Shown: in pieces, positions 1-64,000 of the stretch
Numbering within the stretch: the stretch's first letter is position 1
Layout: each line of letters begins with the position of its first letter
DNA from: Burkholderia cepacia GG4
Lineage (GTDB): Bacteria; Pseudomonadota; Gammaproteobacteria; Burkholderiales; Burkholderiaceae
Length of the DNA: 64,000 nucleotides
Direction: 5' to 3'
Assembly (NCBI RefSeq): GCF_000292915.1
Contig: NC_018513.1
Coordinates: forward strand, 124,001 to 188,000
Notes under the pieces: generated by a model
Database searches by the model: none
The model's input: only the letters and a program-made list of their open reading frames with translations
What the model was told of the DNA's origin: nothing
Made by a program: the position numbers and the translations under genes

Positions 1-1
1 G

Positions 2-79
2 CCCACGCTCGACTTCGCCGCGTTGCGCGCTGAACTGCAGGCCGTGCTGCGTGCGTATCTGGCGGCGGCAGGCGATTGA
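2..79 (+). CDS. C-terminal end of an unidentified gene, cut by the window start
   Basis: One open frame runs from the first bases to a TGA at 77-79. It gives about 25 residues ending in LRAYLAAAGD, rich in Ala and Leu as expected for the last helix of a protein. Too little is present to assign a family. It lies upstream of and on the same strand as the aminotransferase gene, with a gap of more than 200 bp. Confidence 0.5.
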   Translation, partial: PTLDFAALRAELQAVLRAYLAAAGD

Positions 80-306
80 TGCACGGCGCGGCTGCGCGGC
101 CCCAGGAGGAATGCCTGATTCGCATGCGTTGTCGGCGGTACTGCCTTGACGCCGCGCTCTTCTTATCCAGGGCAATGAGAAAAATGCATGGCTGCCATGA
201 CGAACTTTCGATTGTCTGCCGATATTGGCTCGGGCTAAATCATGCGGCATGAGCAGGGCCGCGCGCTTCGCGCGGGCCAGCCCGAAGGACATCAGGAGGA
301 GGAGTC

Positions 307-1461
307 ATGCGAAGCGCCACCACGCCCCGTTCGAAACTGCCGGACGTCGGGACGACGATCTTCACGGTGATCGGCCAGCTCGCCGCACAGTACGATGCGC
401 TGAACCTGTCGCAGGGCGCGCCGAATTTCGCGCCAGATCCGGCGCTCGTCGAGGGCGTCGCGCGTGCGATGCGCGACGGCCACAACCAGTACGCGCCGAT
501 GGCCGGCATCGCGTCGCTGCGCGAGCGGCTCGCGGAGAAGACCGAGGCGCTGTACGGCACCCGCTACGACCCAGGCACCGAGATCACGGTGATCGCGAGC
601 GCGAGCGAGGGGCTGTACGCGGCGATCAGTGCGCTCGTGCATCCGGGCGACGAAGTGATCTATTTCGAGCCGTCGTTCGACAGCTATGCGCCGATCGTGC
701 GGATGCAGGGCGCGACGCCGGTCGCGATCAAGCTGTCGGCCGAGCATTTCCGCGTGAATTGGGACGAAGTCGCCGCGGCGATCACGCCGCGCACGCGGAT
801 GATCATCGTCAATACGCCGCACAACCCGACCGCGACCGTGTTCTCCGCCGACGATCTCGAGCGGCTCGCGCAGCTCACCCGCAATACCGACATCGTGGTG
901 CTGTCCGACGAGGTCTACGAGCATGTCGTGTTCGACGGCGCGCAGCACCAGAGCGTTGCGCGGCACAGCGAACTGGCCGAGCGCAGCGTGATCGTGTCGT
1001 CGTTCGGCAAGTCGTTCCACGTGACGGGCTGGCGGGTCGGCCATTGCATCGCGCCGGCCGAACTGATGGACGAGATCCGCAAGGTGCACCAGTTCATGGT
1101 GTTCGCGGCCGATACGCCGATGCAGGTCGCGTTTGCGGAGATCCTCGCCCGGCCGGAAAGCTATCTCGGCCTGGCGGCGTTCTATCAGGCCAAGCGCGAC
1201 CTGCTCGCGCGCGAGCTGGCCGGTTCGCGTTTCGAGCTGCTGCCGAGTGAAGGCTCGTTCTTCATGCTCGCGCGGTTCCGGCACTTCTCGGACGAAAGCG
1301 ACAGCGATTTCGTGCTGCGCCTGATCCGCGATGCGCGCGTCGCGACGATTCCGCTGTCGGCGTTTTACACCGACGGCACCGACGCGGGCGTGATCCGGCT
1401 CAGTTTCTCGAAGGACGACGCGACGCTGGTCGAAGGCGCGCGGCGGTTGCGGTCGCTGTAA
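307..1461 (+). CDS. PLP-dependent aminotransferase, methionine aminotransferase (YbdL-like)
   Basis: The 384-residue protein is a fold-type I class I/II aminotransferase. The N-terminal part has SQGAPNFAPDP and NQYAPMAGIASLRERLA, which follow the E. coli YbdL pattern closely. The PLP-binding lysine lies in SSFGKSFHVTGWRVGH near residue 235, and the NTPHNPTATVF segment supplies the cofactor-binding Asn. YbdL-type enzymes transaminate methionine and aromatic amino acids to 2-oxo acids in the cytoplasm. The start is set by an AGGAGGAGG ribosome site at 295-303 just before ATG 307. The periplasmic binding-protein gene follows 113 bp downstream on the same strand, so the two may be co-expressed. 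The substrate is inferred from family similarity only. Confidence 0.85.
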   Translation: MRSATTPRSKLPDVGTTIFTVIGQLAAQYDALNLSQGAPNFAPDPALVEGVARAMRDGHNQYAPMAGIASLRERLAEKTEALYGTRYDPGTEITVIASASEGLYAAISALVHPGDEVIYFEPSFDSYAPIVRMQGATPVAIKLSAEHFRVNWDEVAAAITPRTRMIIVNTPHNPTATVFSADDLERLAQLTRNTDIVVLSDEVYEHVVFDGAQHQSVARHSELAERSVIVSSFGKSFHVTGWRVGHCIAPAELMDEIRKVHQFMVFAADTPMQVAFAEILARPESYLGLAAFYQAKRDLLARELAGSRFELLPSEGSFFMLARFRHFSDESDSDFVLRLIRDARVATIPLSAFYTDGTDAGVIRLSFSKDDATLVEGARRLRSL

Positions 1462-1574
1462 TCGCGGGCGCGGCCCGCACACCGGCAGGCGACGCGTACG
1501 TCGTCTCGACAGCCACGGATGGTACCGGCGTATGTGCCGAAGCACGGCGCCGGTCGACAAGTCAGGAGATCACG

Positions 1575-2363
1575 ATGAAGCATGGACACACCCTGAAACT
1601 CGCGTTCGCACTCGCGTGCACGCTCGGCGCCGGCGCGGCGTTCGCCGACGGGCAGACGCTGCGCTTCGGCCTCGAGGCGCAGTATCCGCCGTTCGAGTCG
1701 AAAGCGCCGAACGGCGACCTGCAGGGCTTCGATATCGACGTCGGCAATGCCGTCTGCCAGACTGCGAAGCTGTCGTGCAAGTGGGTCGAGACGTCGTTCG
1801 ACGGGCTGATTCCCGCGCTGAAGGGCCGCAAGTTCGATGCGATCAACTCGGCGATGAACGCGACCGAGCAGCGGCGCCAGGCGATCGACTTCACGACGAT
1901 CATCTACCGCGTGCCGACGCAACTGATCGCGCGCACCGGCAGCGGTCTGCTGCCGACGCCGGAAGCGCTGAAGGGCAAGCGCGTCGGCGTGCTGCAGGCG
2001 TCGATCCAGGAAACCTACGCGAAGGCGCACTGGGAGCCGGCGGGTGTGTCGGTCGTCGCGTACCAGGATCAGAACCAGGCGTACGCGGATCTCGTGGCGG
2101 GCCGCCTCGACGCGACGCTGGTGCTTGCGCCGGCCGGCCAGCGCGGCTTCCTGTCGCGTCCGGACGGCAAGGGCTTCGCATTCGTCGGCCAGCCGGTGCG
2201 CGACGACCGGATCCTCGGCAGCGGGATCGCGTTCGGCTTGCGCAAGGGCGACGACGCGTTGAAGGCGAAACTCGATGCGGCGATCGACAAGCTGAAGGCG
2301 GACGGCACGGTTAAGTCGCTCGGCCAGAAGTACTTCGGCAATATCGACATCTCCACGCAGTAA
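1575..2363 (+). CDS. Periplasmic amino-acid ABC transporter substrate-binding protein (Lys/Arg/Orn type)
   Basis: The 262-residue protein starts with a Sec signal peptide (KLAFALACTLGAGAAFA) and continues with the mature bacterial extracellular solute-binding family 3 fold. Typical segments are LRFGLEAQYPPFE at the N-terminus, GFDIDVGNAVC in the first lobe and GIAFGLRKGDDALK in the second. The class fits lysine/arginine/ornithine or histidine binding proteins of ABC importers. No permease or ATPase gene is next to it, so it is an orphan binding protein here. An AGGAG site precedes ATG 1575. It converges on the padR gene across a 62-bp gap that contains a GC-rich hairpin (GGCGGCC...GGCCGCC) without a T tract. 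Confidence 0.85.
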   Translation: MKHGHTLKLAFALACTLGAGAAFADGQTLRFGLEAQYPPFESKAPNGDLQGFDIDVGNAVCQTAKLSCKWVETSFDGLIPALKGRKFDAINSAMNATEQRRQAIDFTTIIYRVPTQLIARTGSGLLPTPEALKGKRVGVLQASIQETYAKAHWEPAGVSVVAYQDQNQAYADLVAGRLDATLVLAPAGQRGFLSRPDGKGFAFVGQPVRDDRILGSGIAFGLRKGDDALKAKLDAAIDKLKADGTVKSLGQKYFGNIDISTQ

Positions 2364-2425
2364 GCGGAGCGGCTGGCGGCCGGGCTGGCCGCCGCGATGC
2401 GTGACGCCGGCCGTGCGACTGCGCG

Positions 2426-2998
2426 TCAGCCGTCGACCCAGCGCAGCGCGCCGATCTTCAGGTGTTCGACGACGCTGCGCGCCCAGTCGAGCTCCGCGTT
2501 GAGCAGGACGAGCGCGTGTTCGTTCTGCAGCAGAAACAGGCGCGGCACCTGATCGTTCTGCGCCGCGTTGCGCAGCGACTCCAGGCGTGCGCGCTCGGCT
2601 TCGAGCGCGGCGATGCGGCGCTCGAGCTGGTGACGCGCATCTTCGGCGTCGAGCAACGGCAGGAACGCGAGGCCGGCGCCGAACGCCGGAAACTCACGCG
2701 CGGGTTCAGCGAGCAGCGCGTGCAGCCACGCCTGGCCGGCGGTGTGCCCAGCCTCGGTGAGCGTGTACAGCGTGCGCTCGGGAAATGCGCCGTCGCGCTC
2801 GGTGTCGTGCACGGCGATCAGCCCGTCGCGCAGCAGCCGGTCGATCGTCTGGTAGAGGCTCGTGCGCTGCCGTACGTTGACGACTTCGTCGTAGCCGCGT
2901 GCCTTCAGTTGCTGCAGCATCCCGTACGGATGCATCGGCGTGTCGGTGAGTGTCGCGAGGACCGCGAGCGCGAGCGGAGACGGGCGACTTGTTGTCAT
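2426..2998 (-). CDS. PadR-family transcriptional regulator
   Basis: The 190-residue protein opens with the PadR winged-helix domain: LALAVLATLTDTPMHPYGM, then TSLYQTIDRLLRDGLI and the wing RTLYTLTEAGH. The C-terminal half (about residues 95-190) is helical and matches the Vir_C-type dimerisation domain, with a coiled-coil-like stretch LERRIAALEAERARLESL. PadR proteins usually repress detoxification or efflux genes and often themselves. No clear Shine-Dalgarno sequence precedes ATG 2998; the upstream DNA is a strikingly AT-rich block with an imperfect dyad. The target gene is not evident from the neighbours. Confidence 0.85.
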   Translation of the reverse strand: MTTSRPSPLALAVLATLTDTPMHPYGMLQQLKARGYDEVVNVRQRTSLYQTIDRLLRDGLIAVHDTERDGAFPERTLYTLTEAGHTAGQAWLHALLAEPAREFPAFGAGLAFLPLLDAEDARHQLERRIAALEAERARLESLRNAAQNDQVPRLFLLQNEHALVLLNAELDWARSVVEHLKIGALRWVDG

Positions 2999-3017
2999 GA
3001 ATAGTTAGTTTATGTCT

Positions 3018-3042
3018 AGTAATAATATAACTATTATTAACT
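3018..3042. promoter_or_regulatory. AT-rich imperfect dyad upstream of padR, candidate operator
   Basis: The 68 bp between padR and cadR are very AT-rich in an otherwise GC-rich window. They contain an imperfect inverted repeat, AGTAATAAT / ATTATTAACT, centred near 3030. The position, 20-45 bp before the padR start, suits an autoregulatory PadR operator overlapping the promoter. This is inferred from position and symmetry only. Confidence 0.4.
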
Positions 3043-3066
3043 GGACTATCATATTCCACAAGGGTT

Positions 3067-3498
3067 TCAGCCGAGGTGCGAACGTTTCGCGGCCGGCGCG
3101 ACGGTTTCCATCGTCGCGAGACCGTGCACGATTCCGCAGTCCTCGACCGAATGTTCACCGACGCACTGGCGGCGCAATTCGGTGAGCTGGTCGCGCAGAT
3201 GGGTCAGTTCGGCGAGGCGCGCATCGACGTGGCCGATGTGTTCGTCGAGCAGCGCGTTGATCGAATCGCATGGATCGGCTGGCGTGTCGGTGAGCTGCAG
3301 CAGCGCGCGGATTTCGTCGTGCGCCATGTCGAGCGCGCGGCAGTTGCGGATGAAGCGCAGTCGTTCGACGTGCACGTCGGTGTAGTTGCGGTAGTTCGAA
3401 TCGGTGCGCTCCGCGTCCGGCATCAGCCCCTCCTTCTCGTAGAAGCGGATCGTTTCGGGCGTGCAGCGGGCCGCCTTGGCCAGTTCGCCGATCTTCAT
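3067..3498 (-). CDS. cadR: MerR-family Cd(II)/Pb(II)-responsive regulator CadR/PbrR type
   Basis: The 143-residue protein has the MerR winged helix at its N-terminus (MKIGELAKAARCTPETIRFYEKEGL), a dimerisation helix, and the three metal-binding cysteines of the CadR/PbrR group: one in PADPCDS and two in RRQCVGEHSVEDC. Many Pseudomonas CadR proteins end in a His-rich tail, which is absent here. It is divergent from the CadA-type ATPase gene and shares its promoter region, where a MerR-type elongated-spacer promoter is visible. It is expected to bind that promoter, unwind it in the presence of Cd or Pb, and activate cadA. Confidence 0.9.
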   Translation of the reverse strand: MKIGELAKAARCTPETIRFYEKEGLMPDAERTDSNYRNYTDVHVERLRFIRNCRALDMAHDEIRALLQLTDTPADPCDSINALLDEHIGHVDARLAELTHLRDQLTELRRQCVGEHSVEDCGIVHGLATMETVAPAAKRSHLG

Positions 3499-3518
3499 GG
3501 CTTTCTCCGTTGTAAGGG

Positions 3519-3550
3519 TTGACCTTGTAGTGGCTTCAGGGTGTTAACTC
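3519..3550 (+). promoter_or_regulatory. MerR-type promoter and CadR operator for cadA
   Basis: TTGACC (3519-3524) and TTAACT (3544-3549) are separated by 19 bp, the long spacer typical of MerR-family target promoters. The spacer holds the dyad ACCTTGTAG...CTTCAGGGT (3522-3542), close to the known cadA operator of pseudomonads. Regulation by CadR is inferred from this similarity and from the divergent cadR gene. Confidence 0.8.
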
Positions 3551-3579
3551 TACACCGTCAAGCCATAGAGGAGGTTGTC

Positions 3580-6171
<2,592 letters not shown>

Positions 6172-6181
6172 GGAGCGGGCG

Positions 6182-6547
6182 ATGAGCTTTCTGAAACGGA
6201 TCCTGGGCGGCCACGCTAGTGGCCACGGCGGTGGGCATGGCGATGGCGGCCATGGTGGCGAGCATCACGGCGCGCCGCGCCGCGACGATCACGGCGGCCA
6301 TGATGCGCGCGGCCGCGATCGTCACGGGTGGGGCTGGCAGCCGTCGTCCGACGGCCATGGCGGCAAGGGCGGCAACGTGCCGGTGCGCCAGATCGCCTGC
6401 GCGGGTTGCGGCGCGCTCAACGGGACGGATGCGCGATTCTGCGCGCAGTGCGGCACAGCACAGCGCGGCAGGGCCTGCAGCCGCTGCCACGCGGCGCTGG
6501 CCGCCGACGCCCGGTTCTGCCCGGGCTGCGGGACGCAAGCCGGCTAA
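6182..6547 (+). CDS. Small zinc-ribbon protein with a Gly/His-rich N-terminus
   Basis: The 121-residue protein has two parts. Residues 1-65 are rich in Gly and His (GHGGGHGDGGHGG). The rest holds two zinc-ribbon-like double-cysteine knuckles, CAGCGALNGTDARFCAQCG and CSRCHAALAADARFCPGCG. The family is usually annotated as a zinc-ribbon-domain protein of unknown role. It starts 10 bp after cadA stops, with AGGAG in between, so it should be co-transcribed with cadA and induced by the same metals. A metal-binding or chaperone role is an inference from composition and context. Confidence 0.8.
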   Translation: MSFLKRILGGHASGHGGGHGDGGHGGEHHGAPRRDDHGGHDARGRDRHGWGWQPSSDGHGGKGGNVPVRQIACAGCGALNGTDARFCAQCGTAQRGRACSRCHAALAADARFCPGCGTQAG

Positions 6548-6623
6548 GGCGCGATCGCCGGCCTCGTTGCCGGCGTGAAAGCCGACCAGCGACGGTATGG
6601 CGCCTGCAACGGGCGTCGCCGTG

Positions 6624-6783
6624 CACCTCAGCACCTCAGCACCTCAGCACCTCAGCACCTCAGCACCTCAGCACCTCAGCACCTCAGCACCTCAGCACCT
6701 CAGCACCTCAGCACCTCAGCACCCCAGCACCCCAGCACCCCAGCACCCCAGCACCCCAGCACCCCAGCACCCCAGCACCCCAG
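6624..6783. repeat. Two-phase octanucleotide tandem repeat (CACCTCAG x12, CACCCCAG x8)
   Basis: Twelve perfect copies of CACCTCAG (6624-6719) run directly into eight perfect copies of CACCCCAG (6720-6783), which differ by one T-to-C change. The array lies between the zinc-ribbon gene and the 3' end of the convergent AraC gene, in a 250-bp stretch with no other gene. The perfection of both blocks points to recent replication slippage. Confidence 0.97.
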
Positions 6784-6797
6784 CACCGCCCCGTCGA

Positions 6798-7676
6798 TCA
6801 ACGCAGCGGCAAATGGATCTCCGTGCGCAGGTCGGCCGGCGCCGCATCCATCGGCGTATTCAGGTACAGCTCGAACGGCGGCGCATCGGCGGCTTCGCGG
6901 CCCGAGTGACGCAGCCAGTCGCCGTACAGCCACTGGTAGGCCGTCTTCAGGTCCGCATACGGTCCCGTATGCAGCAGCACCGCGTAGTCGCCGCCCGCGA
7001 TCGTCGTGCGCTCGACCGGCGGCGCCGGCTCGACGTCCGGCGCGCCGGTGGCCGGCACGAAGCACGCTTTCGCGCGCAGCTGCGCTTCCGGCGTCGTATC
7101 CGGATCGTCATGGAAGATCCCGATCATCTTCGCGCCGGGGCCGATCATTCCGTGCTGCCCGGCCCACGCGCCGATCCGCCCGAACGCGTCGCCGACCTTC
7201 AGGTACGCGCCCGTATGCGCGACCGCATAACCGCGCAGTTCCGGTTGCTGCCGGATTTCGACTTCATGCTTGAACATGTCTTCCTCTCCTCGCTGTAATG
7301 GATAGATCGGCCGATGGACCCCGGCGCGCCGGTGCTGTGCGGGCGGCACGCCGTAAGCATCGCGAAATGCGCGGGCGAACGCGTGCGTCGAGCCGTAACC
7401 GGCGCGCCGCGCGATCGCGTCGAGCGGCAGCGCCGTGCAGACGAGATCCTCGGACGCTCGCACGATTCGCATCCGCCGCACCGTCAGCACGATCGACTCG
7501 CCGTACAGCGCGCGATAGACGCGCTGCCAGTGATACGGCGACAGGCACGCGATGTCGGCGAGCCGGTTCAGGTCGAGCGTGTCGTCGAGGTGCGCGCGGA
7601 TATAGTCGTGCACGCGCGCGACCCGCGCCGCATAGCGGACCCACGCAGGCGTTTCGGCTTTCGTTTCAACGGTCAT
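6798..7676 (-). CDS. AraC-family regulator with C-terminal GyrI-like effector domain
   Basis: The 292-residue protein has an N-terminal AraC/XylS double helix-turn-helix (about residues 20-120, with LADIACLSPYHWQRVYRAL and GYGSTHAFARAFRDAYG). A GyrI/Rob-like small-molecule-binding domain follows (about residues 135-292, with VEIRQQPELRGYAVAHTG). This is the Rob/SoxS-GyrI fusion layout seen in multidrug-responsive activators. Its gene ends 14 bp from the octanucleotide array. The effector and target genes are unknown. Confidence 0.85.
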   Translation of the reverse strand: MTVETKAETPAWVRYAARVARVHDYIRAHLDDTLDLNRLADIACLSPYHWQRVYRALYGESIVLTVRRMRIVRASEDLVCTALPLDAIARRAGYGSTHAFARAFRDAYGVPPAQHRRAGVHRPIYPLQRGEEDMFKHEVEIRQQPELRGYAVAHTGAYLKVGDAFGRIGAWAGQHGMIGPGAKMIGIFHDDPDTTPEAQLRAKACFVPATGAPDVEPAPPVERTTIAGGDYAVLLHTGPYADLKTAYQWLYGDWLRHSGREAADAPPFELYLNTPMDAAPADLRTEIHLPLR

Positions 7677-7952
7677 TGGCGCGCCCCGGCAAGCATCGAC
7701 GTCACGGTAGCACGCCGCCGTTTGATAAATCTTGCGGAGATGCGTAGGGCACCGAAATCTGCCCCCTTTTTATTTGGCCGAAATGGGGTCTCGTCCCCGC
7801 CGATAACTGTCTAAAGTTAAAGACGGTGAAATCGGGTCAACGCGTCATTTTTCTCGGGTAAGTTGCTTCGGGCGGCAAAGCACGGTTTTCGAAGTACGCA
7901 GGTAGTTCGTCGATGTTCAATCGCAACGCCACGTTTTTCGGGAGAAGAAGAA

Positions 7953-9416
7953 ATGGATGCTTCCAGCTTCATCACGTCGCTGCAGACCACGCTAGGCGGA
8001 TACCTGCCCAAGATCGCCGGCGCGATCGGCATCCTGGTGATCGGCTGGCTGATCGCCGTGGCGGTGCGGGCCGGCGCGCTCCGGCTGCTCAATGCGCTGA
8101 AGGTCGATCAGCGGATCAACGAAAGCACCGGCCAGGGCGCGTACGTCGAGCGCATCATCGCCGGCGGGCTGTTCTGGCTCGTGCTGCTCGTCACCGCGGT
8201 GGGCATCTTCAACGTGCTCAACCTGTACGCGGTCTCCAATCCGTTCTCGCTGCTCGTCACGCACATCGTCAACTACCTGCCGAACCTGATCGGCGGCGCG
8301 GCGCTGACGCTGATCGCGTGGCTCATCGCATCTCTGCTGCGCAGCCTCGCGAACCGCGCGCTGAAGGCGAGCAAGGTCGACGACAAGCTGTCCGAAAGCG
8401 CTGGCATGCAGCCGATGAGCGGCTATCTCGGCGACGTGCTGTTCTGGCTCGTGATCCTGATGTTCCTGCCGGCGATTCTCGCGTCGTTCGCGCTGTCCGG
8501 CCTGCTGTCGCCGGTGCAGGGGATGGTCGACAAGCTGCTCGAGATCGTGCCGAACGTGTTCGCGGCCGCGGTGATCGGCTTCGTCGGCTGGGTCGTCGCG
8601 CGCGTGCTGCGCGGCCTCGTGACGAACCTGCTGGTCGCCGCCGGCGCCGACCGCCTCACCGCGCGTCTGGACAGCCCGACGCCGGTGCGCGTGTCGAGCC
8701 TGATCGGCACGATCGTCTACGTGTTCGTGTTCGTGCCGACGCTGATCTCCGCGCTCGACGCGCTGAAGATCGAAGCAATCTCGATTCCCGCCACCAACAT
8801 GCTGAACCAGTTCCTCGGCGCGGTGCCGGACATCGTCGCGGCGATCGTGATCGTGCTCGTCACGTTCTATTTCGCGCGCTTCGTCGCGTCGCTCGCGCAG
8901 AAGCTGCTGGAAGCCGCCGGTGCCGACGGACTGCCGGCCGTGCTTGGCGTCGAACGCGTGTTTTCGGGGATGCTGCAGCCGTCGGTGCTGGTCGCGCGGC
9001 TGATCGTGTTCTTCGCGATGCTGTTCGCGGCGGTCGAGGCCGCGAACCGGCTCGGCTTCACGCAGGTGCGCGACGTCGTCACGCTGTTCATCGAATTCGG
9101 CGGCCACGTGCTGATGGGCGGCGTGATCCTCGTGATCGGCGTGTGGCTCGCGGGCCTCGCGCGCCGCGTGATCGAGCAGGCCGACCGAGAGCACAGCGTG
9201 TTGTTCGCGCGGATCGCGCAATTTGCGATCCTCGGCCTGGTGTTCGCGATGGGGCTGCGCGCGATGGGCATCGCGAACGAGATCGTGCAGCTCGCGTTCG
9301 GCCTCGTGCTCGGCGCGATCGCGGTGGCGGTCGCGCTGTCGTTCGGCCTCGGCGGTCGCGAAGCGGCCGGCAAGCTGCTCGACCGCTGGTTCAACCAGCG
9401 CGGCGGCGGCCAGTAA
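7953..9416 (+). CDS. MscS-like membrane protein with repeated TM-helix domains
   Basis: The 487-residue integral membrane protein is built from repeated Gly-rich hydrophobic helices such as AGAIGILVIGWLIAVAVRAG, FAAAVIGFVGWVVARVLRG and IVAAIVIVLVTFYFARFVAS. Each is followed by an amphipathic stretch of the type LLxAAGADxL. This fits the mechanosensitive-channel-associated conserved TM helix family (TM_helix repeats) of the inner membrane. ATG 7953 is preferred because GGAGAAGAAG precedes it, although the frame is open further upstream. The gene stands alone with more than 180 bp on both sides. Channel function is inferred from the family. Confidence 0.75.
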   Translation: MDASSFITSLQTTLGGYLPKIAGAIGILVIGWLIAVAVRAGALRLLNALKVDQRINESTGQGAYVERIIAGGLFWLVLLVTAVGIFNVLNLYAVSNPFSLLVTHIVNYLPNLIGGAALTLIAWLIASLLRSLANRALKASKVDDKLSESAGMQPMSGYLGDVLFWLVILMFLPAILASFALSGLLSPVQGMVDKLLEIVPNVFAAAVIGFVGWVVARVLRGLVTNLLVAAGADRLTARLDSPTPVRVSSLIGTIVYVFVFVPTLISALDALKIEAISIPATNMLNQFLGAVPDIVAAIVIVLVTFYFARFVASLAQKLLEAAGADGLPAVLGVERVFSGMLQPSVLVARLIVFFAMLFAAVEAANRLGFTQVRDVVTLFIEFGGHVLMGGVILVIGVWLAGLARRVIEQADREHSVLFARIAQFAILGLVFAMGLRAMGIANEIVQLAFGLVLGAIAVAVALSFGLGGREAAGKLLDRWFNQRGGGQ

Positions 9417-9602
9417 GCGGGTCGCGGCGGTCCGGCTGCCGCGGGCGGCCGGATCGCGGTGGGGACGCAGGCGGCGGCGTTGCGGTGGGCGAAATGTCAG
9501 CCGTCATCTTTGCCGAATTTCGATAACACGTCGTTTAATGACTCTCTAGCATCGATTCTCAGTCGCGCGGGCCGGCAGGCCGGCGCCTTTCAGGAGAATC
9601 CG

Positions 9603-11015
9603 ATGAAAGCAGAGTCGAATGGCCGGCCCGCCGCCGGCGCCAAGTCGTCCGGCCAGCCCGCGCTGCAGCAGACGCTCGGGACCTGGCAACTGTGGGGTAT
9701 CGCGGTCGGCCTCGTGATTTCAGGCGAATACTTCGGCTGGAGCTACGGCTGGGCGAGCGCGGGCACGCTGGGTTTCGTGGTCACCGCGCTGTTCGTCGCG
9801 GCGATGTACACCACCTTCATCTTCAGCTTTACCGAACTGACGACGTCGATCCCGCATGCGGGCGGCCCGTTCGCGTATGCGCGCCGGGCGTTCGGCCCGG
9901 CAGGCGGCTACCTGGCCGGCGCCGCGACACTCGTCGAGTTCGTGTTCGCGCCGCCTGCGATCGCGCTCGCGATCGGCGCGTACCTGCACGTGCAGTTTCC
10001 GGGGCTCGAACCGAAACATGCGGCGATGGGCGCGTATCTCGTGTTCATGGCGCTGAACATCGTCGGCGTGCAAATCGCGGCGACCTTCGAACTGGTCGTC
10101 ACGCTGTTCGCGATCTTCGAGCTGCTGGTGTTCATGGGCGTCGTGTCGCCGGGCTTCGCGTGGAGCAACTTCATGAAGGGCGGCTGGTCGGGCGCCGATC
10201 ATTTCAGCGTCGGCGCATTCCACGGGATGTTCGCGGCGATCCCGTTCGCGATCTGGTTCTTCCTCGCGATCGAGGGCGTCGCGATGGCCGCCGAGGAAGC
10301 GAAGAACCCGAAGCGCTCGATCCCGATCGCATACGTGGCCGGCATCCTGACGCTCGTCACGCTCGCGGTCGGCGTGATGGTGTTCGCCGGCGGCGCGGGC
10401 GACTGGACCAAGCTCGCGAACATCAACGACCCGCTGCCGCAGGCGATGAAATACATCGTCGGCGCAAACAGCGGCTGGATGCACATGCTCGTGTGGCTCG
10501 GGCTGTTCGGGCTCGTCGCGTCGTTCCACGGGATCATCCTCGGCTATTCGCGCCAGATCTTCGCGCTGGCCCGTGAAGGCTACCTGCCGGAGTGGCTCGG
10601 GAAGGTGCATCCGCGCTTCAAGACGCCGCATCGCGCGATTCTCGCGGGCGGCGTGGTCGGGATCGCGGCGATCTACAGCGACGAGCTGATCCAGTTCGGC
10701 GGCCAGACGCTCACCGCGAACATCGTGACGATGTCGGTGTTCGGTGCGATCGTGATGTATATCGTAAGCATGGCGGCGCTGTTCAAGCTGCGTCGCTCGC
10801 AGCCGAACATGGAGCGGCCGTTCCGCGCGCCGCTGTACCCGTTCTTCCCGGCATTCGCGATCGTGGCGGCCCTGATTTGCCTCGGGACGATGGTGTACTT
10901 CAACGGGCTGGTGGCGATGGTGTTCGTCGCGTTCCTCGCGCTCGGCTACGCGTACTTCCTCGCGACCCGTTCGCAGCGCGCGAGCGCGCCGGGCGACGTG
11001 CTGCTCGAGGAGTGA
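9603..11015 (+). CDS. eat: Ethanolamine permease, APC family
   Basis: The 470-residue protein has about 12 hydrophobic segments of the amino acid-polyamine-organocation superfamily. The segment GIAVGLVISGEYFGWSYGW and the phrase GGPFAYARRAFGP are typical of ethanolamine permeases. It imports ethanolamine for EutBC, whose genes follow on the same strand. Start ATG 9603 has CAGGAGAA before it. The 111-bp gap to eutB contains a GC-rich hairpin built from two GGCGCGCC blocks (11053-11078), which could tune read-through. Confidence 0.85.
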   Translation: MKAESNGRPAAGAKSSGQPALQQTLGTWQLWGIAVGLVISGEYFGWSYGWASAGTLGFVVTALFVAAMYTTFIFSFTELTTSIPHAGGPFAYARRAFGPAGGYLAGAATLVEFVFAPPAIALAIGAYLHVQFPGLEPKHAAMGAYLVFMALNIVGVQIAATFELVVTLFAIFELLVFMGVVSPGFAWSNFMKGGWSGADHFSVGAFHGMFAAIPFAIWFFLAIEGVAMAAEEAKNPKRSIPIAYVAGILTLVTLAVGVMVFAGGAGDWTKLANINDPLPQAMKYIVGANSGWMHMLVWLGLFGLVASFHGIILGYSRQIFALAREGYLPEWLGKVHPRFKTPHRAILAGGVVGIAAIYSDELIQFGGQTLTANIVTMSVFGAIVMYIVSMAALFKLRRSQPNMERPFRAPLYPFFPAFAIVAALICLGTMVYFNGLVAMVFVAFLALGYAYFLATRSQRASAPGDVLLEE

Positions 11016-11052
11016 CGATGGCGAACCTGCAAGGCCGTTCCTGACGGCATCC

Positions 11053-11078
11053 GGCGCGCCCCGTCGAACGGGCGCGCC
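11053..11078 (+). other. GC-rich hairpin between the permease gene and eutB
   Basis: GGCGCGCCCCGT and ACGGGCGCGCC can pair with a one-base bulge around a CGA loop. No T tract follows, so it is not a standard intrinsic terminator. It may stabilise or partly uncouple the permease transcript. Confidence 0.45.
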
Positions 11079-11126
11079 ATCGCCGTCCGGCAACGATGGG
11101 CAAGGACTGGCAAGGAGATTCGAACG

Positions 11127-12524
11127 ATGTCCTACACGGAGACGATCGGCCCGCGCACGTACCGTTTCGCGGACCTGAAGACATTGCTCGCGAAGGCGAG
11201 CCCGCTGCGCTCCGGCGACCAGCTCGCCGGCGTCGCGGCGGCCAGCGAGGAGGAGCGCGTCGCCGCGAAGATCGCACTTGCGGGCGTGCCGCTGAAAGCC
11301 TTCCTGAGCGAGGCGGTGATTCCGTACGAACACGACGAAGTCACGCGCCTGATCATCGACGATCACGATGCGGCCGCGTTCGCGGAAATCTCGCACCTCA
11401 CCGTCGGCGATTTCCGCAATTGGCTGCTGTCGCCCGCGGCCGACGGCGCCGCGCTCGAGCGGATCGCGCCGGGCCTCACGCCCGAGATGGTCGCGGCCGT
11501 GTCGAAGCTGATGCGCAACCAGGACCTGATCGCCGCCGCGCGCAAGCGCCGCGTCGTCACGCGTTTTCGCAACACGGTCGGGCTGGCCGGCCGGATGTCG
11601 GTTCGGCTGCAGCCGAACCACCCGACCGACGACGTGAAGGGCATCGCCGCGTCGATGCTCGACGGGCTGATGTACGGCTGCGGCGACGCGATGATCGGCA
11701 TCAACCCGGCGACCGACAGCCTCGCGGCGATCGTGAAGCTGCTCGCGATGATCGACACGTTCCGCGAGCGCTACGGCGTGCCGACCCAGTCGTGCGTGCT
11801 CACCCACGTCACCAACACGATCGCCGCGATCGAGAAGGGCGCGCCGGTCGATCTGGTGTTCCAGTCGATCGCGGGCACCGAGAAGGCGAACGCGAGCTTC
11901 GGGATCTCGCTCGCGCTGCTCGGCGAGGCGCGCGAGGCCGCGCTGTCGCTCGAGCGCGGCACCGTCGGCAACAACCTGATGTATTTCGAGACGGGGCAGG
12001 GCAGCGCGCTGTCGGCGAACGCGCACTTCGGCGTCGACCAGCAGACCTGCGAGGTGCGCGCGTACGCGGTCGCGCGCAAGTTCGATCCGTTCCTGGTGAA
12101 CACGGTGGTCGGCTTCATCGGGCCCGAATACCTGTACGACGGCAAGCAGATCATCCGCGCGGGGCTCGAGGATCACTTCTGTGGGAAGCTGCTCGGCGTG
12201 CCGATGGGCTGCGACATCTGCTACACGAACCACGCGGAAGCCGACCAGGACGACATGGACACGTTGCTGACGCTGCTGGGTGCGGCCGGCATCAACTTCA
12301 TCATGGGGATTCCGGGCGCGGACGACGTGATGCTGAACTACCAGAGCACGTCGTTTCACGACCAGCTCTACGTGCGCGAGGTGCTCGGCCTGCGCCGCGC
12401 GCCCGAGTTCGAGGAATGGCTGGAGACGATGGAGATCGCCGACGCGCACGGCGCGCTGCGCGCCGCGAGCTCGCGCGTGCCGCTGCTCTCGGGCGCGAAC
12501 GACTGGATGGGGATTTCCGCATGA
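11127..12524 (+). CDS. eutB: Ethanolamine ammonia-lyase large subunit
   Basis: The 465-residue protein matches EutB in length and sequence, for example LQPNHPTDDVKGIAASMLDG, GCGDAMIGINPATDS and DICYTNHAEADQDDMD. With EutC it forms the adenosylcobalamin-dependent lyase that turns ethanolamine into acetaldehyde and ammonia in the cytoplasm. AAGGAGA precedes ATG 11127. The stop codon overlaps the eutC start (ATGA), so the two subunits are translationally coupled. No carboxysome-like shell genes are nearby, so this is the shell-free form of the pathway. Confidence 0.95.
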   Translation: MSYTETIGPRTYRFADLKTLLAKASPLRSGDQLAGVAAASEEERVAAKIALAGVPLKAFLSEAVIPYEHDEVTRLIIDDHDAAAFAEISHLTVGDFRNWLLSPAADGAALERIAPGLTPEMVAAVSKLMRNQDLIAAARKRRVVTRFRNTVGLAGRMSVRLQPNHPTDDVKGIAASMLDGLMYGCGDAMIGINPATDSLAAIVKLLAMIDTFRERYGVPTQSCVLTHVTNTIAAIEKGAPVDLVFQSIAGTEKANASFGISLALLGEAREAALSLERGTVGNNLMYFETGQGSALSANAHFGVDQQTCEVRAYAVARKFDPFLVNTVVGFIGPEYLYDGKQIIRAGLEDHFCGKLLGVPMGCDICYTNHAEADQDDMDTLLTLLGAAGINFIMGIPGADDVMLNYQSTSFHDQLYVREVLGLRRAPEFEEWLETMEIADAHGALRAASSRVPLLSGANDWMGISA

Positions 12525-13312
12525 GCGACGCCGTCGAAAAGAACCCGTGGGCGCAGCTGAAGTCGTTCACGAACGCGCGGATCGCGCTCGGCCGCGCGGG
12601 CAACAGCCTGCCGACCGCGCCGCTGCTCGCGTTCAACCTGTCGCACGCGCAGGCGCGTGACGCCGTGCACCAGCCGCTCGACGCGGACGCGTTGCGGCGC
12701 GAGATCGACGCAGCCGGCTTCGCGACGCTCGGCGTGCAGAGTGCGGCGCCCGACCGCCAGCATTACCTGCGCCGGCCCGACCTCGGCCGCAAGCTGTCGG
12801 ACGACGGACGCGCGCTCCTGGCCGGCTATGGCGCCGCGCTCGACGATGCGCCGGACATCGTGTTCGTGGTCGGCGACGGGCTGTCGGCGTTCGCGGCCGC
12901 GAAGCAGGCGTTGCCGCTGCTGCAGGCCGTGCGGCCGCGGCTCGACGCGGACGGCTGGCGGCTCGGGCCGGTGGTGGTCGCGACGCAGGCGCGCGTCGCA
13001 CTCGGCGACGAGATCGGCGAGTTGCTGCGCGCGCAGGTCGTCGCGATGCTGATCGGCGAACGGCCGGGGCTCAGTTCGCCGGACAGCCTCGGCGTGTACC
13101 TCACCTGGGCGCCGAAGGTCGGCTGCCACGACGCGCTGCGCAATTGCATCTCGAACGTGCGGCCCGAAGGGCTGCCGCATGCCGCCGCCGCACACAAGCT
13201 GCATTACCTGATCACACATGCGCGCCGGCTCGGGCTCACGGGTGTCGGGCTGAAGGACGACAGCGATGCGCTGCTGCCGCAGCAGGAAGCGGAGCGGATC
13301 GGCGCCGAGTGA
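12521..13312 (+). CDS. eutC: Ethanolamine ammonia-lyase small subunit
   Basis: The 263-residue protein is EutC, the small subunit that completes the B12 and substrate site of the lyase. Recognisable segments are ARIALGRAGNSLPTAPLL, FVVGDGLSAFAAAKQA and KVGCHDALRNCISNVRPEG. ATG 12521 overlaps the eutB stop by four bases. Just downstream lies a remnant of a LysR gene on the other strand. Confidence 0.95.
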   Translation: MSDAVEKNPWAQLKSFTNARIALGRAGNSLPTAPLLAFNLSHAQARDAVHQPLDADALRREIDAAGFATLGVQSAAPDRQHYLRRPDLGRKLSDDGRALLAGYGAALDDAPDIVFVVGDGLSAFAAAKQALPLLQAVRPRLDADGWRLGPVVVATQARVALGDEIGELLRAQVVAMLIGERPGLSSPDSLGVYLTWAPKVGCHDALRNCISNVRPEGLPHAAAAHKLHYLITHARRLGLTGVGLKDDSDALLPQQEAERIGAE

Positions 13313-13348
13313 TGGCGTGACGCGGCGGTGCACGCCGCGCGGTGACTT

Positions 13349-13465
13349 GAACAGCCGCTCGCACCGGAGGTCGACGAACACGCGCAGCTTCGGCGACAGC
13401 TGCCGGCTCGACGGCGACACGATCGAGAACTGGTCCGGCGCGATCCGGCAACGACGGCCGTGCAT
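13349..13465 (-). pseudogene. Remnant of the C-terminus of a LysR-family regulator
   Basis: The minus strand reads RRCRIAPDQFSIVSP then SPKLRVFVDLRCERLF, the typical last beta strand and helix of LysR effector domains (consensus SPKLRVFVDFLxERF). The frame upstream of 13465 no longer matches a LysR protein and no N-terminal HTH is found nearby. This looks like the 3' end of a deleted regulator gene next to eutC. No intact LysR lies within several kilobases. Confidence 0.6.
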
Positions 13466-13566
13466 TTCGCGATCGTCACCTTCCTGCCGCGACGACCGGC
13501 CACCCGCGTCGCGTCAACCCGCATACGTGAACGCTCCGCATCGGCGGCGACCGGGCGCCGCACCCA

Positions 13567-13995
13567 TCACGCCAGCACGAGCGGCGGCAGCGCCGCATCG
13601 GCCCGCGCGTGCGCACTTGCCACTTCAACGACCACATAGCGCCGCGCATCGGGCCACAGGTGCGCGCGGCTTCCCGCATCCTCGTCGATCGTCGCGCGTC
13701 CCTGCACGAGCCACGTCGTCTGCCGGACGAAATCGACGAACAGCAGCGCGATTGCCGGATTCACGAGCAGGTTGCCGATCGTGTTGAACAGGTTGTTGCC
13801 TGCGAAGTCGGGCAACACCAGCGTGCGGCGATCGGGCAGGTCGACGAGCAGTTCGAACGAACCGTCTGCGCGCGGCTGCCGGCCGCGATACGAGCAGTCG
13901 CTGTCGCCGGCCGCGTTCGCGGTCGCGACGATCAGGAAGGCCTGTTCGCGGATGAACGCGACGGCGTCGTCGGTCAGGGGGGCCGGATCGCTCAT
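13567..13995 (-). CDS. Pyridoxamine 5'-phosphate oxidase-like flavin-binding protein
   Basis: The 142-residue protein has the split-barrel FMN-binding fold of the pyridoxamine phosphate oxidase superfamily: [19 protein letters not shown], then [17 protein letters not shown], then [20 protein letters not shown]. Enzymes of this broad group reduce or bind flavins and small molecules; the substrate cannot be told. MSDPAPL at 13995 is chosen over upstream in-frame starts because the upstream part is Arg-rich and not conserved in character. It is divergent from the aldehyde dehydrogenase gene and is distantly similar to the protein encoded at 16148-16711. Confidence 0.75.
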
Positions 13996-14234
13996 GGTTT
14001 CGGTCGGCGCGTGGTCGGTGCGGGCGGATTTGCGATCCGCACGCAAGCGACATGCCAGGCACGAGCACGTGATGCGCAGATGCGGCTGCGCACAGGCGCT
14101 GTGGAAAATCCGAACACCCCGCCGCGCCGCTGTGTCATCGCGGTGTTCAGAATCGGTACACCCGTTCGCCGCGCGCGGATGCCCCGCACGGCGCGCGGCC
14201 GCACACGCCGCTCCTGTTCCGTTTCCGCTCCGTT

Positions 14235-14249
14235 TGGCACGCATGTTGC
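14235..14249 (+). promoter_or_regulatory. Sigma-54 promoter for the aldehyde dehydrogenase gene
   Basis: TGGCACG-CATG-TTGC matches the sigma-54 -24/-12 consensus exactly, with ten bases between the GG and GC doublets. It lies 66 bp before ATG 14315. The 319-bp gap from 13996 also contains GGTGT...ACACC half-sites near 14140-14165 that could bind an enhancer-binding activator. That last point is speculative. Confidence 0.85.
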
Positions 14250-14314
14250 GTAAACGGTGCAGCGCGATCCAACCGGCGCTGCATTCACACAAGCACGATG
14301 AACAGGAGACATGT

Positions 14315-15841
<1,527 letters not shown>

Positions 15842-16147
15842 GCACCGGAGCAGGGGCGAAGGGCCGGAGCCGGCCGGTCGGCAGCGCAACGCCGACCGGT
15901 GCGGTTGCCGGCTCCGGACGGCGACGCGTTTGACGCCGGATTGCCGGGGAACGTTCGACGGCCGGGCGATGCGGGTCCGGCCGTCGCGCGGTGCCCGCAC
16001 CGCGGCAATGCGCTGACGATCGTCGATCCGGCACTTCGCCGTTTTTGCGTTTCGACATTCGATACGCGGCGTCGGCCGTGCGTTGCTGCGGCCTGCGCCG
16101 GAAACGATACCGGCAGTCGCGGGTTCGCGGCCGCAGGGTGTGCACCG

Positions 16148-16711
16148 ATGGGTCCGACAGAAACCAGCATGGCAGAACCGCCCCGATCCTTGCCGCGCCA
16201 CCCGGTGTTCCACGCGGGCGAACTCGACGCGCATCAGCGCTTCGGCGTCGCCGACGAAGCCGAGCGGATGAGCGACGTCGTGACGACGCGGGTGAGCATC
16301 GGCGTGCGGCAGTTCATCGAATCGCAGCCGTTCATGTTCGTCGGCACGACGAGCGGCGCACCGGCACGCGTGACCTGCGACATCGTGCAGAGCCTGCGCG
16401 ACGCGAACGGCGATCTGCTGCCGGTCGTGCGCGTGATCGACACGAAAACGCTGCGCTTCGCGTTGCCGACGCACGGCGCCGCTGGCCGGATCGATGCGCG
16501 CGCATGCGACGGCAGCGGCGTCGGGCTGCTGTTCGTCGATTTCGTGCGCGGCATCCGCTACCGGATCAACGGCCGCGCGACGGTGCGCGCCGATCTGCCG
16601 GGCGCGGACGCAACGCCCTGGGCGGCCGGCAGCCCGATCGTCGAGTTGGCGATCGTGCAGGCGTACGGAAATTGCGGCACGCGGGTCGTGCGGCTCCGAC
16701 CGGGTACATAG
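16148..16711 (+). CDS. Pyridoxamine 5'-phosphate oxidase-like protein
   Basis: The protein has about 187 residues. It contains HPVFHAGELDAHQRFGVAD, IESQPFMFVGTTSG and [20 protein letters not shown], the split-barrel flavin-binding pattern also present in the protein encoded at 13567-13995. It may bind FMN or a related cofactor; the reaction is unknown. Two starts are possible: ATG 16148 with a weak CAGGGTG site, or ATG 16169 (MAEPPRS) with none. The frame is also open further upstream without similarity. The gene lies between exaC and eutR on the same strand. Confidence 0.7.
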   Translation: MGPTETSMAEPPRSLPRHPVFHAGELDAHQRFGVADEAERMSDVVTTRVSIGVRQFIESQPFMFVGTTSGAPARVTCDIVQSLRDANGDLLPVVRVIDTKTLRFALPTHGAAGRIDARACDGSGVGLLFVDFVRGIRYRINGRATVRADLPGADATPWAAGSPIVELAIVQAYGNCGTRVVRLRPGT

Positions 16712-16833
16712 CCGGTCCTGGCCGCTAGCCGGCGGCGGCGCGCCTGCCGCACCCGCACGGTGCGCGACACGCCGCCTTCGGGTGCGCCCGCATGGCGCGC
16801 GCGGCCCGGGCAGCGTGGAATGACGGGCTTGTC

Positions 16834-16864
16834 GCCGAACCGCCCGGTTCGGCACGGGACTTGC
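16834..16864 (+). promoter_or_regulatory. Dyad and sigma-54-like promoter upstream of eutR
   Basis: A perfect inverted repeat GCCGAACC-gccc-GGTTCGGC (16834-16853) overlaps a -24/-12 type element, CGGCACG-GGAC-TTGCA (16850-16865). The GG to GC spacing is the required ten bases. It lies about 38 bp before the eutR start. One -24 base differs from consensus, so sigma-54 use is likely but unproven. Confidence 0.55.
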
Positions 16865-16901
16865 ATGATGGACGCGGTGCCGGGCAGGTGAGGAGAACAC
16901 G

Positions 16902-17936
16902 ATGGAGCGACGCATGGAGTGCATTGACGAGCCGACGGCCGAGGACACGCGGTGCAGCGCGCAGGGCGACGACGCGCTGGCCGGCCAGGCCGTGGTCAGC
17001 GTCGCACACGACGCCGACGAGCAGGCGCGCAACCTGATCGGCTGGCGGCAGACTTACGACCAGCTCGCGGCGGGCCGCTTCGTCGGCACGCTGACCGAGC
17101 TGCCGCTCGACACGATGAAGCTGTTTCGCGAATCGACCAGCCACCTGCTGCGCCAGGCGTGCGAGGTGCGCGGCGATGCGTACTGGTTCGGCATCCCGCT
17201 CGCGGGCGACGGCACCGCGCGCGTCGATGCGTGCCGCATCGGGCCCGGCGCGCTGGCGTTCCGGCCCGGCAACGTCGAATTCGAATTGCTGACGCCTGCG
17301 CAGTTCTCGATCTATGGCGTCGTCGTGCGCGGCGACGTGCTGCGCCGCTATGCGGAAGAAGTCGAACGCCGCGCGCTCGACGAGCGGCTGTTCACACAGC
17401 GCGTGATCCAGGCCGGCGATACGCGGCTCGCGCGCCTGTGCGCGCTGCTCGGCCGCCGGCTCGACGGCGCGGCGGCCGTCGGCGGCCCGCTGCCCGATGC
17501 GCAGCGCGACGACCTGCAGGCCGAGGTGCTGGCCGCACTGTTCGACGCATGCGCGCAACCGGCGGACGACGGTGCCGGCGGCGCGCCGTCGACGCGGCGC
17601 TGGATCGTCGAGCAGGCGCGCGACTACGTGCTCGCGCACCGCACGCGCCCGGTCGGCGTGCCGGAGCTGTGCGAGCAGCTGCTCGTGAGCCGGCGCACGC
17701 TGCAGTACTGTTTCCAGGACGTGCTCGGCATGGCACCCGCGACCTATCTGCGCACGCTGCGGCTGAACGGCGCGCGGCGCGATCTGTGCGGGCGGGCCGC
17801 GGGTTCGGTGCAGGACGTCGCGGAGGCGTGGGGCTTCTGGCACCTGAGCCAGTTCGCGACCGACTACCGGCGGCTGTTCGGCAAGCGGCCGTCGGAGACG
17901 CTGCGCGATCGCGCGGTGATGGTGGCGGCGGGATGA
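16902..17936 (+). CDS. eutR: AraC-family activator of ethanolamine use, EutR-like
   Basis: The 344-residue protein has a C-terminal AraC/XylS DNA-binding domain (about residues 245-335, with LCEQLLVSRRTLQYCF and WGFWHLSQFATDYRRLF). Its N-terminal half aligns with E. coli EutR: GWRQTYDQLAAGRFVGTLTE, LFRESTSHLLRQACEV and YWFGIPLAG have direct counterparts there. EutR senses ethanolamine plus adenosylcobalamin and activates the eut genes. An AGGAGAA site sits before ATG 16902. Its position downstream of eutBC and exaC supports the same role here. Confidence 0.85.
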   Translation: MERRMECIDEPTAEDTRCSAQGDDALAGQAVVSVAHDADEQARNLIGWRQTYDQLAAGRFVGTLTELPLDTMKLFRESTSHLLRQACEVRGDAYWFGIPLAGDGTARVDACRIGPGALAFRPGNVEFELLTPAQFSIYGVVVRGDVLRRYAEEVERRALDERLFTQRVIQAGDTRLARLCALLGRRLDGAAAVGGPLPDAQRDDLQAEVLAALFDACAQPADDGAGGAPSTRRWIVEQARDYVLAHRTRPVGVPELCEQLLVSRRTLQYCFQDVLGMAPATYLRTLRLNGARRDLCGRAAGSVQDVAEAWGFWHLSQFATDYRRLFGKRPSETLRDRAVMVAAG

Positions 17937-17985
17937 GCCGGGCGGCGGCACGTGGATACCGCTGCGTGTTCGGTCTTTCGGGCGA

Positions 17986-19098
17986 CTATCTCGTTTCGAT
18001 TTTCGATTCGGCCGTAGCCGCGGCTGCGCGCGGTGCCGGCCACGGCAGCGCATCCCAGTCAATCGTCCGATAGGCGGCTTCGACTGCCGCGAGATCGTCC
18101 GGCCGTTCGCTGCGATGCATGCCGTGCAATGCGTCCGGCAGGTCGAGCGCGACCGGCACGCAGTGCGGATAGTCACGCACGCGCAGCGTCGGCCTGATCG
18201 TCGTGAAGCAGCCGAGGGTCGGCACGTCGAAGCCGTCGGCGAGATGCAGCGCGGCCGTGTCGGGCGCGAACAGCACGCTCGCACCCTTGATCCATGTGAT
18301 GAAGCATGCGGTGTCGGTCGCGTCGCGGCTCACGTCGACATACGCGGGATGCGCGACGGGGCCGAACCCGACCACCGGCAGCCCGTAGCGCTGCACGAGT
18401 CGCTCCACGCATGCCGCGCGCAGCGCCGGCGGCACGCTGCGCACCGCGGTGCTCGCATTCGGGCAGAACAGCACGTACGGCCGCTGCCATTCGGCCGGCA
18501 GCGCGGGCAGGCGCAGCCGCGCGAGCCAGCGGTTGCGCTTCGCGGCGGCCGGCACTGCGGCCGGGTCCGCGCCGAGCGCGTCGAGAAAGAAATCGATCAT
18601 CGGCTGCGACGCGAACGCGGGCCAGTACAGGTGATTGCCGAGATCGATGCACGGCACGTGCGCGGGCAGCGCATCGATCGTGCAGGGCAGCGCGCGTGAC
18701 GGCGCGACGACGTCGGCCGCGAGCGCATACAGCGCGTCGACGTAGCGCGGCGCGCGGGCCGGCCGGTACAGCGTGAAGCGCAGGCCGGGATGCGCGCCGC
18801 GCAATGCGTCGAGCGCGGTCAGCCCGATCACCGAATCGCCGAGCGTGACGCCCATCCCGTTGATCACGTGCACGTCCGTCGCGCGGTCGTAGTCGAGCCG
18901 GAACGGTCGGTGCGCGGCGTGCAGCAAACCCAGCGCCGGTGCGGCTGGCACGTGGCCTTCCGCGCGATCGCTGCCGTGCTCGATGTCGTACGGCGCGACG
19001 AGCGTGCCGTCGGGCGCGAGCAGCGTGCCGGGGTGGACGAGCGCGTCATCGTGCGACAGCGCGAGGCCGGCCGGCACGGCGTGCGTCCGCACCTTCAT
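17986..19098 (-). CDS. Family 9 glycosyltransferase-like protein (heptosyltransferase fold)
   Basis: The 370-residue protein resembles the GT9 (ADP-heptose:LPS heptosyltransferase) GT-B fold: INGMGVTLGDSVIGLTALDAL near the middle, PYVLFCPNASTAVRSVPP, and the nucleotide-site segment ASVLFAPDTAALHLADGF. The first 90 residues are not typical of LPS heptosyltransferases. Its ATG overlaps the stop of the upstream thiamine-diphosphate enzyme gene by four bases, so the two are translationally coupled and probably act on one product. The donor and acceptor sugars are unknown. Confidence 0.7.
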   Translation of the reverse strand: MKVRTHAVPAGLALSHDDALVHPGTLLAPDGTLVAPYDIEHGSDRAEGHVPAAPALGLLHAAHRPFRLDYDRATDVHVINGMGVTLGDSVIGLTALDALRGAHPGLRFTLYRPARAPRYVDALYALAADVVAPSRALPCTIDALPAHVPCIDLGNHLYWPAFASQPMIDFFLDALGADPAAVPAAAKRNRWLARLRLPALPAEWQRPYVLFCPNASTAVRSVPPALRAACVERLVQRYGLPVVGFGPVAHPAYVDVSRDATDTACFITWIKGASVLFAPDTAALHLADGFDVPTLGCFTTIRPTLRVRDYPHCVPVALDLPDALHGMHRSERPDDLAAVEAAYRTIDWDALPWPAPRAAAATAESKIETR

Positions 19099-20798
19099 AT
19101 GCCGCGTGCGCGGCGGCCCTGCTCGCGGATCTGCTCGAGCGTCGCCGCCGGTGTGCTGGCATCCTGCGGGATGCGGATCTCGATCAGCGCCGGCAGCCCG
19201 CAAGTCAGTGCGCGCTCGAGCGCGGGCGCGAAATCGGCGGTGCGCTCGACCGTCTCGCCGTGCGCGCCAAACGCGCGCGCATACGCGGCGAAATCGGGGT
19301 TCGTGAGCCCCGTGCCGTGCACGCGTCCCGGATAGTTGCGCTCCTGATGCATGCGGATCGTGCCGAAATGACCGTTGTTGACGACGATCACGACGATGTT
19401 CAGCCCGTATTGCATCGCGGTCGCGAGCTCGTTGCCGGCCATCATGAAGCAGCCGTCGCCGGCGAGCGCGACGACGGCCCGCGACGGATACAGCGACTTG
19501 GCGGCAAGCGCGGCCGGCAGCCCGTAACCCATCGCGCCGCTGGTCGGCGCGAGCTGCGAGCGGAAGTGCCGGTATGCGAAGTGGCGATGCAGCCAGATCG
19601 CGTAGTTGCCGGCGCCGTTGGTCAGGATCGCGTCGTGCGGCAGGCGCTCGCGCAGCTGTACCATCACGTCGCCGAGCTGGACGTCGCCGGGCATCGGCAG
19701 CGGCGCATGCCATTCGCGGTACGCGCGGTGCGCGTCGGCGGCCGTGCCGGCCCACGCGGGGTGCGCCGGCGGTTCGAGCGCGGCGAGCGGCGCCAGGAAC
19801 TCGGGCATCCCCGACACGATCGGCAGGTCGGCCGCATACACGCGGCCGAGTTCGTCCGCACCCTGGTGCACGTGGATCAGCGTCTGGCGTGTTTTCGGGA
19901 TGTCGAGCAGCGTGTAGCCGCCCGTCGTCGCCTCGCCGAGCCGCGGGCCGAGCACCAGCAGCAGGTCGGCGTCGCGGATGCGCTTGCCGAGCGCGGGATT
20001 GATCCCGAGGCCGACGTCGCCCGCATAGTTCGGGTGCGCGTTGTCGAAGGTGTCCTGGAAGCGGAACGCGCAGGCGACCGGCAGTTGCCAGCGTTCGACG
20101 AAGGTGCGCAAGTTCGCGCATGCGTCGGGCGTCCAGCCGCTGCCGCCGACGATCGCGAACGGCCGCTCGGCGCGTGCGAGCCGCTCGCGCAGCTCGTCGA
20201 TCTGCGCGGCCGACGGCGATGCCGCGACGCGTTTCGCGGCGGGTACGACGGGCTGCGCCGCGCAGGCCTCGGACAGCACGTCCTCCGGCAGCGCGAGCAC
20301 GACCGGGCCGGGCCGGCCGGACGTCGCGACGTGGAACGCGTGGCTCAGGTATTCGGGAATGCGGCGCGGGTCGTCGATCTGCGCGACCCATTTCGCCATC
20401 TGGCCGAACATCCGGCGGTAGTCGATTTCCTGGAAGGCTTCACGGTCGAGGTGCTCGCGCGCGCACTGGCCGACGAACAGGATCATCGGCGTCGAATCCT
20501 GGAACGCGGTGTGAACGCCGATCGACGCATGGGTCGCGCCGGGCCCGCGCGTGACGAACGCGATGCCGGGGCGGCCGGTCAGCTTGCCGACCGCCTCCGC
20601 CATGTTCGCGGCCGCCGCCTCGTGGCGGCAGACGACCGTCTGGATGCGCGCGGTGTCGTCCGCCAGCGCATCGAGTACGGCGAGGAAGCTCTCGCCCGGC
20701 ACGCAGAACACGCGTTCGACGTGATTGGCGAGCAACGCATCGACGAGCAGTCGCGCACCGGTGGTGGCGCGCGGCTCGAGTTCCTTGGAATGCGACAT
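19095..20798 (-). CDS. Thiamine-diphosphate-dependent enzyme, acetolactate synthase-like
   Basis: The 567-residue protein has the three-domain layout of the acetolactate synthase/benzoylformate decarboxylase family. The catalytic Glu lies in FCVPGESFLAVLDAL, the GPGATHASIGVHTAFQDSTP loop follows, and the ThDP/Mg motif GDGCFMMAGNELATA ends with VVNNGHFG. A genuine IlvB usually sits next to ilvH/ilvN, which is missing here, so a catabolic or biosynthetic carboligase or decarboxylase is more likely. GGGAGA precedes ATG 20798. Coupling to a GT9-like protein is unusual and suggests a dedicated small pathway. Confidence 0.75.
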   Translation of the reverse strand: MSHSKELEPRATTGARLLVDALLANHVERVFCVPGESFLAVLDALADDTARIQTVVCRHEAAAANMAEAVGKLTGRPGIAFVTRGPGATHASIGVHTAFQDSTPMILFVGQCAREHLDREAFQEIDYRRMFGQMAKWVAQIDDPRRIPEYLSHAFHVATSGRPGPVVLALPEDVLSEACAAQPVVPAAKRVAASPSAAQIDELRERLARAERPFAIVGGSGWTPDACANLRTFVERWQLPVACAFRFQDTFDNAHPNYAGDVGLGINPALGKRIRDADLLLVLGPRLGEATTGGYTLLDIPKTRQTLIHVHQGADELGRVYAADLPIVSGMPEFLAPLAALEPPAHPAWAGTAADAHRAYREWHAPLPMPGDVQLGDVMVQLRERLPHDAILTNGAGNYAIWLHRHFAYRHFRSQLAPTSGAMGYGLPAALAAKSLYPSRAVVALAGDGCFMMAGNELATAMQYGLNIVVIVVNNGHFGTIRMHQERNYPGRVHGTGLTNPDFAAYARAFGAHGETVERTADFAPALERALTCGLPALIEIRIPQDASTPAATLEQIREQGRRARGI

Positions 20799-21011
20799 GG
20801 GCTGCCGTCTCCCTGGGTAGCGGGACGTACAGCTTACGCCCGTTGGCAGGGCGCCGGTACGCCGGCCGGTGAAAAGTGTCGGAACGGCGGGCGACCGGGC
20901 CGTGTGTGTTGCACGTGCTGGTTTCGGCTGGCCGAGCGGCCAGCTTGTGCATGCTCGCGCGGTGGTGAAAAAGTGGGCGCTACGGACGTCGAGCCGGACG
21001 CTTGCCCCGAC

Positions 21012-21056
21012 TTGAAAAGAGGGGCGCCCAAGTAACAATAAAATGGGATTCCATTT
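21012..21056 (+). promoter_or_regulatory. Promoter and operator candidate of the toxin-antitoxin pair
   Basis: TTGAAA (21012-21017) with an AT-rich CAATAA region about 18 bp later forms a sigma-70-like promoter. It is followed by a perfect inverted repeat AAATGG-gatt-CCATTT (21041-21056). The AT-rich block contrasts with the flanks and ends about 50 bp before the antitoxin start. Binding by the TA complex is inferred from layout. The rest of the 309-bp gap to 20798 shows nothing clear. Confidence 0.5.
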
Positions 21057-21107
21057 AATAGTAAAATTTCGGCACGTGACTGATGGATAACGGAATCGAG
21101 GATCACC

Positions 21108-21569
21108 ATGGCAACCGAAACGATCGATCAAAAGACGTTGGTGGAACTGGTCGAAGCCGGCGCCGTACGCGGGGCCCGTGTGGTCGGTTGCGGCAACGGC
21201 TGGGCGCTGTCGGCCCGTTGCGGCGTGCACGAACGCTTCCTGTCGGCCAAGCGCGGCGACGTGCGGGTGTTTCGTCGTTTTGAGACGCTGGTCGGTTTTC
21301 TGCGCGACATCGGCATCAGCCGGTTCGATGTGGATGCGTCGACGTACGACCCGGATGCGGCCGGCCGGGCAACCCGGCCCGATCGCGCGGCTGCGTTGAA
21401 GGCGGCACACGAGGCAGCGGCCCACGATCGCTGGTTTCGCGAGCAGGTGCAGCAGGCACTGGACGATCCGCGTGCGTCGATTCCCGACGCCGAAGTCAGC
21501 GCCGACTTCGCGTCGCGCCGTGCGGCGCTGCGTGAACGGCTCGCGGGCAGGCGCGGGGATGCTTCTTGA
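21108..21569 (+). CDS. Putative antitoxin of a ParE-type toxin-antitoxin pair
   Basis: The 153-residue protein is not a classical RelB or PHD by eye. The C-terminal part, WFREQVQQALDDPRASIPDAEV, followed by a charged tail, matches the stability-determinant type of antitoxin tail seen before ParE/RelE genes. The N-terminal 80 residues (TLVELVEAGAVRGARVVG) may form a separate DNA-binding or dimer part. It overlaps the toxin start by four bases. Expected role: neutralise the toxin and repress the operon. Confidence 0.65.
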   Translation: MATETIDQKTLVELVEAGAVRGARVVGCGNGWALSARCGVHERFLSAKRGDVRVFRRFETLVGFLRDIGISRFDVDASTYDPDAAGRATRPDRAAALKAAHEAAAHDRWFREQVQQALDDPRASIPDAEVSADFASRRAALRERLAGRRGDAS

Positions 21570-21850
21570 CGCTCGCGCTGCACTGGAATCCGAAGGCGTG
21601 CGAGGATCGCGCCGCGATCATGGACTACCTCGGCGAGGACGACCCGCTGGCCGCGCTCGAACTCGACGAACTGTTGGAAGAACGGGCCGCGATGTTACCA
21701 GCCCACGCCGAGCTGTATCGGCAAGGGCGGGTGGCCGGCACGCGCGAGCTGGTGATCGCGCCGAACTACGTGCTCGTGTATCGCCTCCGGCCGGCCGACG
21801 GCATCGTGGAGATTCTCCGCGTGCTGCATGCGCGACGGCAGTGGCCGTGA
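21566..21850 (+). CDS. ParE/RelE-family toxin
   Basis: The 94-residue protein has the RelE/ParE fold pattern: an N-terminal strand LALHWNPKACEDRAAIMDYL, a helix DPLAALELDELLEERAAML, then GRVAGTRELVIAPNYVLVYRL and a last strand VEILRVLHARRQWP. ParE-type proteins inhibit gyrase; RelE-type proteins cut mRNA on ribosomes. The start is a TTG overlapping the antitoxin stop; the next ATG would remove the first strand. Which target applies cannot be told. Confidence 0.8.
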   Translation: MTLALHWNPKACEDRAAIMDYLGEDDPLAALELDELLEERAAMLPAHAELYRQGRVAGTRELVIAPNYVLVYRLRPADGIVEILRVLHARRQWP

Positions 21851-21937
21851 TGTACGGCGCGCCCGGGAAAACGCCAGGGGCGCCGAGGGACGTTCACTTG
21901 GGCGAAGCTTGGCGTCAAGCGACAGGCACGCGGACAC

Positions 21938-23326
<1,389 letters not shown>

Positions 23327-23356
23327 TTTGATTCCTGCCTTGCTATAAGAATAATG

Positions 23357-24493
23357 CTAGCGCGCCTGCAATGGCAGGCACGCGGCGAGCCATGCGGGCG
23401 GCATGGGGGATAGCTGCCGCGCGACACGGGCATAGCGCCCGTCGAGCCGCGCGGCCAGATGAAAGAGTTCGGTGGCGTTTTTCGGGTCCCACTGCCCCGT
23501 GTAGCCCGGCAAGCCGGCTTCGCGGCGCTTCGCGTCGAACGGCACCGGCGAATTCACGAATTCCTCGTGCGTCTTCTCGCCGAGCGCATACGGCACGAGC
23601 CAGTCGAGCGCGGCCGCGAGCGTCGCGCCGTTCGCGCCACGCTCGCGCAGCCAGTTGCGGTTGAAGCGGCGCGCGGCGAGCGCGGCCGTCACCAGCGGCT
23701 GCAGGTCGTACACCGCGTAGTGCAGCGCGTCGCGTTCGTCGAAATCCCAGGTCTTGCCGTCCGGGCCGATGTTGTCGGCGAGATGCTCGACGAACAGCCG
23801 CTGCGCGGCGTTCATCATCTTGCGATCGCCGAGCGTGAACGCGGACAGCGCGATCAGCTTGATCCGGTGGCTTTGCCAGTTGTTGCGCCAGGTGCCGGCG
23901 AGCGGGCGCTTCTGCGCGTCGATCTGCGCGACATAGCCGGCGCCGAGCTTCGCGATGAACGCCGCCGTCGCGTTGCGCGTCTTGACCGGCAGCGCGCTCG
24001 CCGTCATGTCGTATGCGACGATCAGGCTGTCGAAGCGCGTCTCGTCGATCGGGTTGAAGCTCGGCTGGTAGGTCGAGACCCACGCGGACAGGAACCGGTC
24101 GACGAGCTGCAGGTAGCGCGGCGCATTGGTCACGCGCCACGCGAGCGCGGCGTCGCGCATCAGCTCCATGTCCTTCAGCGCGTCGGCGCTCTGGTCGTAG
24201 ATGCCTTCGTGCGGCAGCGTGCCTTCGGTGTGCACGCGCGCCATTGCCTTCGGCTGCTCGCCGATGCGCGCGTCGACGCTGCGGATCAGCGCCTGCACGC
24301 CCGGCTCGGCCTGCGTTGTCTCGCTTGCCTGCAACGCGGGCGCTGCGCAGAAATTCATTGCCGCGCGCGCGCTGCCGGCCGTGCCGAGGCCGGCGGCGGC
24401 AAACGACAGCGACGCGACGAGCAGCGGCACGAAGCGGCGCGTGCGCGGCCGCTTCTGCGTTGCACCATGGCCCGGAAACATCGGACGCACCAT
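23357..24493 (-). CDS. Alginate lyase family protein with signal peptide
   Basis: The 378-residue protein begins with a basic, then hydrophobic leader (RRFVPLLVASLSFAAAGLG...ARA) that fits Sec export. It continues with an all-helical alginate-lyase-like domain: LMRDAALAWRVTNAPRYLQL, FNPIDETRFDSLIVAYDMT, TWRNNWQSHRIKLIALSAF. Such enzymes cleave uronic-acid polymers in the periplasm. No alginate biosynthesis genes are nearby, and Burkholderia makes other exopolysaccharides, so the true substrate is open. It sits between a gcvP terminator and sdaA. Confidence 0.7.
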   Translation of the reverse strand: MVRPMFPGHGATQKRPRTRRFVPLLVASLSFAAAGLGTAGSARAAMNFCAAPALQASETTQAEPGVQALIRSVDARIGEQPKAMARVHTEGTLPHEGIYDQSADALKDMELMRDAALAWRVTNAPRYLQLVDRFLSAWVSTYQPSFNPIDETRFDSLIVAYDMTASALPVKTRNATAAFIAKLGAGYVAQIDAQKRPLAGTWRNNWQSHRIKLIALSAFTLGDRKMMNAAQRLFVEHLADNIGPDGKTWDFDERDALHYAVYDLQPLVTAALAARRFNRNWLRERGANGATLAAALDWLVPYALGEKTHEEFVNSPVPFDAKRREAGLPGYTGQWDPKNATELFHLAARLDGRYARVARQLSPMPPAWLAACLPLQAR

Positions 24494-24582
24494 GCGGAAC
24501 TCCTTGATTGGCTGGATCGCGTGTGATGTTAGCCGGATTGGCGGGCAAGCGTGAAACGGTCGGCCGGGCAGCGGACGTAAAA

Positions 24583-24611
24583 ACCGCACGCAACCGATGG
24601 TTGCGTGCGGT
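24583..24611 (-). terminator. Intrinsic terminator after gcvP
   Basis: ACCGCACGCAACC and GGTTGCGTGCGGT form a perfect 13-bp stem with a 3-base loop. On the minus strand it is followed by TTTTTA. It lies 35 bp after the gcvP stop and should end the gcvTHP transcript before the alginate-lyase-like gene. Confidence 0.88.
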
Positions 24612-24645
24612 GTGGTCACGGCCGGACTCCGGAGCGCGGCGGGCG

Positions 24646-27573
<2,928 letters not shown>

Positions 27574-27632
27574 GGCGTGACTCTGGTCCCGCGCGGGCCG
27601 AGGCCGGCCGCGCGCGGTTCGGGTAAGGAAAA

Positions 27633-28013
27633 TTAGTCGATCAGCTTGCTGTAGGCATCGGCGTCGATCAGCTTGTCGGTCGAGGCGCCGGCCGCGAGCT
27701 TGATCTTGAACAGCCACACGCCGTATGCGTCGCTGTTCACTTCTTCCGGCGAGTCGGCGGCTTCTTCGTTGATGGCGACGACTTCGCCGGACACCGGCGA
27801 GTAGATGTCGGATGCCGCCTTCACCGATTCGACGACGCCAACCGCGTCGCCCGCGTTCACCGACTTGCCGACTTGCGGCAGTTCGAGGAAGACGATGTCG
27901 CCGAGCGTGCTCTGCGCGTGATCGGTGATGCCGACCGTCAGCGTGCCGTCGGCTTCGGTGCGGATCCACTCGTGTTCGTCGGTGTACTTCAGATCGGCCG
28001 GGACGTTGCTCAT
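27633..28013 (-). CDS. gcvH: Glycine cleavage system H protein
   Basis: The 126-residue protein is GcvH. The lipoylated lysine is in [18 protein letters not shown], and [16 protein letters not shown] is the usual N-terminus. It shuttles the aminomethyl group between the P, T and L proteins. CAGGAG precedes ATG 28013. It lies between gcvT and gcvP on the same strand. Confidence 0.96.
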
Positions 28014-28139
28014 CGGATGCTCCTGGATAAAAGGGTATGTTCGTTATGCTGGCGCGCCGCGGGGGCGCGCCGGGTGTGGTTGCGCCGGGCGCCATTTCCC
28101 GGCTTCCCGGGAGGCGGCCTGCCGGTCGCTTCCCGGTCG

Positions 28140-29258
28140 TTACGCAGCGAGGACCTTGCCGTTGCGCACGAACGGCAGTTTTACCACGCGCGCGGGAAGT
28201 TGCTTGTCTCGAATCTGCACATGAATGGTGTCGCCGACCTGGACGGCCGCCGGCACGCGCGCGAACGCGATCGATTCCTGCATCGACGGCGAGAACGTGC
28301 CGCTCGTGATCTCGCCTTCGCCGTGCGGCGTGACGACCTTCTGGTGCGCGCGCAGCACGCCGCCCGCCTTGCCGTTTTCCTTTTGCAGGATCAGGCCGAC
28401 GAACGCGGCGCGCGTGCCGTCGCGCTCGAGCGCGGCGCGGCCCACGAACTCGCGCGGCGCCGACAGGTCGACCGTCCACGCGAGGCCCGCGTCGAGCGGG
28501 GACACGTTGTCGTCCATGTCCTGGCCGTACAGGTTCATGCCGGCCTCGAGGCGCAGCGTGTCGCGTGCGCCGAGCCCGCACGGGCGCACGCCGTTTTGCT
28601 GCAGTGCGTTCCACAGCGCTTCGACGTGCACGGCCGGGACGATCACTTCGAAGCCGTCTTCGCCGGTGTAGCCGGTACGCGCGATGGTGAGGTCGCCGAA
28701 CGGCGTGGCGGCGACCTGCGCGGCGTTGAACGGCTTCAGCTCGCTCGTCGCGGCGCGTGCGGAGGGCACCGTCGTCCAGGTCTTTTCACGGGCGTTCGGG
28801 CCCTGAACGGCGACGATTGCGAAGTCGCGACGCGGCGCGATGGTCAGGCCGTAGCCGCCTTGTTCGTTCAGCTGGTTGAACCACGCGATGTCCTTCTCGG
28901 CCGTGCCGGCGTTGACGACGACGCGGAAGAAGTCTTCGGTGAAGTAATAGACGATCAGATCGTCGATGACGCCGCCCTGCGGATTGAGCAGGCACGAGTA
29001 GAGCGCCTTGCCGGGGGTCTTGAGCTTGCCGACGTTGTTCGCGATCGCGTGCTCGAAGAACGCGCGCACCCGGCTGCCGGTGAAATCGACGACGCACATG
29101 TGCGACACGTCGAACATGCCGGCGTCGGTGCGCACGGCTTCGTGTTCTTCGATCTGCGAGCCGTAGTTGACGGGCATGTCCCAGCCGCCGAAGTCGACCA
29201 TGCGGGCATTGAGCGCGCGGTGCGCGGCGTTGAGCGGGGTGTGATTCAGTGCAGTCAT
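28140..29258 (-). CDS. gcvT: Aminomethyltransferase, glycine cleavage T protein
   Basis: The 372-residue protein is Gcv[46 protein letters not shown] and the C-terminal beta barrel. It transfers the methylene group to tetrahydrofolate, releasing ammonia. ATG 29258 lies about 87 bp after the glycine riboswitch, which should control the whole gcvTHP operon. Confidence 0.95.
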
Positions 29259-29344
29259 CGAGGCCTCAGGCAAGGCGCTTGCGCGCGGGTCAGAACGGCC
29301 ATGTGCCGACCGTCGCGGCCAGCGGCCTGCGAGCGATCCGGTAC

Positions 29345-29605
29345 ATGCCCCTCTGTCCTCGATACCTGAGAGATTGCGCCGCGGCCACAAGCCGGCGAAC
29401 GCGCGCCCCTTCGGTGGGCAGCCTGCCCGCGCTGCATTCGCGCAACGGGCTACTGCCGCTCTCCAGAGTGCGGGGAGTGCGGCCCGCGCAATGCGCGGAC
29501 GGGATTCCCCGACGCGGTCGGTCCTTTTGCCTGAGAGTTTGCGGGTGTGCCCCTTCGGCGGCGCGACCGGCGTTGCTAGCTACGCGGTCACACGCTCTCC
29601 CGACG
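29345..29605 (-). ncRNA. Tandem glycine riboswitch upstream of gcvT
   Basis: Read on the minus strand, two aptamers lie in series. The first has GGGAGAGCGTG near 29594-29601, then CCGAAGGGGCACACC and AAACTCTCAGGCAAAAGGAC. The second has CTCTGGAGAGC near 29458-29468, then CACCGAAGGGGCGC, AATCTCTCAGG and a final AGGACAGAGG. These are the conserved elements of gcvT-type glycine riboswitches. Glycine binding normally switches the cleavage operon on. Boundaries are approximate. Confidence 0.93.
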
Positions 29606-29658
29606 CGTGCGGGCGACTGTACGCGAGCGGGTGGGCATTGTCAATTTGAGCAAAAGAA

Positions 29659-29673
29659 TGTCGCTTCGCGACA
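29659..29673 (-). terminator. Short hairpin with T tract downstream of the lipoprotein gene
   Basis: TGTCGC-gaa-GCGACA on the minus strand is followed by TTCTTTTG. It lies about 70 bp after the lipoprotein stop and just before the glycine riboswitch. The stem is short, so termination strength is uncertain. Confidence 0.5.
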
Positions 29674-29692
29674 AGCGGCGGCGTGGGGCGCC

Positions 29693-29728
29693 GCCGCCTT
29701 TTGAGCCTCCGCCGCCTTTTGAGCCTCC
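29693..29728. repeat. 18-bp tandem duplication after the lipoprotein gene
   Basis: GCCGCCTTTTGAGCCTCC occurs twice back to back. The first copy forms part of a GC-rich hairpin, GCGGCGGCG-tgggg-CGCCGCCGC, followed by CTTTT on the plus strand. Confidence 0.85.
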
Positions 29729-29741
29729 GGGGGCGGCCGCG

Positions 29742-30110
29742 TTACTCGCCGATTGCGCGCACGGTCGTGTCGAGTTCCTGGTTCAGCACGCGCTGCTCGT
29801 CGCCGGACAGGCCGCCGTTGTGCTGGGCCGACATGTCGTTCGCTTCCTGGCGGATCACGTCGAGGCGGTGGTGCAGTTGCGCGCCGTACGGCGGCGGGTA
29901 GTAGCCGCCGTTGACGCGCGCGTCGATCCGGCGGTGCAGGTTGTCGATCCGGCCCTGGACCTCCTGCAGGCGATCGTTCGCGACGACCTGCGGATTCGGC
30001 CGCGGCGGGGGCGGAGGTGCCTGTCGGGCCGGCCGCTGCGGCTGCACGACACAGGCCGCGAGTGAGGAAACCAGGACGCAGCATGCCGCTGCGCGAATCA
30101 ACCGTTGCAT
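29742..30110 (-). CDS. Small Pro-rich lipoprotein
   Basis: The 122-residue protein has a lipoprotein signal with lipobox LAAC (VLVSSLAACVVQP), so it is expected to be lipid-anchored. After that come a Pro-rich stretch (RQAPPPPPRPNPQ) and a charged helical part (NDRLQEVQGRIDNLHRRID). No known domain is recognised. ATG 30110 has GGAGA five bases upstream; a GTG one codon earlier is also possible. A role at the cell envelope is inferred from the signal only. Confidence 0.75.
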   Translation of the reverse strand: MQRLIRAAACCVLVSSLAACVVQPQRPARQAPPPPPRPNPQVVANDRLQEVQGRIDNLHRRIDARVNGGYYPPPYGAQLHHRLDVIRQEANDMSAQHNGGLSGDEQRVLNQELDTTVRAIGE

Positions 30111-30311
30111 CACATTCTCCTGACGGTTTGGTGTCGGATCGACTTTTTGAGAAACGCGTCAGACCGGGCGACCGCTGACTTTCGTTCCCGCACCATTTGT
30201 AACGGATTGTTCGGGACGGAGCCGCCGTAGCGGCTGACGCGTGACCGCTACCAGTGTGCGGCGCGGGATGGCGACGCGCGGCCGGACCGGTATCGATCCG
30301 GCCGGCGGGCG

Positions 30312-31364
30312 TCAGACCGTCCGGCGCACGAATGGTACCCGGCGGCCGTCGTGCTCGCTCTGCGCGGCGAGCTCGATGATCGTCATCACGTCGACGGCGT
30401 CCTGCGGCGTGACCGGGAACGGTGCGCCGTCGTGGACCGACGCGGCGAGCGCGCGGTAGAACTCCGCATACTGGCCGTCGAGCGTCGGCACCGGCCGTTC
30501 GACCTCGACCTCGCCGTCGAGCACGCGCAGCACGCCGGGCGGGTTGCCGCCGCCGAACTCGACGTGGTCCGGCGTGAGGCCGGCCTTCAACTGGTCTTCC
30601 TGCGTGTCGAGCCCGAACTTCTGGTAGCTGCCGCGCGTGCCGTGCAGCGTGAAGCGCGCGGGCTCGATCGCTGACAGCGCACTCGCGTGCAGCGCGACAT
30701 CCTTGTCCGGATAGCCGAGCAGCAGGTGCACGAAATCGGGCGCCGTGCCGTTGTCGCGACGCGTCTTGACCGTGGCGCTGACCGTCTCCGGCAGCCCGAA
30801 CAGCGCGAGCGCCTGGTCGATCAGGTGCGGGCCGAGGTCGAGCAGCAGGCCGCCGCCGCGTGCCGGCTCCTCGCGCCAGCGCGTGCGCGGGGTCGGCCGG
30901 AAGCGGTCGAAGTGCGACGCGAAATAGGTGAGCCGGCCGAGTTCGCCCGCTTCGACGATGCGCCGCACGGTGAGGAAGTCGCCGTCCCAGCGGCGGTTGT
31001 GGAACGGTGCGAACAGGCGGCTGCGCGCGTTCGCGAGCCGCGCGAGCGCCAGCGCTTCGTCGGCGGTGAGCGTGACCGGCTTGTCGACCACGACGTGGCG
31101 GCCGGCTTCGAGCACCTGGCGCGCGAGCGCGAAATGCGTGTCGTTGGGCGTGGCGATCACCACGCAGTCGATGTCGTCGAGGCGGAGCAGCGCATCGAGA
31201 TCGGGGACGATGCGCGCGTCCGGGTACGCGACGCGCGCGCGATCGGGCTGCCCCGTCGCGATCGCGGCGACCTCGGTGCGGCCGCTCGTGGCGATCACGG
31301 GCGCGTGGAACGTCGCGCCGGCGAAACCGAAACCCATCAAACCAATCCTGAGCAATGACGACAT
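30312..31364 (-). CDS. Gfo/Idh/MocA family NAD(P)-dependent oxidoreductase
   Basis: The 350-residue protein has the N-terminal Rossmann motif GLMGFGFAGATFHAP, the conserved VVVDKPVTLTADEA (EKP-type motif with the catalytic Lys) and the downstream FHNRRWDGDFLT and DLGPHLIDQALALFG segments. Enzymes of this kind, such as E. coli YdgJ, oxidise or reduce sugars and cyclitols. AGGGA precedes ATG 31364. It is divergent from rep across a 461-bp gap. The substrate is unknown. Confidence 0.85.
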   Translation of the reverse strand: MSSLLRIGLMGFGFAGATFHAPVIATSGRTEVAAIATGQPDRARVAYPDARIVPDLDALLRLDDIDCVVIATPNDTHFALARQVLEAGRHVVVDKPVTLTADEALALARLANARSRLFAPFHNRRWDGDFLTVRRIVEAGELGRLTYFASHFDRFRPTPRTRWREEPARGGGLLLDLGPHLIDQALALFGLPETVSATVKTRRDNGTAPDFVHLLLGYPDKDVALHASALSAIEPARFTLHGTRGSYQKFGLDTQEDQLKAGLTPDHVEFGGGNPPGVLRVLDGEVEVERPVPTLDGQYAEFYRALAASVHDGAPFPVTPQDAVDVMTIIELAAQSEHDGRRVPFVRRTV

Positions 31365-31640
31365 GGCAATCCCTGGCTGCGAACGGAACGAAAGGATGGC
31401 GCGCCGCGAAGGCGCGCGGACGACCGGCTATTTTGGCATGGTGCGGCGGCATGCACCGGCGCGTTCGGCAAAACGCGCGGCACGATGCGGCGCACGCACG
31501 GCCGCAGCCGGCATTTTGCGCAGCGCCGCAGTGTGCAACGTATGCTGACCGTGCGACCGGCGGTGCCGTGCACGGCCGGCGCGCGTACCGCTGCGGCGTG
31601 TGCTCATTGTGGCCGATCGGCGCACAGATGGGGTCGGATT

Positions 31641-31685
31641 GGCCGATCGGACAGGGGGGCGAAGCGGCCACCTGTCCGATCGGCC
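31641..31685. repeat. Perfect 15-bp inverted repeat upstream of rep
   Basis: GGCCGATCGGACAGG (31641-31655) and CCTGTCCGATCGGCC (31671-31685) are perfect inverted copies around a 15-base loop. A third copy of the core GGCCGATCGG lies at 31611-31620. The rest of the 461-bp divergent gap (31365-31825) holds no gene that can be supported. The function is unknown; an operator or cruciform is possible. Confidence 0.8.
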
Positions 31686-31825
31686 CCGTCCGGCGGGGCG
31701 CCCGAAAAGTGCGCCGCCGACGTGTTAACATGCGCGTCCAGCCCGCGTATCCGCCTGCATCCCAGGCCTGCCGCGCGCGGCATCCTCCCGGCGTCCCGCC
31801 GTCAACCGCAACGTCATCCGCCATC

Positions 31826-33913
31826 ATGTCCGCAGGCCTCAACCCCGCTCAGAACGAAGCGGTGCGCTACCTCGACGGTCCCTGCCTCGTGCTCGCCGGC
31901 GCGGGCAGCGGCAAGACCCGCGTGATCACGCAGAAGATCGCGCACCTGATCGAAGCGAAAGGCTTCGAGCCGCGCCACATCGCCGCCGTCACGTTCACGA
32001 ACAAGGCAGCCGCCGAAATGCGCGAGCGCGTCTCGAAGCTGCTGGAGGGCAAGACGCTCACCACGCCCGGCAAGGAAGGCCGCAAGGTGCCCGTCAACCA
32101 GCTCACCGTGTGCACGTTCCACTCGCTCGGCGTGCAGATCCTGCGCCAGGAAGCCGAGCACGTCGGCCTGAAGCCGCAGTTCTCGATCATGGATTCGGAC
32201 GACTGCTTCGGGATGATCCAGGAGCAGATCGGCACCACCGACAAGGGCCTGATCCGCAAGATCCAGAGCACCATCTCGCTGTGGAAGAACGGCCTGATCA
32301 TGCCCGAGGAGGCGATGACGATCGCGGCCAACGAGGACGAGCACCAGGCGGCGCTGGTCTATCGCAACTACGTCGCGACGCTGAATGCATACCAGGCGGT
32401 CGATTTCGACGACCTGATCCGCCTGCCGGCCGAGCTGTTCGCGAAGAACGAGCAGGTGCGCGACCGCTGGCAGAACAAGCTGCGCTACCTGCTGATCGAC
32501 GAATACCAGGACACCAACGCGTGCCAGTACGAGCTGCTGAAGCTGCTCGCCGGCCCGCGCGCCGCGTTCACCGCGGTGGGCGACGACGACCAGGCGATCT
32601 ACGGCTGGCGCGGCGCGACGCTCGAGAACCTCGCGCAGCTCGGCAAGGATTTCCCGAAGCTGCACCTCGTCAAGCTCGAGCAGAACTACCGGTCGACGGT
32701 GCGGATTCTCACCGCCGCGAACAACGTGATCGCGAACAACCCGAAGCTGTTCGAGAAGAAGCTGTGGTCCGAGCACGGGATGGGCGACTCGATCACCGTC
32801 ACGCCGTGCAACGACGAGGAGCATGAAGCCGAATCGGTCGTGTTCCGGCTGTCCGCGCACAAGTTCGAGCGGCGCGCGCAATTCCGCGACTACGCGATCC
32901 TGTATCGCGGCAACTTCCAGGCGCGGATCTTCGAGCAGGTGCTGCGCCGCGAGCGGATCCCGTACGTGCTGTCGGGCGGCCAGTCGTTCTTCGACAAGGC
33001 CGAGATCAAGGACCTGTGCGCGTACCTGCGCCTGATCGCGAACGCCGACGACGATCCCGCATTCATCCGCGCGGTCACGACCCCGCGCCGCGGGATCGGC
33101 AACACGACGCTCGAGGCGCTCGGTTCGTTCGCGGGCCAGGCGAAGGTGTCGCTATTCGAGGCCGTGTACATGGGCGGGATCGAGGCGCGGCTGTCCGCGC
33201 GCCAGGTCGAGCCGCTGCGGATGTTCTGCGACTTCATCCAGCGCCTGACCGATCGCGCGGACAAGGATCCCGCGACCGTCGTGCTCGACGACATGATGGA
33301 GGCCATCCACTACGAGGCCTACCTGTACGACGCGTTCGACGAGCGGCAGGCGCAGTCGAAGTGGCAGAACGTGCTCGAATTCCTCGAGTGGCTGAAGCGC
33401 AAGGGCACGAAGCCCGAGACGGAGGCCGTCGACGGCGAGGCGGAAGGGTTCCACAACGCAGACGGGCTGGCCGATACCGGCAAGAACCTGCTCGGCCTGA
33501 TCCAGACCGTCGCGCTGATGTCGATGCTGGAAGGCAAGGACGAGGATCCGGACGCCGTGCGGCTGTCGACCGTCCATGCGTCGAAGGGGCTCGAGTATCC
33601 GCACGTGTTCCTGGTCGGCGTCGAAGAAGGCATCATGCCGCACCGCGGCGGCAGCGAGGACGACGGCCCGATCGACAGCGAGCGGATCGAGGAGGAGCGC
33701 CGGTTGATGTACGTCGCGATCACGCGTGCGCAGCGCAGCCTGCACCTGAACTGGTGCAAGAAGCGCAAGCGGGCGCGCGAGACGGTCGTGTGCGAGCCGT
33801 CGCGTTTCATCCCCGAGATGGGCCTCGACGAAGCGCCGCCGCCGACGCCGGAAGAGGCGCCGATGACGCCGAAGGACCGGCTCGCGAGCCTGAAGGCGCT
33901 GCTGCAGAAGTGA
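31826..33913 (+). CDS. rep: UvrD/Rep-family ATP-dependent DNA helicase
   Basis: The 695-residue protein carries the SF1A helicase motifs in order: Q-motif GLNPAQNEAV, Walker A AGAGSGKTRVIT, motif Ia VTFTNKAAAEMRER, motif II LLIDEYQDTN, motif III GDDDQAIYGWRGA, motif IV EQNYRST, motif V STVHASKGLEYPHVFLVG and motif VI MYVAITRAQRSL. Length and sequence fit Rep, which helps replication forks pass obstacles. ATG 31826 (MSAGLNPAQNEA) gives the proper N-terminus; the open frame upstream is non-coding. Confidence 0.9.
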   Translation: MSAGLNPAQNEAVRYLDGPCLVLAGAGSGKTRVITQKIAHLIEAKGFEPRHIAAVTFTNKAAAEMRERVSKLLEGKTLTTPGKEGRKVPVNQLTVCTFHSLGVQILRQEAEHVGLKPQFSIMDSDDCFGMIQEQIGTTDKGLIRKIQSTISLWKNGLIMPEEAMTIAANEDEHQAALVYRNYVATLNAYQAVDFDDLIRLPAELFAKNEQVRDRWQNKLRYLLIDEYQDTNACQYELLKLLAGPRAAFTAVGDDDQAIYGWRGATLENLAQLGKDFPKLHLVKLEQNYRSTVRILTAANNVIANNPKLFEKKLWSEHGMGDSITVTPCNDEEHEAESVVFRLSAHKFERRAQFRDYAILYRGNFQARIFEQVLRRERIPYVLSGGQSFFDKAEIKDLCAYLRLIANADDDPAFIRAVTTPRRGIGNTTLEALGSFAGQAKVSLFEAVYMGGIEARLSARQVEPLRMFCDFIQRLTDRADKDPATVVLDDMMEAIHYEAYLYDAFDERQAQSKWQNVLEFLEWLKRKGTKPETEAVDGEAEGFHNADGLADTGKNLLGLIQTVALMSMLEGKDEDPDAVRLSTVHASKGLEYPHVFLVGVEEGIMPHRGGSEDDGPIDSERIEEERRLMYVAITRAQRSLHLNWCKKRKRARETVVCEPSRFIPEMGLDEAPPPTPEEAPMTPKDRLASLKALLQK

Positions 33914-33970
33914 TGCGGCGCGGGTCGACGAACTGACGCCCGGGCAATCCGGCAATCCGGCAAAACAAAA

Positions 33971-34004
33971 CCCCCGCGATGCGTGTGCATCGCGGGGGTT
34001 TTTT
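33971..34004. terminator. Bidirectional terminator between rep and the cytochrome c gene
   Basis: CCCCCGCGATGC-gtgt-GCATCGCGGGGG is a perfect 12-bp stem followed by TTTTTT. On the other strand the sequence AAAACAAAA before the stem supplies a T-rich tail. It serves the convergent rep and cytochrome transcripts. Confidence 0.92.
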
Positions 34005-34018
34005 CTGGTCGGCAGGCG

Positions 34019-34918
34019 TTACTTCGACGCGTTGACCATATAGTCGACGGCCGCCTTCACGTCGGCATCGGGCGCGGTCGACCCGCCCTTCGGCGGCATC
34101 GCCCCCTTGCCGTGCAGCGCGTAGTTGTAGACGGTATCCATCGAGTCCTTCAGGCGCGGCGCCCAGTCATCCTTGCTGCCGAACTTCGGTGCGCCGAGCA
34201 CGCCGGCCGCGTGGCACGCCTGGCAGACCTGCGTGTACAGCGCCTTGCCGGCCGATGCGGCGTCGGCGCTGGTCGGCGCGGCCGCGGGTGCTTCGCCGGC
34301 CTTCGGAATCGCGGCGATTGCGGCCATCGCTGCGGCGGCCTGCGCGTTCGACGCGTCGGCGCCCGATGCGCCTGCCGTACCTGCTGCGCCGCTTGCTGCC
34401 GGCGCCGCGTTGGCGGCCGGGGCAGCCGGTTCGGGGAAGTTCGCGCCGTCGTTGTTCGCCATGTAGACGATCGCACGCGCGATTTCATAATCGCTGACGT
34501 CGTCGGGGCTCGTGCCGCCGCGCGGCGGCATCGCGCCCTTGCCCGACAGCGCCGTCTTCAGCAGCGTATCGAAGCCCTGCGAGATGCGCGGCGCCCAGTC
34601 GTCCTTGTTGCCGAACTTCGGTGCGCCCGCGGCGCCCGTGCCGTGACAGGTCACGCACACGGCCTTGTAGACTTCCTCGCCGGTCTTGTATGTGCGGGGC
34701 GCATTGGCGTCCTTCACGTCGACCTGCGCGAGCGGTGCGATACGCGCGGCGACCTGTTGATCGGATAGCGCATCCGTGCCGGCGCCCGAACGGAACGCAT
34801 GGTTGGCATAGGTGGCAAACAGGACGATCAGGGCGATCGGAATCGCGAATGATGCGATGACAACGGCAATCAGTTGCCCGGGAGTTTTGACGGGAGATTC
34901 GTGGGGTGCTTCGCTCAT
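34019..34918 (-). CDS. Membrane-anchored dihaem cytochrome c (c5 type)
   Basis: The 299-residue protein has one N-terminal membrane helix (LIAVVIASFAIPIALIVLFA) and two cytochrome c domains, each with a CxxCH haem motif (CVTCH near residue 88 and CQACH in the C-terminal half). Each domain also carries an axial-ligand segment of the type GKGAMPPRGG or GKGAMPPKGG. An Ala-rich linker joins the domains. It should face the periplasm and carry electrons, perhaps to a terminal oxidase. Confidence 0.88.
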   Translation of the reverse strand: MSEAPHESPVKTPGQLIAVVIASFAIPIALIVLFATYANHAFRSGAGTDALSDQQVAARIAPLAQVDVKDANAPRTYKTGEEVYKAVCVTCHGTGAAGAPKFGNKDDWAPRISQGFDTLLKTALSGKGAMPPRGGTSPDDVSDYEIARAIVYMANNDGANFPEPAAPAANAAPAASGAAGTAGASGADASNAQAAAAMAAIAAIPKAGEAPAAAPTSADAASAGKALYTQVCQACHAAGVLGAPKFGSKDDWAPRLKDSMDTVYNYALHGKGAMPPKGGSTAPDADVKAAVDYMVNASK

Positions 34919-35170
34919 GCTTGCCTCGTCTCCATGAATAGGAATTGTGAGCGCGGTGCAACGGCAAAATGGCAGTCCAATGAAGCACGGACGATTATAG
35001 ACGGAACGTTTACATCACGGCGAGCGGTGCGAAGGCGCGTGTTTACCCGCACGAATGGCGGCCCGGCGGGGATTCGGCGGGCAAGGTGGACGCGTCATGG
35101 GAAACCGGGTATCCTTGCCGTCTTGCCAATGGTGGGCGGCCGGTTTATCAGGGTCGTTTCACTGTCACAC

Positions 35171-35246
35171 GCGCCCGTAGCTCAATGGATAGAGTACTGC
35201 CCTCCGAAGGCAGGGGTTGCTGGTTCGATCCCAGCCGGGCGCGCCA
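35171..35246 (+). tRNA. tRNA-Arg (anticodon CCG)
   Basis: The 76-base cloverleaf has acceptor GCGCCCG pairing with CGGGCGC, anticodon stem CTGCC/GGCAG with loop CTCCGAA (anticodon CCG), T arm GCTGGTTCGATCCCAGC and an encoded CCA end. It reads Arg codon CGG. A less GC-rich gene-free stretch follows. Confidence 0.95.
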
Positions 35247-35593
35247 AGCCTGATCGAGCATTCTTCGTATCGATTTCATTTTTTGATCGTTCATCTCGCG
35301 TGCCTAACCAGGGCAACGTGAGGGCAACGCGCGCCGGTTGGCTCAGCATCGACAGCGAGCGCGTCAGCTATACGGCAGCTTGCGCTGCGCTGCTAGCCCG
35401 TTCGCGAACGATCCAGACGCTTCCGCCGCTTCACTTCAACACAAGCACATTGCTCACGCAGCCACCGGCCGACGCCGGATGCGAAATGGCCGTCACGGGC
35501 TCGTGAATTCTTTCAGAACGCATTCAAATCCTGCCGCTGCATCGGCATTGTCTCGCGCTGTCCCGGTAGATTCGATCGATCGTCGGATCTACC
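35247..35593. other. Gene-free stretch after tRNA-Arg
   Basis: About 350 bp with lower GC than the flanks, including AGGGCAAC twice within 20 bp near 35310. No integrase fragment or second copy of the tRNA 3' end was recognised, so it cannot be called an island border. It leads into the sigma-28-type promoter of the repeat gene. Confidence 0.4.
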
Positions 35594-35620
35594 TAAAGTT
35601 TGTCGCTCCATGGTCGTTAA
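35594..35620 (+). promoter_or_regulatory. Sigma-28 (FliA) type promoter of the giant repeat gene
   Basis: TAAAGTTT, then 11 bases, then GTCGTTAA. The -35 element and spacing equal the flagellar sigma-28 consensus (TAAAGTTT-N11-GCCGATAA), and the -10 matches six of eight bases. It lies about 105 bp before the start of the repeat gene. Confidence 0.75.
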
Positions 35621-35724
35621 TCAGTCGGGTGCAGGATAGGGCCAAATCAAAGTAAAGCGTCGGCTGACGGGGGGCCAGTCTCGGACATGCCGCTTCTGAA
35701 CAACGAACTTGGAAAGGATGAAGC

Positions 35725-38700
35725 ATGACTTCGATCGTAACCGGCATGTCTACGGCGCAAATCGCGGCGTTTACGACGGCTCAGGCGCACGCGCTGACTG
35801 GGACCGACATCAGCGCAATGACGACCGACCAGGTCAAGGCGCTGACTACCGACTCGGTGGCTGCGCTGACCACGTCGGCAGTCGTCAGCCTCAGCACGAC
35901 GGCTGTCGCGATTCTCAGCTCCGACCAGCTCGGCTCGCTGAACACGGCTGACATTGCCGCGCTCAAGGCGAACCAGATTGCCGCACTCACGTCCGATCAA
36001 CTCTCGAAGCTGAGCGCCCCCCAAGCCGGTGCGCTGTCGAGCGCTCAAGTGGCGGCGCTGACGACCAGCCAGGTGCAGAACGGCCTCACGACGGACCAGA
36101 TCCACGCGCTGACGACGGCGCAGGCCGCCGCCTTGTCGACGGCTGACGTCGCGGCGCTGACGACGATGCAAGTCACTGCGCTGACGACGGCCGATGTTGC
36201 GGCGCTGAAGACGAACCAGGTCGCTGCTTTGACGACGACGCAGGTGCAGAACCTGACGACCGACCAGGTCAAGGCGCTGACGACCGCGCAGGCGGCCGCG
36301 TTGACGACGGCGCAAGTGGCGGCGCTGACGACCGATCAGGTGAACGCGCTGACGACGGCGGCGTTCTCGGCGCTCAAACCGACGCAGGTGGCGGCGCTGA
36401 CGACGGCGCAGGTTGCCAACCTGAGCGCGTCACAGGAAGGTGCGCTGACGAGCGCGCAGGTAGCGGCGCTGACGACGAATCAGGTGCAGAACGGCCTGAC
36501 GACCGACCAGGTCAAGGCGCTGACGACGGCGCAGGCCGCGGCGTTGACGACGGCGCAGGTCGCCGCGCTGACGACGGCGCAGTCGAGCGCGCTGACGACG
36601 GCCGATGTGGCCGCGTTGAAAGCGACTCAGATTGCGGCGCTGCGGACGGACCAGGTGCAGAACCTGACGACCGCTCAGGCCGCGGCACTGACGAGCACGC
36701 AAATCGCGGCGCTGACGACGGCGCAGGTGCAGAACGGCCTGTCGACCGATCAGATCCACGGGTTGACGACCGCGCAGGCGTCCGCCATGACGACGGCGCA
36801 GATCGCGGCGCTGAGCACGGACCAGGTGAACGCGCTGACGACGGCCGCATTTGCGGCGCTGAAGCCGACGCAGGTGGCGGCGCTGACGACGACGCAGGTC
36901 GCCAACCTGAGCGCGGCGCAGGAAGGCGCGCTGACGACCGGCCAGGTCGCGGCATTGACGACCGCGCAGGTGAAAAACGGCCTGACGACCGATCAGGTCA
37001 AGGCGCTGACGACCGCGCAAGCTGCGGCGCTGACGGCTGCTGACGTGACGGCGTTGTCCACCACGCAGACGACCGCGCTGACGACGTCCGCCGTGGCGGC
37101 GCTGAAGACGAACCAGATCGTGGCGCTGACGACGGCCCAGGTGCAGAACCTGACGACCGATCAGGTCAAGGCGCTGACGACCGCGCAGGCGCAGTCGTTG
37201 ACGACGGCGCAAGTGTCGGCGCTGACGACGGACCAGGTGAACGCGCTGACGACGGCGGCGTTCGCGGCGCTGAAGCCGACGCAGGTGGCGGCGCTGACAA
37301 CGGCGCAAATTGCCAACCTGAGCGCGGCGCAGGAAGGTGCACTGACGACCTCGCAGGTAGCGGCGCTGACGACGAATCAGGTGCAGAACGGCCTGACGAC
37401 CGACCAGGTCAAGGCGCTGACGACCGCGCAGGCCGCAGCGCTGACGGCCGCGGATGTAACGGCGCTGTCGACGACGCAAGTCACGGCCCTGGCGACGGCG
37501 AACATTGCGGCGCTGAAAACGCCCCAGATCGTCGCGCTGACGACGACCCAGGTGCAGAACCTGACGACCGATCAGGTCAAGGCGCTGACGACCGCGCAGG
37601 CATCGGTGCTGACGACCGATCAGGTCAAGGCGCTGACGACCGATCAGGTGAACGCGCTGACGACGGCCGCATTCGCGGCGCTGAAGCCGACCCAGGTCGC
37701 GGCACTGACGACGGCACAGATCACCAATCTGAGCGCGGCGCAGGAAGGTGCGCTGACGACCGCGCAGGTGGCCGCGTTGACGACGAATCAGGTGCAGAAC
37801 GGCCTGACGACCGATCAGGTCAAGGCGCTGACCACGGCGCAAGCCGCGGCGCTGACCACGGCTGACGTCGCGGCGCTGACGACCGCGCAGGCGGCTGCGC
37901 TGTCGACGGCCGATGCCGCAGCGCTGAAGGGTCTTCAGATCGCAGCGTTGACGACGACGCAGGTGCAGAACCTGACGACCGACCAGGTCAAGGCACTGAC
38001 GACCGCGCAGGTGACGTCGTTGACAACCGACCAGGTCAAGGCGCTGACGACCGATCAGGTGAACGCGCTGACGACGGCCGCATTCGCGGCGCTGAAGCCG
38101 GCGCAGGTGGCAACGCTGACGACGACGCAGATCGCCAACCTGAGCACGGCGCAGGCCGGCGCGCTGACGACCGCGCAAGTGGCCGCGTTGACGACGAATC
38201 AGGTGCAGAACGGCCTGACGACCGACCAGGTCAAGGCGCTGACGACCGCGCAGGCATCGTCGTTGACCACCGGGCAGGTCGCCGCGCTGACGACGGCGCA
38301 GTCGGCTGCGCTGTCGACGGCCGACGTGGCTGCGCTGAAGACGAATCAGGTTGCGGCACTGCGTACGGACCAGTTGCAGAACCTGACGACGGCTCAGGCG
38401 GCAGCATTGAGCTACACGCAGATCGCGTCGCTGACGACGAACCAGGTGCAGAACGGCCTGTCGACCGATCAGGTCAAGGCGCTGACGACGGGGCAGGCAG
38501 CGGCATTGACGGCGGTTGACGTCGCGGCGCTGACGACCGCGCAGGCGTCGGCGCTGACGACGGCCGACGTCGCGGCGCTGAAGGCGACGCAGGTCGCAGC
38601 GTTGACGACGACGCAGGTGCAGAACCTGACGACCGACCAGGTCAAGGCACTGACGACCGCGCAGGTGACGTCGCTGACGACCGATCAGGTCAAGGCGCTG

Positions 38701-39387
38701 ACGACCGATCAGGTGAACGCGCTGACGACGGCCGCATTCGCGGCGCTGAAGCCGACGCAGGTCGCGGCACTGACGACGACGCAGATCGCCAACCTGAGCG
38801 CGGCGCAGGAAGGTGCGCTGACGTCCGCGCAAGTGGCCGCGTTGACGACGAATCAGGTGCAGAACGGCCTGACGACCGACCAGGTCAAGGCGCTGACGAC
38901 CGCGCAGGCGGCCGCGTTGACGACGGCTGACGTCGCCGCGCTGACGACGGCGCAGTCGGCTGCGCTGTCGACGGCTGACGTGGCCGCGCTGAAGACGAAT
39001 CAGGTTGCGGCACTGCGCACGGACCAGCTGCAGAATCTGACGACGGCTCAGGCGGCAGCACTGAGCTACACGCAGATCGCGTCGCTGACGACGAACCAGG
39101 TGCAGAACGGCCTGACGACCGATCAGGTCAAGGCGCTGACGACGGGGCAGGTGGCGGCGCTGACGACGGCTGACCTTGCGGCGCTGACGACGACGCAGAC
39201 CGCGGCGCTGTCCACGGCGTCGATCGTGGCGTTGAAGACGAGTCAGGTGATTGCGCTGACGACGGCCCAGGTGCATAACCTGACGACCGATCAGGTGGCT
39301 GCGTTGACGACGACCCAGGTGCACGCGCTGACGTCGACGCAGGTCGGGGCGCTGACGACCGATCAGATCCAGCAGCTTCACTTCTGA
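35725..39387 (+). CDS. Giant Thr/Ala-rich octapeptide-repeat protein of unknown function
   Basis: The 1220-residue protein is almost entirely a repeat of eight residues, pattern [V/A]xALTTxQ, with about 150 copies. Occasional nine-residue units VQNGLTTDQ shift the register. A landmark block TAAFxALKPxQ starts at 36355, 36841, 37252, 37663, 38074 and 38728, so a higher-order unit of 137 residues (411 bp) is visible. I see no Cys or Trp, no signal peptide, no membrane helix and no RTX repeats. GGAAAGG lies before ATG 35725. The sigma-28-type promoter and the flagellar and glycosyltransferase neighbours suggest a motility-regulon surface or appendage protein, perhaps exported by the flagellar apparatus and O-glycosylated on its TT pairs. 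This is inference. Confidence 0.85.
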   Translation: MTSIVTGMSTAQIAAFTTAQAHALTGTDISAMTTDQVKALTTDSVAALTTSAVVSLSTTAVAILSSDQLGSLNTADIAALKANQIAALTSDQLSKLSAPQAGALSSAQVAALTTSQVQNGLTTDQIHALTTAQAAALSTADVAALTTMQVTALTTADVAALKTNQVAALTTTQVQNLTTDQVKALTTAQAAALTTAQVAALTTDQVNALTTAAFSALKPTQVAALTTAQVANLSASQEGALTSAQVAALTTNQVQNGLTTDQVKALTTAQAAALTTAQVAALTTAQSSALTTADVAALKATQIAALRTDQVQNLTTAQAAALTSTQIAALTTAQVQNGLSTDQIHGLTTAQASAMTTAQIAALSTDQVNALTTAAFAALKPTQVAALTTTQVANLSAAQEGALTTGQVAALTTAQVKNGLTTDQVKALTTAQAAALTAADVTALSTTQTTALTTSAVAALKTNQIVALTTAQVQNLTTDQVKALTTAQAQSLTTAQVSALTTDQVNALTTAAFAALKPTQVAALTTAQIANLSAAQEGALTTSQVAALTTNQVQNGLTTDQVKALTTAQAAALTAADVTALSTTQVTALATANIAALKTPQIVALTTTQVQNLTTDQVKALTTAQASVLTTDQVKALTTDQVNALTTAAFAALKPTQVAALTTAQITNLSAAQEGALTTAQVAALTTNQVQNGLTTDQVKALTTAQAAALTTADVAALTTAQAAALSTADAAALKGLQIAALTTTQVQNLTTDQVKALTTAQVTSLTTDQVKALTTDQVNALTTAAFAALKPAQVATLTTTQIANLSTAQAGALTTAQVAALTTNQVQNGLTTDQVKALTTAQASSLTTGQVAALTTAQSAALSTADVAALKTNQVAALRTDQLQNLTTAQAAALSYTQIASLTTNQVQNGLSTDQVKALTTGQAAALTAVDVAALTTAQASALTTADVAALKATQVAALTTTQVQNLTTDQVKALTTAQVTSLTTDQVKALTTDQVNALTTAAFAALKPTQVAALTTTQIANLSAAQEGALTSAQVAALTTNQVQNGLTTDQVKALTTAQAAALTTADVAALTTAQSAALSTADVAALKTNQVAALRTDQLQNLTTAQAAALSYTQIASLTTNQVQNGLTTDQVKALTTGQVAALTTADLAALTTTQTAALSTASIVALKTSQVIALTTAQVHNLTTDQVAALTTTQVHALTSTQVGALTTDQIQQLHF
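35725..39387 (+). repeat. 24-bp repeat array with a 411-bp higher-order period
   Basis: The DNA of the repeat gene is a degenerate tandem array of about 24 bp per unit (core GCGCTGACGACG). In the middle it is organised into near-identical 411-bp modules (37252, 37663 and 38074 phases). The modules point to expansion by unequal recombination. Confidence 0.85.
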
Positions 39388-39400
39388 TCGATCGCGTTGC

Positions 39401-39425
39401 ATGGCGCCGGGGTTCCCGGCGCCAT
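39401..39425 (+). terminator. Perfect hairpin after the repeat gene
   Basis: ATGGCGCCGGG-gtt-CCCGGCGCCAT is a perfect 11-bp stem 14 bp after the stop codon. No T tract follows, so termination is possible but not certain. Confidence 0.45.
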
Positions 39426-39598
39426 CCCGCCTCACCGGTTTGGGCAAGGCGCGAGTACTGGCCGGTTAAACTGCCGGCCACGCGTGACGTGGCGGCAGCC
39501 GCGCGTCCCGGGCAGGTGGGGCGGCGGCGCGCCGTCGTGCCTGCGCGGGGGCTGGCGGGCAGCCGTCCGGCGGACTGCCGTACCTTACGGTGTTACGT

Positions 39599-41425
39599 AT
39601 GAATGAAGTCATGGTTTCGTCTGAAGAAAATTTTGCTGCCGATCTTCTGCTCGCGTGGCACGGCAAGATCGACATGACAGGTCTCTTCGAGCGCGCGGGC
39701 GCGCTCGAAGCGAGCCGGCAGTTCGAGCTGGCGGCGATCCTTTACCGCACCTGGCTCGAGCGCAATGCCGCGCCGTTCAATCATTTCGTGTACTTCAACC
39801 TCGGCGTCGCGCTGTTCAACGCCAACGACATCGAGGCCGCGAAAAAGGCGCAATACACGGCCATCGAGCTCGCGCCCGATTTCATTCATCCGCATTTCAA
39901 TCTGGGTGTCATGTGCGAGCGCGCCAACGAGCTCGACACGGCGATCGCGGAATGGACGTGGGTCGTGGAGCACGCGTCGGCTGATCATCCCGAGCAACGG
40001 CCGCTGCGGCTGTCCGCGCTCAACAACCTCGGGCGTGTCCATGAAAACCAACGGCGCTACGCCGATGCGCTGGTGTGCCTGACGGAAAGTTTGCGGATGG
40101 AGCCGAACCAGCCGGACGTGCTGCACCACTGGGTATTCCTGCGCGGCAAGCAGTGCGAGTGGCCCGTGTTTGCGCCCGTCGAGGGCGTCGATCCGGACCT
40201 CATGCGGCGGTCGACTTCCGCACTGGCGATGATCAGCCAGTCGGACGATCCGGCGGAGCAATTGTCGGCGGCCCGGCATTACGTCGACACCAAGATCAAT
40301 GTCGACGTGCCCGCATTGTCCGGCAAGAAGGCATACGGTCACGAGAAGATCAGGATCGCGTATCTTTCGTCGGATTTCTGCCTGCATCCCGTTTCGATGC
40401 TCACGGCCGAGCTGTTCGAACTGCACGACCGGCGGCGTTTCGAGGTGTACGGCTATTGCTGGTCGCGCGATGACGGCTCCGCGCTGCGCAAGCGGATCAT
40501 CCAGTCGATGGATCATTTCCATCGCATCGACACGATGAGCGACGAGGCTGCCGCTCAGCTGATCCGCGAACACGAGATCGACATCGTCGTTGACCTGCAC
40601 GGGCAGACGCTCGGCGCACGCACGGACTTGCTTGCCTATCGGCCGGCGCCCATCCAGATCACGTATCTGGGCTTGCCGGCCACGACCGGCCTGCCGTATA
40701 TCGATTTTGTGATCGCCGACCGGTTCCTGATTCCCGAAGCGTACGCGCACTTCTACTCGGAGAAGCCGCTGTACATGCCGGACATTTACCAGGTCAGCGA
40801 TCGCAAGCGGGTCAGTGCGCCGGCGCCCTCGCGCGCAAGCTGCGGCCTGCCGGAAGACGGCTTCGTCTTTTGTTCGTTCAACAACAATTACAAGTTCACG
40901 CCCGAGGTGTTCGGCGCCTGGATGCGGATCCTGCAGCGGGTGCCGGCAAGCGTGCTCTGGCTGCTTGCCGACAATCCGTGGGCCGAAGCCAATCTGCGAA
41001 AGGAAGCGGCCAGGTACGGCATCGACGGCGGACGCCTCGTCTTTGCGTCCCGCGTCTCGCCGGAGAATTATCTTGCCCGGTTTGCGGTCGCGGACCTGTT
41101 CCTCGATTCCTTCCCGTTCAACGCGGGCACGACGGCGAACGACGCGCTCTGGATGGGGCTGCCCGTTCTGACGCTCTCGGGCAAGAGCTTCGCATCGCGG
41201 ATGGCGGGCGCGATGTTGACCGCCGCAGGCATCGAGGAATTGATCACCTACGATCTGCAGGCATACGAGGAGAAGGCGGTGGCGCTCGCGAGTGCGCCGA
41301 ACGAGTGCAGGCGCCTGCGAGAGGTGCTGAACGCCGAGCGCAGGGATGGCGTGTTGTTCGACACGCCGCGATTCGTCAACAACCTCGAGGCGCATTTTTC
41401 GCGTCTCATCGGCGCGCTGGACTGA
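39599..41425 (+). CDS. TPR-containing O-GlcNAc-transferase-like glycosyltransferase (GT41)
   Basis: The protein has about 608 residues. The N-terminal third (about 40-180) has TPR-like helices (FVYFNLGVALFNANDIEAAK, FNLGVMCERANELDTAI). The C-terminal part is a GT41 catalytic domain with RIAYLSSDFCLHPVSML, IDIVVDLHGQTLGAR, FCSFNNNYKFTPEVF and LDSFPFNAGTTANDALW, the hallmark of SPINDLY/OGT-type enzymes. Such proteins glycosylate Ser/Thr, and one is found beside flagellin genes in Burkholderia. Acceptors here may be flagellin and perhaps the adjacent Thr-rich protein. ATG 39599 or ATG 39611 could be the start; neither has a strong ribosome site. Confidence 0.82.
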   Translation: MNEVMVSSEENFAADLLLAWHGKIDMTGLFERAGALEASRQFELAAILYRTWLERNAAPFNHFVYFNLGVALFNANDIEAAKKAQYTAIELAPDFIHPHFNLGVMCERANELDTAIAEWTWVVEHASADHPEQRPLRLSALNNLGRVHENQRRYADALVCLTESLRMEPNQPDVLHHWVFLRGKQCEWPVFAPVEGVDPDLMRRSTSALAMISQSDDPAEQLSAARHYVDTKINVDVPALSGKKAYGHEKIRIAYLSSDFCLHPVSMLTAELFELHDRRRFEVYGYCWSRDDGSALRKRIIQSMDHFHRIDTMSDEAAAQLIREHEIDIVVDLHGQTLGARTDLLAYRPAPIQITYLGLPATTGLPYIDFVIADRFLIPEAYAHFYSEKPLYMPDIYQVSDRKRVSAPAPSRASCGLPEDGFVFCSFNNNYKFTPEVFGAWMRILQRVPASVLWLLADNPWAEANLRKEAARYGIDGGRLVFASRVSPENYLARFAVADLFLDSFPFNAGTTANDALWMGLPVLTLSGKSFASRMAGAMLTAAGIEELITYDLQAYEEKAVALASAPNECRRLREVLNAERRDGVLFDTPRFVNNLEAHFSRLIGALD

Positions 41426-41481
41426 TCGGCGCTCTGGTCGGTCGGCCCCCCGGCAGGCCGACCGCCGGATCGCGCCGCCGG

Positions 41482-42261
41482 TCAGAAGTAGTCGAGATCC
41501 AGCACGATGCCCGCCGAGGCCATCAGCCGTTGGCGGTTCAGGCGAACGTCCGTATTGGGGGCTGGATGCCGCTGGTAGAGCGCGAGCATCGTCGAGGCGA
41601 TCAGATCGTCGCGCGTATTGCCGCGTCGCATGTTCTCCTGCGCGCCGGCCGGGCTCTTGTGAATGACGACGGAGCTGAGCGGGGCATGAACCATTGCGCG
41701 TCCGGAAAGACAAGCGAGCAGGAAGTCCCAGTCTTCGTAAATCTCGAGATCGGTCGCATATCGGACGTGCGCGACGACGTCCTCGCGATAGGCGATGCAG
41801 CTATTCGGCACGCGATTCCGCACGTAGACGCTGTCCGCGTCGACGTCGCCGATGCGCACCGTTTCGATCGAGGTGGTGCGTGGCGGATGTGTCGTGCGAT
41901 CCTCGTAACAGACCTTGAAATCGCAAAACAGGATTTCCGGCTCGTCGGTGCCGATGCTTCGGGCCAGCGCGTCGAGGTGCGTCGGTTCAAGCGTGTCGTC
42001 GTCGTCGAGGAACATGACATAGCGCGATTTGGCGAGCGAGAGTCCGATGTTGCGGCTTTCGGCCGGCCCGGGCGCGCCGCTGCGGATCACGTGGACGTAG
42101 CGCCCGTGCAATGCCGACAGCTCCTCGAATGGCGGCATGTAGGTCGCGCTATCGGAGACGACGATGACGGTGAAGTCCTGCCACGTCTGGTCGATCAGGG
42201 ACTGCAACGCCCGGCGCAGCAGCAGTGGCCGGTCGTGGGTGGCGATGATGACGGTAAACAC
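41482..42261 (-). CDS. Family 2 glycosyltransferase
   Basis: The 259-residue protein has the GT-A start MFTVIIATHDRPLLLRRALQ, the metal-binding acidic motif FLDDDDTLEP and the later YEDWDFLLACLSG segment of GT2 enzymes. It lies at the end of the fliC-fliD-fliT strand, 98 bp after fliT, and ends 56 bp from the convergent OGT-like gene. It probably contributes to flagellin glycan synthesis. This role is inferred from position. Confidence 0.8.
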   Translation of the reverse strand: MFTVIIATHDRPLLLRRALQSLIDQTWQDFTVIVVSDSATYMPPFEELSALHGRYVHVIRSGAPGPAESRNIGLSLAKSRYVMFLDDDDTLEPTHLDALARSIGTDEPEILFCDFKVCYEDRTTHPPRTTSIETVRIGDVDADSVYVRNRVPNSCIAYREDVVAHVRYATDLEIYEDWDFLLACLSGRAMVHAPLSSVVIHKSPAGAQENMRRGNTRDDLIASTMLALYQRHPAPNTDVRLNRQRLMASAGIVLDLDYF

Positions 42262-42359
42262 GATGAACTGGTAATGAGTGGAATCCGCTCGACCGGCGAG
42301 CGATTCCCGCCGGGCGATGACGCGAGATCGTCAGGCGCGGCGGGCACCAGGGCGTTCGT

Positions 42360-42665
42360 TTAGAAACCCGCGATCCGCTGATATTGCAGCGCTGCTTCCG
42401 TGCGGCCGATAGCCGCCTGAAACTCGGCCTGCAACTCCCGGCGCGTCGTTTGCGCGTCCGCCATCACGGCCGCGTCGATCTCCTCGATGCGCTTCAGGAT
42501 CGCCAGCGCGTCGGGCGATTGCGGGGCGGCCAGGGACATCAGCAGCGGCGAGCGCTGTTCGACGAGGCGCGCCGCGCCCGGCCAGTCGGCCATCGATGCC
42601 GCATGTTCGATTGCCTGCGTGAGTGACCACACGCGCTCCAGCAGAGTGGTCGAGTCCATCGTCAT
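42360..42665 (-). CDS. fliT: Flagellar chaperone FliT-like protein
   Basis: The 101-residue all-helical protein (TTLLERVWSLTQAIEHAAS, ILKRIEEIDAAVMADAQTT) fits FliT in size and position directly after fliD. FliT binds the filament cap FliD and, in enteric bacteria, represses FlhDC. ATG 42665 is chosen because GGGAGAAAGC precedes it. No fliS gene lies in this cluster. Confidence 0.75.
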   Translation of the reverse strand: MTMDSTTLLERVWSLTQAIEHAASMADWPGAARLVEQRSPLLMSLAAPQSPDALAILKRIEEIDAAVMADAQTTRRELQAEFQAAIGRTEAALQYQRIAGF

Positions 42666-42705
42666 GCTTTCTCCCATGTTGATCCGGCCGTGGCGTCGCC
42701 TGCCG

Positions 42706-44160
42706 CTATGCCTTGTTCGTGGCCAGCGCGCCAGCGCTGTTGGTACCGCCGAACAGTTGCGTCAGGTATTGCGAATTGTTTTGCATCTTTGCCATCAGCG
42801 TATTGAGCGCGGTGAATTGCGTATTGTACTGATCGGTGAGCTGGCTGGCGTAAGTCTGCAGCGTCGTGGCCTGCGTTTTCGCATCGGCGAGATCCTGGTT
42901 CAACGCCGTGACGCGCGTGTCGATGATGCCGCCCGTCTGCAGGAATGTCGTGATGTTGTTGTTGAGCGTTGCGCCCACGCCGTTGGTCGCGTTGAACGCA
43001 GTCGCTACGGATGACGGATTGTTCGCCAGCGCCGACGACAGGGCCGCGCTGTCGACGCTGAGCGTGCCGTCCGGCTGAAGGTTGAGGCCGATCGCGCTCA
43101 GGCTGACCGTGCTGCCGCCGCTCGTTACGCCCTGGGCGACCTTCGTCGACAGCGTGTTGACGATCGAATTCAGCATCGAATCGCCGATCAGCGGGCCACC
43201 CTGGCTACCTGCGGCTGCGCTTGAATTGAAGCTCGACAGCGACGATGCGGTGTTGACGAACGCGTTGTACGCGGAGACGAACGCGTTGATCGTATTGGTG
43301 GCGGTGGTGTTGTCCGGCGAGACCGAGAGCGTTTGGGTCGTCTTTGCCGACGAAGCAGACAGGTTGATCGTCACGCCCGTAATCGCGCCCGTGATGGTGT
43401 TGCTCGCGCTAACCACGTTGGTGCCGTCGATCGAGAGCTGCGCGTCCTGCGCGGTGACCGTCTCGTTGTAGTTGCTTGTCGCCGCGCCCGTGTTATCGAC
43501 GGTTGCCAGCGCAGCCAGTCCGTCCGTCGAATTGGTCGACACCTTGATGGTGTTTGCCGCGCCCGTGACGTTGGACGTCAGCACGAGGTGCGAGCCATCC
43601 GTACCCGTGACGACGGTGGCGGTCACGCCCGGATTGCCGCTTCCCGTGTTGATTGCATTTGCGATGTCGGCGAGCGTATTGGTGCCGGACTTGATCGCGA
43701 CAGTCATCGGCGTGCCGCTGCCGAGCTGGATCGTCAGATTGCCGGTGCCGACCGGGTTCGTCGATGGAATGCCCGTGATCGACGAAAGCTTTTGCGCCGT
43801 CGCCACCTGCGTCACTGCGATCGAGTAGCTGCCCGCGACCGCCCCCGTCGACGTCGTGGCCGTGAGGCCGCTGCCGCTCGCGGATGCCGTGAATTTTGAC
43901 AGCGCCGAGCCGTCGGTGAGGCCGGAAAGTGCGCTTTGCAACGACGAAAGCGACGACTTGAGCGAACCGATCGCTGACAGCGTTGTGTTGTCGAGCGTTT
44001 GCCGATTGGTGTTCTGGGCCGTTTGTGCAGACGTCTTCGCTGCGACCAGCGCGGACACGAGCGACGAGACGTCCGTGTTCGAATTCGTCACGCCGCTGAT
44101 GATCGATTGGGCGGCTGCCGCCAGTGCGCTGTTCGCCGATGTGGTGGTAGTCGTCGACAT
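42706..44160 (-). CDS. fliD: Flagellar filament capping protein FliD
   Basis: The 484-residue protein has the FliD layout: a Ser/Thr-rich disordered N-terminus, FliD_N (GVTNSNTDVSSLVSALVAAK), a variable centre, and FliD_C (LQTYASQLTDQYNTQFTALN, LMAKMQNNSQYLTQLFG). It caps the growing filament and folds flagellin. ATG 44160 (MSTTTTTS) has GGAG six bases upstream. It lies downstream of fliC behind a terminator, so it may need its own promoter or read-through. Confidence 0.93.
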   Translation of the reverse strand: MSTTTTTSANSALAAAAQSIISGVTNSNTDVSSLVSALVAAKTSAQTAQNTNRQTLDNTTLSAIGSLKSSLSSLQSALSGLTDGSALSKFTASASGSGLTATTSTGAVAGSYSIAVTQVATAQKLSSITGIPSTNPVGTGNLTIQLGSGTPMTVAIKSGTNTLADIANAINTGSGNPGVTATVVTGTDGSHLVLTSNVTGAANTIKVSTNSTDGLAALATVDNTGAATSNYNETVTAQDAQLSIDGTNVVSASNTITGAITGVTINLSASSAKTTQTLSVSPDNTTATNTINAFVSAYNAFVNTASSLSSFNSSAAAGSQGGPLIGDSMLNSIVNTLSTKVAQGVTSGGSTVSLSAIGLNLQPDGTLSVDSAALSSALANNPSSVATAFNATNGVGATLNNNITTFLQTGGIIDTRVTALNQDLADAKTQATTLQTYASQLTDQYNTQFTALNTLMAKMQNNSQYLTQLFGGTNSAGALATNKA

Positions 44161-44227
44161 GTAGGACTCCATTCGATGAGATTAGTCCTGCGCGAAGCTG
44201 GGGCAGGGCGACGTCGTGCGCGAAGCA

Positions 44228-44270
44228 CGAAAAAGTAAAAATGCTTACCCGACGTGATCGGATAAGCATT
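44228..44270 (-). terminator. Intrinsic terminator after fliC
   Basis: On the minus strand AATGCTTATCCGA and TCGGGTAAGCATT form a 13-bp stem with one G-U pair and a 5-base loop, followed by TTTACTTTTTC. It lies about 75 bp after the fliC stop and separates fliC from fliD. Confidence 0.85.
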
Positions 44271-44345
44271 GGGAGGACGGGGGTTCCCGTTCCGATGGCG
44301 GCGCCGCGTCGTTCGCGATCCCGCGGCGCGCGCCGTCCGGCGTGC

Positions 44346-45176
44346 TTAGCCCAGGAGCTTCAGCACTTGCTGCGGCATCGAGTTCGCTTGTGCGAGGACC
44401 GAAATGCCGGCTTGCTGCAGCACCTGTGCCTTCGACAGGTTGGCGGTCTCCTGCGCGAAGTTTGCGTCGGTGATCTGCGCGCTTGCTGCGTTCAGGTTCG
44501 TCGATTGCGCGGTGGTCTGCGAGATCGCTGCCTGATAGATGTTGATGTCGGAACCGAGCTGAGCTTGCGCGGTGTTGACGGTGCCGAGCGCAGTGTCGAT
44601 CGTGGTCATCATCGTTTGCGCGTTGGCGACGCTCGTCACGCTGCCGCCGGTCAGGTTGAGCGTCGTCGTATCGTACTTGCCGCTCAGGTCCAGCGACAGT
44701 TGCTGGCCAGCCTTTTCACCGATCTGGAAGGTCAGCGGCGAGCCTGCGCTGTTCGCGCTACCGTCGAGCAGGTTGATGCCGTTGAACGTCGTTTGGCTCG
44801 CGATACGGCCGATTTCGGTGATACGCGCTTGCACTTCGGTGTCGAGGTTGCCTGCAGCGGCTGCGCCGATCGACGAATCGGATGCCTGAACAGCGAGCTG
44901 GCGGATACGCTGCAAGTCGGCGGTGATTGCCGAGAGGCCGCTCGATGCGGTCTGAGCCATCGACACGGCGTTGTTCGCGTTCGACACGCCCTGCGTGTAT
45001 GCGTTGATGGACGCTTGCATCGTCGTCGAGATCGCGAGGCCTGCCGCATCATCTGCCGCGGAGTTGATGCGCTTGCCCGACGACAGGCGGTTGATCGCTT
45101 GCGACAGCGCGTTCTGCGTCGACGAAAGGTTCGTTTGAGCGGTCTGTGAATAAATGTTGGTATTGATGTTCAGCAT
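44346..45176 (-). CDS. fliC: Flagellin, short form
   Basis: The 276-residue protein has both conserved flagellin ends: MLNINTNIYSQTAQTNLSS and NRLSSGKRINSAADDAAGLA at the N-terminus, and QITDANFAQETANLSKAQVL with LAQANSMPQQVLKLLG at the C-terminus. The central surface domains are almost absent, with only about 50 residues between the two D1 halves, so it is much shorter than the roughly 380-residue flagellins common in Burkholderia. The filament would expose mainly D1. A sigma-28-like promoter lies upstream. Confidence 0.95.
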   Translation of the reverse strand: MLNINTNIYSQTAQTNLSSTQNALSQAINRLSSGKRINSAADDAAGLAISTTMQASINAYTQGVSNANNAVSMAQTASSGLSAITADLQRIRQLAVQASDSSIGAAAAGNLDTEVQARITEIGRIASQTTFNGINLLDGSANSAGSPLTFQIGEKAGQQLSLDLSGKYDTTTLNLTGGSVTSVANAQTMMTTIDTALGTVNTAQAQLGSDINIYQAAISQTTAQSTNLNAASAQITDANFAQETANLSKAQVLQQAGISVLAQANSMPQQVLKLLG

Positions 45177-45267
45177 TTGCGTCCTCGTTTTGGAAAATGC
45201 CTGAGTACAGACAGGTTCGTTTTCGGCGTTGCGCTTTATCGCGAGTGGCGCTGCCCGCCTTTCCTGG

Positions 45268-45295
45268 TTGACGGCGGCACCCGGCGAAAACTTTA
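45268..45295 (-). promoter_or_regulatory. Sigma-28-like promoter of fliC
   Basis: On the minus strand TAAAGTTT (45295-45288) is followed after 12 bases by GCCGTCAA. The -35 is perfect; the -10 matches six of eight bases and the spacer is one base longer than usual. It lies about 92 bp before the fliC start. The 539-bp gap to rpsU holds only promoters. Confidence 0.7.
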
Positions 45296-45454
45296 GAGGG
45301 ATGTTCGAGGAAATTCGGGACTGAAGGGTGCCGTCGCCGCGAAGTCCGCGCCAGGCATGGCCGGCAGCGATTTCGGCGGATGCGAGAGGCGGCCTTGTCG
45401 GGTGACGTATGCGGCCGCGCCATGCAGGGCGACGAACCGGGATCGACAAAAGGG

Positions 45455-45483
45455 TAGTTTTGTCTGTGATTTCCTGCTATGAT
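45455..45483 (+). promoter_or_regulatory. Candidate sigma-70 promoter of rpsU
   Basis: TATGAT (45478-45483) is a good -10 box; TAGTTT 17 bp upstream is a weak -35. The leader to rpsU would be about 230 bases and contains a small hairpin (ATGCC...GGCAT). Confidence 0.4.
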
Positions 45484-45715
45484 GGCGGGCTGAATTGAGA
45501 TTTTCTGTCACGCCTATGCCGTTAGGCATTCCTGCTGGCAGTCAAACGCGGCGCTGCACGCGGTTGTGAAGCGTACTCGCGGTGCTTTCCGCCTCTCTTT
45601 TCCGGCCTCCGAGGCCGTATTTCCGCTCGTTTCGCCTGTTGTGGGGACGCTCGGATGGCCGGTGCGTGGCGCTTGGCCGCTACGTTTTTGACCGTTTAAG
45701 CAATTTAGGAACGAC

Positions 45716-45928
45716 ATGACGACGATTCTTCTGAAAGAAAACGAGCCGTTCGAAGTGGCGATTCGCCGCTTTCGCCGTGCTATCGAAAAAAATGGCCTGA
45801 TCGCTGAACTGCGCGAACGCCAGTCCTACGAAAAGCCGACCGCAGTCCGCAAGCGCAAGAAGGCAGCAGCCGTCAAGCGTCTGCACAAGCGCCTGCGCAG
45901 CCAGATGCTGCCGAAGAAGCTCCACTAA
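45716..45928 (+). CDS. rpsU: 30S ribosomal protein S21
   Basis: The 70-residue basic protein matches S21 in full: [20 protein letters not shown] at the start and a Lys/Arg-rich C-terminus ending [11 protein letters not shown]21 helps the 30S subunit pair with the Shine-Dalgarno region. TTTAGGA precedes ATG 45716. A strong terminator follows, so it is transcribed alone. Confidence 0.96.
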
Positions 45929-45951
45929 GAGCGTCTGACGGTTTGCCGCGA

Positions 45952-45997
45952 AACGGCGGAGCGTGCTTCGAAAGAAGCCGCTCCGCCGTTTTGCTTT
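45952..45997 (+). terminator. Terminator of rpsU
   Basis: AACGGCGGAGCG and CGCTCCGCCGTT form a 12-bp outer stem around an inner GCTTC-gaaa-GAAGC hairpin, followed by TTTTGCTTTT. It starts 23 bp after the stop codon. Confidence 0.92.
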
Positions 45998-46208
45998 TCG
46001 GGGCCGGAAAAAGGTTGCGGATCGGAGCGAAAAGGCGGCCGATCGGTCGTCAAACGGCGACGGCACGGCGGTTCCGCCGGCAGCCAACGGGTTCGGCCGC
46101 CGGTGCCCTCGCACGGAAATCGCGTTTCGCGCTCGGGCTCGCCGTGCGCGGATCGCCTGGCGGCATGCTGATGCGCCAACCCGGCGAGCCGGGCAGGTTT
46201 TGCCGCCG

Positions 46209-46811
46209 TCAACCGGCCTTGCGCCGCTGGGCCCGCTGCTTGCCGCCGAGCGCCGCGCAGGCCGCGTGGCACGGGCAGCCGGTCTCGTGATCGTTGACCA
46301 TCCCGGTTGCCTGCATCAGCGCGTAGCAGATCGTCGAACCGACGAACTTGCAGCCGTACGCCTTCAGCGCCTTGCTGAGCGCATCGGATTGGGCAGTCGA
46401 TGCGGGCGCGTCGCGATACGACTGCCATGCGTTCTGGATCGGCGTATGGTCGACGAACGACCACAGGAACTGTGCGAGCGACCCGTGATCTTCACGAATG
46501 TGCTGCACGGCCCGCGCGTTGGTCACCGCGGATTCCACCTTCGCGCGATTGCGCACGATGCCGGGATTCTCGAGCAGCTTTTCGATGCGCTTCGGCGTGA
46601 AGCGCGCGACCACATCGACCTCGAAGTCGGCGAACGCCTCCCGATAGCCGGCACGCTTGTTCAGGATCGTCGACCACGACAGCCCCGCCTGCGCGCCTTC
46701 CAGGATCAGCATTTCGAACAGGTGGCGATCGTCGTGCGACGGCACGCCCCATTCGGTGTCGTGATAGTGAGCGTCCGCTTCAGTCTTCACCCAGTTGCAC
46801 CGCTGCGACAT
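46209..46811 (-). CDS. tag: DNA-3-methyladenine glycosylase I
   Basis: The 200-residue protein is Tag: CNWVKTEADAHYHDTEWGVP at the N-terminus carries the zinc-binding Cys and His, LEGAQAGLSWSTILNKR the active-site region, and HETGCPCH the C-terminal zinc ligands. It removes 3-methyladenine from alkylated DNA. ATG 46811 is preferred over ATG 46823 because AGG lies six bases upstream. Confidence 0.92.
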   Translation of the reverse strand: MSQRCNWVKTEADAHYHDTEWGVPSHDDRHLFEMLILEGAQAGLSWSTILNKRAGYREAFADFEVDVVARFTPKRIEKLLENPGIVRNRAKVESAVTNARAVQHIREDHGSLAQFLWSFVDHTPIQNAWQSYRDAPASTAQSDALSKALKAYGCKFVGSTICYALMQATGMVNDHETGCPCHAACAALGGKQRAQRRKAG

Positions 46812-46952
46812 CGTCAGCCTCATTCCAGTGTCGATTCGATCGCGCCAGCATAGCGGAAGCCCCATTCACGGGATAGCCGGCCGAACGGCAGATGGGCGCG
46901 CGGCGCGGATCCGGTTAAGCTTGGCGCCTGTTTGAATCAGCAGGATCAACGC

Positions 46953-47834
46953 ATGACGGCATTACTTTTTGCGATCGGCATCGACGGCGGCGGCACCGGC
47001 ACCCGTGCGGTGCTGGCCGACCGGCATGGGCGCGAGCTCGCGCAGGGGCGCGGCGGCCCGTCGGGGCTCGGTCTCGGCATCGAGCGCGCGTGGGCATCGA
47101 TCGGCGCGGCCTGTGCCGACGCGTTCACGCGGGCGGGGCTCGCGTTCGACTGGTCGCAGTGCGCGCTCGGCTGCGGACTCGCGGGCGTCAACAATGCCGC
47201 ATGGCTGTCAGCCTTCCGGGCGCAGGCGCCACTCGACGCGCTCGCGATCGAGAGCGACGCCTATACGACCGTCGTCGGCGCGCACGGCGGCGCGCCGGGG
47301 CTGATCGTCGCGCTCGGCACGGGCAGCATCGCGGCAGCGCTCGACGCAGCGGGCGAGTGCCACATTGCGGGCGGCTTCGGCTTTCCGTCCGGCGACGAGG
47401 CGAGCGGCGCGTGGCTCGGCGTGCGCGCGCTTGCTTACGCGCAGCAGGCGCTCGACGGCCGCGTGCCGCGCGATGCGTTCGCCGGCGCGCTGCTCGCGGA
47501 AACGGGCGCGCACGATCGCGACGCACTCGTTCAGTGGTCGTGCGATGCGAACCAGACGATCTACGCGCGCCTCGCGCCGATCGTGTTTGCGCACCGCGCA
47601 CATCCTTTTGCGGCCGCGCTGATCGCGCAGGCCGGCGACGAGATCGGCAAGATGATCGACGCGCTCGATCCACGCCAGGCGCTGCCGGTCGCGCTGTGCG
47701 GCGGGCTGGCCGACGCGCTCGCACCGGCCGTTCCGGCGCGTCATGCTGCCCGGCTGCGCGCGCCGCTCGACGATTCCGCGCACGGTGCGCTCCGGCTCGC
47801 GCTGCAGGCGTTGAAGGTGGCCGAAGCGGGCTGA
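46953..47834 (+). CDS. BadF/BcrA-type ATPase, N-acetylglucosamine/glucosamine kinase-like
   Basis: The 293-residue protein has the ASKHA phosphate-1 motif AIGIDGGGTGTRAVLAD, phosphate-2 VALGTGSIAAALD and adenosine region VALCGGLADALAP. The BadF/BadG family includes glucosamine and N-acetylglucosamine kinases, which is the likely role in cell-wall or chitin sugar use. AGGA lies seven bases before ATG 46953. Confidence 0.75.
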   Translation: MTALLFAIGIDGGGTGTRAVLADRHGRELAQGRGGPSGLGLGIERAWASIGAACADAFTRAGLAFDWSQCALGCGLAGVNNAAWLSAFRAQAPLDALAIESDAYTTVVGAHGGAPGLIVALGTGSIAAALDAAGECHIAGGFGFPSGDEASGAWLGVRALAYAQQALDGRVPRDAFAGALLAETGAHDRDALVQWSCDANQTIYARLAPIVFAHRAHPFAAALIAQAGDEIGKMIDALDPRQALPVALCGGLADALAPAVPARHAARLRAPLDDSAHGALRLALQALKVAEAG

Positions 47835-47910
47835 GCGGGTTGGCTGGGCGGGTTGAGTGAGCCGAGGCAGCTGAGCGGAGCTGAAATAGCGCCGCAGCCG
47901 GACTAAAACG

Positions 47911-47937
47911 GAGCCCAACGGAGCCCAACGGAGCCGA
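47911..47937. repeat. Short direct repeat GAGCCCAACG x2 plus a partial copy
   Basis: Two perfect 10-bp copies are followed by a partial third (GAGCCGAAG). They lie in the 224-bp gap between the kinase and phosphatase genes, which contains nothing else recognised. Confidence 0.7.
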
Positions 47938-48058
47938 AGTCGACCGAGCCGGCCTCGACCCGGCACGCGCGCCCCTCCCGGCAACCGTCCGACGCGGGGC
48001 GGGACACGACGTTAAAATGGCGGTTCCGCAGCGTCCAGCGCGCCATTCACCCGTCCCC

Positions 48059-48892
48059 ATGTACAAAGTCATCGCCACCGATCTCGACGGCACCCTGCTG
48101 AACAGCGACCACCAGCTCGATCCGTACACGATCGAGACCGTCCGCCGGCTCGACCGCGACGGCCTGCAGTTCGTGATCGCGACGGGGCGCCACTACGCGG
48201 ACGTCGCCGGCATTCGCGACGTGCTCGGCATCCGTCCGTACCTGATCACGTCGAATGGTGCGCGCGTGCATGCACCGGACGATACGGCGATCCATGCGGA
48301 GGACATCGATCCCGCGATCGTCCGCGGCCTCGTGCAGCCGGACGTGACGGGCACGCACGGGCGCGTGATCGTCAACCTGTTCACCGACCGCAACTGGCTG
48401 ATCGACCGCGACGCGCCGCACCTGCTCGAATTCCACCAGGATTCAGGCTTCCGCTACGACGTGATCGACATGGCCGCGCACGACGGCGCGGACATCGCGA
48501 AGGTGCTGTACATCGGCGAGCCGGCCGATCTGGCGGTGGTCGCCGAGCAGATGCGCGTGCAGTTCGGCGACGCGCTGTACGTTACGTACTCGCTGCCCGA
48601 CTGTCTCGAAGTGATGACCGCGAACGTATCGAAGGGCCGGGCGCTGCGCGCGGTGCTCGGGCGGCTCGGCGTCGACACCGGCCACTGCATCGCGTTCGGC
48701 GACAACATGAACGACATCGACCTGCTCGAAACCGCCGGCCACGCGTTCATGATGAACAACGCGAACCCCGACCTGGTCGCGCGCCTGCCGCACATCCCGC
48801 GGATCGGCAACAACTTCGACGCGGGTGTGGCCCGCCACCTGCGTACGCTGTTCGCGCTCGAGGACACCCTCGACGACGTCGCCGCTTCCTGA
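48059..48892 (+). CDS. Cof-type HAD-family sugar-phosphate phosphatase
   Basis: The 277-residue protein has HAD motif I IATDLDGTLLNSD, motif II FVIATGR, the C2B cap and motif IV IAFGDNMNDIDLLE. Family members such as YidA dephosphorylate sugar phosphates or flavin and PLP-type substrates. ATG 48059 is set by the conserved start MYKVIATDLDG; the upstream open frame is not conserved. Confidence 0.85.
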   Translation: MYKVIATDLDGTLLNSDHQLDPYTIETVRRLDRDGLQFVIATGRHYADVAGIRDVLGIRPYLITSNGARVHAPDDTAIHAEDIDPAIVRGLVQPDVTGTHGRVIVNLFTDRNWLIDRDAPHLLEFHQDSGFRYDVIDMAAHDGADIAKVLYIGEPADLAVVAEQMRVQFGDALYVTYSLPDCLEVMTANVSKGRALRAVLGRLGVDTGHCIAFGDNMNDIDLLETAGHAFMMNNANPDLVARLPHIPRIGNNFDAGVARHLRTLFALEDTLDDVAAS

Positions 48893-48901
48893 GCGGAAAT
48901 G

Positions 48902-48926
48902 AAAAACGGGCGCCAATGGCGCCCGT
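48902..48926 (-). terminator. Terminator of aqpZ
   Basis: ACGGGCGCC-att-GGCGCCCGT on the minus strand is followed by TTTTTC. It lies about 70 bp after the aqpZ stop and next to the end of the convergent phosphatase gene. Confidence 0.8.
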
Positions 48927-48997
48927 CGAAATCACTTGCCTCGATGTTGTTGGACAGCGTGAGGCTCGCTGCTCTGCTCGCGTCACCCCGTGGCGTT

Positions 48998-49738
48998 TTA
49001 TTCGATAGTGCGAGCGGATGCGGGCAGCAGGCCGACGGCATCGTCGCGCCCTGCGATCAGCGGGTAGATGATCCCTGCGATGGCCGCCCCGATGATCGGC
49101 GCGACCCAGAACAGCCAGAGCTGGCCGATCGCGTCGCCGCCGACGAACAGCGCGGGGCCGGTCGAGCGCGCCGGGTTCACCGACGTGTTGGTGACCGGAA
49201 TCGAGATCAGGTGGATCAGCGTCAGGCACAGTCCGATCGCGATCGGCGCGAAGCCGGCCGGCGCGCGCTTGTCGGTCGCGCCGAGAATCACGAACAGGAA
49301 GAAGCCCGTCATCACGACTTCGCAGATGAACGCCGCGCCGAGCGAGTAGTGGCCGGGCGAGCGCTCGCCGAAGCCGTTCGTCGCAAAGCCGCTGCCGACG
49401 ACGTCGAAGCCCGGCTTGCCGGTCGCGATCAGGTACAGCACGAACGCACCGAGCGTCGCGCCGACGACCTGCGCGACGATGTACGGCGCGAGATCGCGTG
49501 CCGGGAAGCGGCCGGCGACCGTCAGGCCCACGCTCACCGCCGGATTCAAATGGCAGCCCGAAATATGGCCGATCGCGAATGCCATTGTCAGCACGGTCAG
49601 GCCGAATGCAAGTGCGACGCCGGCAAAGCCGATGCCGAGGCCCGGAAAGGCGGCGGCCAGCACGGCGCTGCCGCACCCGCCGAGCACCAGCCAGAACGTG
49701 CCGAATGTCTCTGCAGCCAGACGCTGAGAAAGATTCAT
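48998..49738 (-). CDS. aqpZ: Aquaporin Z
   Basis: The 246-residue protein has six membrane helices and the two NPA boxes HLNPAVSVG and SVNPARSTG. The Arg after the second NPA and the surrounding residues fit water-selective aquaporins of the inner membrane. A weak AAGG precedes ATG 49738. The divergent gap to the H-NS-like gene (299 bp) is AT-rich and includes TTATTAGAATAA near 49880. Confidence 0.92.
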
Positions 49739-50037
49739 GTAAGGACCTTGTTCAAGTGTGTGGGTGACAAGCGGACGACCGGTTGATTTATTCCGTCGTC
49801 GGGAATTGGTCTGGATTATAGGAAATGAAACGGGTTCGGGAGGGTCAACGATTGTTAAATTTGAATGGCTGACGAATGGCTTTTATTAGAATAAGTCCGC
49901 ATTCTCGATATAGCCGAATCGGTTAAAGATGACAGCATTAATTTCGAAGAGCAGGGCGGCAGGGCGGATGACGTAACGGGTGTTGGCGTTCCGGCCGGAC
50001 TCGCCGGAGCCGCATCATGGATAAAGGGAGCCGAAAA

Positions 50038-50334
50038 ATGTCTCAATACGCGAAACTCAAGGCGCAGATCGCCGATCTGCAGGCCCAGGCGGACGATGTG
50101 CGTCGCCAGGAAGTGGCGGCGGTGATCGCCGAGGTCCAACGGATGATTGCCGAGTATGGCTTGACGGCCCAGGACCTGGGCTTCGCGGACCGGGCGCGGC
50201 GCGGCCGTCCGCCCAAGAAGGCGCCGCTGCCCCCGAAATACCGCGATCCGAAGTCGGGTGCGACCTGGAGCGGTCGCGGCAAGCCGCCGAATTGGATCGT
50301 CGGGAAAAACCGCGATCGTTTCCTGATCGAATGA
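50038..50334 (+). CDS. H-NS family nucleoid-associated protein
   Basis: The 98-residue protein has an N-terminal coiled coil (YAKLKAQIADLQAQADDVRR) and the C-terminal DNA-binding motif YRDPKSGATWSGRGKPPNW of H-NS/BpH3-type proteins, preceded by the AT-hook-like RRGRPPKK. It binds AT-rich DNA and silences genes. AGGGAG precedes ATG 50038. Confidence 0.9.
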   Translation: MSQYAKLKAQIADLQAQADDVRRQEVAAVIAEVQRMIAEYGLTAQDLGFADRARRGRPPKKAPLPPKYRDPKSGATWSGRGKPPNWIVGKNRDRFLIE

Positions 50335-50346
50335 CCGGACAAAAAG

Positions 50347-50380
50347 AAAGAGCCGCATCGACGATGCGGCTCTTTGGTTT
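50347..50380. terminator. Bidirectional terminator after the H-NS-like gene
   Basis: AAAGAGCCGCATCG and CGATGCGGCTCTTT are perfect inverted arms, followed by GGTTTTTGG and preceded by AAAAAG. It can stop both the H-NS-like gene and the convergent glycosyltransferase gene. Confidence 0.88.
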
Positions 50381-50434
50381 TTGGCGCGGGTTTCGGCGCG
50401 AATTTTACCGAATATTTCCCGGTGGATTTCGGTG

Positions 50435-51499
50435 TCAGGCGCCTGCGACCCGGCGCAAGGCCGGTTGCTTGGCCGTCATGCAAAGCGATTCGTAAGTTTC
50501 GACATAACGCCGCGCCATCGCCTTCGAACTGAAACGCGTATCGAAACGCGCGCGGATGGCGTCGCGCGGCAGGCTGTCGATCCGGTGCAGCGCGCCGACC
50601 GCGCCCTGCACGTCCTCGACGATGAAGCCGGTCACGCCGTCCTCGATCACTTCCGGCACCGAGCCGCGGTTGAACGCGATGACCGGCGTGCCGCATGCCA
50701 TCGCCTCGATCATCACCAGCCCGAACGGCTCCGGCCAGTCGATCGGGAACAGCAGCGCCTTCGCGCCGGACAGGAACGCGGGCTTCTGCGCCTCGTTGAT
50801 CTCGCCGATGAATTCGACGTGCGCTTCGCCGAGCAGCGGCTCGATCACTTCCTTGAAGTAGTCGGCGTCGGCCTTGTCGACCTTCGCGGCGATCTTCAGC
50901 GGCAGCCCGCTTTGCGCGGCGATCCGGATCGCGGTGTCGACACGCTTTTCGGGGCAGATCCGGCCCAGGAACGCGAGGTATTCGGGCTTCACGTCCGGTT
51001 GCGGCGTGAGCAGCGTGTCGGGCAGCCCGTGATACACGGTGCCGGCCCAGGCAGCCTGCGGCAGCGGCTTGCGCTGGTTGTTCGAGATCGACACCACCGG
51101 TGCGTCCGGGAACGCGTCGAACACGGGCTGCAGTTCCGGCAGGTCGAGGCGGCCGTGCAGCGTCGTCACGTACGGCGTATCGAGACGCGACATCAGCGGG
51201 AACGGCAAGTAGTCGAGGTGGAAGTGCAGCACGTCGAATTCGTGCGCGACGCGGGCGACCTGCTCGAGCAGCCGCATATGGGGCGCCATCGAATCACGAA
51301 TCGACGGGTCGAGCCGCAGTGCGCGCGGCCATGCCGCCTCGAGGCGGGCGGACGTGACGGAGTCGCCGCTGGCGAACAACGTCACGTCGTGGCCGAGCTC
51401 GACGAGCGCCTCGGTGAGGTAGGACACGACACGCTCGGTGCCGCCATACAGTTTCGGCGGGACAGCTTCGTAAAGCGGCGCGATCTGGGCAATACGCAT
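50435..51499 (-). CDS. Family 4 glycosyltransferase
   Basis: The 354-residue protein is a GT-B GT4 enzyme: MRIAQIAPLYEAVPPKLYGG at the start, LAFLGRICPEKRVDTAIRIA in the nucleotide-binding half and the EPFGLVMIEAMACGTPVIA motif with the catalytic Glu pair. It transfers a sugar from a nucleotide donor; the acceptor is unknown. GGAGAACGCCC precedes ATG 51499. Confidence 0.85.
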   Translation of the reverse strand: MRIAQIAPLYEAVPPKLYGGTERVVSYLTEALVELGHDVTLFASGDSVTSARLEAAWPRALRLDPSIRDSMAPHMRLLEQVARVAHEFDVLHFHLDYLPFPLMSRLDTPYVTTLHGRLDLPELQPVFDAFPDAPVVSISNNQRKPLPQAAWAGTVYHGLPDTLLTPQPDVKPEYLAFLGRICPEKRVDTAIRIAAQSGLPLKIAAKVDKADADYFKEVIEPLLGEAHVEFIGEINEAQKPAFLSGAKALLFPIDWPEPFGLVMIEAMACGTPVIAFNRGSVPEVIEDGVTGFIVEDVQGAVGALHRIDSLPRDAIRARFDTRFSSKAMARRYVETYESLCMTAKQPALRRVAGA

Positions 51500-51810
51500 G
51501 GGCGTTCTCCAGTGACGACCAGCGTGGATGCTCGAGGGCGTGTGCTGGTCCTGCAAGGTTGCGGAACTCGCCGACACACGCGTCGTGCGGTGCGGGGCCG
51601 GGTCCGTGGCGGGGTGCGCGGGACGCCGGGTGGCAAGCTGCGGGGCGGGCCGGCACGGCTCCCGCCGTCGCCCAGTGGAGTCCATTATCGATATCGCCTT
51701 CGGGGGTTCGAGTGTTTTTTCAAACACTTAAGGCTTGTTACACGCTGAAATACGCGAAAACCCCGATAAAAAGGGTCCGGAATCATAAAGCGAGATGGCC
51801 ACAACTATTG

Positions 51811-51838
51811 TTGCGCTATTGTGAAAAACCACTATAAT
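51811..51838 (+). promoter_or_regulatory. Sigma-70 promoter of flhDC with a long leader
   Basis: TTGCGC (51811-51816), a 16-bp spacer and a perfect TATAAT (51833-51838). The leader to flhD would be about 300 bases. The gene-free 51500-52150 stretch becomes AT-rich here, which suits H-NS-type control. No other gene is seen in it. Confidence 0.7.
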
Positions 51839-52150
51839 TTTTACCGATTCACTTGCCGGCGGCCTTGCCAGGCAGCCTTCCGCCGTAATCGCCCGATGCG
51901 ACACCGCATCACTGATGAATCCGCGCCTCACTCGCTTCCTTTCAATTCGCCTTGTCGGAAAAATTCCTACACGGTTTACAGACAAATCCTGCAAGGCATA
52001 CGCCACTTCGCTGATACCGGCATAAATGCCGTTTGGCCAGAATTCGCCCTGTAAGAATATAAACGTGCCGAAGGACGCCAAGAGCGCCCTGCTCGAGCAA
52101 ACGTTTTCATAAGATGCAAGGCCAAAGCAAAGCTCTTTAACGGGGGAATC

Positions 52151-52471
52151 ATGAGCGCCACCAGCGAAATGCTCAGTGAGATCAAAGAGGTCAACCTGTC
52201 GTACCTCCTCCTCGCGCAGCGCCTGCTGCGGGAAGACAAAGCGATGGGCATGTTCCGCATGGGCGTTTCCCAGGAACTTGCCGACGTGCTCGCGAACCTC
52301 ACGCTCGCCCAGACCGTGAAGCTCGCCGCGTCGAACCAGATGCTGTGCCGTTTTCGCTTCGACGATCACGCGCTGCTGTCCTCGCTCGCCGACAAAGGGC
52401 GCAGCGACGTCGTCACGCACGCGCACTCGGCCATCCTGATGGCCGGCCAGCCGGTCGAAAGCGTCCGCTGA
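52151..52471 (+). CDS. flhD: Flagellar master regulator subunit FlhD
   Basis: The 106-residue helical protein matches Flh[21 protein letters not shown] and [20 protein letters not shown]. With FlhC it forms the D4C2 activator of class II flagellar promoters. GGGGGAATC precedes ATG 52151. flhC follows after 94 bp. Confidence 0.95.
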
Positions 52472-52565
52472 TCCTTCCCCGCCTTGCGTTTGTCCCGGCG
52501 CGCCGCGCCGGCGGGCAGCGTATTGGCCACTCATCCGAACAACGTCAAGCGGACGGTTATTCACC

Positions 52566-53120
52566 ATGGCAAGCAAAAGCGTCGTGATCGAGGTGAAGGA
52601 AATCACCCTCGCGATCGAACTGATCGAACTGGGCGCCCGCCTGCAACTGCTGGAGGCGGAGACGAGCCTGTCGCGCGACCGCCTGATCAAGCTGTACAAG
52701 GAACTGAAGGGCGTGTCGCCGCCGAAGGGGATGCTGCCGTTCTCGACCGACTGGTTCATGACGTGGCAGCCGAACATCCACTCGTCGCTGTTCTACAACA
52801 TCTACCGGTTCATGCAGGACCACGGCCGCTGCGATCCGATCCAGTCGATCGTGAAGGCGTACCGGCTCTATCTGGAGCACGTGAACCTGTCCGGCGACGA
52901 GGCTGCGCTGAGTCTCACCCGCGCATGGACGCTGGTGCGCTTCTTCGACTCGGGGATGCTGCAGATGACCCCGTGCACGCGCTGCGGCGGTCACTTCGTC
53001 GCGCATGCGCATGATCCGCATCAAGGTTTCGTGTGCGGTCTGTGCCAGCCGCCGTCGCGCGCCGGCAAGACCCGCAAGGCCGCCGCGGCGCGCGCCGAAC
53101 TGTCCGCCGCCGCGGCCTGA
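52566..53120 (+). CDS. flhC: Flagellar master regulator subunit FlhC
   Basis: The 184-residue protein matches Flh[20 protein letters not shown] at the N-terminus and a zinc site made by CTRCGGHF and CGLC near the C-terminus. It completes the FlhD4C2 activator. The basic Ala-rich tail after residue 165 is longer than in E. coli-type FlhC. Confidence 0.95.
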
Positions 53121-53224
53121 GCGCCGCCGGGCGTGGCGCGGGTAGGGCCGAACGGTCGCCGCGGGCCGCGCGAACCGGCCGGGGATTGCTGGTAAACACC
53201 GCCGTGCCGTCGCGGCGCGACCGC

Positions 53225-53251
53225 GAAAGTTTTCCTGCCGACTGCCGTAAA
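53225..53251 (+). promoter_or_regulatory. Sigma-28 promoter of motA
   Basis: GAAAGTTT, 11 bases, GCCGTAAA. The spacing is that of FliA promoters and the elements differ from consensus at one and two positions. It lies 48 bp before the motA start and probably drives the mot-che operon. Confidence 0.75.
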
Positions 53252-53298
53252 CCTGATTAACGGCGGTCTCCCCGCCGGTCTTTCGTGAGGGACAGGCA

Positions 53299-54159
53299 GT
53301 GCTGATTATCGTGGGAACACTCGTGACGCTGTTGTCCGTCTTCGGCGGCTACGCGCTGGCAGGCGGGCATCTGGGCGCATTGGTCCAGCCGCTCGAGATC
53401 CTGATGATCGCCGGCGCGGGTGTCGGCGCGTTCATCCTCGGCAACGGCATGAAGACCATCAAGGCGACGCTGCGCGTGCTGCCGACGCTCTTCAAGGGCT
53501 CGAAGTACACCAAGGACGTCTATATGGAGCTGATGGCGCTCCTGTACGTGCTGCTCGCGAAGGCGCGCAAGGAAGGCACGCTGACGCTCGAGGCCGACAT
53601 CGACGATCCGGACAAGAGCCCGATCTTCACCCAATACCCGAAAATCCTCGCGGATCGCCACATCGTCGAATTCCTGACCGACTACCTGCGCCTGATGGTG
53701 GGCGGCAACATGAACGCGTTCGAGATCGAGAGCCTGATGGACGAGGAGATCGAGACGCACCACGCGGAAGGCGAAGGCCCCGCGCACGCGCTGATGCGCG
53801 TCGGCGACGCGATGCCGGCGTTCGGGATCGTCGCGGCGGTGATGGGCGTCGTGCACACGATGGCGTCGGCCGACAAGCCGCCCGCGGTGCTCGGCGCGAT
53901 GATCGCGGAGGCGCTGGTCGGCACGTTCCTCGGGATTCTGCTGTCGTACGGGCTGATCGGGCCGCTCGCGAGCCTCGCCGAGCAGCGCGTCGCCGAGTCG
54001 ACCAAGATGTTCCAGTGCATCAAGGTCACGATCCTCGCGAGCCTGAACGGCTATGCGCCGGCGATCGCGGTCGAGTTCGGCCGCAAGGTGCTGTTCTCGA
54101 CCGAGCGTCCGTCGTTCACCGAGCTCGAAGAGCATGTGCGCCGCGTGAAGGCGAAGTGA
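53299..54159 (+). CDS. motA: Flagellar motor stator protein MotA
   Basis: The 286-residue protein is MotA: LIIVGTLVTLLSVFGGYALA as first helix, a charged cytoplasmic loop (LAKARKEGTLTLEADIDDP) and the stator helices with AMPAFGIVAAVMGVVHTM and GILLSYGLIGPLASLAEQR. It forms the proton channel with MotB. The start is GTG 53299, since no ATG is available before the first helix. Confidence 0.95.
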   Translation: MLIIVGTLVTLLSVFGGYALAGGHLGALVQPLEILMIAGAGVGAFILGNGMKTIKATLRVLPTLFKGSKYTKDVYMELMALLYVLLAKARKEGTLTLEADIDDPDKSPIFTQYPKILADRHIVEFLTDYLRLMVGGNMNAFEIESLMDEEIETHHAEGEGPAHALMRVGDAMPAFGIVAAVMGVVHTMASADKPPAVLGAMIAEALVGTFLGILLSYGLIGPLASLAEQRVAESTKMFQCIKVTILASLNGYAPAIAVEFGRKVLFSTERPSFTELEEHVRRVKAK

Positions 54160-54172
54160 CGCGGAGCGTTCG

Positions 54173-55192
54173 ATGAGCAAGAACAAGGACCGCGCGATCG
54201 TCGTGAAACGGGTGGCCCCGCAGAAGAAGGGCCACCATGGCGGCGCATGGAAGCTCGCGTACGCGGACTTCATGACCGCGATGATGGCGTTCTTCCTGCT
54301 GATGTGGCTGCTGAGCTCGGTCACGCCGGTGCAACTGAAGGGGATCGCCGAGTACTTCAACACGCCGCTGAAGGCCGCGCTGTTCGGCAACGGCGATCGC
54401 AGCTCGCAGGACTCGAGCATCATCAACGGCGGCGGCCGCGACCTGTCGAGCGCCGACGCGGGCACGCTGCGCCGTACCGACGGCACGACGCCGCTCGCCG
54501 ATCGCGTCGCGAAGCCGGTCGACGAGAAGTCGCACTCGCAGGCGCAAGGCGCGCTCGAGCGGCAAGAGCAGGCGCGCCTGCACGACTTGCAGATCAAGCT
54601 GATGGCCGCGATCGAGGCGAACCCGACGCTGCGCCAGTTCAAGCAGCAGATCCGCATCGACTCGACGCTGATGGGGCTGCGCATCGAGATCGTCGATACG
54701 CAGAAGCGGCCGATGTTCGCGATGTCGAGCGACCACGTCGAGCCGTACATGCGCGACATCCTGCGCGAGATCGGCAAGACGCTGAACGACGTGCCGAACC
54801 GGATCATCGTGCAGGGCCACACCGACGCGGTGCCTTACGCGGGCGGCGAAGGCGGCTACAGCAACTGGGAGCTGTCGGCCGACCGCGCGAATGCGTCGCG
54901 CCGCGAGCTGATCGCGGGCGGCATGGACGAGGAGAAGGTACTGCGCGTGCTCGGCCTCGCGTCGACGCAGAACCTGAACAAGGCCGATCCGCTCGACCCG
55001 GAAAACCGCCGGATCAGCGTGATCGTGCTGAACCGCAAATCCGAAGACGCGCTGATGCGCGACGACGCGACGACCACGACGCTGTCGGCTGACGCGGCGG
55101 GCTCGAAGCTGCTGGCCCAGCAGCTCGGCGGCCCGTCGTCGGCCGCGCAACCGGCGCTCGCGAGCGCCGTCGCCGTGGCACCGAAACCCTGA
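54173..55192 (+). CDS. motB: Flagellar motor stator protein MotB
   Basis: The 339-residue protein has one N-terminal membrane helix with the proton-binding Asp32 (WKLAYADFMTAMMAFFLLMW) and a periplasmic OmpA-like peptidoglycan-binding domain (IIVQGHTDAVPYAGGEGGYS, NWELSADRANASRRELI). It anchors the stator to the cell wall. It follows motA after 13 bp. Confidence 0.95.
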   Translation: MSKNKDRAIVVKRVAPQKKGHHGGAWKLAYADFMTAMMAFFLLMWLLSSVTPVQLKGIAEYFNTPLKAALFGNGDRSSQDSSIINGGGRDLSSADAGTLRRTDGTTPLADRVAKPVDEKSHSQAQGALERQEQARLHDLQIKLMAAIEANPTLRQFKQQIRIDSTLMGLRIEIVDTQKRPMFAMSSDHVEPYMRDILREIGKTLNDVPNRIIVQGHTDAVPYAGGEGGYSNWELSADRANASRRELIAGGMDEEKVLRVLGLASTQNLNKADPLDPENRRISVIVLNRKSEDALMRDDATTTTLSADAAGSKLLAQQLGGPSSAAQPALASAVAVAPKP

Positions 55193-55216
55193 CGTTTCCC
55201 AGATTCCGAGACAGAC

Positions 55217-55594
55217 ATGATCCGAACCATTCTCGCCATCGACGACTCCGCGACCATGCGTGCGCTGCTGCAGGCGACGCTTGCGCAGGCCGGCTACGAC
55301 GTGACGGTGGCGCCGGACGGCGAAGCCGGCTTCGACATGGCGGCCACCGTGCCGTACGACCTGGTGCTGACCGACCAGAACATGCCGCGCAAGAACGGGC
55401 TCGAGGTGATCGCCGCGCTGCGCAAGCTGAGCGCGTACGCCGACACGCCGATCCTCGTGCTGACGACCGAAGGCAGCGACGCCTTCAAGGACGCCGCGCG
55501 CGACGCAGGCGCGACCGGCTGGATCGAAAAGCCGATCGACCCGACCGTGCTGGTCGACCTGGTCGCGACGCTGTCCGAGCCGGCAGCTTCCTGA
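55217..55594 (+). CDS. Single-domain CheY-like response regulator
   Basis: The 125-residue receiver has the acidic pair Asp9-Asp10, phospho-acceptor Asp53 in VLTDQNMPRKNG, the Thr in LVLTTEGS and the Lys in WIEKPID. It lies directly before cheA. A second CheY is encoded at the end of the window, so this one may be a phosphate sink or CheA partner. Confidence 0.9.
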   Translation: MIRTILAIDDSATMRALLQATLAQAGYDVTVAPDGEAGFDMAATVPYDLVLTDQNMPRKNGLEVIAALRKLSAYADTPILVLTTEGSDAFKDAARDAGATGWIEKPIDPTVLVDLVATLSEPAAS

Positions 55595-55627
55595 CATGAA
55601 CGCGACGAATCCAACCGGTGACCGGGC

Positions 55628-56461
55628 ATGACTCTCGACATCACGCAGTTCTACCAGACCTTTTTCGACGAAGCGGACGAGCTGCTCGCGCAGATGGAGC
55701 AGTTGCTGCTGAACCTCGACGTCGGCTCGCCCGACCCCGAGGACCTGGCGGCGATCTTCCGCGCCGCGCATTCGATCAAGGGCGGCGCGGCGACGTTCGG
55801 TTTTTCCGCGCTGACCGAGACGACCCACATCCTCGAATCGCTGCTCGACCGTGCGCGCAATCACGAGCTGACGCTGACCAAGGAAATGGTCGACGCATTC
55901 CTTGAGACCAAGGACGTGTTGTCCGACCAGCTGGTCGACTACCGTGCGAGCGCCGAGCCCGACGCGGCGGCCGCCGCGACGATCTGTGCGAAGCTCGAAC
56001 GCTTGAAGGCCGAGAGCGGCGCGGGTGCGCCCGCGGTCGTCGATGCCGCGCCTGCCGCACCCGCTGTCGCTGAACCGGCACTGGTGCCGGCACCCGTCGC
56101 CGGCGGCGATCGCGCGCCCGACCACGTGGTCGAGCAGGCCGTCGCGGCCGCTCATCCGGCGGCCGACGCCGGCGCGGACGGCCCGCACCTGAGGATCACG
56201 CTCGTCGGCGTCGACGCGAAGGACCAGGCGCTGCTCGCCGAGGAACTCGGCAATCTGGGCCGGATCGTCGGCCGCGAGGAAGCGGGCGGCGACCTGACGC
56301 TGTGGCTCGAATCGGACGTGCCGTCCGACGACATCGTCGCCGTGTGCTGCTTCGTGATCGACGACAGCCAGATCCGCATTGCGCGCGGCACCGCGCCGGC
56401 GGCGCCTGCCGCCACGCCGGCCGCCGCCGAGCCGGTCGCGGCTCCTTGTCGTGCTACCTGA
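55628..56461 (+). pseudogene. cheA: 5' part of disrupted cheA (P1 and P2 domains)
   Basis: The open frame gives 277 residues. The P1 phosphotransfer domain has His48 in AAHSIKGGAATFGF; the P2 CheY/CheB-binding domain spans about residues 187-260 (RITLVGVDAKDQALLAEELG). An Ala/Pro linker then runs to EPVAAP, after which the frame enters foreign sequence (CRAT) and stops at TGA. A normal CheA continues into P3. The product would be a free P1-P2 protein without kinase activity of its own. Confidence 0.9.
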
Positions 56462-57060
56462 CGACGGTCGTTTAGACCTCATGCGCAGCTTTTAGCCGCT
56501 GAACTAATGCGGCTGCTCTTCAAGTTCAGCTGGGTCTTCGGGCACGACTGGTTGCGTGCGCGTGCCCTGTAATCCCATACCAACTCCACGAACGAACTTG
56601 TCGTGGGCGTGGCCCGTTCCTGAAGGTAGAACACCACCCAGCCGTCGCCTTCCATCACGCGCTTCATGAACAGGTCGCGAAGTGCGCGTACCTCGTATCC
56701 TGGCAGCTCGCCGTCGAGAACTTCCTCGGGGTGCTTGCGAACATCGGGGAACATCTCCGTGTCACCCTGCACATGAACACGGTAAACTGGATTCCCGACC
56801 TGTTCATGAAGCGCCTGGTTGACCGTGCCGACTGGTGTCTGTTCTCACCTTCGACCTGCCCGGACCTGCTTGACACTTGCCGTTCGTGCCCTTGAGCGGC
56901 TTACACAGTTTACGAAGACAAGGTCGCGCGCGGCCGAATCCGGCTGTTAACTAAGATTGCGGCGCGTTTTCTTTGGCGCCTGATGATCTGCATGCTGGTC
57001 CATACGCGACAGCCGTGGATCACGTTCACGACTGCTTGCAACGTGCGCTCGCCGAGTTGA
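56450..57060. pseudogene. Inserted DNA carrying decayed, oppositely oriented nrdA fragments
   Basis: This stretch of lower GC splits cheA. On the plus strand, frame 1 from about 56683 reads CAYLVSWQLAVENFLGVL, then MNTVNWIPDLFMKRL and LFSPSTCPDL. After a frame change it reads AAYTVYEDKVARG and QPWITFTTACNVRSPS. These match consecutive parts of the class I ribonucleotide reductase large subunit NrdA. On the minus strand near 56676-56630 a second copy reads DLFMKRVMEGDGW. The two share an 18-bp inverted repeat (56659-56676 and 56797-56814). Both copies are broken by stops and frameshifts. No transposase is present. Confidence 0.75.
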
Positions 57061-58248
57061 AACGTCGGCGTCGAGAAGGTCGACCAGCTGATCAACCTGG
57101 TCGGCGAACTCGTGATCACGCAGGCGATGCTCGCGGAAACGGCGAGCGCGTTCGATCCGGCGTTGCACGATCGCCTGTTCAACGGGATGGCGCAGCTCGA
57201 GCGCAACGCGCGCGACCTGCAGGAAGCGGTGATGTCGATCCGCATGATGCCGATGGACTACGTGTTCAGCCGCTTCCCGCGGCTCGTGCGCGATCTCGCC
57301 GGCAAGCTCGGCAAGCAGGTCGAGCTGGTCACGTTCGGCCAGGCGACCGAACTCGACAAGAGCCTGATCGAGCGGATCATCGATCCGCTCACGCACCTCG
57401 TGCGTAACAGCCTCGACCACGGAATCGAGACGGTCGACAAGCGCGTCGCCGCCGGCAAGGACGGGGTCGGCCAGCTCGTGCTGTCGGCCGCGCATCACGG
57501 CGGCAACATCGTGATCGAGGTCAGCGACGACGGCGCGGGCCTGAACCGCGAGCGGATCCTCGCGAAGGCCGCGAAGCAGGGCATGCAGGTGTCCGACAAC
57601 ATCAGCGACGAAGAAGTGTGGAACCTGATCTTCGCGCCGGGCTTCTCGACCGCCGAGACCGTGACCGACGTGTCGGGGCGCGGCGTCGGGATGGACGTCG
57701 TGAAGCGCAACATCCAGTCGATGGGCGGCCATGTCGAGATCACGTCGCAGGCCGGCCGCGGCACGACCACGCGGATCGTGCTGCCGCTCACGCTCGCGAT
57801 CCTCGACGGGATGTCGGTGAAGGTCGGCAGCGAGATCTTCATCCTGCCGCTGAACTTCGTGATGGAGTCGCTGCAGCCGTCGATCGACGACATCTACACG
57901 GTCGGCAACGGCGAGCGCGTGGTGCGCGTGCGCGGCGAATACCTGCCGCTCGTCGCGCTGCACGAGGTGTTCTCGGTCGAGGATGCGCGCACCGACCCGA
58001 CCCAGGGGATCGTCACGATCATGGAAACCGAGGGGCGCCGCTTCGCGATGCTGATCGACGAGCTGGTCGGCCAGCAGCAGGTGGTCGTGAAGAACCTCGA
58101 AACCAATTACCGCAAGGTGCACGGCATCTCGGCGGCGACCATCCTCGGCGACGGCAGCGTCGCGCTGATCGTCGACGTCGCGGCGCTGAACCGCGAAACC
58201 CGTGCGACGCACGGCGCCCGAGCCGGCGCCGAGCTCGCGATCTTCTGA
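57061..58248 (+). pseudogene. cheA: 3' part of disrupted cheA (P3, P4 and P5 domains)
   Basis: From 57061 the frame reads NVGVEKVDQLINLVGELVIT, the start of the P3 dimerisation helices. It continues through P4 (N box LTHLVRNSLDHGIE, G1 VSDDGAGLN, F box IFAPGFST, G2 GRGVGMDVVK) and the CheW-like P5 to the stop. An in-frame TGA at 57058-57060 lies directly upstream. The first usable start is GTG 57112 (MITQAMLAE), with no ribosome site, which would give 378 residues. The catalytic domain itself looks intact. Confidence 0.88.
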
Positions 58249-58278
58249 CTTTCGCCATTCAACCGATTGGGGGCAAAC

Positions 58279-58812
58279 GTGTCTGCTGAAGTCCAAATGA
58301 TCAATCCGGCCGCGGCGAACGCGGCAACCAGCCGCCGCGACGCCGAGCAGGGCGATGCGACGGGCCAGGAATTCCTCGTCTTCACGCTCGGCGACGAGGA
58401 ATACGGGATCGACATCCTGAAGGTGCAGGAAATCCGCGGCTATGACAGCGTCACGCGCATCGCGAACGCGCCGGACTTCATCAAGGGCGTGATCAACCTG
58501 CGCGGGATCATCGTGCCGATCGTCGACATGCGGATCAAGTTCCATCTCGGCCGCGTCGAGTACGACCACCAGACCGTCGTGATCATCCTGAACGTGTCGA
58601 ACCGCGTGGTCGGGATGGTGGTCGACGGCGTGTCGGACGTGCTGACGCTGCAGACCGACCAGATCATGCCGGCGCCGGAGTTCGGCGCGACACTGACGAC
58701 CGAGTACCTGACGGGCCTCGGCACGGTCGACGGCCGGATGCTGATCCTGATGGACATCGAGAAGCTGATGTCGAGCCGGGAAATGGCGCTGATCGAGACG
58801 CTCGGCACGTAA
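58279..58812 (+). CDS. cheW: Chemotaxis coupling protein CheW
   Basis: The 177-residue protein is Che[40 protein letters not shown] and [20 protein letters not shown]. It links receptors to CheA. The start is GTG 58279, five bases after GGGGG; an in-frame TTG 12 bases earlier is less likely. It follows cheA after 30 bp. Confidence 0.94.
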
Positions 58813-58849
58813 GCGCGCCGCGCGCGCAGGAACTTCGGGAGAATTCGCA

Positions 58850-60811
58850 ATGTTGCATAACTGGTCGATCCGCACGACGCTGACGGCGGTCGGACTCATC
58901 CTCGTGTGCCTGGCCGCCGCGGTCGGCGGGCTCGGCCTCTACGCGCTCAATCACGCGAGCCGCTCGCTCGACGAGATCGCGCACGTCGACCTGCCGGCGA
59001 TCCACACGCTCGACGACACGTCGTCGTACCTGCTGCGCGCGCGCGTGTCGCTCGACCGCTTCCGCTCGCTGACCGAGGCCGGCAACGCGGCCGAGGCCAC
59101 CAAGGTGCTCGACCGCGCGCAGGAGCTGTACGCGAAGTCGAACCAGAACTGGCAGGCGTTCCAGGCGACGCCGAAGCTCGGCGTCGAGCCGGCGCTCGTC
59201 GACGAACTCACCGCGCGCTACACGGCGATCGTGAAGGAAGGCGTCGAGCCGGAATTCGCGGCCGCGCGCGCGGGCGACATGGCCGCATACCACGCGGTCG
59301 CCGACACGAAGATCAGCCCGATGTTCGTCGCGTACGACCAGGCCGCGTCGGTCGTGGTCGCATCGTTGCAGAAGCGCGCGGAAGAACGCCAGGCCGCGAC
59401 GCAGTCGCAGATCTCGATGATGATCGGCCTGATCGCGGCCGGCATCGCGATCGCGTTCGTCATGGTGATCGCGATCCGCTTCGTGTTGCGCGGGCTGATC
59501 GTGAAGCCGCTCGAGGATGCGATCGCGCACTTCGAGCGCATCGCCGGCGGCGATCTCACGCAGCCAGTCAACGTGTTCAGCACCAACGAGATCGGCCGCC
59601 TGTTCGGCGGCGTCAAGCGGATGCAGGACGCCGTGACGACGATGGTGCAGGCCGTGCATCGCGGCACCGAGTCGATCGACGTCGGCGCGCGCGAGATCTC
59701 GACCGGTAACACCGACCTGTCGCAGCGCACCGAGGAGCAGGCAGCGTCGCTGCAGGAAACCGCATCGAGCATGGAGCAGTTGACCGGCACCGTGCGCCAG
59801 AACGCGGAGAACGCACGCCAGGCGAGCCAGCTCGCGGTGAATGCGTCCGACATCGCGACGCAGGGCGGCGACGTGGTCGGTCAGGTCGTGTCGACGATGC
59901 AGGACATCGCGGCGAGCTCGGGCAAGGTCGTCGACATCATCGGCACGATCGAAGGCATCGCGTTCCAGACCAACATCCTCGCGCTGAACGCGGCAGTCGA
60001 AGCCGCGCGGGCCGGCGAGCAGGGCCGCGGCTTCGCGGTGGTCGCGGGCGAAGTGCGCTCGCTCGCGCAGCGCAGCGCGAGCGCGGCGAAGGAAATCAAG
60101 CAGCTGATCGGCGATTCGGCCGAGAAGGTCGAAAGCGGGTCGGCGCTCGTCGCGCGCGCCGGCTCGACGATGGACGAGATCGTGCAGGCCGTGCGCCGCG
60201 TGACCGACATCATGGGCGAGATCAGCGCTGCGTCGGACGAGCAGTCGACCGGCATCGAGCAGGTCAATCGCGCGGTCGGCCAGATGGATTCGGTCACCCA
60301 GCAGAACGCGGCGCTCGTCGAGCAGGCCGCGGCGGCGGCCGCGTCGCTCGAGGAGCAGACGCGCCAGATGAAGGCGATCGTGTCGGACTGGCGCGTGGCG
60401 GGCGGCATCGTGCTCGCGCCGGCGCGCAGCGCCGTGCGCGTGGCCACGCATGCACCGGCCGAGGCGCCGGCGTTGCCGCCGGCGAGCCGTTACGAAGCCG
60501 CGCCGGCCGCGCTGCCGGCACCGCAGGCCGCAGCACAGCCGGCACGTCGCGCCGCGCCGGCGGCGCATGCCGCGGCACCGGCGTCGGGCCACGACGCGAA
60601 ACGCGCGACGGATGCCGTCGCACGCGCGTCGAAGGCCGCGCCGGCCGCGGGCGGCTACGGCCCGCGTCTCGCGAACGCGAACGCGAAGGCAGCCGCCGCA
60701 CCGGCGCACAAGCCGGCCGAGAAGCCCGCACTGGTGCGTCCGGCGCTGCACGGCGAGAAGCCGGCGCCGGTCGCGGCCGGCACGTCCGATGACGACTGGG
60801 AGACCTTCTAA
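58850..60811 (+). CDS. Methyl-accepting chemotaxis protein
   Basis: The 653-residue receptor has two membrane helices (about 9-31 and 191-213), a TarH-like four-helix periplasmic domain between them, a HAMP segment and a signalling domain with the tip [20 protein letters not shown]. An Ala/Pro-rich tail of about 120 residues ends in DWETF, the pentapeptide that tethers CheR and CheB. GGGAGAATTCGC precedes ATG 58850. The ligand is unknown. Confidence 0.93.
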
Positions 60812-60814
60812 GCC

Positions 60815-61792
60815 ATGTCGTCCGCGCGCGCACCGTTTCGACCCGATGCACCGGATCCGTCGCCCCGCGCGGGCGAGCCGGGGCGCGACTTCGCGTTCAC
60901 CGGCGCGGACTTCGCTCGCATCCGCGCGCTGATCCATCAACGCGCGGGAATCTCGCTGTCCGAGCACAAGCGCGACATGGCGTACAGCCGGCTCGCGCGC
61001 CGGCTGCGCGCACGCGGCCTCGACACGTTCCGCGACTACCTCGACCTGCTCGAGCAGGAGGACGATCCGCTCGAGTGGGAAGCGTTCACCAACGCGCTGA
61101 CGACGAACCTGACCGCGTTCTTCCGCGAGTCGCACCACTTCCCGATCCTCGCGGATTTCGTGAAGGGGCGGGCGGCGCCGGTGTCGGTCTGGTGCTCGGC
61201 GGCGTCGACGGGCGAGGAGCCGTACTCGATCGCGATCACGCTGATCGAGGCGCTCGGCGAATCGGCCGCGCGCGGCGCATCGATTCTCGCGACCGACCTC
61301 GACACGCAGGTGCTCGCGAAGGCCGAGGCCGGTATCTATACCTACGACCAGGTCAAGCACCTGGCGCCGGAGCGGCTCAAGCGCTTCTTCCTGAAGGGCA
61401 CCGGCGCACAGGCCGGCCGCGTGAAGGTCCGCCCGGAACTGCGCGCGATGATCCGCTTCGAGCAACTGAACCTGACCGATGCCGATTACGGGATCGCGAA
61501 GCCGTTCGACGCGATCTTCTGCCGCAACGTGATGATCTATTTCGACAAGCCGACGCAGGGGCAGGTGCTGGCGCGCTTCGAGCCGCTCGTGAAGCCGGGC
61601 GGGCTGCTGTTCGCCGGGCATTCCGAGAATTTCACGTACGTCTCGCAGGCGTTCCGGCTGCGCGGCCAGACCGTGTACGAACTGACGCGCGATGCCGCGC
61701 AGGGCACGCGCCCGCGCGCCGCGGCCACGGCGGCAGCGGTGCCGCCGCGCGTCCCCGCACGTGCCGCACCTGCTTACGGAGAACGCGGATGA
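60815..61792 (+). CDS. cheR: Chemoreceptor methyltransferase CheR
   Basis: The 325-residue protein has the N-terminal CheR helices ([20 protein letters not shown]) and the SAM-dependent methyltransferase domain with [17 protein letters not shown] and [15 protein letters not shown]. It methylates receptor glutamates. ATG 60815 follows the receptor stop by 3 bp, and its stop overlaps the cheD start. Confidence 0.94.
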
Positions 61793-62535
61793 GCGCTCTG
61801 CCGATCGCGACCAATCGCTACTTCGACAACCACTTCGAACGCCCCGGCGTGAAGCTGCTGCCGAACGAGTTCTACACGACGTCCGAGGACATGGTGCTGA
61901 TGACCGTGCTCGGTTCGTGCGTCGCCGCGTGCCTGCACGACCCGTTCGCGGGCATCGGCGGGATGAACCACTTCATGCTGCCCGACGACGGCGCCGACGC
62001 GGGTGCGGCTGCGTCCGATTCGATGCGCTACGGCGCATACGCGATGGAAGTGCTGATCAACGAACTGATCAAGGCGGGCGGGCGCCGCGAACGCATCGAG
62101 GCGAAGGTATTCGGCGGCGCGGCCGTGCTGGCCGGGATGACCACGATCAACATCGGCGATCGCAACGCGGATTTCGTGCGCCGCTACCTTGCGCTCGAAC
62201 GCATCCGCATCACCGCGGAGGATTTGCAGGGCGTGCACCCGCGCAAGGTCGCGTTCATGCCGCGCACGGGCCGCGCGATGGTGAAGAAGCTGCGGCTGCA
62301 GGTGCCGGGCGTCACCGAGCGCGAAGCCGCGCTGGCGCGCGAAGCCGACCGCGTGCGCGCCGCCCGGCCGCGCGCGCACGTCGAGCTGTTCGCGGCGAAG
62401 CGCCCGGCCGCACCGCCGCCGGCGCGTCCGCGCATCGAGCTGTTCGGCGCCCGCGGCGCCGGCAGCGCGCAGGCGGCGAACCCGAAGGCCGGCAGCCCGT
62501 TGGCGGGCAACCTTTCGAGAAAGCAGGAGGCATGA
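61789..62535 (+). CDS. cheD: Chemoreceptor glutamine deamidase CheD
   Basis: The 248-residue protein has the CheD signature [20 protein letters not shown] with the catalytic Cys and GGMNHFMLP with the His. It deamidates receptor glutamines. It is longer than typical CheD because of an Arg/Ala/Pro-rich C-terminal tail. Its start and stop overlap cheR and cheB by four bases each. Confidence 0.94.
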
Positions 62536-63623
62536 CCGCAGTGCAGAAGATCAAAGTGTTGTGCGTCGACGACTCGGCGCTGATTCGCAGCCTGATGACG
62601 GAGATCATCAATAGCCAGCCCGACATGACGGTGTGCGCGACCGCGCCCGATCCGCTCGTCGCGCGCGAACTCATCAAGCAGCACAACCCGGACGTCCTGA
62701 CGCTGGACGTCGAAATGCCGCGCATGGACGGGCTCGACTTCCTCGAGAAGCTGATGCGCTTGCGGCCGATGCCGGTCGTGATGGTGTCGTCGCTGACCGA
62801 GCGCGGCTCGGAGATCACGCTGCGCGCGCTCGAACTCGGCGCGGTGGATTTTGTGACGAAACCACGCGTCGGGATTCGCGACGGCATGCTCGACTATGCG
62901 GAGAAGCTCGCGGACAAGATCCGCGCGGCGTCGCGCGCGCGCGTGCGGCAGGCGCCGCAGCCGCAGGCAGTCGCGCGCGCAGCGGGCAGCCACCCGGCCG
63001 CGCCGCTGGTCAACAACCCGCTCGTCAGTACCGAGAAGCTGATCATCATCGGCGCGTCGACGGGCGGCACCGAGGCGATCCGCGAAGTGCTGACGCCGCT
63101 GCCGCCGGATGCGCCGGCGGTGCTGATCGCGCAGCACATGCCGCCCGGCTTCACGAAATCGTTCGCGCAGCGGCTCAACGGCCTGTGCCGGATCGCGGTG
63201 AAGGAAGCCGAGCACGGCGAGCGGGTGCTGCCCGGCCATGCGTATATCGCGCCGGGCCATGCGCACCTGTTGCTCGCACGCAGCGGCGCAAACTACATCG
63301 CGCAGCTGTCCGACGAGCCGCCGGTGAATCGCCATCGCCCGTCGGTCGACGTGCTGTTCCGCTCGGCGGCGCAGCACGCGGGCAAGAACGCGATCGGCGT
63401 GATCCTCACGGGGATGGGTCGCGACGGCGCGGCCGGCCTGCTGGACATGAAGCGCGCGGGCGCCCACACCTTTGCGCAGGACGAGGCGAGTTGCATCGTG
63501 TTCGGGATGCCACGCGAGGCGATCGCGCTCGGCGGCGCGGACGAGATCGCGCCGCTCGCCGAGATGAGCCGGCGCGTGATGGCGCGGCTCGCAACGATGG
63601 GCGACCGCGTGCAGCGGGTCTGA
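62532..63623 (+). CDS. cheB: Protein-glutamate methylesterase CheB
   Basis: The 363-residue protein has an N-terminal receiver (Asp59 in [12 protein letters not shown]) and a C-terminal methylesterase with the catalytic Ser in [13 protein letters not shown], His in [13 protein letters not shown] and Asp in [10 protein letters not shown]. It demethylates receptors when phosphorylated by CheA. AGGAGG lies before ATG 62532. Confidence 0.95.
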
Positions 63624-63690
63624 ATGAAATGTCACGGGGCGCGTGCGACGCTGCGGGTCCCGACGGTAACGAATCTGCAAAGGAACGACG

Positions 63691-64000
63691 ATGGACAAGA
63701 GCATGAAAATCCTGGTGGTGGACGATTTCCCGACGATGCGCAGGATCGTCCGCAACCTGCTCAAGGAACTGGGCTATACGAACGTCGACGAAGCCGAGGA
63801 CGGCGCAGCCGGCCTCGCACGGTTGCGCGGCGGCGGCTTCGACTTCGTGATTTCGGACTGGAACATGCCGAACCTCGACGGCCTCGCGATGCTGAAGGAA
63901 ATCCGCGGGGACGCGACGCTCACGCACCTGCCGGTGCTGATGGTCACGGCCGAGTCGAAGAAGGAAAACATCATCGCGGCCGCGCAGGCGGGCGCGAGCG
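63691..64000 (+). CDS. cheY: Chemotaxis response regulator CheY, cut by the window end
   Basis: The visible 103 residues are Che[21 protein letters not shown] with the acidic pair, phospho-acceptor Asp56 in [12 protein letters not shown] and [13 protein letters not shown]. It carries the signal from CheA to the flagellar switch. AAAGGA precedes ATG 63691. The C-terminal 25 or so residues lie beyond the window; cheZ probably follows. Confidence 0.95.

What the first reader, a model, noticed from the sequence alone, without database searches (positions are those of the whole stretch)
35594..41425. Sigma-28-type promoter on a 1220-residue ALTTxQ repeat protein beside an OGT-like glycosyltransferase
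Seen: a near-consensus FliA promoter (TAAAGTTT-N11-GTCGTTAA), then a protein made almost entirely of Thr-Thr octapeptides, then a TPR-GT41 enzyme, then GT2-fliT-fliD-fliC. Known: GT41 enzymes glycosylate Ser/Thr, and sigma-28 drives late flagellar genes. Inferred: the repeat protein is a late-flagellar or surface component, possibly exported by the flagellar apparatus (it has no Sec signal) and possibly decorated on its roughly 150 TT pairs by the neighbouring enzyme. I know of no function for this repeat family, so this is the best candidate for an undescribed system in the window.
Basis: partly seen in the sequence, partly recalled or inferred. Interest (0 to 1): 0.85.

Follow-up and report, generated by a model that had tools for sequence, protein, structure and literature searches.

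The report
Sigma-28 repeat protein with own glycosyltransferase
Beside the flagellin genes sits a large threonine-rich repeat protein that looks switched on together with the flagella and sugar-coated by the enzyme encoded next to it; the same pair recurs in distant bacteria, often with an export machine, and none of our paper searches found it described.

Summary
In detail: a near-perfect sigma-28 (FliA) site at 35594, a 1220-residue protein of about 150 octads (Pfam PF20080, ALTTAQ repeat), then a TPR-GT41 enzyme, convergent with fliC-fliD-fliT-GT2.

The survey shows more. (1) A FliA-like site (13 or more of 15 positions) precedes 12 of 23 repeat genes outside presumed alphaproteobacteria but 6 of 516 neighbouring genes; five of those six are flagellar genes. 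(2) In 11 of 15 repeat-bearing genomes of the order a GT41 lies within about 13 kb; in the other four the repeat gene runs off a contig. A GT41 chosen without regard to repeats led to a new repeat gene. (3) Many relatives add a type I exporter, others flagellar genes. (4) Thr/Ser at octad position 3 is kept in 21 of 22 GT41-linked proteins and rare in multi-domain ALTTAQ proteins. (5) The predicted fold is a solenoid of short helices.

Best reading: an exported, GT41-glycosylated extracellular solenoid made in step with flagella. FliA dependence, glycosylation and export are inferred. The window protein lacks the C-terminal domain of type I relatives, so flagellar export is possible, unproven. 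Many relatives lie away from flagellar genes.

The parts
35594..35620 (+). Sigma-28 (FliA)-like promoter TAAAGTTT-N11-GTCGTTAA, 131 nt before the start codon
35725..39387 (+). 1220-residue ALTTAQ-repeat protein (PF20080), about 150 octads, repeats to the C-terminus
39402..39424 (.). Perfect 10-bp inverted repeat just after the repeat gene, no T run; role unknown
   Evidence: sequence; not listed as terminator-like
39590..41425 (+). TPR + GT41 (OGT-type) glycosyltransferase, 611 aa from GTG (608 aa from ATG at 39599)
41482..42261 (-). GT2 glycosyltransferase, end of the fliC-fliD-fliT row
42360..42665 (-). fliT-like, 101 aa
42706..44172 (-). fliD
44346..45176 (-). fliC flagellin, 276 aa
45268..45295 (-). 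FliA-like site before fliC (15 of 15 positions, spacer 12)

Best explanation
Repeat gene and GT41 gene form a dedicated pair. Sigma-28 switches on the repeat gene late in flagellar assembly, together with flagellin (inferred from a recurrent promoter footprint). The product folds into a long solenoid in which each octad is one short helix (predicted). In the cytoplasm the neighbouring TPR-GT41 enzyme adds sugars to Thr/Ser, most likely at octad position 3 (inferred). The protein is then exported: by a type I system in relatives that carry ABC-HlyD(-TolC) genes; in this Burkholderia perhaps by the flagellar export apparatus (the least certain step). Outside it acts as a surface or flagellum-associated glycoprotein.
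For: FliA-like site of 13 or more before 12 of 23 repeat genes (9 of 14 families or groups) against 6 of 516 other genes, Fisher 2e-14; five of the six are fliC twice, a flagellin, motA and flgM, the sixth a GT41 beside a repeat gene; 4 of 8 further starts. GT41 within about 13 kb in 11 of 15 order genomes; GT41 (E 1e-60) in 13 of 15 repeat genomes against 103 of 384 others, p 4e-6, and flagellin in 15 of 15 against 256 of 384, p 0.003. Blind prediction met in G1046. Paired GT41s cluster in the tree. OGT-type catalytic region aligned with XcOGT. Position 3 Ser/Thr in 21 of 22 linked proteins, 2 of 37 controls. Exporter genes beside relatives. Predicted solenoid, pLDDT 83.
Against: G015, the only other genus member with the pair, has no detectable FliA site (best 11; 58 of 100 shuffles as good); neither do Riflebacteria, G506, G740, G741b and G628's second repeat gene, nor four f47 genes of genus g121. 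14 of 22 linked loci have no flagellar gene in view. Position 3 is low in paired G414 (0.37) and high in G741b (0.74) and G245 (0.70) where no GT41 is in view. The enriched sets are related by descent, so p-values overstate. No experiment shows glycosylation, export or FliA dependence.
Confidence: 0.6

Rival explanations
1. The GT41 is a flagellin glycosyltransferase of the FlmG kind; the repeat protein is a co-regulated neighbour and not its substrate.
For: FlmG is a TPR-plus-GT enzyme that modifies all six Caulobacter flagellins (PMC7591256, passages). The pair stands next to fliT, where three other Burkholderia examined carry three or four GT41s.
Against: The paired GT41s fall apart from those 35 Burkholderia GT41s and stay with the repeat gene where no flagellin is in view, for example G435, Sapientia, G573, G608, G741 and G1046.
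Confidence: 0.2
2. A secreted adhesin or matrix protein that is only timed with motility and has no physical link to the flagellum (a narrower form of the best explanation).
For: Type I exporter genes and a shared C-terminal domain in ten proteins of eight genomes; ALTTAQ repeats also occur in proteins with calpain, G8, RTX or Ig-like domains.
Against: Repeated linkage to flagellin, fliD or fliA genes.
Confidence: 0.35
3. A cytoplasmic or periplasmic scaffold or ruler for flagellar assembly.
For: No Sec-like signal, no C-terminal domain in the window protein, regular rod-like model.
Against: Exporter genes beside many relatives; length varies from 971 to over 5000 residues, unlike a ruler.
Confidence: 0.08
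4. The two genes merely travel together on glycosylation islands and have no joint function.
For: G000 and G015 carry pairs from different sub-branches at the same fliT site, so this is an insertion hotspot.
Against: The pair also stays together far from that site, across families and a second phylum (Riflebacteria), in either gene order.
Confidence: 0.1

Closest known systems
PF20080 ALTTAQ-repeat proteins
   Same: Same repeat
   Different: Pfam gives the repeat; no function, GT41 partner or sigma-28 control was found in the searched papers (searches returned 0)
FlmG of Caulobacter (PMC7591256, passages)
   Same: TPR domain plus glycosyltransferase domain, tied to flagella
   Different: FlmG's substrates are flagellins; here the constant partner is a repeat protein. 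FlmG's sequence was not compared here
XcOGT (XCC0866) and human OGT, GT41
   Same: Catalytic region aligned over most of its length
   Different: Not known here to have a repeat protein beside it; not examined
Serine-rich repeat glycoproteins with GtfA/GtfB and accessory Sec (recalled)
   Same: Works alike: repeat protein, linked cytoplasmic glycosyltransferase, dedicated export
   Different: Other repeat, other enzyme family, other export, no sigma-28 control (recalled)
HMW1/HMW1C adhesin glycosylation (recalled)
   Same: GT41-type enzyme linked to an exported surface protein
   Different: N-glucosylation; the NCBIfam N-glucosyltransferase model matches the window GT41 at 25.7 bits, cut-off 1000
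Sap sheath glycoprotein of magnetotactic MO-1 (PMC7175107 section 6; PMC5088516 passages)
   Same: Very large glycoprotein of the flagellar apparatus; family f47 relatives are magnetotactic

Membership tests
PF20080 ALTTAQ repeat | Profile match over the curated cut-off | tested here: met
   802 bits against 26.4
GT41 (OGT-type) | PF13844 match with TPR N-terminus | tested here: met
   283.7 bits against 25; TPR families over cut-off
GT41 (OGT-type) | Catalytic His and Lys | tested here: met
   The His in 'DFCLHP' and the Lys in 'NNNYKF' align with XcOGT; that these are the catalytic columns is recalled
GT41 (OGT-type) | Transfer of a sugar to Ser/Thr | not testable with these tools
   Needs an assay
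Sigma-28 regulon | Consensus promoter | tested here: met
   15 of 15 scored positions
Sigma-28 regulon | Promoter conserved before orthologues | tested here: met
   12 of 23 and 4 of 8, but not in the nearest relative G015
Sigma-28 regulon | Loss of transcript without FliA | not testable with these tools
   Needs an experiment
Type I secretion substrate | ABC-HlyD genes nearby | tested here: not met
   None among the window genes called (partly by N-terminal sequence); met in several relatives
Type I secretion substrate | C-terminal domain shared with the type I relatives | tested here: not met
   3 residues after the last repeat; f47 proteins and G621 also lack it yet have exporter genes
Flagellar type III export substrate | Export through the flagellar apparatus | not testable with these tools
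   No Sec-like signal is compatible but not evidence enough
FlmG-type flagellin glycosyltransferase | Flagellin as substrate | not testable with these tools
   Flagellin genes adjacent here but not in view beside most paired GT41s
Mesothelin or armadillo fold | Same fold | tested here: inconclusive
Sap flagellar sheath protein | Sequence homology, calcium-dependent assembly | not tested
   Sap sequence not at hand

The most novel reading that the evidence does not exclude
ALTTAQ-GT41 pairs encode an unrecognised class of flagellum-associated glycoprotein fibres or sheaths: sigma-28-timed, Thr-glycosylated helical solenoids laid along or around the filament, perhaps including the fibrils of magnetotactic cocci, whose genomes carry the repeat gene behind its own ABC-HlyD genes and a FliA-like site.
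Probability: 0.2. Interest if true: 0.92.

Novelty: new variant of a known kind. Interest (0 to 1): 0.78.

Why it matters
It gives a testable function to a Pfam repeat for which the searched papers offer none, and a candidate natural substrate to OGT-type bacterial enzymes. It predicts that many bacteria make a very large glycoprotein in step with their flagella. Octad position 3 as acceptor, GT41 as writer and sigma-28 as switch can each be tested in harmless species. If the fibre reading is right, it bears on what the fibrils between the flagella of magnetotactic cocci are made of.

Tried and rejected
Side hits on the repeat protein (luciferase helical bundle, CAAP1, NDK in Pfam; PRTRC_C and a lanthipeptide leader in NCBIfam, the last two over their cut-offs) have no stretch that passes alone and were taken as low-complexity echoes. 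TT pairs alone are not evidence of glycosylation: position 2 Ser/Thr is common in GT41-linked and other ALTTAQ proteins alike, as expected of a helix cap, so I used position 3. Kinship to mesothelin or armadillo folds is too weak. 'No C-terminal domain means flagellar export' fails: f47 proteins and G621 end in repeats yet have ABC/HlyD genes beside them. G165's 'GT41' hit (L111) proved to be TPR only and was dropped; it had scored 0.88 at position 3. My simple gene caller failed in GC-rich loci (L068-L070, L092, L132, L133); there I used tblastn or HMM hits on all ORFs. Wrong calls also sit among the 516 background genes. In one search the script took a wrong frame for the Sapientia tail; the right C-terminus is seen. 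Eight paper searches listed nothing that describes this pair; only openly licensed papers are held and most were seen as listings only.

Rows dropped or not seen: one search scored 29 starts; L084 (150 nt of upstream DNA) and L098 (19 nt) were left out (27 starts). Four of the 27 were set apart as presumed alphaproteobacteria (Shinella by name, f44 and f51 by inference); with them it is 12 of 27. Of the 28 positive genomes, eight had no position printed (G120, G196, G252, G253, G261, G295, G322, G338) and four with positions were not fetched (G105, G193, G201, G209). The position-3 controls (22 calpain, 15 G8 proteins) were picked by Pfam label from the best 120 of 361 hits; their neighbourhoods are unknown. 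Four f47 proteins (G153 0.64, G169 0.51, G129 0.69 and 0.38) and two others without GT41 in view (G414b 0.21, G455 0.26) were scored but put in neither group. The tree is a quick one with long branches flagged; the f47 GT41s of L136-L138 and those of L130-L134 and L142 are not in it.
Full report
WHAT IS THERE. The protein is octads from end to end, consensus L-T-T-x-Q-V-A-A, with a ninth residue (QNG) at intervals of 137 or 81 residues; no Cys or Trp, pI 4.8. fliC, fliD, fliT and GT2 run the other way and converge on it. flhD, flhC, motA and motB start about 7 kb beyond fliC.

THE PROMOTER IS MORE THAN CHANCE. In the window only the sites before fliC and before the repeat gene match all 15 scored positions; motA's matches 14. 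Among relatives, 12 of 23 repeat genes outside four presumed alphaproteobacterial loci have a site of 13 or more within 400 nt; of 516 other called genes in the same loci 6 do. Five of these are flagellar: fliC of the window and of G015, a Riflebacteria flagellin, motA and flgM; the sixth is the GT41 of G621. In the beta relatives with a site it lies 85-199 nt before the start codon, in four of six f47 genes 325-338 nt. Eight later starts gave four more of 13 or over (G621, G628, G634, G1046); the four f47 genes of genus g121 gave none. G015, the only other of 65 genus genomes with the repeat, has no site I can detect (best 11).

THE PARTNER. PF20080 is rare: 2 of 65 genomes of the genus, 15 of 399 of the order at E 1e-6, 28 of 398 of the phylum at E 1e-3. 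In G000 and G015 the only GT41 at E 1e-20 is directly downstream. In Sapientia, Shinella and a Riflebacteria MAG it is the next gene. In the 15 order genomes a GT41 is on the same contig within about 13 kb in 11 (G000, G506, G573, G575, G621, G628, G713, G716, G740, G741, G797). In G542, G608, G634 and G682 the repeat gene runs off a contig end; G608's GT41 lies at another contig's end beside a piece of the shared C-terminal domain. The four best GT41 matches to the window enzyme in those 399 genomes are its own and those of three other repeat genomes, G573, G608 and G506. Not all repeat genes have a GT41 in view: G414b, G455, G741b, G245 and G628's second gene do not. As a test the other way, close GT41s were sought in 239 genomes of the class; one new genome came up, and its contig reads repeat, ABC, HlyD, GT41 in one row. 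A tree of 51 catalytic domains puts the 14 paired enzymes in it, with two unpaired ones (G001, G057), apart from 35 GT41s of other Burkholderia, and G000 and G015 in different sub-branches. Both pairs stand at the same place beside fliT, where three other Burkholderia examined have three or four GT41s of the other kind. I read this as two arrivals at one hotspot (inference).

EXPORT. ABC and HlyD genes, sometimes TolC, lie by the repeat gene in G435, G506, G608, G621, G713, G741, G1046 and four f47 genomes. Checks: NCBIfam type I PrtD over cut-off for G435, G713 and G741 and HlyD over cut-off for G741; Pfam ABC, HlyD or outer-membrane efflux families for two f47 loci and G608; the rest rest on my own HMMs. 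Ten proteins of eight genomes share a C-terminal domain of 235-306 aa. The window protein, G015, Riflebacteria, Shinella and G575 end in repeats, have flagellar genes near and no exporter in view; but f47 proteins and G621 also end in repeats and do have exporter genes. In the window genome eight ABC matches reach E 1e-30. Six regions were scanned: none is over a type I cut-off; one is MsbA; one, 127 kb from the repeat gene, has a Pfam C39 peptidase domain with an HlyD-like ORF beside it. That kind cleaves double-glycine leaders (recalled), which I do not see here, but it is not excluded as exporter. G015 does have a type I-like ABC gene (52% identity). Flagellar export is thus possible for the window protein, not shown.

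GLYCOSYLATION. Octad position 2 is often Ser/Thr in all sets, as a helix cap would be. Position 3 is Ser/Thr in at least 66% of octads in 21 of 22 proteins with a GT41 in view (G608's on a second contig), and in 2 of 37 calpain- or G8-domain ALTTAQ proteins (Mann-Whitney 2e-10). Against it: G414 is paired but low; G741b and G245 are high with no GT41 in view. Shared descent makes the p-value too small.

STRUCTURE. Residues 279-688 folded from one sequence give pLDDT 83.3 and pTM 0.62 in the best model, with a helix of 5-6 residues for most octads; the second model reached 77, the other three 42-47. Solved-structure matches are weak.

WHO ELSE. Six of six f47 genomes tested (all genus g108) carry MamA over its cut-off, so they are magnetotactic; 'Magnetococcia' is my inference. 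Strain MO-1 has bundles of seven flagella with 24 fibrils in a sheath made of a glycoprotein over 350 kDa (PMC7175107, section 6; microfibrils also in PMC7010408, passages); strain IT-1 lacks genes similar to Sap (PMC5088516, passages). The repeat protein is a candidate for such a part; nothing here tests it.

VERDICT. Real, recurrent, and not found described in the papers searched. Regulation and enzyme partner are well supported by sequence; glycosylation, export and final place are open.

Noticed in passing
window 29343-29612 (-): Two glycine riboswitch aptamers in tandem before the glycine-cleavage genes; ordinary.
   Followed up: no
window 35171-35243 (+): A tRNA gene about 480 bp before the repeat gene; possible insertion site of the pair.
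   Followed up: no
G000:C2:1516012-1516038 (+), outside the window: The only other exact match to TAAAGTTT-N11/12-GYCGTTAA in this genome; gene downstream not looked at.
   Followed up: no
L068, L069, L070: Other Burkholderia carry rows of three or four GT41 genes of another branch beside fliT-fliD-fliC.
   Followed up: partly
L066 8088-11864, L067 7831-11607: G057 and G001 have a 1258-aa GT41 protein of the paired branch with no repeat gene in view.
   Followed up: partly
P0049, P0051, P0053, P0111 and others: Many ALTTAQ proteins carry a calpain-type protease domain or a G8 domain; another, unexplored use of the repeat.
   Followed up: partly
L104 7073-9498: Sugar genes (DegT aminotransferase, GDP-mannose dehydratase-like) beside the pair in G716, a hint that the sugar may differ between species.
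   Followed up: partly
C-termini of repeat proteins in G435, G506, G573, G628, G713, G716, G741, G1046: A shared C-terminal domain; where scanned it gave little in Pfam, at most a weak EF-hand hit.
   Followed up: partly
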